A stretch of 35,823 nucleotides of DNA from a virus. The notes under the pieces are model-generated. The model ran no database searches. It was not told the origin of the DNA and was given only the letters and a program-made list of their open reading frames with translations. The stretch spans positions 1 through 35,823 of IMG/VR virus record IMGVR_UViG_3300025131_000188, one strand, 5' to 3'. Both the position numbers and the translations under genes were made by a program. Shown here piece by piece: positions 1-35,823 of this stretch (the first letter of the stretch is position 1; the number at the start of each line of letters is the position of its first letter).

Positions 1-863
1 ACATGTTTATGGGCTTTAGTCAAGTTATTTGACGGTTTTTGTATAAAATTTTCAGAACCCATAAATAGTTGATATTCTTGCCATTTTGAGATATCATAGT
101 ACCAGTCAAGCTCTTCTTTGTGAGCATTCGTCTCGTTAATTTTTTGAAAGACTGTATCGAAGTCAAATTGGCGTGCTGACCACCTTTCATTAAGTGGCAA
201 TTTTTTTTGGGGGTATTTTTCTTCGGGGCCTGGGTTAATAAACTCACGAGTGGTAGTTTTGTTGATATGTCTGCGACACTGTATGTAGTCTTCTCCAAAC
301 ATTGTAAAGGCAAGCGGTACATTATCTTTAACAGTTTTGCCATTATGCGTTAAAAAAAAGTTATTTTCAAAATCTGAAATTTTGGGCCGCAAATTTCTTA
401 GCGAATATACATTATAGGCACTCATTGGAAATGTCACAAAATACTTGTGTGGAATCACCCAGTGGGAGATAATGTTTGCTACCCTCCACGCTGAATTTAC
501 GCCATGCAAAGCTGACCACCCGTAGGAGTCTCGCCGGTCTCGGTCTTTGGGATGAACTGGCACGTAGTATATAGGTATTTCCTTGCGCTGTTCACTCGGA
601 AAGATAGCATGTTTTCGCGAATAATATACAGGGTCATAGGCCCACTCTCCTATCACTTTTTTTATGATGGGCGCAAGGTCATCATTGGCGACAATCCAAA
701 TGGTTTGACAGCCTGCGATAGCGCACTCAAAGACTGCTTTTTGAATGGCCGTAAAGCCAGGATCTACTGGGAGTAGGCACTCTGGTGTGGTCAAATCAAA
801 ATCTGTATGTAAATTGGCTAGTGGTATAATACCGGCAAGATGTATGTGTCTCCCATCACTCAT
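1..863 (-). CDS. Nucleotidyltransferase-like protein, 3' end outside window
   Basis: The frame is open from an ATG at 863 to the window edge (287 codons), so the C-terminus is missing. The N-terminus follows the layout of GT-A sugar-nucleotidyltransferases: a first strand ending in AGIIPL where these enzymes have a glycine-rich loop, then CLLPVD about 20 residues later (compare the PK-LLPV motif), then a helix with AIAGC and the strand TIWIVAND (compare aG-I-IV). The glycine-rich GxGTRL signature is degenerate, so substrate and activity cannot be stated. The rest is rich in Trp, Tyr and His and unfamiliar to me. The ATG overlaps the upstream stop (ATGA), which implies translational coupling with the Rossmann-like gene before it. 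The two may act together on a nucleotide-linked substrate, but that is inference. Alternatively it is a conserved phage protein using the fold without catalysis. Confidence 0.45.
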   Translation of the reverse strand, partial: MSDGRHIHLAGIIPLANLHTDFDLTTPECLLPVDPGFTAIQKAVFECAIAGCQTIWIVANDDLAPIIKKVIGEWAYDPVYYSRKHAIFPSEQRKEIPIYYVPVHPKDRDRRDSYGWSALHGVNSAWRVANIISHWVIPHKYFVTFPMSAYNVYSLRNLRPKISDFENNFFLTHNGKTVKDNVPLAFTMFGEDYIQCRRHINKTTTREFINPGPEEKYPQKKLPLNERWSARQFDFDTVFQKINETNAHKEELDWYYDISKWQEYQLFMGSENFIQKPSNNLTKAHKH

Positions 864-1741
864 AAGTTTTCTAAAAGTCTATGATATCCCATACAAGCCG
901 ATGATAAATCTTTGAGTAGATCTTCTTCTTTAATCTCCGGAGTTTCGATAGTCTCGACGGATGACTGTGGGCGCGCCAGTTCCTTGCGTCTCTCGCGGCC
1001 AATGATAGTCGTTCTAAATTTGTAATATTTTGGCACCCCCGTAGGCGAATAACCATTAAACAACCCCTTCATTCCTCGGCTTTCCATTTCAGCTACCATC
1101 TTAAATCTCGCCATGGTTTGCGAGTAGTCAAAATCTAATAACTCTGTTTCTGTTAGCCTGGAAACAAGACAAGCATCCTTGACAGGAGAAGCCCCATCAA
1201 TGCGATCTGTAGGGTAAAACCAGATTTGCTTAACGAATTCATCCGCTGTCTCAATGAAATCGATTTCATGTTTCCCTCCTCGATTGAATGCTATCCAATC
1301 ATAACACATATATGTGGGGTTGGCAACTATTTTTTCTTCAGTGAGGCCAGTGCAATTGTCATCACCAAAATAATAAGCTTTTTCAAATTTGATCTCAGCT
1401 ATTTTTGAATACTCGTTGGAACACACTAAAGTTTCTCCCGTGTATCTCATGCTTTCACACAGATCGCTTAACGGCATTTGTCCTTCGAGCGACAGAAGAA
1501 ACAAGAGCCTTTCCCAAAGTAATTCTTTAGCAGTTCCAACGTTAATGTTTTGATTGTGCGTGACGAGAGAGCGAGAAACATTCTCCAAACGCACACACGA
1601 AAGATCCCACGAGGGCTCTAAATAATCAAATCTAAAAGGTCGACGTGGTACTGTGAAAAAAATGGGCAATTTGTTATGGAAGGCATACAAAACAGCCGTT
1701 AAATTGCTACCAATTACTACGTCGCCGTATTCAAGAATCAT
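860..1741 (-). CDS. Conserved phage protein with Rossmann-like N-terminus, function unknown
   Basis: The protein has 293 residues from the ATG at 1741. A longer frame reaches 1774, but the 1741 ATG overlaps the endolysin stop by only 11 bases and opens directly with a hydrophobic strand, so I prefer it. The first 40 residues read as a beta-alpha-beta unit: DVVIGSNLTAVLYAF, then LPIFFTVPRRP. This resembles a dinucleotide-binding fold, with GSNLTA where flavoproteins have GxGxxG, but the glycines are mostly lost. No catalytic motif is recognisable further on. The C-terminal 40 residues are Glu/Lys-rich and probably helical. It sits between the endolysin and the nucleotidyltransferase-like gene and is coupled to the latter by an ATGA overlap. 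I do not assign a function. Confidence 0.6.
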   Translation of the reverse strand: MILEYGDVVIGSNLTAVLYAFHNKLPIFFTVPRRPFRFDYLEPSWDLSCVRLENVSRSLVTHNQNINVGTAKELLWERLLFLLSLEGQMPLSDLCESMRYTGETLVCSNEYSKIAEIKFEKAYYFGDDNCTGLTEEKIVANPTYMCYDWIAFNRGGKHEIDFIETADEFVKQIWFYPTDRIDGASPVKDACLVSRLTETELLDFDYSQTMARFKMVAEMESRGMKGLFNGYSPTGVPKYYKFRTTIIGRERRKELARPQSSVETIETPEIKEEDLLKDLSSACMGYHRLLENL

Positions 1742-2687
1742 CCTCGCAGACTTCGCTGGCGCTGCTGTATCCACTCTCTTCCTCTTCTTCTACTTCTTGT
1801 AAAAGGGCCTTAATATCTAAATTGGCACAGTCTCTTTTGGTTTTGCTCACATGATAGTGGCTAATAAATCCGGAGAAGGAACCATACTTTACATCCTGCT
1901 CATAATTGGTAGACGTATTGCCAAATTGTGTGAGGGGTGCTTCATAGGGAATGTCTAGGCCCTCGTGGATTGCTTTCCAAAGTGCCTTTAAGGCTCTAAT
2001 TTGAACCGGATAAAAATCTAGGTAGGGATCTATATCCTCGCCGTGAACACGAGAATTTTCTACGAGTGCTCTTTCGCCATATCCATTTTTAACATACCAG
2101 TCTTGGTACTTGAGATAATAAGCGTTGCTAATCTCCACTCCCACAGAGGCGCGATTAACTCGGGTGCTTCCCGCGTGCCAACATCCATGTTGCATATCAA
2201 TAGTTTGATAAATGGTTCCATCATTATCAATTAAGAAATGGACTGAGATCCCTTTCTTGTCGAGCACTTGCTGACAGGAGTTAGAACTTAGGCAAACATC
2301 CCAATGGTTTACAAACAGGCGTATTTTGCGTGAGGGTCGGCCTGTATAGTCATAGTAGGTGCCGGCTTTAGATTTTTGACCGCCGCTCTCAGACCACAAC
2401 ACAACTTTGTCCCACTTAATTGGAATAAAGTTTCCGTTATAGACGATGTAATTAGAATACGCAGGCGTGCTAGGTTTATGCTCATCTATCTCGGCTTGTC
2501 TTTCAGTCCAAACCCTACGAAATGTCATTGGGCCGACCAAGCCATCAGGCGAAAGTCCGCGTTCGCGCTGCCATTTCTTAATGGCGCGTACTAGCTGGTC
2601 GTCAAAATATTTCTCTCCAAACCAAGTTGGATCCCATCCCAAATTCGCCCCGGATGATTGGTTATAAAAGTTCTTATCAATGGGCAT
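1731..2687 (-). CDS. Endolysin: N-acetylmuramoyl-L-alanine amidase with peptidoglycan-binding domain
   Basis: It cuts the amide bond between N-acetylmuramate and the stem peptide at lysis. Residues about 25-60 form a peptidoglycan-binding repeat (AIKKWQRERGLSPDGLVGP), here N-terminal. Residues about 115-290 are an Amidase_2/PGRP-type zinc amidase. Likely zinc ligands are H128 (in VNHWD), H279 (in HYHVS) and C287; the H279-C287 spacing of eight matches H122-C130 of T7 lysozyme. Y160 (GTIYQ) sits where the catalytic Tyr is expected, and R285 replaces the T7 Lys128. The WHAG motif at 170-173 is also typical. There is no signal peptide, so a holin is expected, but none is visible in the window. 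The C-terminal 20 residues are strongly acidic. It follows the co-chaperonin gene by 17 bases. Confidence 0.9.
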   Translation of the reverse strand: MPIDKNFYNQSSGANLGWDPTWFGEKYFDDQLVRAIKKWQRERGLSPDGLVGPMTFRRVWTERQAEIDEHKPSTPAYSNYIVYNGNFIPIKWDKVVLWSESGGQKSKAGTYYDYTGRPSRKIRLFVNHWDVCLSSNSCQQVLDKKGISVHFLIDNDGTIYQTIDMQHGCWHAGSTRVNRASVGVEISNAYYLKYQDWYVKNGYGERALVENSRVHGEDIDPYLDFYPVQIRALKALWKAIHEGLDIPYEAPLTQFGNTSTNYEQDVKYGSFSGFISHYHVSKTKRDCANLDIKALLQEVEEEEESGYSSASEVCEDDS

Positions 2688-2704
2688 AGCATTTTATTTT
2701 CCTG

Positions 2705-2986
2705 TTACTCCGACAATATTCCTACAATATAATTATCTAGCACTAGGTTAATTGTCTCATTTTTCACATTAATTTCCTCAATCATCGACTTGTCAACGAT
2801 GATTTCTGTGCCTACATTGAGTTCCTCTTTAAATCTTACATCTTGTGCCCAACTCACGACCTTAACAACTACATGCTTTTCTTCCGTAGGTTTAAAATCC
2901 TCGGGAAGAACGATTCCGCTTGCGGTGGTGGGGCCCGGCGGGGGCGGTACTACTATTTGTAGATGCCTATTTACAGGCTTCAGCAT
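2705..2986 (-). CDS. GroES/gp31-like co-chaperonin
   Basis: The protein has 93 residues, the usual Cpn10 size (about 95). The order of elements matches GroES: an N-terminal strand (LKPVNRHLQIVV), a mobile-loop region ending in ASGIVLPED (GroES has AGGIVL), a VVKVVSW strand in place of VLAVG, then the GTEIIVDK strand and a closing VLDNYIVGIL strand (GroES ends with ESDILAIV). In T4, gp31 replaces host GroES so that GroEL can fold the capsid protein; this gene may do the same for the gp23-like capsid protein here. AGAGGTG lies five bases before the ATG, and the gene overlaps the upstream Cys-rich gene by 20 bases. Identity to GroES is low, so this is a pattern-based call. Confidence 0.65.
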   Translation of the reverse strand: MLKPVNRHLQIVVPPPPGPTTASGIVLPEDFKPTEEKHVVVKVVSWAQDVRFKEELNVGTEIIVDKSMIEEINVKNETINLVLDNYIVGILSE

Positions 2987-3206
2987 TGGTCACCTCTTTA
3001 TTGATTACTCTTTCATGAGTACTGAATTCTTTTCTCGTTAAAAAAGCTTCTTCGCGTGCATTGCATTTTTTACAACGCATTGAAACGTTGATGTTTTCGC
3101 AAATCATTGCTTCTATTCTGCCTGTGGGTACCCAGTAGCATTCCTTCTGGTTTCCTTTACAGGCTATCTTTATTCTTCTCTCTGCAAGAAGATGATTAAA
3201 GTTCAT
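2967..3206 (-). CDS. Small Cys-rich, probably zinc-binding protein
   Basis: The protein has 79 residues. The frame extends to an ATG at 3227, but the ATG at 3206 has a perfect AGGAG five bases upstream (3212-3216), and the longer form would overlap the reductase stop, so 3206 is chosen. Cysteines at about 16, 23, 36, 45, 48 and 78 include a CKKC knuckle and an upstream C-x6-C pair, which could form one zinc site. The rest is basic and hydrophilic. I do not recognise the family; a zinc-ribbon nucleic-acid or protein adaptor is the simplest reading. It lies between the ribonucleotide reductase and the co-chaperonin and is probably co-transcribed with both, possibly also from the consensus promoter inside the reductase gene. 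Confidence 0.7.
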   Translation of the reverse strand: MNFNHLLAERRIKIACKGNQKECYWVPTGRIEAMICENINVSMRCKKCNAREEAFLTRKEFSTHERVINKEVTNAEACK

Positions 3207-3214
3207 AGTTTCTC

Positions 3215-5182
3215 CTATAATGTACATGTATCGTTAGTGCAGAATTTTGTTCCCGCACCACCCTCGGATTCATCTATTCTGGCGAGGGGGGTAATCTTAG
3301 CAAACATTTTTTCATAGGTGTCTTTTGTAATAGACTCATAGGGAGCCTGCTCATAGCCTGTCTCTTGATACTTCAAGAAAGAAACAGCTTTTAATCTGGT
3401 CTCATACATTTCTAGCGCATTCTTAAGTTGGTGTGATTCGTCTTCTTTAAATGTCACAGTAATTGAAACTGAATTGTCTGCCCAATAATATTGATATTGA
3501 GCAGCAATCTCAAGCTGTTCCCATATGCTTACGTCGCACTTACTCTTCGTAAAATATGGCTCGTGGACTGGAAACTCCACTACCATTGTGCGTGGGGAAT
3601 ATTTATCCTTCTCAATATTATATCCGGAGTTCTTGAGCCTGTCAAGGATTTTTGAATCCTGGGAGAATCTAATGCGTCTAATGTAGTATTCGTCTTCCGG
3701 AAAATGAATACCGGGAGTGGAACCATTCAATAAAGAAACGGTGCCAGACGGCTTGATCGATGTCGTCCGGACAGATTTTGGAATGCATAGCCAGTTTGAA
3801 TACTCTTCATCTAATTCTTTGACATAATTATAAGCTTTGTCACACCACTCATACATTTCGCGGCGTCCATGCTTGTTAAATGCTTGGACCACTCCCGATT
3901 GGGACAGTCCAATGCGCCTGTTCTTGAGCATCTTGGCGTTAGTCTCTGGCCAGTGCGTGTTAGAGAGTGTGATGGTCTTGCCGTATAAATATGCAATCTT
4001 TAATGTCTTAAGGTAGTCTTCTAGATCGTCGTGCTTAGCTGGGAATGTTTCAACCAGACAGCAAAGCTCTGCATCTTCAAGCTGTTGTTCTACGCACGGG
4101 TTAAAGCCGGCAACGTTAATGTCGTCTAGTCGGATCCCATCCTTAAAGCGGCCTCGGGTGCGCGCATTCTCTAGCCAGATGTATCCGGGCTCTCCGTTAG
4201 CTTGACTTTGTGCAGCGTGCCATGTGTAATCCATACCCACTACTGCATTGAAAGAGTTGTTGGACCCCCATCGATGATGATAAAGCTTTTCGTCATCGTT
4301 TTTCATTTCCAGATAATATCGATCATCATAGTTGCCAATGGCTAACGCGGCTGACCGACGAACATTACCAGCTACCACGCAGCGGCCAATGAGGTTTTCT
4401 GTATCTACTATATCAACTGACGAAACTGGTTCACCCGGCTTGCTTCCATAAAGCTTTACTAGGTTTTCATGAAGTTCTTTGAGGGGGCCATGGCCACTAG
4501 AGGTTCCACCAAATCCATGGATAAGGGCGCCTTCGGGACGGATGGCAGAATAATCAAACTTGGGAACCTTTCCTCCAAAGAAAAATCCATCCAACAACAG
4601 ATGGACAGAATCTACCCAGCCCTCGCGGGAGTCGTCAATGACCAGTGTATCATTTGTATATTGTGGTTCTTGAACGGTCAGCGTGTTGGCTCCTTCAGTA
4701 TCAAATCCTACGCCAATCCCCAGCATCAAAGCATCCATCATCCACGCAAAAAGATATCCCCCCTTGCTGGAGAGATCTCTTGTGGAGCGGAACGCGCAAT
4801 TAAAAAGTCCTGCGGCGGTGCGCTCTTCTACAAACTTGGTACCCATCATCCAGAGGCCGCGACCAGGAGGCGTCCACTTCAGATTAAACAGCCGGTCATA
4901 AGCTTCTTTGGCAGTCTTTTGTGCCTTTGCATCATTCCATTCAAGACTAAGCAAAAAGACATGTTGCTTTTGCATGTTAAACATCCCTTCAATCACACGC
5001 TTGCAGGTTTGCCACCATTCTTCTGATCCACTGGCATCTGGATCGAATTCGCTAAGCCTACGAGAGTAGGTGCGTTTGAATGTGACGTATCCTAGTGGAC
5101 CCCATGGTACTTCTTTAGTTTTATAGGGCTCCAAAAAGGTGTCTGATAGTCGGAATCTCCGGATGTTTTCTATGGTTCTCAT
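3215..5182 (-). CDS. Class II (adenosylcobalamin-dependent) ribonucleotide reductase, monomeric RTPR type
   Basis: It reduces ribonucleotides to deoxyribonucleotides for phage DNA synthesis. The 655 residues align throughout with the Lactobacillus leichmannii enzyme (739 residues as I recall it): shared blocks include WGxLGxVTxKRTY near the start, IHGFGGTSSG, VAGNVRRSA, and TSIKPSGTVSLL. Active-site cysteines are conserved: C129 and C374 as the redox pair, C363 as the thiyl-radical cysteine in NPCVE with N361 and E365, and a C-terminal CX4C (C648, C653) as the shuttle. The usual NPCGE glycine is Val here. The segment around residues 160-190 is much shorter than in the Lactobacillus enzyme, where an insertion forms the allosteric site, so allosteric control may be reduced. 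No intein is present. It starts six bases after the helicase stop. Confidence 0.93.
   Translation of the reverse strand: MRTIENIRRFRLSDTFLEPYKTKEVPWGPLGYVTFKRTYSRRLSEFDPDASGSEEWWQTCKRVIEGMFNMQKQHVFLLSLEWNDAKAQKTAKEAYDRLFNLKWTPPGRGLWMMGTKFVEERTAAGLFNCAFRSTRDLSSKGGYLFAWMMDALMLGIGVGFDTEGANTLTVQEPQYTNDTLVIDDSREGWVDSVHLLLDGFFFGGKVPKFDYSAIRPEGALIHGFGGTSSGHGPLKELHENLVKLYGSKPGEPVSSVDIVDTENLIGRCVVAGNVRRSAALAIGNYDDRYYLEMKNDDEKLYHHRWGSNNSFNAVVGMDYTWHAAQSQANGEPGYIWLENARTRGRFKDGIRLDDINVAGFNPCVEQQLEDAELCCLVETFPAKHDDLEDYLKTLKIAYLYGKTITLSNTHWPETNAKMLKNRRIGLSQSGVVQAFNKHGRREMYEWCDKAYNYVKELDEEYSNWLCIPKSVRTTSIKPSGTVSLLNGSTPGIHFPEDEYYIRRIRFSQDSKILDRLKNSGYNIEKDKYSPRTMVVEFPVHEPYFTKSKCDVSIWEQLEIAAQYQYYWADNSVSITVTFKEDESHQLKNALEMYETRLKAVSFLKYQETGYEQAPYESITKDTYEKMFAKITPLARIDESEGGAGTKFCTNDTCTL
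3617..3645 (-). promoter_or_regulatory. Perfect-consensus sigma-70 promoter inside the reductase gene
   Basis: On the minus strand TTGACA (3645-3640) and TATAAT (3622-3617) are separated by exactly 17 bases, matching the full sigma-70 consensus. It lies in coding sequence about 400 bases before the reductase stop and would produce an RNA for the Cys-rich, co-chaperonin and endolysin genes. Activity is inferred from sequence only. Confidence 0.55.
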
Positions 5183-5188
5183 TTGTTT

Positions 5189-6565
5189 TTATTTCCTTTT
5201 TAATCTTGAATATTTTTCTCGTAATAATTTCTGCTGTTCTTTGGAACTTAGCGTAAGCGGGGCTGTTACAACAGAATTAACTGTGGTGGGCATCGATGCT
5301 TTTGGAAGAATCTTAATCTGTACATTGGATGTATCCATAAAGATAGGATACACCATCCCATCCGGCCCATTTCTATTCTTTGCAATAAACAGCTTTCCCT
5401 GATTATTTTGTTTGTCTTCGATTGTTCGAGAAATCGAAAAGATAAAGTCTGCTACGAAACACTTGTTAAATGCTTCTGAGATCTGCTCCATTGTAATAAC
5501 TTCTGCGCTTAATCCAGAGCGATTTGTTTGCGATGCTGTCCATATGGGACACTTGAATTCCGAAGCGAGCGCGCGTAGCTCTTCGTAAATAGACTCAAGC
5601 TCGTTTCTCTTCTCTTTTCTTGCGATAACCGGTTTTAAAAGATCGGCATAATCAATAATAATCATACCGGGAGTAATGCCCCGCTTGAGCAAGCGCGCAA
5701 GATGGGAGCGAATTGTGTTGGTGCTGGCTGACTTGGTGGGATACTCTTTAACAATCAAAGAGCCATCAAGCTCTTTAATCTCTTCATAGATTTCGTCTTT
5801 AAAGCTACGAATATCTGAAAGTGGGTAGCCAGTAATACAACTATCGTAACGTATTCCAATAACGGTATCTTGCAATTCAAGTGTGTAATGTACAACCGTC
5901 TTGCCCTCTAAGATCCCTTGGGCGCCAAGATGCACTAACGCCATTGACTTTCCTGCGCCTGTGGGTGCAATAACAACGCCTAATTCACTTTTGCCGAGGC
6001 CCCCGCCAGTAATTGTGTCTATTTCTTTCCACCCTGTGGTCATAGGATTTCGATGCTTGGGCTTAAACCTCTCTTCAAAATCAGCAAAATAGTCATAGCC
6101 GAAATTGTTTTCGGATCCAAGTTTAAGAGCATCATTAATAACTGTAGAGATTTCATCGAACGAGCAATTTTGTAGCAGCCCTACAGATTTCATCATGGCT
6201 TCTTTAAGGTTTTGCTTGCGGCAAAAATCCAGAGAGGTTTCCTTAATGTATAATATGTCGGACATTTCACGCGTATGAATTCTAGCGAAATAATCGCGTA
6301 CTTGATTTTGTGTAACCTCATCCTCATTATCCATTTCGGTTCTAAGAATTGTAATCATTGCCTCGACAGAAGGATGGGTGCCGTATCTATTTCGATAGTT
6401 AATAACTTTGGTAACAAAGACGCGTAAATATTCAAGTTCTAAAAATTCTGTGTCGAGGACTTCGGTAATCTGATCCGCGAACGGTCTGTCCTCAAAAATA
6501 AGTTGTACTAGTCCCTCTTGGAAGGCTTTTCCGTACCTTCCAAAATTCACATTTTCAGTGAGCAT
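5189..6565 (-). CDS. Replicative DNA helicase, DnaB/T4 gp41-like
   Basis: This is the hexameric helicase that unwinds the fork ahead of the polymerase. The 458 residues split into an alpha-helical N-terminal region (about 1-150) and a RecA-like motor domain. The Walker A is APTGAGKS at 200-207 and the Walker B MIIIDYADLL at 301-310. The TGWKEID segment before the P-loop is typical of DnaB-family proteins, as is a Gln-containing motif (ASQTNRSG) after Walker B. The C-terminal 40 residues are basic and probably disordered. GAGGGAA precedes the ATG. The gene has its own promoter candidate in the 62-base gap after the flap endonuclease and probably drives the reductase as well. No separate primase gene is visible in this window. 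Confidence 0.9.
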   Translation of the reverse strand: MLTENVNFGRYGKAFQEGLVQLIFEDRPFADQITEVLDTEFLELEYLRVFVTKVINYRNRYGTHPSVEAMITILRTEMDNEDEVTQNQVRDYFARIHTREMSDILYIKETSLDFCRKQNLKEAMMKSVGLLQNCSFDEISTVINDALKLGSENNFGYDYFADFEERFKPKHRNPMTTGWKEIDTITGGGLGKSELGVVIAPTGAGKSMALVHLGAQGILEGKTVVHYTLELQDTVIGIRYDSCITGYPLSDIRSFKDEIYEEIKELDGSLIVKEYPTKSASTNTIRSHLARLLKRGITPGMIIIDYADLLKPVIARKEKRNELESIYEELRALASEFKCPIWTASQTNRSGLSAEVITMEQISEAFNKCFVADFIFSISRTIEDKQNNQGKLFIAKNRNGPDGMVYPIFMDTSNVQIKILPKASMPTTVNSVVTAPLTLSSKEQQKLLREKYSRLKRK

Positions 6566-6589
6566 CTATTCCCTCTCGATGTTGTATTA

Positions 6590-6619
6590 TATATATAACA
6601 AACCTCCCCATAAAGTCAA
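6590..6619 (-). promoter_or_regulatory. Sigma-70-like promoter for helicase-reductase genes
   Basis: TTGACT (6619-6614) is followed after 16 or 18 bases by TATATA inside an AT run (6597-6590), 25-30 bases before the helicase ATG. The -35 is good; the -10 register is ambiguous. Confidence 0.45.
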
Positions 6620-6627
6620 TCTAAAAT

Positions 6628-7608
6628 TTAAAATAATTCTTTTGTGTTGTCAAGACATTCCCTGGTGATCTTATTTAAGTTCTCTTTAAGATCCTCCCAG
6701 TTTAATTCACCAAATCCATCTGCGCGCATCATACCAATGAGTTCGGTTTTATTAAATTCGCACTCAAAGTTTTCTATCGATTCTTCAACATGCTGTTTAG
6801 ATTGAAACGACATTTGTGGAGCATATAATTGCATCATCTTATAGTTGTGCGCGATTAACTTTTGGTTGTCGGCAACGTTCGAGAAAAACTTTAAGTTACT
6901 ATCAGCATCTTTGCAAAATTCTACAACTTCATCAATCGTATACGACTTCTCTTCACTAAGAAAATCAAGGCGTTTCTGAATTGTTTTAAACCCGGCACCC
7001 TTAACACCAGGAAGGTTGTCGGAAGCGTCTCCAATGATCGCTCTGGCGAGTGCCATATTGGTTGGGTGTACTCCTGTCTGCTCAATGATGCGCTTTTGGT
7101 TTAGCAACTCGTTTTTAGTAGGCCGAAGCAGTACAGTTTCCTCGTTGCAAACCTGCATAAAATCTTTGTCATTAGAAATGATAATTTTTTGCCATCCTTT
7201 ATAATAATCCATCTGCGTAATATATGCAATCACATCGTCAGCTTCAATTTCCGGAATCATAAACTGAATGATGGGCATGTTATTCATATATTCAATAACA
7301 CGACTTTGTTGCCACATCTTGTTCTGCAACTCTTCGTCATCAGTAAGGTTGTGATACGCTCGATTTAATCTAATCGGCTTCCTACCCTCTTTATAGTTTT
7401 TGTCTATGCTCTTTCGCTTTCTAGAGCCGTTAGGACCGTCCCATACCACTACGATCTGATCCGGTTTCGTCTCTCGGACGTGTCGCTGAAGGATTTTGAT
7501 AAACCCTTTCAGGCCGCCGATGGGATCTCCATTAGAGGAAATCGAGGGGTCTACGATATACGCCCTCAAATATGCGTTTAACGCATCTACAATTAATACT
7601 CGTTTCAT
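6628..7608 (-). CDS. 5'-3' exonuclease / flap endonuclease (FEN, RNase H-like)
   Basis: It removes RNA primers and 5' flaps during lagging-strand synthesis, as T4 RNase H and T5 D15 do. The 326 residues carry the complete metal-binding set of the PIN/FEN family: D8 (VLIVDA), D57 (VVVWDG), E120/E122/D124/D125 (PEIEADD), D147/D149 (SNDKDF) and D194/D197 in the helix-3-turn-helix GDASDNLPGVKGAG. An Arg/Lys-rich stretch (KRKSIDKNYKEGRK) after D57 matches the helical arch. It is a separate protein, as in T4, and not fused to the family-A polymerase encoded about 3 kb upstream. Its leader contains an overlapping terminator and promoter, so it probably begins its own transcript. No strong ribosome-binding site is seen directly before the ATG. 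Confidence 0.9.
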   Translation of the reverse strand: MKRVLIVDALNAYLRAYIVDPSISSNGDPIGGLKGFIKILQRHVRETKPDQIVVVWDGPNGSRKRKSIDKNYKEGRKPIRLNRAYHNLTDDEELQNKMWQQSRVIEYMNNMPIIQFMIPEIEADDVIAYITQMDYYKGWQKIIISNDKDFMQVCNEETVLLRPTKNELLNQKRIIEQTGVHPTNMALARAIIGDASDNLPGVKGAGFKTIQKRLDFLSEEKSYTIDEVVEFCKDADSNLKFFSNVADNQKLIAHNYKMMQLYAPQMSFQSKQHVEESIENFECEFNKTELIGMMRADGFGELNWEDLKENLNKITRECLDNTKELF

Positions 7609-7610
7609 TT

Positions 7611-7651
7611 AAAAAGCCCTACCTGTTATATACAATATAACATGGCAGGGC
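7611..7651 (-). terminator. Rho-independent terminator after the lipoprotein gene
   Basis: Minus-strand arms GCCCTGCC (7651-7644) and GGTAGGGC (7623-7616) pair with one G-T wobble. An inner TGTTATA/TATAACA stem extends the hairpin, and five T follow (7615-7611). It ends the recombinase-lipoprotein transcript and directly abuts the flap endonuclease ATG. Confidence 0.75.
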
Positions 7652-7662
7652 TTAAATGTCAA
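7634..7662 (-). promoter_or_regulatory. Sigma-70 promoter for the flap endonuclease, embedded in the terminator
   Basis: TTGACA (7662-7657), a 17-base spacer and TATATT (7639-7634). The expected start is near 7627, so the -10 lies inside the hairpin loop and left arm. Confidence 0.6.
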
Positions 7663-7669
7663 GCAGTTT

Positions 7670-7990
7670 TTAGCGATATCTGCGGGCTGGTGGGTGTGGT
7701 CTGCCGCGGCCTTGGATGTATCTAACATGCGTATGCGGCTGTCGTGACAACATCTGGCGAGGCACCGTTCGCAAATCCCAATACCCGTGTACCCACACAC
7801 CACGCGGAGTTCGGTGTCCCCTTACCCAGACCCATGCACGGACATTGACACTAACATTGTGCGTGTGGGGATGGGGGGTGTGACGCACGACTGGTGGTGC
7901 GGGTGGTCGCTGACTCGGTGGAGGGGTGTGTGCGTGAACTGTGCAGCCACTCCCAATTAAAGCTATAAAAGCTATAGTGAATTTATTCAT
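7670..7990 (-). CDS. His/Pro-rich putative lipoprotein
   Basis: The protein has 106 residues. Residues 1-16 (MNKFTIAFIALIGSGC) form a short signal peptide ending in a Cys with a loose lipobox, so the mature protein is probably lipid-anchored. A Pro-rich stretch (TPPPSQRPPAPP) and alternating His-Pro follow, then a Trp/Val-rich section with WVWVRGHR and WVHGYW. That section resembles the YXWGXW repeats of bacterial surface lipoproteins. A short, Pro-rich lipoprotein could be an outer-membrane spanin (Rz1-like), but it lies far from the endolysin and no inner-membrane partner is visible. Alternatively it changes the host surface. Its ATG overlaps the recombinase stop by eight bases, so it is translated from the same mRNA, and a terminator follows. 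Function unknown. Confidence 0.65.
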   Translation of the reverse strand: MNKFTIAFIALIGSGCTVHAHTPPPSQRPPAPPVVRHTPHPHTHNVSVNVRAWVWVRGHRTPRGVWVHGYWDLRTVPRQMLSRQPHTHVRYIQGRGRPHPPARRYR

Positions 7991-9149
7991 TTTGTTTTCC
8001 TTTCTCTGCTGGTGCGGCTAATTCGTCCGGATCTTCATAAAAATCTTCTGCGCTTCCATCCCGACGATCAAATCTTTGAATAACCTCTTCATCCATTAGA
8101 CGTATGACGTGCTCTCTAAATTCATTATCGGTTTTAATAATCTCGGTCCACTTTGAAGGCTGGAATTTCTTGGAGTATCCGTCTGCAGTTTCTAATGTAT
8201 ACCACGCACCCTTGGAAGTGAGACACTCGGATGTTTTAATAGCATCAAACCAACTCTCTTCGTCTCGGATACCAACTTCGTCAGTGCCCCACATAATACG
8301 GAAAGCACAATTTCTTCCTTGAGTTCCAAACCTAGACTTCTCCAGTCTAATCTTGACTTCGGATCCGATACGGAAACCTTTATCATCCATCACAAACGCA
8401 CTCTTAGCCTTGCGTCCGGTTAGCCAGATACGCAAAGAATAAGAATAGTGCATAGCTTTTCCGCCCGGTGTCATATAGGGCGTAGTCATCGCTGTGATAT
8501 GCGCCATAGGGCCGCTAGTAATGTTGGTCTTAAGCTGGTTAAGAACCAAGAAGGTTGCTTGCTTGTCTGCAATCGGGAGAGTAAGCTTTGACATTCCCTT
8601 CGCAAGGATGCGCGCCTTCATTGCCATCGAGGATTGAGGATTAAAGTCGCCCTCAACATCTGATACCGATGGAGTGAATGCTAGAGAGTCCCAAATCAAC
8701 AACAGCTTTTCATCCGTTGCTGCCAGAAGTTCTTCAATCGTCTCCAATACAAACTCGACAGACGATGCCTGAACGTACATTAACCGCTCTAGGTCGCATC
8801 CTGCTGCCTCCAAAAAAGCAGGGTCGATGGCTGACTCGGAATCAAAATACACCACCAGCTTATCCTGTTTTTGGGCGTTCGCTGCAATCTGTGCAGCCAT
8901 GTAAGATTTGCCTGTGGAGGTGAGTCCTGCAATCTCTGTGACCTTACCAACAGGAATGCCTGCGTACTGTCCTTTACAGATAATACTATCCAGCCAGCGG
9001 GAGCCTGTGGGTATCCACTCTTTGACTTCCGTAGGATTGTCTCCTGTCAGGTCGTGGGCCACGTTGCGGCCCGCTTTTTTATTTACCAAGGTCATGAGAT
9101 CTTGCATAGATACACGACCAGCTTTAGTTTGTTTTGCCTTTCTCGGCAT
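7983..9149 (-). CDS. UvsX/RecA-like recombinase
   Basis: This strand-exchange ATPase forms filaments on single-stranded DNA for recombination-dependent replication and repair. The 388 residues contain Walker A GLTSTGKS at 75-82, a catalytic Glu in SESAIDP at about 105, and Walker B LLLIWDS at 149-155. LNQLKTN at about 204 is the allosteric Gln motif, and a glycine-containing L2-like loop (MTPGGKAMHY) follows. The N-terminus is basic. The C-terminus is acidic (about 350-380), as in RecA-type proteins where it modulates filament assembly. It resembles phage UvsX more than host RecA in length and spacing. GGAAGG precedes the ATG. It follows the SSB gene, its functional partner, after a 64-base spacer that holds a hairpin. 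Confidence 0.9.
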   Translation of the reverse strand: MPRKAKQTKAGRVSMQDLMTLVNKKAGRNVAHDLTGDNPTEVKEWIPTGSRWLDSIICKGQYAGIPVGKVTEIAGLTSTGKSYMAAQIAANAQKQDKLVVYFDSESAIDPAFLEAAGCDLERLMYVQASSVEFVLETIEELLAATDEKLLLIWDSLAFTPSVSDVEGDFNPQSSMAMKARILAKGMSKLTLPIADKQATFLVLNQLKTNITSGPMAHITAMTTPYMTPGGKAMHYSYSLRIWLTGRKAKSAFVMDDKGFRIGSEVKIRLEKSRFGTQGRNCAFRIMWGTDEVGIRDEESWFDAIKTSECLTSKGAWYTLETADGYSKKFQPSKWTEIIKTDNEFREHVIRLMDEEVIQRFDRRDGSAEDFYEDPDELAAPAEKGKQNE

Positions 9150-9179
9150 TTTGCCTTCCTTTGTTTCTAATTAATGGGG

Positions 9180-9201
9180 GGCAGACTTTTCCCGGTCTGC
9201 C
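9180..9201 (-). other. Hairpin between SSB and recombinase genes
   Basis: Perfect seven-base arms GGCAGAC (9201-9195) and GTCTGCC (9186-9180) surround an eight-base loop. CCCCATTAATTAG follows instead of a T run, so it is not a canonical terminator. It could be an attenuator or an mRNA-processing or stabilising element that sets the SSB:recombinase ratio. Confidence 0.5.
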
Positions 9202-9213
9202 AGCGGGGCGAGC

Positions 9214-9981
9214 CTAGCCTGCTACCAATTCATTGAAAGCACGGTCGACGTCAGTCGTTTCGGTTGTGCTATACTTGGCAGTCTCGCGTGAGCGCGACTC
9301 GGCGGATCCGTCTCCGGCAAGCTGCTCGTCGAGAATAGCGTCTACCTGCTGTGAACTAAGTCTCTCAAATAGACCGTCAAAGTCAGGCATGCCATCAAGG
9401 AGGGCGGGGATGGCTTCAGTATCCTCAAGCAATGTTGAGGTGTTACGACGCATTTTCAGGCTCGTCTGGGGGTAGGCTCCAGGCTTTGTGGGCTTAGTGT
9501 AGGTAAGAGTAATATCTGTACCCTCCCCGATATCAGTGATATCGCCATATTCTGGATCCAGGATGTAGCCCAGAAGAAGTTCGTATGCGGTCTTACCATA
9601 ACCGTATACCTTAATTCCCTCATCTTCTCGACCACGAATAACGACAGGGCTGAAGTATCGAGTGCGCACAAAGAGTGACTTTGCAAGCTTCTTGCTTTCC
9701 TCGTCGTTATTTTCGCTTCCTTCGCGCCACAGTTGTGATGCGAATTCGCAGATAGGACATGCTTCACTAAAGTTACGCTTGGGACACAGGACACCGCCCT
9801 TGTGATCACCTACGTTATAATGAAAGAACATTTCCTTCAACGGATCTCCGTCGTTAGTTGGAATGATCCGAATATCGGTGTCTCCCTCGTCTGGCTTGAA
9901 CCAAACAGAAGTAGAATCACCCTTGTTTTCACCGCGCAAAGTTGCGAGCTTGCGGCGCATAAGCTCCATATCAATTGACAT
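9214..9981 (-). CDS. Single-stranded DNA-binding protein, T4 gp32-like
   Basis: It coats ssDNA at the fork and works with the recombinase and polymerase. The 255 residues have a short basic N-terminal segment (RRKLATLRG, the LAST-like region of gp32). A zinc subdomain uses H54 (or H60), C66, C75 and C78; the CPKRN then CPIC spacing closely follows T4 gp32 (H64, C77, C87, C90). An OB-fold core follows, with aromatic strands such as RTRYFSPVVIRG. The C-terminal 60 residues are acidic and Ser/Thr-rich and probably form the protein-interaction tail. It has a strong dedicated promoter (10008-10036) and AAGGAG upstream of the ATG, which fits the high copy number needed of an SSB. The tail ends AFNELVAG, less acidic than in T4. 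Confidence 0.88.
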   Translation of the reverse strand: MSIDMELMRRKLATLRGENKGDSTSVWFKPDEGDTDIRIIPTNDGDPLKEMFFHYNVGDHKGGVLCPKRNFSEACPICEFASQLWREGSENNDEESKKLAKSLFVRTRYFSPVVIRGREDEGIKVYGYGKTAYELLLGYILDPEYGDITDIGEGTDITLTYTKPTKPGAYPQTSLKMRRNTSTLLEDTEAIPALLDGMPDFDGLFERLSSQQVDAILDEQLAGDGSAESRSRETAKYSTTETTDVDRAFNELVAG

Positions 9982-10007
9982 TATTCAATTTCTCCTTTTG
10001 TGAATAA

Positions 10008-10036
10008 AGTATATCACACTCAACTTGAAGAGTCAA
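10008..10036 (-). promoter_or_regulatory. Sigma-70 promoter for the SSB gene
   Basis: TTGACT (10036-10031), a 17-base spacer and TATACT (10013-10008), 27 bases before the ATG. A perfect inverted repeat ACTTGA-N4-TCAAGT (10023-10038) covers the -35 and could be an operator. Confidence 0.65.
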
Positions 10037-10877
10037 GTGTTTTTTGTTCTTGTACTACGTTTGTGTGGGCAACGCAGAACCCAAAATCATTGTGGTCAGT
10101 TTCGTATATTGCATACGAAATCTTTTTATAAGCATTCCTTGGCTTTTCTTTAAGCATATCAACTAATTTCTTGTGCAGACCGCCTTCGGTCTCCATTCGT
10201 TTCTCATTTATACATATATAATAACATAGCTCTCGGGACTTGTCAAGGTCAAAAAGCCATTTTTCTTCTAAATTTTCTATGTCCAGCATGCCGACCGTTC
10301 GAATGCGATTAATGTCAGATGGTCTTGAAATTTGACCGATTTCTGGATCGGTGAATTCAAAGAAATTCAGATAGTGAACGGTGGAAAAAATCGATTGGTT
10401 GAGAGTGTCGAAGTAGGTCTTAATAGGTACCTCTCCTAAAACCTTTTCGAGATGTAGGTTCGAGATGAAGGTTATTGATTTAAACAATCCCGAGCGCGCA
10501 TATTCTTGCAATACACCGAAAGTGACATTCTCTAATAACTGTGCATTCTCTGTGAGTAGATCCGTATCAGGCTTGATATAGAATAAGTCGATTTGTCGAT
10601 CTTTAATCTGTTCCAAAATTCCTAAAGTATAGTTAGAGCTTTCACTAGCCCCTGTGACAAAGACTTGTACTCTGGTGTTTACTGCTGCGAAAAACTTTGC
10701 GAGGTCTGGGATGTTGTTCTCGTACTCTTCTGCGCTATTATAGCTTTTAATTTTAAATTCTTTTTTGGTGTTCTTGAAGACTTTATTGTTTAAAAGAAAA
10801 ACATTGTAATTTTCAATAGACGTAAACTTTTCTGCGATGGCGCATGCAGCGTTGCCAATGCCAATGATTGAGATCAT
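10020..10877 (-). CDS. Divergent FtsZ/tubulin-like protein (tentative)
   Basis: The protein has 285 residues. The architecture follows the GTPase half of FtsZ/tubulins. The N-terminus has a first strand and nucleotide loop (ISIIGIGNAACAIAEKF; FtsZ has IGVGGGGxNA). After about 65 residues comes a strand and loop VFVTGASESSNYTLGIL at the place of the GGGTGTG signature. Then come IDLFYIKPD (FtsZ VVTKPF), a long helix, and a strand ending FISNLHLEKVL (FtsZ IPNDKLL). The tubulin signature is largely lost (GASESSN instead of GGGTGSG), so GTP binding may be altered or absent. The gene starts inside the polymerase stop (ATGA) and is thus coupled to it. Known phage tubulins (PhuZ, TubZ) centre or segregate DNA. 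A different Rossmann-like fold remains possible. Confidence 0.45.
   Translation of the reverse strand: MISIIGIGNAACAIAEKFTSIENYNVFLLNNKVFKNTKKEFKIKSYNSAEEYENNIPDLAKFFAAVNTRVQVFVTGASESSNYTLGILEQIKDRQIDLFYIKPDTDLLTENAQLLENVTFGVLQEYARSGLFKSITFISNLHLEKVLGEVPIKTYFDTLNQSIFSTVHYLNFFEFTDPEIGQISRPSDINRIRTVGMLDIENLEEKWLFDLDKSRELCYYICINEKRMETEGGLHKKLVDMLKEKPRNAYKKISYAIYETDHNDFGFCVAHTNVVQEQKTLDSSS
10218..10246 (-). promoter_or_regulatory. Intragenic sigma-70 promoter upstream of SSB
   Basis: TTGACA (10246-10241), a 17-base spacer and TATTAT (10223-10218), inside the tubulin-like coding region about 240 bases before the SSB start. With the proximal promoter at 10036 it would give SSB tandem promoters. 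Confidence 0.5.
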
Positions 10878-12058
10878 AGCTTAAGCTCCTCTAAATCGTA
10901 ATAATTTTTACCGACATTTAGATTAACTAAATAATTAGCTAGTTTGTTTTCGGCAAAAAGTTTTTTAATTTCAGGTATTAGTTCTCTCTCGCCATCAGCC
11001 AAATCAATAATAATTTCATCATGGACAATATGAGAAATAAACGATTTTTTATCTTCTAAAAATTTATCAATCTCGACCGCTCTTTCCAACACTATATCGG
11101 CGGTTGTGCTTTGAATTAAATAGTTGAGCGCTTTCTTGGAGCTTACCTTTATCTTTCGGTCAAAGGGAGTCATCACATGCGTTCCATCATACCACTCCTT
11201 AAGCAATGTTTCCCGATGATAAAGAGCGAATTCGTCATCATTTGAATCATAATTATAAAGCCACGCAAAGAACCTTATTTTCGCATCTTCTCGGGTCAAT
11301 TCATCTTCGATAAGATTCTTAATGTGCCACTGATGAACGTCTTCTTGCGGCTGCTCTTCGCCCGCCAACGCAATAAAGGTACGCACCTCTGCAGCATTAT
11401 AGTCGAGTGATAAAAACCAATCATTACGAGGCTTTAGTAGTTTGCGAAAATCTTTTTTAAGCGTGAGGGCCGGAAAAGATTCTGACCGCGTGGTGAGCCT
11501 TCCTGTGATTGTTCCAAAGAGATTGTAGTCGATAAACCGTGGGCCCTCTAATAAGAGATTGGCCCTTGCTCGATTAATAGAAGAATAGTACAACTCTTTG
11601 CATCCTTCATTGTTCAAATTTAATTTTTGATATTTGATCTTGAACAATAATTTCTGTACGGCATCTAGATGCGCGTAATTTTGTGGCTCTTCAAAGTTTT
11701 CAAACACATGCTCTGTGATTCGGTTTTTAATCTCGCAGAATTGTTTTAAAAAGTCTTCTGGAACCAAGTCAAAGATGCAGTGATCATACATGTTAACCTT
11801 GGCTATTTTAAACGATTTTATATACGCTCTCAATCGTTTTTGAATTCGCAATAATTCAGACTCTAGGTCTGTAGGGCAGACATGGTTTAAGTCAAGGCCT
11901 TCGCAGAAAAGCCAAGCATACTTAACACCAGGATCGGTAATCGATCCACTGTATTTCCACGTCTTGTTTAAATTCTGTGGGAAGTCATCGTAATATAGCT
12001 TGCCGTCTGAATAGACGCCGATGCACTCTGATTTGTCATCAATGGTTTGGAAGATCAA
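10874..12058 (-). CDS. Minimal family-A DNA polymerase, no exonuclease domain
   Basis: Template-directed DNA synthesis. Only 394 residues, against more than 550 for most phage PolA proteins. It contains the palm and fingers of E. coli Pol I: TGRLTT with R187 (R668 in Pol I); motif A SLDYNAAEVR with D219 and E224 (D705, E710); the O-helix TREDAKIRFFAWLY with R256, K260, F264 and Y268 (R754, K758, F762, Y766); a QSTTAD motif; and motif C IVHDEI with D347 and E348 (D882, E883). The first 170 residues are a shortened thumb and unknown N-terminus; no 3'-5' exonuclease motifs (DxE, YxxxD) are visible. Proofreading must be absent or supplied by another gene. It overlaps both neighbours by ATGA and has a promoter at 12100-12128. 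T4 itself uses a family-B enzyme. Confidence 0.85.
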   Translation of the reverse strand: MIFQTIDDKSECIGVYSDGKLYYDDFPQNLNKTWKYSGSITDPGVKYAWLFCEGLDLNHVCPTDLESELLRIQKRLRAYIKSFKIAKVNMYDHCIFDLVPEDFLKQFCEIKNRITEHVFENFEEPQNYAHLDAVQKLLFKIKYQKLNLNNEGCKELYYSSINRARANLLLEGPRFIDYNLFGTITGRLTTRSESFPALTLKKDFRKLLKPRNDWFLSLDYNAAEVRTFIALAGEEQPQEDVHQWHIKNLIEDELTREDAKIRFFAWLYNYDSNDDEFALYHRETLLKEWYDGTHVMTPFDRKIKVSSKKALNYLIQSTTADIVLERAVEIDKFLEDKKSFISHIVHDEIIIDLADGERELIPEIKKLFAENKLANYLVNLNVGKNYYDLEELKL

Positions 12059-13269
12059 CTTGTTTCCGATTCGTCCGCGAGGGCCTTTATCTGTTTATTA
12101 ATATAACTCAAAGAGCCGTGATAGTCAAATGTTTTATTCAAAATTTGTTCAAAAATTGTGAGAGCAGATGGGGTTCCAAGGCCTTCCTGCGCCTGCAAGC
12201 ATTCTTGAATCAGTCTTTTTTGCTCTTGTTCACTAAAGTGGGATTCTTCTTCTAAAAATCTGATTTGGAAATATTTCTTTAAAAAATAGGAAGTTGGAAA
12301 TTTTTTTTCTAACTCAGATAACTCATATGAATCTGACTCTAAATAATGAGTGTGAATCGTGTCATCTCTACATGTGGTAGTCTGAATAATAACCTGCCTG
12401 CGCAGCCGATTATAGATCCTCAAAAGAGTTTGAGGAAATGTCCTAAAATAATCAAAATGCACATAATTAAATTGGTTTAATAAAACCAAATCAGGAGTGC
12501 CTACCCCGTATGCTTTGCCATATTCGCGCATTATTTCAGAATCAATATCCGCTACCATTCTCCATGGAGCATTTAAGTCTATCATAAATCCATAAGAATT
12601 GCAAGCATTAACATAAAAATTAAAATTTCTACTATTAATAAAATCCTTTATTTTTTCATCGTCATTTTCATAACTTAAATCCGCTATCTCAATTGCAAAG
12701 CCGCTGCAATTAATTGGACACCAACGGCTCTTTATATATGCAGTTTTAGTTAGGGGAAAGGTTAGGGCGCCGTTTTGGATTATATTTAATAGACTCTCTA
12801 CAAACCCCTCAAAGTTCATGACATCTATTTTTCTTTTTTCAAATTGAGATGCTAGTGCATTAGTGAAAACATCTAAGTATGCATCATAACGAAAATTAGG
12901 ATCGAGGTACGCTTTGTGAACTTTAATCTTTGAAAGAAAAGGATCATCTCCAGAAATTTGTCCAATAGCCACACATTTTTCAAACTGTTTGGCAAAATCA
13001 TTAAACACGTCTACCACAAAATTCATTGCTCTCATATCAGCGGAAGGCTCTAGTAAATATTTAGGAGCAATCTTCTTTAAAAAACCGTTCCCTTTAATTT
13101 GAATGGGTATATATTTACGTCCTACGCGTCCAAAAAGAAATTTTTCACCTATATTAAAATCTACAATATGACGAGGCTTTTTATTTTTAAGTATTGTTCG
13201 GTAAAGTGTTCTTTTATAGAACAACTCCGTGGTGCTTTCATTATTATTTTCTGCAAGTAAATCTGACAT
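12055..13269 (-). CDS. Conserved phage protein of unknown function, 404 residues
   Basis: I do not recognise the family. The protein is AT-rich in coding, hydrophilic with many aromatic residues, and has no signal peptide or membrane segment. The middle (about 150-300) has several strand-like stretches with Trp, Cys and Asn (SRWCPINCSGFAIEI, NACNSYGFMIDLNAPWRM), and the C-terminus is helical and charged. It lies between the giant baseplate protein and the polymerase: 14 bases after the former and overlapping the latter by ATGA. It could be the last late gene (virion or assembly protein) or the first replication gene. No nuclease or ATPase motif is seen. The start lacks a clear Shine-Dalgarno. 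A promoter for the polymerase lies in its 3' end. Confidence 0.7.
   Translation of the reverse strand: MSDLLAENNNESTTELFYKRTLYRTILKNKKPRHIVDFNIGEKFLFGRVGRKYIPIQIKGNGFLKKIAPKYLLEPSADMRAMNFVVDVFNDFAKQFEKCVAIGQISGDDPFLSKIKVHKAYLDPNFRYDAYLDVFTNALASQFEKRKIDVMNFEGFVESLLNIIQNGALTFPLTKTAYIKSRWCPINCSGFAIEIADLSYENDDEKIKDFINSRNFNFYVNACNSYGFMIDLNAPWRMVADIDSEIMREYGKAYGVGTPDLVLLNQFNYVHFDYFRTFPQTLLRIYNRLRRQVIIQTTTCRDDTIHTHYLESDSYELSELEKKFPTSYFLKKYFQIRFLEEESHFSEQEQKRLIQECLQAQEGLGTPSALTIFEQILNKTFDYHGSLSYINKQIKALADESETS
12100..12128 (-). promoter_or_regulatory. Sigma-70 promoter for the DNA polymerase, inside the upstream gene
   Basis: TTGACT (12128-12123), a 17-base spacer and TATATT (12105-12100), about 42 bases before the polymerase ATG and within the last codons of the 404-residue gene. 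It would start the replication transcript independently of the baseplate genes. Confidence 0.55.
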
Positions 13270-13283
13270 GATAGTATACCGGT

Positions 13284-16200
13284 TTAGTTGGGTGTGGGCG
13301 CTGGAGTGCTCACATTATCAGGAGGGGTGCTCGTGCTCGTGCCCGGAGTTTGCGGCATACCCGCCCGGGCATTCAGGCGCCTCGTTTGTGCGTAATTGGT
13401 GCACTTCGTATAATCGGAGTCTTCTCCTTCCCGAGGGCGTTCTCTGTTCTGGTCTTGTTCTGTGTGAAGTTCCGCTACCCATTTAGCATAAATTCTAGTA
13501 TTAGCTTGGCCGGCTCCAAATAGGTGTTCGGACTTATAAATCATGTAGTATCCTCCAATTCCAAAATTAGTCAAATTAAAAGGATTCTCGGGATCTACAC
13601 TAGTAGCAGGCGCGAACCCCTTCGGGTCTACATAAATATAACAGCCTGGAAATGTTTTTGGATTTGCAAAACAATCGATTTGGGCATCATATTGAACTCT
13701 TAACTGGTCTAAACCTCCCCATCCGTCTTGTTCGTATCGAACCTCGGCTAGTCCCTTTGAATCGGTCTTTATAAGTTTAATATTTTTAATGAGACCTCTA
13801 TCTCTTCCGAGCAAATAATGAAAAATACCGGCCCCTTCATCTATAAACTTATTTCCTGTCATTAGGTCAGTGGGGGCTGTGCGTCCAGCAAAATAAACAA
13901 AATAATTTATTTCTTCTTCTACGCTCCCGCCGCCACCTGGAAATTCTCTGTCGCCGGAAATATTTAAAATTGATCCTTGAAAGGGGGACTCTGTTCCCCA
14001 CTCCCACCACCACAACTGGGCACGTTTAAAGTCCGTATTCGCTGCCGACTCGGACTTTATTCTCATGGCCGCCGTTATTTCATCCTCTCCTGGTGCTTGG
14101 GGATAAGAGGTGAGCACCGATTGATTGACCATAACTTTTTGGTTTATTTTAACTTTAAAGCAGCTTTTATTATTTAAAAATTCCTTTATTAAGTGATTAA
14201 ACAAGTCATTTAAAAATTTAGTTAGTGAATAGCTTGATTCCTCTTTTTGAAGCATTCTTTCTGTTAGCCATTCAATAAAATACTTTACCGCAATGGGCAC
14301 GTCTCCGAAATTAACAAAGAATGCACGACTCTTATTTGCTTGATCAACGAATTCAACAGGGCCTAATAAAATTCTTAGTTTTTTAAAAGCTTCTTGCTGG
14401 TTTAAAAGCTTTTCTTTTTCAATCAACAAATCACAAGCATCAAAAACCTGATTACCCCCCACTCTTTCATTAGCCAAATCAGCTATTTTGCCCGGTAAAT
14501 CTTCTAATTCTTTACCAATGTTATATAATATAGTGTCGATTAAATCACTTATATAAAAAAATCCTAAACTATAATTATCAGGGTTATCAACAAATAAGGA
14601 GCCGGCAAAAGTGGACCCTGGCACAGCAGCAGCGGCGCGCTCCGCAAAGCTTAAGCCCTCCAGAGCGTCTTCGACGGCGCTTTCTAATCTTTCATTAGCT
14701 TGTGAATCTGTTAAAGGTGTTAGATTAGAGTTGCTTGGAGTGTGGAGGGGCCCTTGTGATTGGAATTGCTGGATTTCAGTGTATGGCAAATTTAAATAAT
14801 ATATCTTGTTATCATCTGGGTTCATTAATGATTTAATTAAGCTTTGCAGCATTTCGCTTTTTTCGGCGGCAATTGCATCAATGTGTTCTTTTTTTAACTG
14901 TTCAATCGCATCCTCACTGCAATTGCGCTGATAATTTTCAATTTGTAGTTTTCTTCTAATTTGCTCCTCAGTTTTATCCGAATCAGAAAAAATGTTAAAT
15001 CCCCGTTGATCGAAATAATCTTCAATATAAGCGAGATAATTAATTACAAAATTAACTCTTCCCATTTCATCCAAATCGAACTCATGAACAGTAGGGGTTA
15101 GATTTAAAGTTACAAACGAATTATATAAAGCATCCTTGACGGCTAAACTGACGCTGGTTCCACCCTTGGGCTCGGCCCAACCTACAACAGCTTTTAACCT
15201 AAAGTTTAATTTTGAATTTTCTTCATTCTCTTTGACACTTAAATTAAGTCGGGAGCGTAAATCAGTGCACCCTTCTTTAGCGGGGCCTCCTGTTTTAAGG
15301 GCCAAATCTGCATACTTCCAGCCGCCGCGATCTACTAACAATTCATCAAATGAGTTTGCAAATATTTTTAATCTTCCTTTGATGCTTTTTTTAATAGCAA
15401 ATGGGTTGCTTCCATCATATGTAAATGAAAAGTCTTTAAGCCCCACCCCAAATCCTCTTTTCTCTTTAGTTCCTAAAGCCTCTGTGAGAAGGGCAGGCCA
15501 TAGGCTCCCGGCATTAGATTCAAATTTAATTTCTTGTTGCGATTCAGTTCCGTCCTCTGCGCGATTAACCTTGAACAGTCGAATCATGGGTTGTAAGTGC
15601 GAAAGCTCGCTATTTGAAATATCGAAAAGGGGGCCCATTTTATGATCTAACGTAAGCTTATTTAAAAAGCCATAAGGGTCTCCATCAACCAGAAGCGATG
15701 CATTTGCTTCTCTTTTATCGGGATTTGTCTCGGTGGTTTTATAGGGCAAACGCTTTAAAGGAAACCCAGGCTGAGGTGCTGCAGCAGAATCGAGGTTTTC
15801 TTGCTTCCATGCAGACAGTTGTCCCACATATGACAGCAAGTAACACTGCTCTTGAAAAAGCATTCTTTCTTTATTTTCGCTATATTGTATAGCGATGGGC
15901 CGACGTGCATTTTTCAATGCGCCGAGAGCCTTAGCTAGGGCGTCTTCATTTAAATGCGGGAACTCGACAGCGTGAAGGCCTGCGCATCCGCCAGAAGTCG
16001 CTTCTAGATCGTCCCCCGTCAGGATCATTGCAACCCATGGGGCGACGGCTGCTCCAATCGCGTATGTGGTGCCTTCTCCGTACATACGGGCCACCGGATC
16101 AGCTTCAACACACCCTGGTTTAACACCACCTAGGCCCTTTACTAGTTTCTCAACGGCTGCGGCCTGCTTTCCATAAAACTCTGCCGCGGCTTCCTGTATA

Positions 16201-16964
16201 CAGGCTGTTTGATGATCAATCATCTCCCAGAGCCGAAGGAGTTCGGGTGCTGCCGCCACAAATGCCTCAAATGCAGGACGAACTATGCTGTCTTCTATCC
16301 ATGGATTTGATGGATAATCTTCCTCTAAAATTCCTGCTTTCAACCTCTCTATTGCCGTTTTGATGCCTGTAAGCGGGTGCTCGGTAAGGGTGACTGTGGT
16401 TTTGAGGTTGCCCCCTAGGAGGCGGTCTTCCGCCGTCGAGTGTTGGTACGGTGTCTCTGTTCGTTGAAGCTGCCTAGCTTTCCTTACTATGTCCAACGAT
16501 GTAAGATTCATGGCGCCCATGTCTCGTTCGCGACCACCGCCGGCCTCCCCTGCAGGATTTTCAATAAATTCTTTTAGTTGCTCTACATCAAATCCTAATA
16601 TAGTATTCTCGGAGGTGGCTGCCGGAGCAGCGTCGTGCCATGGGTTATACTTTGCCGCTGCATCTCGCCATTGCCAAATTTGCGTATAACGCTGCTCCCC
16701 ACTGTTCATCTGGGTATTAAAGTCTTGCCTATTAGTAGTATTGGTGCCGCGGCTCTGCGCGTTGAGAATGGCGTCGTTCAGGGGTTTTGCGGCCGTATCC
16801 AGGGTGCCGCCGGGGCCGGCCAAGTGACCCAGATCCTCAAAAGCGCTGGCAACTATGGTACCACATTCCAGTATTTTCTCAAGGGCTCGTTCTGATGCCT
16901 GCCCTATTTCATTATTAACCTCCGCAATTAGCCGAGTTTCTTCGGTATTTAGACTGCGGGCCAT
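13284..16964 (-). CDS. Giant baseplate/tail protein, hub-like C-terminus
   Basis: With 1226 residues this is the largest protein in the window. It starts inside the stop of the gp53-like gene (TGATG). The first 250 residues are helical and Ala/Glu-rich; the middle mixes alpha and beta with several Asn/Lys-rich parts. The last 200 residues read as a beta domain (GLAEVRYEQDGWGGLDQLRVQYD, YIYVDPKGFAP, FGIGGYYMIYKSEH, then AKWVAELH), a pattern found at the C-terminus of hub and baseplate proteins of contractile tails. The extreme C-terminus is Pro/Thr-rich and disordered. Position after tape measure, gp48/54-like and LysM genes supports a baseplate role. No lysozyme or protease motif was recognised. 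Coding composition shifts from mixed to strongly AT-rich along the gene, which suggests a mosaic origin. Confidence 0.6.
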   Translation of the reverse strand: MARSLNTEETRLIAEVNNEIGQASERALEKILECGTIVASAFEDLGHLAGPGGTLDTAAKPLNDAILNAQSRGTNTTNRQDFNTQMNSGEQRYTQIWQWRDAAAKYNPWHDAAPAATSENTILGFDVEQLKEFIENPAGEAGGGRERDMGAMNLTSLDIVRKARQLQRTETPYQHSTAEDRLLGGNLKTTVTLTEHPLTGIKTAIERLKAGILEEDYPSNPWIEDSIVRPAFEAFVAAAPELLRLWEMIDHQTACIQEAAAEFYGKQAAAVEKLVKGLGGVKPGCVEADPVARMYGEGTTYAIGAAVAPWVAMILTGDDLEATSGGCAGLHAVEFPHLNEDALAKALGALKNARRPIAIQYSENKERMLFQEQCYLLSYVGQLSAWKQENLDSAAAPQPGFPLKRLPYKTTETNPDKREANASLLVDGDPYGFLNKLTLDHKMGPLFDISNSELSHLQPMIRLFKVNRAEDGTESQQEIKFESNAGSLWPALLTEALGTKEKRGFGVGLKDFSFTYDGSNPFAIKKSIKGRLKIFANSFDELLVDRGGWKYADLALKTGGPAKEGCTDLRSRLNLSVKENEENSKLNFRLKAVVGWAEPKGGTSVSLAVKDALYNSFVTLNLTPTVHEFDLDEMGRVNFVINYLAYIEDYFDQRGFNIFSDSDKTEEQIRRKLQIENYQRNCSEDAIEQLKKEHIDAIAAEKSEMLQSLIKSLMNPDDNKIYYLNLPYTEIQQFQSQGPLHTPSNSNLTPLTDSQANERLESAVEDALEGLSFAERAAAAVPGSTFAGSLFVDNPDNYSLGFFYISDLIDTILYNIGKELEDLPGKIADLANERVGGNQVFDACDLLIEKEKLLNQQEAFKKLRILLGPVEFVDQANKSRAFFVNFGDVPIAVKYFIEWLTERMLQKEESSYSLTKFLNDLFNHLIKEFLNNKSCFKVKINQKVMVNQSVLTSYPQAPGEDEITAAMRIKSESAANTDFKRAQLWWWEWGTESPFQGSILNISGDREFPGGGGSVEEEINYFVYFAGRTAPTDLMTGNKFIDEGAGIFHYLLGRDRGLIKNIKLIKTDSKGLAEVRYEQDGWGGLDQLRVQYDAQIDCFANPKTFPGCYIYVDPKGFAPATSVDPENPFNLTNFGIGGYYMIYKSEHLFGAGQANTRIYAKWVAELHTEQDQNRERPREGEDSDYTKCTNYAQTRRLNARAGMPQTPGTSTSTPPDNVSTPAPTPN

Positions 16965-17302
16965 CAGGAAACTCCTAATACTTTAAGTGCGTTTTCCAGA
17001 TTAATTGGAATTTCAATTACATCTCCAGGGATAATATCTGCCTCTGTGAGGGTTCCATTATACCATGCGATTACCCACCAAAATCTTACATCATTATAAT
17101 ATTGATTTGCCAATTTATAGAAGCGATCTCCATACTTCCAAATATGAGTGTTTGTTACCAAAGATGCACGTTGAGCTATCGTAGGATTATGCATAACAGG
17201 TGTTTCGTATTGTCTAATGTTTTTGAGATCTCGGCCTTTTCTCAAGAAACTATAATATTCGCTTGAATTATTAAGGATGCGGTATTTTGAATATCTTCCC
17301 AT
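16964..17302 (-). CDS. LysM-domain baseplate protein, T4 gp53-like
   Basis: The protein has 112 residues. The N-terminal 45 residues form a Tyr/Arg-rich extension. The C-terminal 60 form a LysM-like module: a GDRFYKLANQYYND helix-loop, WWVIAWYNG, then the closing ADIIPGDVIEIP strand (LysM L-pGq-l-iP). In T4-like phages gp53 is a baseplate wedge protein with this fold, and in Mu-like phages gpX plays a comparable role near the hub. It sits between the 406-residue baseplate protein (nine bases) and the giant protein (overlapping stop/start), so the three are probably translated as a block and assemble together. There is no signal peptide, so a cell-wall role for the LysM is unlikely. Confidence 0.7.
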   Translation of the reverse strand: MGRYSKYRILNNSSEYYSFLRKGRDLKNIRQYETPVMHNPTIAQRASLVTNTHIWKYGDRFYKLANQYYNDVRFWWVIAWYNGTLTEADIIPGDVIEIPINLENALKVLGVS

Positions 17303-17311
17303 TAGTGTTCT

Positions 17312-18532
17312 CTATAAAAATTCGCTGCCGGGTCCGCCGGATGAGCCATATTGCGCACCCGACTGGAGGTCACCGGCGGTGACGCCGCCTGTGCCCACCT
17401 CGATTCCTATGGTTTCCTCGGCGGCTTCACGGATCTGCGCTGAACTCCGCTCTTGCTTTTTAGCCTGTCGATGATCAACAAAAGCCCCGGCCGCGGCAGT
17501 GGCTCTTGCCCCTGCTGTTTGAAACTTCCCAAGCACTTTGGCCAGTCGGCCACGCGCATTTGCTTCCTGGGCTTCGGGTGTTTCGCGGAGGGTTTCGGCT
17601 TCTCTTTGTTCTGCCTGTGCGCGCGTGAAAGCTTTTGCGTTATCTCTTTCCATCTGTTCAAGCTCTTCTTCGGTTTTTCCAGCGGTCACACTAAGTCCAT
17701 ATGGAAAAGCATCAGTCGAAAAATGACCCATTTCATCCCACCCAAGCGCATGCTCATGAATAACAGCAAAATCAAAATTAATATCAATTAATTTAGGTAA
17801 AACGCCGCCGCCGGCGTATTCAATCACCCCATCTTGACCTTCAAGGTTGTGAACAATAGATAGATTTCGTAGAACCCCAAGAAGCCCACTAGATGCATCT
17901 GCTCCCGATGCGGCGAGACTACCGAACTCCTGACCCATGGAGACGCTGGAGGCGCCCTGGGACAAGAAATGCTTGGTGAGCGCTACTTGCTCTGGATTTT
18001 GTCTTGCTGCAAGATTCATAACCTGCAACCTTATCAAAGGAGATTGAGCTATTGTTTGAGCGTTTTGTACGTCGACATATGTAGGGTAGAGAAATTGTGT
18101 TAGTAATTCTATTTTGGTGAGATTCTCGAAAGCTTCGCCGGCGGATGCAGCGGGCACCTTAATGCCCACCGTAATTACGCGTGTGGTCTGCTTAAAAAGA
18201 TAAATCGGATCAGCACGTCCATACACTTTTTCCTCGGCCCAGTCGGGGCTAAACGTTTCATTATAGGCTGTCATAAAAGCTTTAAGATAAACCTCTTTGC
18301 CGGAAGGCACATGATGAAACCCGACAACAAAGCCCTTATTTGCCATTGCGTCGGCGCCGTCAGTATAGAACATTTCGCGTTGATCCATATAATGGGTATT
18401 GGCTTTTCGCTTGCTCCCGTCTGGGCCTCCGGTAACGGTATCGCCCAAAGCGCCCTGCTCACGCGTTCCGCGTGTTCTTATCGTTTGCTGAGCTAGCTTA
18501 TTTGCATTAAAGTATTTTGGATCTGTTGACAT
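17312..18532 (-). CDS. Baseplate/tail-tube initiator-like protein
   Basis: The protein has 406 residues. The core (about 60-275) is a beta-rich domain with VYLKAFMTAYNETFSPDW, VYGRADPIYLFKQTTR and a strand VITVGIKVPA, the style of tail-tube-related baseplate proteins of T4-like phages (gp48/gp54 type), where a ring caps the baseplate and starts tube polymerisation. The last 130 residues are a charged, Ala/Glu/Arg-rich, low-complexity helix and a Gly/Ser tail. Position, 14 bases after the tape measure gene and before the LysM gene, fits a protein contacting tape measure, tube and hub. The exact T4 counterpart cannot be fixed from sequence reading alone. Confidence 0.55.
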   Translation of the reverse strand: MSTDPKYFNANKLAQQTIRTRGTREQGALGDTVTGGPDGSKRKANTHYMDQREMFYTDGADAMANKGFVVGFHHVPSGKEVYLKAFMTAYNETFSPDWAEEKVYGRADPIYLFKQTTRVITVGIKVPAASAGEAFENLTKIELLTQFLYPTYVDVQNAQTIAQSPLIRLQVMNLAARQNPEQVALTKHFLSQGASSVSMGQEFGSLAASGADASSGLLGVLRNLSIVHNLEGQDGVIEYAGGGVLPKLIDINFDFAVIHEHALGWDEMGHFSTDAFPYGLSVTAGKTEEELEQMERDNAKAFTRAQAEQREAETLRETPEAQEANARGRLAKVLGKFQTAGARATAAAGAFVDHRQAKKQERSSAQIREAAEETIGIEVGTGGVTAGDLQSGAQYGSSGGPGSEFL

Positions 18533-18546
18533 TTAAAATTGTTCTC

Positions 18547-21018
18547 CTATTGTCCGCCGCCGCCCTGCAGAAAATTGAGGGCGCCTTGGTTGTTTACATC
18601 CGCCACAAACAGTCGGCCAGCAGTTTCAGAAAATTCGATGTTAACATCTACCTTTTGGTTGGTAACACCTTCCCGGGCGCCAACTACGGCGCCCCCTACT
18701 ACGGCGCCCGCCATCGCAGCCGGCAACACTGTCGCTGCAGCTACAGAAACGCTAGCCAGGGCCGCTATTTTAAGACCGCTAATTTCATTAATCGAATCTT
18801 TTATTTGCGCAAAGGCGGCCACTCCGCGATCAAGCTTCTCCCCTGTAACGTTCCCAAACGAATCGAAGATTTCCTGCATGTTTCCCATTTCGTCCTTGTC
18901 TTTCTTAAAGGCGCCCATAAGAAGTCCAATGCCTCCTGCTGCGACACCAAGACCAGCCAGTGCGCCGGCGCCGGCCAGGACCGCTGGGTTACTGCCCATT
19001 AGTGCCATGGCACCAGCCAAAATCCCAATTGATACGGCGACTGCCGCGAAGCCTTTTGCAATGTCTCCGAAAGCCAGTCCTTGTAGTTCTTTAAAGGATG
19101 AAATAAGAAACCCGATTCCTGCCGCAGCCACGCCGATGCCGACGCCAATTCCTAAGACACCGAGAGCGAATGTGCCTAATCCCGTGGCACCAGCAGCACC
19201 GGCGGCGCCGGCGGCTCTCTCGCTGACTGCTAACGATCCTAGCTTTGCGATGGTCAACATAAGCCCTTTGCCCAAAAGGGGAAGAACCCCAGTAGCGGTC
19301 GCGACCCACATAAGAGCAATTATTTCCCAATGCTCTGCAACAAACTGAATCATGCCTCCGAGTGTCTTTAAACCTTCTATTATTTCCTGCGCAGTCGGCA
19401 TCATCTCTTCGATACTATCTTTGAAATCGCTAATGGCCCCCTTGTTACCCAAGAAAGCGGTAAGCATCTCGTCTAAACTATCAATTAAGGGCATAAAAAT
19501 AGGAATCATTTTCATTAAGACGGCCGTGAGCTTTTCTTTAATAGTGGAAACTTCTCGCGCTCTGTTTGCCATTTCTTCGTAATCTTGGGCTGTTTTTCCA
19601 ATCTCGCCGCCTAGGCCTTCCATATCTCCACGCATTACTGCTGCCAAATCCCCTACACTTTCGAGGCCCGCGGCATCGGCAAAGAACTTTCTTTGATAAT
19701 AAGACATAGTGTCAAACGACAATCCGGCATCTAAAATGGAATCTCGAATCATTCCAAATCTTGCGGCCGGATCTGTTTCCATTAAGAGATCCATGGCGTT
19801 TACAGCATTTGTACCAAGAGCAGCATTTAGTTTTCCGGCTTGTTCTGCAGCACCTTCAAAGGTATCAAATTTATCAGTCATATTTAATAGCTTTTGCATT
19901 TCTATGCCGGTGATCTTTGAAACTCTCGCCAAGTCTTTAAATGCGCGAGTACCGTTCTGCCCTAACTTTGCTAATGAGCCTGCCATCGTTCCATATTGTT
20001 CAATTAGCTGTGTTGGTGCCACACCAAGTTCTCTAGCATAGCCTTCCAGTTCAATTACTGCTTTGCCAGCAGCAGCGCCGCCTAGGTTCAATGCGACTGC
20101 CGCGGATTGCATTGCTTTTACCGAAGTTTCTGCGGATACACCAAGGTTATTAAGAACGGACACTGTGTCGGCAAGCTGATCCTGCGCGCTCTCGCTGATC
20201 ATTGTAAAATCAGTCATGGTCATACGCAGCGCGGTCCACGCTTGCTGATTTTGTTCAATAGTAACGGTGTTCCCGCGCATGCGCTCATACCCTTCTGTCA
20301 TTCTGCGCGTAAAATCGTCTGAAGCACCGGTTGCACGTTGGAATGCGGTTTCAGTTTCGTTCATCTTGATCATTAAACTGATGAGCGTATCAATAAATCC
20401 TGTGATGCCGGCCTGGATCCCTTTTCGGAATAACTGACCTATAGAAGTGGTGCCCCCGCGGAGCGCTTCGGTCCACTTTATCATATTTGCTACATTAAAG
20501 GTTTTGCTTCTTTCATAAACCGCAATCGTATCACCAAACGAGTTACCTAATTCTTGAGCAGACTTAACGGAGTCAGCTAGGCTCACGCTATATTTGTTTT
20601 GTCGGTCAACGAGTAGTTCTTGTCGAACAATGTCTTCCTCTAGAGCTTTTGCACGATCAATCTGCGCCTGTCGTTGCTGCGTATTGAGTGTCATGTCGTT
20701 TTGAACACGCCATTCTGCAACCGCTAGTTGATCTTTCATCACCAGGAGGGTTTGGTCCGCAACAAGTTGTTGATTTTCGAATGTTTGGTCTAACTGCTTG
20801 TAAACATCTCGTAAAGCTTCGGCTGCTTGCACGCGCTGTCGCAGCACAATACCCTCTTTTTCTAACTGTGCTAATCGCTGATTTAGAAGCCTGAGTTCGC
20901 GGTCCAGGGTCGCTGTGTCGTTGTCCCCTGCTTCGCGAATCTCTCGTTCGAGGCGCTTCCTTCTTTCAAGCCCTGAATTATATTCGTCGAGTTCTCTTCT
21001 ATCATCACCGATTGACAC
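18547..21018 (-). CDS. Tail tape measure protein
   Basis: It sets tail length and is ejected with the DNA. The protein has 823 residues; at about 1.5 angstrom per residue the tail would be about 120 nm. The start is a GTG at 21018: no in-frame ATG lies near, and AGGGG precedes it. Residues 1-120 are a charged coiled coil (RKRLEREIREAG, LNQRLAQLEKEG). The middle has helical segments rich in Ala, Gln and Glu (about 200-540). The C-terminal third has several long hydrophobic stretches (for example LGVLGIGVGIGVAAAGIGFL, then similar Ala/Gly-rich ones) typical of tape measures that insert in the host membrane. It begins a new transcription unit after a strong terminator, with the ACTATTTA motif 40 bases upstream. 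Confidence 0.9.
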   Translation of the reverse strand: MSIGDDRRELDEYNSGLERRKRLEREIREAGDNDTATLDRELRLLNQRLAQLEKEGIVLRQRVQAAEALRDVYKQLDQTFENQQLVADQTLLVMKDQLAVAEWRVQNDMTLNTQQRQAQIDRAKALEEDIVRQELLVDRQNKYSVSLADSVKSAQELGNSFGDTIAVYERSKTFNVANMIKWTEALRGGTTSIGQLFRKGIQAGITGFIDTLISLMIKMNETETAFQRATGASDDFTRRMTEGYERMRGNTVTIEQNQQAWTALRMTMTDFTMISESAQDQLADTVSVLNNLGVSAETSVKAMQSAAVALNLGGAAAGKAVIELEGYARELGVAPTQLIEQYGTMAGSLAKLGQNGTRAFKDLARVSKITGIEMQKLLNMTDKFDTFEGAAEQAGKLNAALGTNAVNAMDLLMETDPAARFGMIRDSILDAGLSFDTMSYYQRKFFADAAGLESVGDLAAVMRGDMEGLGGEIGKTAQDYEEMANRAREVSTIKEKLTAVLMKMIPIFMPLIDSLDEMLTAFLGNKGAISDFKDSIEEMMPTAQEIIEGLKTLGGMIQFVAEHWEIIALMWVATATGVLPLLGKGLMLTIAKLGSLAVSERAAGAAGAAGATGLGTFALGVLGIGVGIGVAAAGIGFLISSFKELQGLAFGDIAKGFAAVAVSIGILAGAMALMGSNPAVLAGAGALAGLGVAAGGIGLLMGAFKKDKDEMGNMQEIFDSFGNVTGEKLDRGVAAFAQIKDSINEISGLKIAALASVSVAAATVLPAAMAGAVVGGAVVGAREGVTNQKVDVNIEFSETAGRLFVADVNNQGALNFLQGGGGQ

Positions 21019-21057
21019 TGTATTAAAGCCCCTATATGAATCTTAGGTTTACAACGG

Positions 21058-21065
21058 TAAATAGT
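21058..21065 (-). promoter_or_regulatory. ACTATTTA motif upstream of tape measure
   Basis: Minus-strand ACTATTTA lies between the terminator at 21073-21099 and the GTG at 21018. It is one of five similarly placed copies and a candidate late-promoter element. Confidence 0.35.
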
Positions 21066-21072
21066 TGGAGGC

Positions 21073-21099
21073 AAAAAAAGACGGGGCTAAGAGCCCCGT
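21073..21099 (-). terminator. Rho-independent terminator, overlaps the gp51-like stop codon
   Basis: Arms ACGGGGCT (21099-21092) and AGCCCCGT (21088-21081) form eight perfect pairs with a three-base loop, followed by C and seven T. The TAG of the gp51-like gene (21089-21087) is inside the hairpin. Confidence 0.85.
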
Positions 21100-21332
21100 T
21101 TGTTTTTCATACCTGGATGTTGTGGTACAGACGGCTGATTTTGCGAAGTTAGTGTCTGTGTGCGGGAGGTGCCTTTTTGCGCAGCTTCAATGGCGTTTTT
21201 TTCTGCTTCAAGCTGTTGCATCAACCTGTCAACAAACCATGAGCGCAAACCAACCGGCAAATTATAAGCTTCTGAGAATGACCAGCCACCAGAATATTTT
21301 AGAAAGAAGAACTGTTCGTAAACGCTCTCCAT
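21087..21332 (-). CDS. gp51-like baseplate hub assembly protein
   Basis: The protein has 81 residues from the ATG at 21332, four bases after the gp26-like stop. The frame is open upstream to 21413, but that part overlaps gp26 and is not needed. The core MESVYEQFFFLKYSGGWSF is followed by LPVGLRSWFVDRLMQQL; this compact aromatic helix pair is what I associate with the small protein following gp26 in T4-like phages. In T4, gp26 and gp51 help assemble the hub without being abundant in the virion. The C-terminus is polar and disordered. The Shine-Dalgarno is weak (GATAGG), so translation depends on coupling to gp26 or on +1 frameshifting at the T7 run. In position it matches the tail-assembly chaperone between tube and tape measure in other phages. 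Confidence 0.6.
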   Translation of the reverse strand: MESVYEQFFFLKYSGGWSFSEAYNLPVGLRSWFVDRLMQQLEAEKNAIEAAQKGTSRTQTLTSQNQPSVPQHPGMKNKRGS

Positions 21333-21336
21333 ATAC

Positions 21337-22194
21337 CTATCGGTCAGGCCAAAAAAAGTCCGCGTTAAGCGGCACCTCCATTTCCTGTTCGTGGCCGCAC
21401 TCCTCACACGCATAAGTTTGCGTTAAATTTATATTAGGGGCTGCGGCGCGATAACAAGCTCTTAAGTGCCGGGAATCCATCGAAGGCATGTTGTCAATAA
21501 AATATTGCAGTGTTTCTCGGGAATCATCCCCATTAACTGCAACAAGTATATTTGACAATTGTGTTGTGATTGTTTTTTCCAAAGCCTTGTTCCTAGTGGC
21601 CTTGTTATTGAGGAGTCTTTTTTCATCGCCTCCTACCAATAATCTAAATGTTACATTTGTTTGTAACCTAGGGAGCACGGCATCAAACGTTCCGTCACCA
21701 TTGTCTCGAACATCAAGAACATTAATGTCTTCTCCTCGATAAATGGTACTATCATTCAAATCAAAACTATATTCTTCAGTAACGGCGCATGCTGGGCACG
21801 TTACTCTTGTATTGTATTCGTTTCCATAACCAGACACACGAGTTGCTATAATTAATGCGTTCTTGTCTCCGATTAGCATCGTGTCAGTATTGATTGTCTT
21901 GTCGACAATCAAACTTTGAACTACGCGATCTAGCGCAATACCTTTTTTAAGAAGAGTTCTCGATGTGAGCATATCCTCTTCTTTCGCTGTCATCTGCTTA
22001 ATCTCGATACTTTCTTGATTATGCAGAGGATGACCTTCTGGATAAAACCTACCCTGAGAAGGCAAATCTACAAACTCAGTGGGAACAACAAATGAAAATC
22101 CAGAATTCTCTTGTTGTTGTAATACTTGTGGAGGGGGATTGGTATCTTCAGGTTTTTGTGTTAAGTCCCCTACACGTCCTTTATTTCTCGACAA
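21337..22194 (-). CDS. gp26-like baseplate hub protein (T4_baseplate family)
   Basis: The protein has 285 residues. The start is a TTG at 22194 with AGAGGTG six bases upstream; no ATG fits. The segment FVDLPSQGRFYPEGHPLH followed by MTAKEEDMLTSRTLLKKG is characteristic of the T4 gp26 family, as is DTMLIGDKNALIIATRVSGYG. Two CxxC pairs (CPAC at about 141, CEEC near the C-terminus) suggest a zinc site. The N-terminal 30 residues are Pro/Gln-rich and disordered. In T4, gp26 belongs to the hub assembly pathway. The gene lies 16 bases after the tail tube gene, and its end carries a run of seven T just before the stop, discussed as a possible frameshift site into the gp51-like frame. Confidence 0.75.
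   Translation of the reverse strand: MSRNKGRVGDLTQKPEDTNPPPQVLQQQENSGFSFVVPTEFVDLPSQGRFYPEGHPLHNQESIEIKQMTAKEEDMLTSRTLLKKGIALDRVVQSLIVDKTINTDTMLIGDKNALIIATRVSGYGNEYNTRVTCPACAVTEEYSFDLNDSTIYRGEDINVLDVRDNGDGTFDAVLPRLQTNVTFRLLVGGDEKRLLNNKATRNKALEKTITTQLSNILVAVNGDDSRETLQYFIDNMPSMDSRHLRACYRAAAPNINLTQTYACEECGHEQEMEVPLNADFFWPDR
21351..21357 (-). other. T7 slippery run at the gp26/gp51 junction
   Basis: Minus-strand codons GAC TTT TTT TGG lie four codons before the gp26 TAG. A +1 (or -2) slip on the run would enter the gp51-like frame, which is open here. Programmed frameshifts joining two tail-assembly chaperones upstream of the tape measure gene are well known in other phages. Confidence 0.35.
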
Positions 22195-22210
22195 TGTACA
22201 CCTCTATTTA

Positions 22211-22789
22211 TTAAACATTAAAGAAAGAGTTGCCGCCACCTGCGACTGCCTTGGAAGGATGGGTGGTCTCTACGCGTGCCCAGTCATACTTCAAGGTAAG
22301 AGTCATTTCAGTTAAATCGTCTTCGCCATATCCGAGATCGCCATACTTAACTTCAGTAATGAAAGCGTTCCAGAGCGTCCAAGTTTCCAGCGGATTTCCA
22401 TCGTGGTCAATTTGTGTGATAATAACGGAACCGAGGGCGCCCGCGGACTTAGCCTTTGACATGGTTGTTAAAGTGTTCTGATCAGTAGGTGGAGTATAGC
22501 CTGATTGAACCACAATGTCAGAAAGCGTTGCTGTCATGTCTGGTTCAACCGGATCTACAAGCGTCATCGAAACATCTTGCCAAGTAACAGAACCCGGATA
22601 ATAAAACGTGTGGTTTAAATACTTGTGTTCTGCTGCTGCAATTTGAAACGCAGGCTTTGCAACGGTCTTCGCCCACCATATGGTAGCTCCAGGAGCATCG
22701 ATCCCCTGAATTTCCACCGTAAATCTAAATTTTCTCTTGGGATCGTGAAGAGTGGGCTCTTCTCCGAAATTGGTTGACCAGAATGGCAT
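22211..22789 (-). CDS. Tail tube protein, T4 gp19-like
   Basis: It polymerises into the inner tube through which DNA passes. The protein has 192 residues, near T4 gp19 (163). Features of the family are the N-terminal DPKRKFRFTVEIQGI, the WWAKTVAKPAF segment, HTFYYPGSVTWQDVSMTLVDP, and the C-terminal TLWNAFITEVKYGDLGYGEDDLTEM repeat-like strand pattern. It follows the sheath gene by about 65 bases containing a hairpin and the ACTATTTA motif, and a strong AAAGAGGAG lies before the ATG, in keeping with high expression. The C-terminal GGGNSFFNV is an extension compared with T4. Confidence 0.9.
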   Translation of the reverse strand: MPFWSTNFGEEPTLHDPKRKFRFTVEIQGIDAPGATIWWAKTVAKPAFQIAAAEHKYLNHTFYYPGSVTWQDVSMTLVDPVEPDMTATLSDIVVQSGYTPPTDQNTLTTMSKAKSAGALGSVIITQIDHDGNPLETWTLWNAFITEVKYGDLGYGEDDLTEMTLTLKYDWARVETTHPSKAVAGGGNSFFNV

Positions 22790-22818
22790 AATTTAATTAC
22801 TCCTCTTTCTTCTACAAT

Positions 22819-22826
22819 TAAATAGT
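22819..22826 (-). promoter_or_regulatory. ACTATTTA motif upstream of tail tube
   Basis: Minus-strand ACTATTTA lies 30 bases before the tube ATG, directly after the hairpin at 22829-22848. Candidate late-promoter element. Confidence 0.35.
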
Positions 22827-22828
22827 GG

Positions 22829-22848
22829 GTGGGAGAAAAAGCTCCCAC
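22829..22848 (-). terminator. Hairpin after the sheath gene, possible weak terminator
   Basis: Perfect seven-base arms GTGGGAG and CTCCCAC enclose CTTTTT; the hairpin lies a few bases after the sheath stop. No T run follows, so termination would be inefficient; partial read-through or RNA processing is plausible. Confidence 0.4.
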
Positions 22849-22853
22849 ATCTT

Positions 22854-25800
22854 TTAGTCATCGAATGATGCCCCCGTAGAAGCAATCACAAAGTCAATTG
22901 CGATATATTCGATTGCTCGGGCAGGCTTAATCATAATCTTGGCATACATGATGTTCTGGTCGATAAGGTCTGGAGTCGTTGTGGACTCATCCAAAATCAA
23001 TCGGTAATCAGTGATACCAAAGTTAGTCTTAACGTTCGCAAGGAACGGCTCTACCAAAGACTTAAATCTGTTCCACGTCGCTTGCACGTTTTGTTCAAAC
23101 AAGATTTGAGTGGACAGAATAGAAATTTGCTTCTTAAGGTAAATCACCAGTCTGCGAACATTAATTCTGTCAAGAGCGGATTGACCGTCTTGGAGAGTCT
23201 TCTGTCCGAAGACCACGATTCCTGTGTTGGGGAACGAAGCAATCGGGTTGATTCTTGCGTCATAGAGAGTGTCTCTATTCTTGGAGGTTAATCTTTCCGT
23301 CACGGCTGTAACTGGGATTCCGGCAGCACCTTCGGTAAGACCGCCGCGGTTAAAGCCAGCGGGGGCAAACCACAAGTCTGTCTTGGCCTGTGAACTGGCG
23401 AGAACGCCCATCATAGCCACAGAAGGCGGTACCCACAAGAGAATACCGGTTCCTTCATCTCGGGTTTGGACCCAAGGATAGAAAGTACAACCATAGCTGG
23501 AGTTAATCCTTCTATCGCGCAAGTTGTTAGAAGCCTGGATGGGCGTCGTGCGCAGTCGGTCAGACTTATCGGAATAATATGCCTCGGAAGCCGGGACATA
23601 CACATCCTTCAAGTCAATTACTGCTAACGTGTCTGCGCGTTCTGCTGCCACATTAATCATGTGACCGGTTAAGTCGTCGTTTGTCAATCCAGGGACTGCC
23701 ATCAGATTCATATCCAGATACTCGGGATCGGCCACTGTATCAATAGCTCTCTTGTATGTGTAATAAATTGAGCTATTTCTCTCGGTGGAGCTTCCAACAG
23801 TCATTCCGGCATTGTATAGCGGATCGGGAAGGTTAATATTAAGCCCATCAAATCCGCCCCACAAAGGTGCCGTGAAGCGATTGTAGCCCTGGTCAAGCAA
23901 GTCTGCATAGGATGCGCTTGTTACACTGTTCTCAGCTTTACGAGAGCCAGACTCATACGTATAGATATTTAAGGCGTCTTTCTTGATGTCGTCCAAAGTA
24001 AAGACATATCCCCATCCATCGCATCCCTTAAGGGCAGTAGCGCGGATGGCACCTAAAGTGGGGTCAGACGGGAAGTCTGCAAAGAGCAGCCTATGTGCGT
24101 CTGCGGTACTAGCGTCAAAGCGTGTGCTTGTAGCATCGCGCGATGTTTGATATCCAAAATACGCATTTGTTGGGTCAGACATGCCACCATCGGATGCGGA
24201 AGACCGCAAGCGATCCGTGGGGAAAATCAAGGATGCAGAAATCTGGCCAATATTACTTGAACCAGTCACTAAGGGCGCACCCGTTTGGCCTACTCCCATA
24301 TTTCCTGCAAGACTTACTACTGTTCCTGTCATTGCGTATACGGACATATAAACTGATTTGTTGTTCCATACAGCAGACGAGACGAGACCGCCGGTGCCAT
24401 CATATGGACCACCTGTAGCACTAGAGCTAGCGCGTGTTGCATCTGAAGCCCCAATGTTAAGGATATCGGACCATTTTGGTGGACCATAGTATCCAAAGGG
24501 CAGATAGAGCGGGTCGGTTGCGCCTGCTTCTACGTCAGAGTTCATTTCAACGTAAACAAACTTAGAGTTGTTGGCATATTCGCCGTAGCGACGTAATCTC
24601 TTCTGTGTAGTATCCCACTTGAGATACTGATCTCCAATCTTTCGTGCAACGAAGTTGGGAGAAGTCGGGTCAAGATTACAGTTGTCGAATCTCTCCATTA
24701 CTTGAACATCGTTATCAGAATCGCTGATTGAGCGCAGGACTACGGAGAATGTTCCATAATCGTAACCTGCGGCTGTTGAGGTTCTAATGTCTTGAATGGA
24801 CACCTTAATATTCTTGTGTAACCATTCACCATGGCCGCGGCCCTTTAACCTAAAGAGCTTTTGCATACTTTCAGGATTAAAGCTTGCCGCTGCTCCAAGA
24901 TCTTGAGCAACAAACCAGCCGGCAACTGCCTCTCTAGAGGGCTGATTCTTTACGTTCTGGGGGCCTGTTCCTGCGGTGCCACTTAGGGCAAGCGGCAGGA
25001 TGGCGCCGACCAATGCGGCAGTCGTAAGATTTGTTCCACTACCGGTTAACGCATTAGCTGCGGGGTTGCCGCATCTTAATTGCTCTTCGAAAGTTTCTCC
25101 AAGCCAATAAACTTTTCTGGCCGGGGCCGGATATAAAGTTCCACCGGTGCTGGTGAGTTGCGGATTTGTATTAAAACGCTTGCGGATAAAAGTTTCCTTG
25201 GTATCGTCAAATCCAAACTTAATTTTTTCGCCACTTCCGGTTCCGGAAATTACAACTGTGAATAGTTTGTTAGAATCTGCTTCCACCAACAGTCCAACAC
25301 CACCACTAACCGGGTTGGTGTTTCCATCGGCTCCCATTCCAGCGTGCGTGTTAAAAACAGTTCCACTCAACTGAATGTCTGCTCCGGAGGACTCATCTAA
25401 ATACCAAATTGCAGCTAAGGAGCCAGTACCTGCGTTTGCTCCGCCTGCCGCGGTTCCATCTGTAGAAGCGCTTGGAAAAACAAAGAGGCCGTAGGCGCCG
25501 CCATTGCTGGCCTGCGCGACGGCGGGATTATTTTGAGTTGCCCAGCCGGCTTGTCCAGCGGTTGTCGGGTTGGAATCCTGTTGCCCTAGGAGACGCACGT
25601 ATGTAAGAGGAGCTACATTAGATCGTAAAAAGGCCTTCGCGGCATACGTTCCATACATGGGCGATTGGTAATTACCATCTCGGTAAACATCACCACCACC
25701 ATTACCAGGGACCGTATCTCCAAACATCTCTACGAAATGTGAATAAGACTGTACCTTTACCGGCTGCATTGCGAGCCCTCTGCGGGCCCGGCCCATTACT

Positions 25801-25898
25801 ACTGGACCAATCTCTTCAGCAGATTTGGGAATAAATGAATTATCAATTTCATTTATAAAAACACCGGGAGATACAAATTTAAATCTTTTTACTGACAT
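22854..25898 (-). CDS. Contractile tail sheath protein, T4 gp18-like, enlarged
   Basis: It forms the contractile cylinder round the tube. The protein has 1014 residues against 659 in T4. The N-terminus VSPGVFINEIDNS followed by GPVVMGRARRG is the standard sheath opening (SPGV-x-E-D). The C-terminal 200 residues hold the other conserved part: NRGGLTEGAAGIPVTAVTERLTSKNRD, INPIASFPNTGIVVFGQKTL, and RINVRRLVIYLKKQI, ending with the polymerisation arm. The extra length lies in the middle (about 130-600), rich in Gly, Ser, Thr and Asn and probably a surface-exposed set of beta domains. AGAGGA precedes the ATG. A terminator and ACTATTTA motif upstream make it the first gene of its unit. Confidence 0.92.
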   Translation of the reverse strand: MSVKRFKFVSPGVFINEIDNSFIPKSAEEIGPVVMGRARRGLAMQPVKVQSYSHFVEMFGDTVPGNGGGDVYRDGNYQSPMYGTYAAKAFLRSNVAPLTYVRLLGQQDSNPTTAGQAGWATQNNPAVAQASNGGAYGLFVFPSASTDGTAAGGANAGTGSLAAIWYLDESSGADIQLSGTVFNTHAGMGADGNTNPVSGGVGLLVEADSNKLFTVVISGTGSGEKIKFGFDDTKETFIRKRFNTNPQLTSTGGTLYPAPARKVYWLGETFEEQLRCGNPAANALTGSGTNLTTAALVGAILPLALSGTAGTGPQNVKNQPSREAVAGWFVAQDLGAAASFNPESMQKLFRLKGRGHGEWLHKNIKVSIQDIRTSTAAGYDYGTFSVVLRSISDSDNDVQVMERFDNCNLDPTSPNFVARKIGDQYLKWDTTQKRLRRYGEYANNSKFVYVEMNSDVEAGATDPLYLPFGYYGPPKWSDILNIGASDATRASSSATGGPYDGTGGLVSSAVWNNKSVYMSVYAMTGTVVSLAGNMGVGQTGAPLVTGSSNIGQISASLIFPTDRLRSSASDGGMSDPTNAYFGYQTSRDATSTRFDASTADAHRLLFADFPSDPTLGAIRATALKGCDGWGYVFTLDDIKKDALNIYTYESGSRKAENSVTSASYADLLDQGYNRFTAPLWGGFDGLNINLPDPLYNAGMTVGSSTERNSSIYYTYKRAIDTVADPEYLDMNLMAVPGLTNDDLTGHMINVAAERADTLAVIDLKDVYVPASEAYYSDKSDRLRTTPIQASNNLRDRRINSSYGCTFYPWVQTRDEGTGILLWVPPSVAMMGVLASSQAKTDLWFAPAGFNRGGLTEGAAGIPVTAVTERLTSKNRDTLYDARINPIASFPNTGIVVFGQKTLQDGQSALDRINVRRLVIYLKKQISILSTQILFEQNVQATWNRFKSLVEPFLANVKTNFGITDYRLILDESTTTPDLIDQNIMYAKIMIKPARAIEYIAIDFVIASTGASFDD

Positions 25899-25956
25899 AT
25901 TGTTTTTTCCTCTTTAACGTCTTTGAGTCGAAATGTACTCTATTGCAATCATTAAT

Positions 25957-25964
25957 TAAATAGT
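25957..25964 (-). promoter_or_regulatory. ACTATTTA motif upstream of sheath
   Basis: Minus-strand TAGAAATACTATTTA lies 59 bases before the sheath ATG. The segment TAGAAATACTATT differs at one position from the 13-base T4 late-promoter consensus TATAAATACTATT (from memory). Confidence 0.45.
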
Positions 25965-25976
25965 ATTTCTAAACTC

Positions 25977-26021
25977 AAAAAGCTCCTGAACATACAATAA
26001 AAATGGAGGTTGAGTTCAGGA
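25977..26021 (-). terminator. Rho-independent terminator after the gp15-like gene
   Basis: Arms TCCTGAAC (26021-26014) and GTTCAGGA (25991-25984) enclose a 22-base loop; GC and five T follow. The gp15-like stop codon overlaps the first arm. Confidence 0.65.
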
Positions 26022-26900
26022 ACTCTTTCCAAAGAGGTTAGTGTTGCCTGCAGGCACCGGTCCTTCGTTGGGAAATGTGATTTCTACGGTGTTTTCATCA
26101 ATTCTAACGATAGGCCTGTCATCGCTTACGCCTTCTCCGATCAAATACCCCAAAACATTGATGGTAATTTCGCTTGTAAACATACGCATGTCTTCAGCTA
26201 AATTATTAATGTTATTGCTGTGTGTAAAACCTTGATCGATGAATGCTTCATATAAATGGCCATTTCTCTTCATCACAAAGGAGTTAATTTGTCCTGTGCG
26301 TACCATAAAAGGAGCCATCATGTCGTTCATTTGTTGCTGGTATTCGGCTTTAAGCATAATCTTATAAGTGACCTGAACATATACCGGAATGGGTATTGAT
26401 AAAGTTTGAATTACGATTTTTTTGTTTATTCTCGGAAAGTTTCGCTGACGTGCGGCATCTGTATTTGTGCGAGTGCCCGCAGCAACGGCAAAATTCCTTG
26501 TTTTATCTTGGACGATTCTTTTTGCTAAAATATAACGTCCCGCTCTTCCGTTTTTGTTTTTTGAATAAAGGTTGGCCTGAAAAGAGCCTTTGCGGGCCGG
26601 ATCTTTGGTGATGTTGGTTCTTTCGAGACTTACCAAGGGAAGCTTTAATGCGCCCGCATCGTCTCTTAGCGATTTTTCATTTTTAATCTGAAAAGAGCGC
26701 TCTGGGGCCTGCCATAGAACCGGCGGCTTTAAAAATCCTTCATTGGTGGTTGTGCTTAACTGGAGATCTTCTTGGATCCATGACATCATAGCATAATCAA
26801 TCGTTTCGATTGTAGATTCCAGCATTCCTATTTCTTTGAGAGAAAAGGTTGAACTGGACCCGGTGGGCAACATTGCAAAAGTAAAATTATCAGGTAGCAT
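26016..26900 (-). CDS. Tail completion/sheath stabiliser, T4 gp15-like
   Basis: The protein has 294 residues. A longer frame to 26957 exists, but the ATG at 26900 has AAAGGGG seven bases upstream and overlaps the preceding stop by 11 bases, so it is preferred. The pattern in the second half, a strand IPIPVYVQVTYKIMLKAEY, a helix QQQMNDMMAPF and later MFTSEITINVLGYLIGEG, parallels T4 gp15 (PIKMIYELSIFTRYEDD, then a helix, then WSLTFEVNGWMYPP). Gp15 caps the tail and joins it to the head. Position right before the sheath, as in T4-like order 13-14-15-18-19, supports this. The N-terminal half is less conserved. Confidence is moderate because identity is low. Confidence 0.6.
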   Translation of the reverse strand: MLPDNFTFAMLPTGSSSTFSLKEIGMLESTIETIDYAMMSWIQEDLQLSTTTNEGFLKPPVLWQAPERSFQIKNEKSLRDDAGALKLPLVSLERTNITKDPARKGSFQANLYSKNKNGRAGRYILAKRIVQDKTRNFAVAAGTRTNTDAARQRNFPRINKKIVIQTLSIPIPVYVQVTYKIMLKAEYQQQMNDMMAPFMVRTGQINSFVMKRNGHLYEAFIDQGFTHSNNINNLAEDMRMFTSEITINVLGYLIGEGVSDDRPIVRIDENTVEITFPNEGPVPAGNTNLFGKSS

Positions 26901-27381
26901 CGAATAACCCCTTTCTGGCTCTCTTGCAAACAGCAGAGATTTCAAAACTGTGGTCAACTTGTCCGAAAAGCTTGGTTGGTTCGGACAGTTTTACTATTTC
27001 ATAAAAGAAATCACCATATAATACAAAATCACCCTCTCGGACCTCTAAATTTTGATCTTCGGTAAGTCTTCTGCGGTGGAAGTGCACAGAAATCTCCCAG
27101 GACTTGTCTAATCCTGCGCTTTCCATGTATTCGGTCACATAGTCGGTAAATTCAACCAGCGCATACACGCGCACAGGGGGCAAATAGGTCTTTTCTACTG
27201 CCTCTCCATATAAGGGGTGAAAATTGGTAGCTTCTAAGTCAATGGGATAATATAAAATCTGCTGGCCAATGACTTTTTCAATTAATTCATCATTAACTTG
27301 CTTTACAAGGTCTCTTTCCTTTTTTCCGAGAAACAAAGGAGGCGGTGGCGCATCTGGTCTTTTCCATTTGTTGTCTGCCAT
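26890..27381 (-). CDS. Neck protein, T4 gp14-like (tentative)
   Basis: The protein has 163 residues, shorter than T4 gp14 (256). A helical N-terminus (KERDLVKQVNDELIEKVIGQ) leads to YYPIDLEATNFHPLYGEA, a stretch I associate with gp14-type neck proteins, then beta strands (VRVYALVEF, DFVLYGDFFYEIVKL) and a basic end. Its gene follows the 423-residue neck gene by six bases and overlaps the gp15-like gene by 11, so the three head-tail joining proteins form one translational block. It could equally be described as a head-tail connector of the general SPP1 gp16 stopper fold; the data do not decide. Confidence 0.5.
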   Translation of the reverse strand: MADNKWKRPDAPPPPLFLGKKERDLVKQVNDELIEKVIGQQILYYPIDLEATNFHPLYGEAVEKTYLPPVRVYALVEFTDYVTEYMESAGLDKSWEISVHFHRRRLTEDQNLEVREGDFVLYGDFFYEIVKLSEPTKLFGQVDHSFEISAVCKRARKGLFDAT

Positions 27382-27387
27382 CGGTTA

Positions 27388-28659
27388 TTATCCTACAAAA
27401 ATTGGAAGAGGAGAGTTCTTAAATGTAGTCGCGGTTGCCTCGGCTCTTTCGCTATCCATCTTAATAAGCTCTGTGTATTCCACCTCTTTAAGCATTTCTT
27501 TCAGCTTTTCTTTGAGATCTGCCTGTTCTTCCTTGGCTTGTGACAGTAACTCTGCATGGTTCAAAGTAACACTTTCGCCAGGAATGGGCATTGTGGTGAA
27601 TTTTCCTCTGATTTGTCCCAACATCTCTTTGCAGAGAGCGAGAGAGTATTTTCTAATCCACTGTTTACCCATTGAATTGATGTATTTATAAGGAAGGTTA
27701 TCAAAGGGGACTGTATTCAAGTTATTGATCCCGTCTATGCTTCCAGTATAATTTGATGTAGGCTCCCAAGCGTTGCCTTGAACATAAAACTTGAGCCAAA
27801 TGCGATCCAGGTCGCCTAGACCCCAATAACTGGGAGTAGGATAAAGTCGCAATTGATTATCAATCAATTCATAAGAATAATGAGAAGTTCTGGTATAAAT
27901 CGAGTCTTCATACATAATGGCCTGCATTTTGTTTTGCCATGTCGGAATTATCTCAAATGTTGAATCATCGGCAAATTGACCATAGGTCGAGTAGTTGCCA
28001 ACGACACCTACCCCTCCGTAGTACCCATAGAAGCGCCACATTGCCCTAGGAGACCTGTAAAAAACTTGGGTGACATAAATGCGCTTATCTTTAACCTTCC
28101 CGGCGTAGCGGACAGGACTGCCCGCATCGTCGACACCCGAATCAGACGCGCTAGCGATAATTGCCTGCACGTCGTAGTCTTGCTGATCTATTTTTGGCGC
28201 AAAGGAGGCCGAATATTGAGCAATACTGCCTCCAAAGCCCGCGATTGCAGAAAGGCCGTCTCCTACCTTCTTGGCATAAGAAATCTGAAAGCGCGGGTTC
28301 TTTACATTAACGTTATCCGGGCCCGATGTTCGGTCGCCCTTATGATCGAAGGTGCCAGTCGCATCTCCGAGCACGCTTGAAAGGATATTCTTGCCTTGAT
28401 GAAGATTGACAATATAAGAATATTCTAAAACAGCCTCTTCATACGACGCATAGACGTTATTGGCTGTTAATTCAATGTCTACAACATCGCCACCCAATTT
28501 TTTGTAAACGAAGGCTACTTGTAAAGAAGCACCACTCAAAAAATCGGCAGATCCGGTATATGCGCCAAATGGCACCCCTCCGGATACATGTGATACAGTG
28601 CCAGTGGCTGGTAAGACAATTGTACTGGTTTCTGATATTGGACTTAAGTTGGTTGGCAT
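27388..28659 (-). CDS. Neck/head-completion protein, T4 gp13-like (tentative)
   Basis: The protein has 423 residues. The N-terminal 180 residues contain the helix ASYEEAVLEYSYIVNLHQG, which resembles head-tail adaptor helices, and Gly/Ser-rich loops. The middle holds Tyr/Trp-rich strands (YVTQVFYRSPRAMWRFYGYYGG, then IIPTWQNKMQAI). The C-terminal part has YINSMGKQWIRKYSLALCKEML, GKFTTMPIPGESVTLN and a long charged helix, consistent with a neck ring protein contacting the portal. Position before the gp14-like and gp15-like genes supports it. T4 gp13 is 309 residues, so about 110 are extra. I assign the role from context more than from direct similarity. Confidence 0.5.
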   Translation of the reverse strand: MPTNLSPISETSTIVLPATGTVSHVSGGVPFGAYTGSADFLSGASLQVAFVYKKLGGDVVDIELTANNVYASYEEAVLEYSYIVNLHQGKNILSSVLGDATGTFDHKGDRTSGPDNVNVKNPRFQISYAKKVGDGLSAIAGFGGSIAQYSASFAPKIDQQDYDVQAIIASASDSGVDDAGSPVRYAGKVKDKRIYVTQVFYRSPRAMWRFYGYYGGVGVVGNYSTYGQFADDSTFEIIPTWQNKMQAIMYEDSIYTRTSHYSYELIDNQLRLYPTPSYWGLGDLDRIWLKFYVQGNAWEPTSNYTGSIDGINNLNTVPFDNLPYKYINSMGKQWIRKYSLALCKEMLGQIRGKFTTMPIPGESVTLNHAELLSQAKEEQADLKEKLKEMLKEVEYTELIKMDSERAEATATTFKNSPLPIFVG

Positions 28660-28726
28660 TAATGAGATCTCCCGCTACACTAAGTAGTGATCTTCACCAC
28701 AAAATTCCAATGATAAAATGCCTTCT

Positions 28727-28984
28727 TTATGAAGCTGTCGTACTTTGACGAGTTTGTTTCGTCTTCTTGGTTGTTGTTTTCTTCTTTTTGGTAGTCCGAG
28801 ATTTAGAAGTTTTTGTTTCCGTAGCAGTTGTTGCTGCGGAAGTTTTTGTTTCTGCCGTAGTCTCAATAGCTGGTTCCGGCAACGTATCCGGTGTATCGGG
28901 CGTCTCTGTCTTCATAATCGGATGAGTGCCAAACTTCTTGGTAAACTTTCCGGGTGATGTGTTTATTCTTCTTTTCTTTCCCAT
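28727..28984 (-). CDS. Small Lys/Thr-rich low-complexity protein
   Basis: The protein has 85 residues from an ATG with AAGGAG eight bases upstream. The N-terminus is basic (GKKRRINTSPGKFTKKF), the middle Pro/Thr/Glu-rich, and the last 35 residues are repeated Lys/Thr (TKKKKTTTKKTKQ). No fold is expected. Its place between capsid and neck genes and its basic, disordered character suggest a DNA- or core-associated head protein, but this is inference. The 67 bases after the stop remain open in the +1 frame (ending EDHYLV), so a frameshifted longer form is conceivable. An AT-rich leader (28985-29035) with TATAAATT may hold its promoter. Confidence 0.65.
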   Translation of the reverse strand: MGKKRRINTSPGKFTKKFGTHPIMKTETPDTPDTLPEPAIETTAETKTSAATTATETKTSKSRTTKKKKTTTKKTKQTRQSTTAS

Positions 28985-29079
28985 GGAAAACTCCTTGTTA
29001 TATAATAACTAGTATAATTTATATAAAACGAAAATCTCAAAAATTTGCCGGCGAAAAAATGTGGGAGATCGTCATTTCT

Positions 29080-29109
29080 AAAAAAAACCTCACTCCGCAG
29101 GGAGTGAGG
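29080..29109 (-). terminator. Rho-independent terminator after the capsid-associated gene
   Basis: Perfect nine-base arms CCTCACTCC and GGAGTGAGG with a four-base loop, followed by eight T (29087-29080). The strongest terminator in the window, 33 bases after the upstream stop. Confidence 0.95.
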
Positions 29110-29142
29110 CTTAAAAGACAAAAGCAGTCTTTTACTTCTTGT

Positions 29143-29649
29143 TTAAGAAGCTGCTGACGTTGCGAACAGTGTATCTGTCACATCAATAACGACGCCCGTA
29201 CAGTGCATGTAAGTGCCATCGGACACGAAGTCAAACCTTTCACCACTAGTCGAGCTAGTGCTGCAATTAATGAAATCGTGTGTCGTGCCGTCAGCAACAT
29301 CGGCGCCGCCGCCGTCACCACCGATAATCAGGCCGGTGAAAAACTCACCACTCGCCGTTCCAATGTTTACAATTTGGTCCATTGTTCCGCCGTCATCCTC
29401 GTTAATAATAATGGTGCAAGTCCAACCCCCGCCGACATCGGCCGCAGCAGGCAACTGAATTAAAGTTGTTGCAGCCGGGTTGACCTGAATAAATGCTCCA
29501 CTATCTGCGGCTGTAACGGTATAGTCGGCGGTCTTAAGCAAAAACCGGGCTTTCTGCCCTGTCAGCGTTGCGCCCCCCATCGTCAACTCTCTCTTCAAGT
29601 TCTCAATCAATGCTTGGGTTCTCGCCAAGCCTACTCTTTTAGTTCCCAT
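29143..29649 (-). CDS. Capsid-associated/decoration-like protein
   Basis: The protein has 168 residues. A short helical N-terminus (KRVGLARTQALIENLKREL) precedes a Gly/Thr-rich beta module: DYTVTAADSGAFIQV, IQLPAAADVGGG, a strand TCTIIINEDDGG, and a closing FVSDGTYMHCTG. The same kind of module ends both fibre-like proteins near 33-34.5 kb, so it is probably a trimeric beta-structure domain reused here. It sits right after the major capsid gene between two terminators, which gives it its own abundance; a head decoration or head-fibre protein is the likely role. GGAGGG lies before the ATG. The family is not known to me by name. Confidence 0.65.
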   Translation of the reverse strand: MGTKRVGLARTQALIENLKRELTMGGATLTGQKARFLLKTADYTVTAADSGAFIQVNPAATTLIQLPAAADVGGGWTCTIIINEDDGGTMDQIVNIGTASGEFFTGLIIGGDGGGADVADGTTHDFINCSTSSTSGERFDFVSDGTYMHCTGVVIDVTDTLFATSAAS

Positions 29650-29728
29650 TTTTATAACCCTCCATTTATAATCATGTCATTAAACATGGGATGAATCTCT
29701 TGATTCGTAGGTAAGTAGTCTTAGCATA

Positions 29729-29760
29729 AAAGAAAGCCCCCATCTTTCGATGAGGGCTTA
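29729..29760 (-). terminator. Rho-independent terminator after the major capsid gene
   Basis: Arms AAGCCCTCATC (29760-29750) and GATGGGGGCTT (29745-29735) with one T-G wobble and a GAAA tetraloop, then TCTTTT. It lies 30 bases after the capsid stop. Confidence 0.85.
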
Positions 29761-29789
29761 GCTTTTTGTTGCTCTATCTAATTTACTAA

Positions 29790-31607
29790 TTAGCCAGTAG
29801 AGCCAGACTCACCTTCGAGTCCGCGCACGACAACAAGGCCGTACATATCGGGACGCACCATTTGCTTGGCGTACCGAGTCATCACGCCCTTGCGGGGCAC
29901 GAAGTCTTCGGGGCCAAAGATGGTGGGTGTAGTCTGCAGTGGCACGTAAGGTGCGTACACATATCCACTTTCGAGGAAAGAGGATCCGCGACGACCAACC
30001 AGGACCACGTTTCGCAGGAAGTATGGGTCAACAATGACATCAAACTTCTTAGAAAGTTGTCCGGTCTTGACGGCACCAACAGAACCAGTGTCAGAGTCTG
30101 CCGTAACAGACGCACGGAATCCAGCCGTAAACTCAAGGATGTTCGCAACTTCAGGTCCAACGACGATGAAATTAGCGCCACCACGCAGAGTCTTGCGGTG
30201 AATCTGTGCCGACACATCATTGATGGTTTCGACAAGAGTCTCATACCACTCGCTTACCGTACCGGTGAAGTCGGGAGCAGCCGAAGATGCACCAACCTCA
30301 ACACCAGTTGTACGGTCCACGAAGAGACCTGGAGCACGCGACCAGTAGTACGTACCAGCGGTTGCACCGTTAACGAGGTCCGCAAGGATCTCACGGTCAA
30401 TCTCAAGAGCAACTTGCTCAGAGAGAATGCTGGTCAGTTCCACTTCAGCGTCAAGGTTGTGGTAGGCGTTAAGATCTTGTCCTAACTCCGGGGTCCACTT
30501 GGCCTTGAGCTTCTTGGTCTGCGCTGTGACAGCCACGGAATCGACTTTGATGTCAATCTCGGGAATGTCAGCGTTGCCTTCCAGTCCCCATGCGGTAGCT
30601 CCAATAACGGAACCAAGGGAACCGCCAACATTGAAGTTATCACGAAGAGGATGACCGACAGTGAGTGTGGCGCTTTCGGCTACGGCCCCTACATTTGCAG
30701 AGAGAGCAGTAACGACAAAGCGAATACTCTTGACAGATTGAGCAGACTCCGTAGCACTTACGAGGTGTGTCAAACGTCGGACGAGACGCATAATAGTTGC
30801 ATCTCCAGTACCTGCGCCATTGCTCAAAGCACCACTAAGGTTTGCTTGAGTAATGTTGAAAGCACCAAGGTTCTCGAAATCGGTTGTATCCGCTGTAAAT
30901 GCAGACTTAGCCACATCGACAATAACAACCTTGTAACCACTACCCGAGAGAGCAATGATGTCCGGATCGTACAGAATACGCTTCCGGTTGGCTTCGAGAC
31001 CACTACCTTCAAGGTTGTTCGCACCGTTGATATCAAACTGATCCTTAAGAGCATAGTTTGATGTAGCAACATCAGTAGAACCACTAGGAGATGCATACGC
31101 ATAACCACGGGCGCCCACTGTGCGCGGACCTGAAAGGTCAGAACCAGAGGCGTCAACTAAGCTCACACCACCAGTTACCTGTGCACCAACTCGATCTGTA
31201 CCGTAAATCGACTTGTTAACTAAGTTACCAAATCGCTCGGTCTGAGTTGTGCGTCCACCAAGATCAGGCGAGAACACGAAATCCAGGAAGAAGATAAGTC
31301 CCGAGGGGAGACTCATCGGCTGAACGCTAACGAGATCGTTTGCGATCAGGCCCGCAAAAACACGACGGACAATGGGGAATGCGACGGCTGCGAAACCTTC
31401 AACATCACCCGCTTGCATGGACGAACTTTCACGGAGAAGCTCCTTTGCTTGATTTTCAAGCAGACGAGCCATAGAACTGCGCTTGCGATCACTGTCAATG
31501 CCTTCCAGCAATCCAGTGCGCTCCCACTTCTCTAATAATGCATGCCCTTCAGCACGCATGTCTCGGTTAACAACGCCTTCTGTTAACCTATCAATAATAC
31601 CAGCCAT
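29790..31607 (-). CDS. Major capsid protein, T4 gp23-like
   Basis: It forms the hexamers of the head shell (HK97 fold). The protein has 605 residues, compared with 521 for T4 gp23. N-terminal residues 1-70 are helical and charged and are probably removed by a prohead protease. The mature part begins near FAAVAFPIVRRVFAGLIANDLV, which matches the T4 gp23 family, as does VSVQPMSLPSGLIFFLDF. The C-terminal part (YAPYVPLQTTPTIFGPEDF, TRYAKQMVRPDMYGLVVV) is diagnostic. The middle has a Gly/Ala-rich insertion (about 150-350). AGGAGGT precedes the ATG. It follows the scaffold gene by 39 bases. Folding may require the phage co-chaperonin encoded at 2705-2986. Confidence 0.95.
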   Translation of the reverse strand: MAGIIDRLTEGVVNRDMRAEGHALLEKWERTGLLEGIDSDRKRSSMARLLENQAKELLRESSSMQAGDVEGFAAVAFPIVRRVFAGLIANDLVSVQPMSLPSGLIFFLDFVFSPDLGGRTTQTERFGNLVNKSIYGTDRVGAQVTGGVSLVDASGSDLSGPRTVGARGYAYASPSGSTDVATSNYALKDQFDINGANNLEGSGLEANRKRILYDPDIIALSGSGYKVVIVDVAKSAFTADTTDFENLGAFNITQANLSGALSNGAGTGDATIMRLVRRLTHLVSATESAQSVKSIRFVVTALSANVGAVAESATLTVGHPLRDNFNVGGSLGSVIGATAWGLEGNADIPEIDIKVDSVAVTAQTKKLKAKWTPELGQDLNAYHNLDAEVELTSILSEQVALEIDREILADLVNGATAGTYYWSRAPGLFVDRTTGVEVGASSAAPDFTGTVSEWYETLVETINDVSAQIHRKTLRGGANFIVVGPEVANILEFTAGFRASVTADSDTGSVGAVKTGQLSKKFDVIVDPYFLRNVVLVGRRGSSFLESGYVYAPYVPLQTTPTIFGPEDFVPRKGVMTRYAKQMVRPDMYGLVVVRGLEGESGSTG

Positions 31608-31646
31608 TTTTAAAATACCTCCTATGTTAATGTATTCGTATTAATT

Positions 31647-32840
31647 TTACTTAATACCTGCTAGTCTTTTCATCCTATCCGCAATGGGATCGAATGATGT
31701 GCTTTCCTTGCGGGAAGCACGAATAACAGAAGTACCACGACGACCAATTGCTTCACTCAACGATTGGGGGCCAGCCTTAGTGGCTGCCGGCGTTGCGTTT
31801 TCGAGCGTATGGTATATTGTTTTCGCCTCTGTTACTGAACCAGCTTTTGAAATAGCGTCGGCAATTTTTGACTTTTGCCGCTCATTTAGGGAGGTATTTC
31901 TCAAAACACGGTTCGTGTAAAGCAAGCGAGCATTCGAAAGATTTACTTCATGTAAGTTCTCTCTTAGCTCTTCAGTTGCTTGCTTGTATTGTTCAAGTGA
32001 TTCCTTGAGTTGTTTATTTTCAAAAACCAACTCTTCAGAAGCCTTCTTCAAATCTTTCATATGTTTTTCTACTTCGGTGCTACGACGATGCGCAATCGCT
32101 TTCTGTAGCTGCCAATTAATATCTTCGGATGTGCGTCCAGCCCAGCCTTGAAGCCGGGGGCCCATGTCAACCACAAGGCGCTCCGCAATCTCATCAATCA
32201 AATCATCGGGAAGGTCTACGTCTTCGTTTGTGGGCGCAGTCGAGCTTGCAAATGTACCAGGATCCTCGGGTTCTGTCTCCCTTTCTCCTTCCTCTTCTTC
32301 CTCTCCTTCTACGGCGCTCGCTTCTACGGCTGCACTTCCTTGAAGGGCGGCGCCGCTGTCACCGCCGGTGTCTTCGGCTAACATTGCTGCGAGTTCTTCT
32401 TCATTAAGGTTGAACTCTTGCTCATCTTGAAGCTGTTGTACTGCTTCGTGGAGAGCATCCAGATCAACATTAATCTCAACGTCCTCGCCACTCTTGGGAA
32501 GGTGGCCTAAGTTTTCGCCCTCTTCTTCCGATAATCCGTCTGTAGCTGCAAGAGGTACACCGTCTACGATCTCCTCTGCTTCGCCTCCCTCTTCGGCACC
32601 AAGCATCGGATCAGCCATCGGGTCTGCCATGGGGTCTGCCATGGGGTCTAAGCCGCCGGCCAAAGGATCCGCTGCACCTGCGGCCGGATCAGCACCTAAC
32701 TCGTCCTGCTCAATCAACTGTTCCAGAGTATTTCTAACCTCTTCCGAATACTTATCCAACACAGCCGTCTCGGCATTTTTTAAAGCTGCTTCACGTAATG
32801 CTTTGGCATCTACGATAGCTTCACTTAACAAAGTAGACAT
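31647..32840 (-). CDS. Prohead core scaffold protein, T4 gp22-like
   Basis: It builds the internal core on which the capsid assembles and is later degraded. The protein has 397 residues. A short helical N-terminus is followed by a long acidic, low-complexity region (about 45-215) with four DPMA-type repeats and a Glu run. Residues about 215-345 form a coiled coil (HMKDLKKASEELVFENKQL and onward), and the end has LLYTNRVLRNTSLNERQK, typical of gp22-like cores of marine T4-like phages, with DPIADRMKRLAGI at the C-terminus. Position directly before the capsid gene supports the call. The gp21 protease usually found next to it is not in the window; fibre-like genes occupy that place. Confidence 0.85.
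   Translation of the reverse strand: MSTLLSEAIVDAKALREAALKNAETAVLDKYSEEVRNTLEQLIEQDELGADPAAGAADPLAGGLDPMADPMADPMADPMLGAEEGGEAEEIVDGVPLAATDGLSEEEGENLGHLPKSGEDVEINVDLDALHEAVQQLQDEQEFNLNEEELAAMLAEDTGGDSGAALQGSAAVEASAVEGEEEEEGERETEPEDPGTFASSTAPTNEDVDLPDDLIDEIAERLVVDMGPRLQGWAGRTSEDINWQLQKAIAHRRSTEVEKHMKDLKKASEELVFENKQLKESLEQYKQATEELRENLHEVNLSNARLLYTNRVLRNTSLNERQKSKIADAISKAGSVTEAKTIYHTLENATPAATKAGPQSLSEAIGRRGTSVIRASRKESTSFDPIADRMKRLAGIK
32604..32651 (-). repeat. 12-base tandem repeat in the scaffold gene
   Basis: Four 12-base units encode (A)DPM-type repeats. The two central units are identical and the others differ by a few bases, so unit number could change by slippage without changing frame. 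Confidence 0.7.
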
Positions 32841-32872
32841 TAATATGCTCCTAAAATTACATTAATTCAAAA

Positions 32873-32880
32873 TAAATAGT
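32873..32880 (-). promoter_or_regulatory. ACTATTTA motif upstream of scaffold
   Basis: Minus-strand AATACTATTTA lies 33 bases before the scaffold ATG and after the terminator at 32921-32949. It shares AATACTATTTA with the copy before the sheath gene. Confidence 0.4.
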
Positions 32881-32920
32881 ATTCTTGATCATAAAAAGAC
32901 TATTATTATAACGATTCTGC

Positions 32921-32949
32921 AAAAACGGGCGTCCTTTCGGACGCCCGTT
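32921..32949 (-). terminator. Rho-independent terminator after the 427-residue fibre gene
   Basis: Arms AACGGGCGTCC and GGACGCCCGTT form 11 perfect pairs around a GAAA tetraloop and run into TTT. It separates fibre and head transcription units. Confidence 0.92.
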
Positions 32950-32976
32950 AGTAATAGTCAAGCTAAAAACAAATAA

Positions 32977-34260
32977 TTATACAATCTTCCAAGCGTTAGA
33001 GCCTGCGAAAATGAATGTAATGGCGCCTTGAGACGACTCAATAATCATTTCGTTTAATCCATCAATCGTATGCGATGCAGAAGTTTCAACTGTAATTCTA
33101 TTGCTTACACTAGCTCCTGTACCCGCTTTAAGATACACTACATCCCCTGTGCTAGGACTGCCCGGCAAGCTAACTTGAATAGCTCCAGTTAATGCAGCCG
33201 TATAGTTTAATCCAGCATCAAGTGTTGTCTGATCTGCTTTGCTCGCAACATCTACGCTAGATGCTTGTGCATCAGCCGAAAGAACACCACCAGCAGCCGA
33301 GAGGCGCGCTCCGGCTATGGCATCTACTAAGTCTACAATGCTTTCTTTCTTAGAATCACTGCCTGCATCAGCGTCAATAATAGCAATACTGTCGGCAGCA
33401 ACATCTACAGTAGCAGCCCCTAGTCCATTAAGATCCAATTGTAATGAAATGCTGTTTTCTGAAGCAAGACCTGTACCACCTAATTGCGTGCAAAGAGCGG
33501 CCTGTGTGCCCACGTAGAATTTACCCGGGTCAGGCGCGGCTCCGTTAATCATAACGAATCCATCTTCATGGAAAGCCGAAGCGCTCGTTGCTAACCCAGT
33601 AAAGGTTAATGAATCTCCGACAAAGCCAGAACCACTAATGGTTGTACCAGCATCGATTGTAGTCGAAGCTACAATTGAACCGGTAACGTTTACATTGGCA
33701 AGACCATAAAGATCTTTAGCAGAACTGATAAGCTCTGAACCACCAACTTTAAGAGTGTTTCCTTGAATAGTCGCACCCGACATAATAGTAGTTGCTGTAA
33801 CAGTCGTAGAAGCTAGAATTGTACCTGTGACATTAACGTTGGCGAGATTGTACAGATCTTTATTAGAACTGATCATCTCCGCACCGCCAAGATGCAGCGA
33901 GTTTCCTCGAACAGTTGCACCAGATACAGTAGTAGTTGCTCGTACCGTAGTAGAAGCTAAGATAGAACCCGTTGCGTTAATGTTGGCAACTTTATGAATG
34001 TCCCTCCCAGCACTAATAACCTCGGTGGTGTCTACCGTATACGATTCACCAGCAATACCTCCATCTGCAGTAATAGCACCTGCAGCGCTGATGGTTACAC
34101 CAGAGCCCCCAGAGCCACCCCCAACAGATAAGGCGCCGTCAAACGAACCAGACGAACCTAAGACGCCATGAGAGGCAGACACCTGTCTACCGCTCAGATT
34201 TTGTTCATATGTTGTAGCACCACTTAGGGTGGTTACTCCATATTGAAATTTATAAGCCAT
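32977..34260 (-). CDS. Repeat-containing fibre-like virion protein
   Basis: The protein has 427 residues, mostly Gly/Ser/Thr/Ala-rich beta structure. Residues 1-70 (GRQVSASHGVLGSSGSFDGAL) form an N-terminal module common in aquatic phage fibres. Residues about 70-212 hold two complete and two partial 48-residue repeats (ASTTVRATTTVSGATV, GNSLHLGGAEMIS, then NVNVTGTIL). Residues about 220-340 are a second domain (VMINGAAPDPGKFYVG, SIVDLVDAIAGARLSAAGGVLS). The last 85 form a beta module ending GSNAWKIV, similar to the ends of two other proteins here. A trimeric tail or head fibre is likely; no adhesin or chaperone domain is recognised. GGAGGG lies before the ATG. Confidence 0.65.
   Translation of the reverse strand: MAYKFQYGVTTLSGATTYEQNLSGRQVSASHGVLGSSGSFDGALSVGGGSGGSGVTISAAGAITADGGIAGESYTVDTTEVISAGRDIHKVANINATGSILASTTVRATTTVSGATVRGNSLHLGGAEMISSNKDLYNLANVNVTGTILASTTVTATTIMSGATIQGNTLKVGGSELISSAKDLYGLANVNVTGSIVASTTIDAGTTISGSGFVGDSLTFTGLATSASAFHEDGFVMINGAAPDPGKFYVGTQAALCTQLGGTGLASENSISLQLDLNGLGAATVDVAADSIAIIDADAGSDSKKESIVDLVDAIAGARLSAAGGVLSADAQASSVDVASKADQTTLDAGLNYTAALTGAIQVSLPGSPSTGDVVYLKAGTGASVSNRITVETSASHTIDGLNEMIIESSQGAITFIFAGSNAWKIV
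33625..34053 (-). repeat. 144-base tandem repeats in the 427-residue fibre gene
   Basis: Two full and two partial 144-base units (48 residues), homologous to the array in the neighbouring fibre gene. Equivalent positions recur at about 33932, 33788 and 33644. Confidence 0.85.
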
Positions 34261-34352
34261 ATTATAATACCCTCCAAAAAATTATGACAAAGTTGAAAAA
34301 AGTCCCCACTAATTTCATAAACAAGATAAGATAAACCTATCCCGTTCTCTTA

Positions 34353-34360
34353 TAAATAGC
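34353..34360 (-). promoter_or_regulatory. GCTATTTA motif upstream of the 427-residue fibre
   Basis: Minus-strand GCTATTTA lies 93 bases before the ATG, in the 121-base gap between the fibre genes. It is a variant of the ACTATTTA motif; no terminator is seen next to this copy. Confidence 0.25.
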
Positions 34361-34381
34361 TCTTAAGACCCAAATAAGAAG

Positions 34382-35823
34382 CTATACAATGAAGAATTTA
34401 GTCGACCCATCGCAATAAATGGTGATTGATGCATAAGACGACTCTAAAACAGCACTTGTTTGTCCGTCAATTGTATTCGATCCATCACTTCCTGTGACGG
34501 TAATGTTGTTAGTTCCAGCAGATCCGTTCTCATCTTTAACTATAAACATCTGGCCCGCTGTGAGTGAACTTGCGGCCGGCAACGTCAAAACTACGGCCTC
34601 TCCTGAACTGTCCACACCAATGAGATAATCTGAATTGGTTACAGTATAATCATCGTCCTTAGTCGCTCTCTTGACAATTATACCACCAGTTATGGTGAGC
34701 TTCGTACCGTCAAATTTAAGGTTTCCTTCAGCTTTAACCGTTGATCCATCAACCGATGTTAGTATTCTATTGTTGCCAGCATTCTGGTATGACGTAATGG
34801 CGCCGGCGGCGGAGGATGTAAGCACAAGCTTGCCAGAAGTATTAAGTCCGACATAGCTACCGGTCCCAGCGAGCGATCCACTTGAAGCGCCAATGTATAC
34901 ACCGCCGGTAACATTAAGGTTGGTGACATTGTGAATATCTTTGGCCGGCGTGATCAGTTCGGAACCGCCAATGCTAAGACTATTTGCTTGAGCCGTCGCA
35001 CCTGACATGGTAGTGGTAGCTCTAACGGTAGTAGAGGCTAAAATAGAACCCGTCGCATTAATATTTGCAACATTATAGAGATCCTTCGCAGAGCTTACTA
35101 TTTCAGAACCTCCGACCTTAAGGCTATTTACTTGACCGGTCGCGCCTGACATGATGGTCGTTGCTCTTACGGTAGTAGAGGCAAGAATTGAGCCCGTCGC
35201 ACTGATGTTTGCAACATTATGAAGATCGCGCGCTGAACTTACTATTTCAGAGCCGCCGACGCTAAGGCTGTTAACTTGACTAGTCGCTCCGGATACTGTT
35301 GTTGTTGCCCTTACAGTGGTGGAGGCCAGAATAGAGCCGGTTGCGTTGATGTTTCCTACATTATGTACATTCTTCTCAGAACTAATAACTTCGGATCCGC
35401 CCACCTTTAAGACGTTTGCTTGCGCAGTAGCACCAGAGATTGTTGAGGTGGCCACAACAGTGTTGGTGGCACTAAGTGTTGTTCCATCGAACGTTAGATT
35501 AGCCTCAGAATTAACCGTGCTAGAATCAACAGACGTTATAACTCTATTATCGGCTGGATTTGTATAAGAAGTGATCGCTGCAGAGGTGCCCGTCGAAGAT
35601 GTTAGCACTATTCTGCCTGATGTATTCAAGCCTAGATAGCTACCGGTTCCTGCGAGGGAGCCGCTAGTGGCGCCCATGTATATGCCACCCGTAACATTAA
35701 GGTTGGTGACATTGTGGATATCTTTTGCGGGAGTAATAATCTCAGTACCACCAATGTTTAAGAGATTAGCTTTTGCAGTTGCGCCAGAAACTATAGTGGT
35801 AGCTCTTACAGTAGTGGAGGCTA
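34382..35823 (-). CDS. Long repeat-containing fibre-like protein, 5' end outside window
   Basis: The frame is open to the window edge, so the true start lies upstream; an internal ATG at 35677 is not the start, because repeat sequence continues before it. From the edge: one repeat, a 69-residue spacer module (GATSGSLAGTGSYLGLNTS, NRVITSVDSSTVNSEANLTF), four 48-residue repeats, the spacer again (IGASSGSLAGTGSYVGLN), and a C-terminal beta module (DYTVTNSDYLIGVDSS, VLTLPAASSLTAGQ, ITIYCDGSTKFFIV). The 48-residue unit is ASTTVRATTTVSGA, then NSLKVGGSEIVSS, AKDLHNVANI and NATGSIL. This is probably a fibrous trimer, hence a tail or head fibre. The protein could be much longer than what is seen. Confidence 0.65.
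   Translation of the reverse strand, partial: ASTTVRATTIVSGATAKANLLNIGGTEIITPAKDIHNVTNLNVTGGIYMGATSGSLAGTGSYLGLNTSGRIVLTSSTGTSAAITSYTNPADNRVITSVDSSTVNSEANLTFDGTTLSATNTVVATSTISGATAQANVLKVGGSEVISSEKNVHNVGNINATGSILASTTVRATTTVSGATSQVNSLSVGGSEIVSSARDLHNVANISATGSILASTTVRATTIMSGATGQVNSLKVGGSEIVSSAKDLYNVANINATGSILASTTVRATTTMSGATAQANSLSIGGSELITPAKDIHNVTNLNVTGGVYIGASSGSLAGTGSYVGLNTSGKLVLTSSAAGAITSYQNAGNNRILTSVDGSTVKAEGNLKFDGTKLTITGGIIVKRATKDDDYTVTNSDYLIGVDSSGEAVVLTLPAASSLTAGQMFIVKDENGSAGTNNITVTGSDGSNTIDGQTSAVLESSYASITIYCDGSTKFFIV
34895..35470 (-). repeat. Four 144-base tandem repeats within a 783-base higher-order repeat
   Basis: Four consecutive 144-base units (48 residues each). The unit and its spacer module start again at 35678, giving a super-period of 783 bases (261 residues). 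Nucleotide identity between units is visibly lower than protein identity. Confidence 0.88.

Follow-up and report, generated by a model that had tools for sequence, protein, structure and literature searches.

Two neighbouring genes of a phage, both of which probably encode virion fibres, carry a tandemly repeated 48-residue unit, and the divergence between copies of this unit is old and under purifying selection. We consider it probable that the units are old duplicates kept by ordinary selection on the protein, with the divergence of their codons a by-product of age; the DNA of the units is as alike as chance predicts or more, not less. Repeats that differ in spelling are thus no proof that selection acted against recombination—codon shuffling together with orthologue controls is a simple way to separate age from avoidance.

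The window, meaning the whole stretch of DNA analysed, is a virus record of 35,823 bases that is classed as linear, and its recognised genes all lie on the minus strand. To judge from its gene content the phage is T4-type, since a Gp23 capsid protein (Pfam Gp23, E 1.4e-71), a UvsX-like recombinase (7983-9149, minus strand), a DnaB-like helicase, a tail sheath, and a tail tube are present. Its capsid relatives in the phage collection are distant (the best-ranked rows show 33-38% identity over 95-96%, or 46% over 62%), and the closest IMG/VR contigs reach 77% identity in their best-matching segment. Neither the named phages nor the viral contigs, sets from which very near records may be missing, yielded a near-identical phage.

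Several other genes of the window show features of their own. The tail sheath gene (22854-25898, minus strand) encodes 1014 aa, of which sheath profiles cover only residues 663-1012 or so, leaving a large N-terminal part unmatched; the ribonucleotide reductase (3215-5182, minus strand) has the insertion domain of B12-dependent (class II) enzymes. In the region 10874-13269 (minus strand), a DNA polymerase A match is confined to a 394-aa gene with a TTG start (10874-12058), and the overlapping 404-aa gene upstream of it matches no polymerase. Phage RM378 is known for a split polymerase. After the capsid gene lies a 168-aa gene (29143-29649, minus strand) that by eye is like the C-terminal fibre domain described below (DYTVTAAD...LPAAADVGGG); it has matches neither among PHROGs (E 0.001) nor in Pfam (0.01). 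The scaffold-like gene contains a 12-nt tandem repeat of 3.8 copies (32604-32649) that encodes repeated MADP.

Fibre gene A (34382-35821, minus strand) is an open frame of which 479 aa can be read, its 5' end being lost at the contig end; fibre gene B (32977-34260, minus strand) encodes 427 aa and has a MAYKFQ N-terminus. The initial annotation had described 48-residue units in tandem, recurring in the next gene, and both observations hold: the period is 48 aa (144 nt) in each gene, and Tandem Repeats Finder reports 144-nt arrays independently in A and in B. An HMM built from the seven clear units scores them at 86-99 bits (these units were in the model), and given these scores and the arrays in both genes, chance is no reasonable account of the repeats. 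Gene A has five units, all on the minus strand: A1 (35678-35821, residues 1-48), A2 (35327-35470, residues 118-165), A3 (35183-35326, residues 166-213), A4 (35039-35182, residues 214-261), and A5 (34895-35038, residues 262-309). Gene B, on the same strand, has two clear units, B2 (33814-33957, residues 102-149) and B3 (33670-33813, residues 150-197), preceded by a degenerate one, B1 (33958-34101, residues 54-101; 30.3 bits with the unit HMM). The units had also been called nearly identical, which they are not—any two of the seven clear ones have 26-41 of 48 residues in common (54-85%), with A3 and A4 alike at 41/48.

The array does not consist of 48-mers throughout. A1 is followed by a 69-residue module of a different kind, of the GSLAGTGSYLGLNTSG...NLTFDG type (35471-35677, minus strand), and a similar stretch, the second copy of the module, follows A5 (34688-34894, minus strand). 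A super-repeat of 261 residues had been proposed, and the two-level layout stands: residues 1-76 of gene A align with 262-337 at an offset of 261 aa (63/76 identical), and the alignment continues at an offset of 259. This offset arises because A1 and A5, which open the two super-repeat copies, pair with each other and are each followed by a related module; A5 is alike to A1 at 40/48 residues and to the adjacent A4 at 31/48. A repeated super-repeat is more than the window supports, with just one period visible as two partial copies (87/121 aa aligned), and more copies possible beyond the contig end. The two copies of the non-unit module match at 46/67 aa, with a codon excess of 0.088 (CI -0.083 to 0.278) that is near chance. 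By eye, a stretch in one related locus (L071) resembles this module.

The age of the units can be read from their synonymous divergence, for which all 21 pairs of the seven clear units were compared using Nei-Gojobori counts with Jukes-Cantor correction. In 13/21 pairs dS is saturated, lying beyond the correction, and the remaining eight have dS of 0.72-1.62, dN of 0.11-0.32, and dN/dS of 0.08-0.28; single-pair estimates are noisy with units of only 48 codons, and the pairs share units and are not independent. Divergence is thus far above that of a recent expansion; the initial annotation had taken divergence no higher than this as what would refute it, and its suggestion of old duplication under strong protein selection is supported by both the saturation and the low dN/dS. 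The accompanying remark that synonymous codons differ between units is equally sound: the ASTTV-bearing units (A1, A3, A4, A5, B2, B3) use six spellings in six units. In PMC5120217, dN/dS below 1 between repeats and a positive correlation between physical and evolutionary distance are reported as general for protein repeats; the same paper reports that within-protein repeats diverge faster than orthologues, under relaxed selection, which counts against our main reading.

A second suggestion was that synonymous differences are favoured because long identical repeats would recombine out through the phage's own UvsX-type recombinase. This mechanism predicts codon identity below chance, and the reverse is observed. 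When synonymous codons were permuted within genes A and B 2000 times with the protein kept, the shuffles gave a mean of 0.327 (sd 0.020) identical codons at identical residues and never reached the observed 268/653 (0.410) over all units. Adjacent units share 69/136 codons (shuffle mean 0.319, never reached), a result to which all four adjacent pairs contribute (0.48, 0.49, 0.50, and 0.56). A-B pairs share 116/301 (mean 0.324, reached by 1.75% of shuffles) and A1-A5 20/40 (mean 0.340, reached by 2.75%), while non-adjacent A pairs are at expectation with 63/176 (mean 0.336, reached by 28%). Expressed as excess with a bootstrap CI, codon identity is 0.266 (0.165 to 0.378) for adjacent units, 0.078 (-0.031 to 0.180) for A-B pairs, and 0.018 (-0.117 to 0.164) for non-adjacent A pairs, the lower bound of the last allowing mild avoidance between such units. 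Avoidance could also draw on the presence of the UvsX-like gene and on the scarcity of exact direct repeats, only three of which measure at least 14 nt in the 2845-nt A-B span. The longest of these, at 26 nt, has one copy starting in A5 (34908-34933, minus strand) and the other 783 nt off in A1 (35691-35716, minus strand); however, shuffled genes have a mean longest repeat of 14.7 nt (range 11-26), and only 1/500 reaches 26. With exact repeats so few and so short, the array is probably now nearly inert to homologous recombination.

Two wider comparisons point the same way. For an orthologue control, seven head and tail genes were compared with ORFs of related loci (phmmer E 1e-30, more than 100 aligned residues, no N); mean codon excess is 0.08-0.16 in the bins that cover 60-80% amino acid identity (385 comparisons in all), and the unit pairs scatter around this trend with excesses of -0.09 to 0.34. 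Internal repeats were then surveyed in the window's two genes and the related loci, skipping ORFs shorter than 200 aa or with N or stops as well as segments with fewer than 30 residues or 8 residue kinds, and thinning overlapping offsets. This gave 46 segments in 26/889 ORFs, four of them from the window itself; they are partly non-independent, with near-duplicate rows (L032/L033 and L064/L066) and two rows from an L015 ORF on the strand opposite to a fibre gene. Codon identity is above expectation at z > 2 in 22 segments and below it (z < 0) in six, with z < -2 in none. The combination of conserved residues and saturated codons is also met outside the window, since one segment pair in L071 has 71/82 residues and only 21/71 codons identical; the gene concerned (L071, 1060-4359, plus strand) is of fibre type, encodes 1100 aa, and carries long, related repeats at three offsets. 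Codon shuffling, the orthologue curve, and the 46 repeat segments together lead us to reject selection for codon difference, and we regard avoidance of identical DNA as highly improbable; a UvsX-like gene is indeed present, as had been noted, but nothing links it to the array.

Gene conversion among units, keeping the protein alike while mutation scrambles the codons, is a further explanation. By eye the sharing of codons is patchy (the first codons of A4-A5, the last codons of A1-A5), and codon identity is higher between neighbours than between non-adjacent A units (Fisher P 0.011, with pairs that are not independent). Conversion homogenises DNA along with protein, however, so that conversion alone cannot account for codon saturation. 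At most it fits in a minor role, and as the main explanation we think it unlikely.

Old duplication leaves room for the question of where the units duplicated. The C-terminal part of gene A is matched by 68 ORFs in 35/82 related loci (E 0.001), and its C-terminal domain matches short MAYNxLSGTV-type genes upstream of MAYKFQ-type genes in the relatives. Six loci were inspected and have short fibre-like genes between a putative prohead protease gene, which we take to be such by its resemblance, and scaffold-like and capsid genes. The HMM of the unit hits 1/82 related loci at E 0.001 (L036, weakly and partially), where a recognised fibre-type gene is present in only 34 loci besides the window and many of the 82 miss the region, and a search of whole records for 32 of the 82 finds a match in the record of L036 alone. 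Pattern searches of viral contigs and genome contigs found no contig with the tandem unit, and L087 is without it. Related contigs show no clear tendency to break more often towards the fibre genes than on the other flank of the capsid gene: the nearer contig end lies on the fibre flank in 25/43 contigs of at least 10 kb (binomial P 0.36, Wilcoxon P 0.14) and in 45/80 of all contigs. In the literature, judged by titles and abstract openings, we recognised nothing on this array or on synonymous divergence in phage fibre repeats.

The nearest relatives with an A-type slot (L010, L012, L016) have A-type genes of 234-256 aa without the unit. Compared with the window, their MCP genes have a codon excess of 0.401, 0.327, and 0.397, respectively, and the scaffold gene agrees (0.315, 0.259, and 0.333). 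Because the A-B unit excess of 0.078 is smaller than 0.327-0.401, with a CI that does not overlap the MCP excess of any of the three, the A and B units would have diverged before these phages parted, given similar synonymous rates in fibre and head genes; adjacent units (0.266) could date from roughly the time of the splits. Duplication in place alone does not explain relatives without an array—either they lost it or the window received it. The shafts of A and B are also each other's best match (202 bits, the next being 83 and 74) in a comparison that left out matches above 95% identity, whereas 65/70 shafts have their best match in another contig; only 5/70 have it in their own, two of these being A and B. 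A best match within the same contig, rare among the shafts compared, points here to transfer between the two genes at some time. In L036, two fibre-type genes (1415-2827 and 4099-6003, plus strand) share a stretch around NIASLDATTE.TIE.AIDTLANL, and the shaft of the first has that of the second (111 bits) as its best match, a further instance of two genes in one genome sharing a shaft.

The shaft may thus have been imported or transplanted ready-made and already diverged, from another phage or between A and B, instead of growing in place. The unit-less relatives, with MCP codon excesses of 0.33-0.40 against 0.078 for A-B, and the mutual best match of the two shafts both speak for this; however, the pattern searches yielded no donor, the composition of gene A is ordinary (GC3 is low in B only, z -2.3), and the pattern would look no different had the relatives lost the array or had fibre genes changed faster at synonymous sites. 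We treat import as possible but somewhat doubtful; it bears on history alone and does not conflict with old duplicates under protein selection. Equally tentative is the broader idea that fibre shafts in this phage group are exchangeable cassettes, a pre-diverged repeat shaft having been set between conserved N- and C-terminal parts in two neighbouring genes of one genome. If so, shaft ancestry would be decoupled from that of the genes and the surrounding head module, and a single step between neighbouring fibre genes could alter both the length and the surface of a shaft.

Structure prediction is informative mainly for the end of gene A. AlphaFold2, run on a single chain, models the C-terminal domain (34385-34681, minus strand, residues 381-479) confidently, with pLDDT of 91-96 per ten-residue block from residue 391, and the shaft poorly, at about 50, in the whole protein. 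Modelled alone, the shaft reaches pLDDT 70 in a single model out of five, the remaining four staying at 31-37, and it has no PDB match at E 0.001 or better; its weak matches are mostly beta-helix-like or amyloid-like (best Z 6.5). We name no fold for the shaft, given that the beta-helix proteins matched by the whole protein fall on the low-confidence shaft and shaft-alone matches are weak. The domain, in contrast, resembles CBA120 TSP4 (Z 13.5, 2.0 A, 94 residues), baseplate chains of a Klebsiella phage KP1 variant (Z 12.6 and 12.5), T4 gp9 (Z 11.2), chain 5iv5_AC of the T4 baseplate-tail tube complex (Z 11.1; presumably gp10, by its length), and the Pa223 capsid spike (Z 10.3). Across this set, which also includes the Solidus tailspike, residues 380-479 superpose at 1.8-2.5 A rmsd over 86-95 residues with Z of 10.3-13.5, as in a gp9/gp10-type beta domain, where unrelated proteins score Z 8.7 and 7.5 over the same residues. 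The model thus predicts a T4 gp9/CBA120 TSP4-like fold. Gene A has no PHROG tail fibre match at E 0.001; gene B has a weak match to phrog_972 (tail fibre proximal subunit; E 2.7e-4 over 82 residues). Gene position and the capsid-spike match are compatible with head fibres as well as with tail fibres.

Taken together, old duplication under purifying selection suggests the following course. The array would be the shaft of a virion fibre in a phage with a gp23 capsid, and the 48-residue unit would have spread by tandem duplication, by duplication of a larger block inside gene A, and by duplication between the two genes. These events would be so old that synonymous sites have since become saturated, with the residues of the shaft preserved by purifying selection. 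Neighbouring units would retain shared codons either as the most recent copies or through exchange of sequence, and codon divergence would follow from age, without any advantage of differing spellings. In function the fibre is probably a beta-structured shaft bearing a gp9/gp10-like C-terminal domain. We infer the shaft fold, the position of the fibre on the particle, and the order of the duplications, as well as whether these took place in this genome or before the arrival of the shaft.

Among the closest known systems are the fibre-gene arrays upstream of the capsid gene in four related loci (L012, L014, L057, L033), which share gene order and the C-terminal domain with the window and have MAYN-type and mostly MAYKFQ-type N-termini; unlike the window, all four lack the 48-residue unit. 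Upstream of the capsid gene, no annotated fibre was found in Flavobacterium phage immuto_3-5A, Rhodothermus phage RM378, or Microcystis phage Mel-JY01, and the unit HMM gave no hit to hypothetical proteins near their capsid genes; immuto_3-5A has a 'tail fiber protein' directly after its capsid gene. The second half of the unit (VGGSEIVSSARDLHNVANINATG) appears to be a motif known from other phage fibres, '..IGxxQVISSARQLQNIASLDAT..', which is carried by Prochlorococcus phage P-TIM68 (NC_028955.1) and Marine virus AG-345-O18. The P-TIM68 gene is annotated as 'baseplate wedge tail fiber protein connector' in NC_028955.1 and as 'hypothetical protein' in KM359505.1. Five viral contigs match the four-unit shaft at 29-37% identity, and the unit HMM hits 5/5; a 78-residue stretch of one of these contigs (L092) matches P-TIM68 with 55% over residues 1-58 (E 5e-7). 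In the five contigs, P-TIM68, and AG-345-O18 the motif stands alone or in spaced copies (three in L092), whereas in the window it is joined to a different half and recurs every 48 aa in two genes. The C-terminal domain of gene A is predicted to fold like the T4 gp9/gp10-type domain, also seen in CBA120 TSP4 and the Pa223 spike, at 12-22% sequence identity; in contrast to all of these, it lies at the C-terminus behind a long repeat shaft. T4 gp9 is the baseplate trigger and long-fibre connector, and gene A would share with it this one domain alone—its overall architecture, with a repeat shaft, and its setting beside scaffold-like and capsid genes instead of baseplate genes are different.
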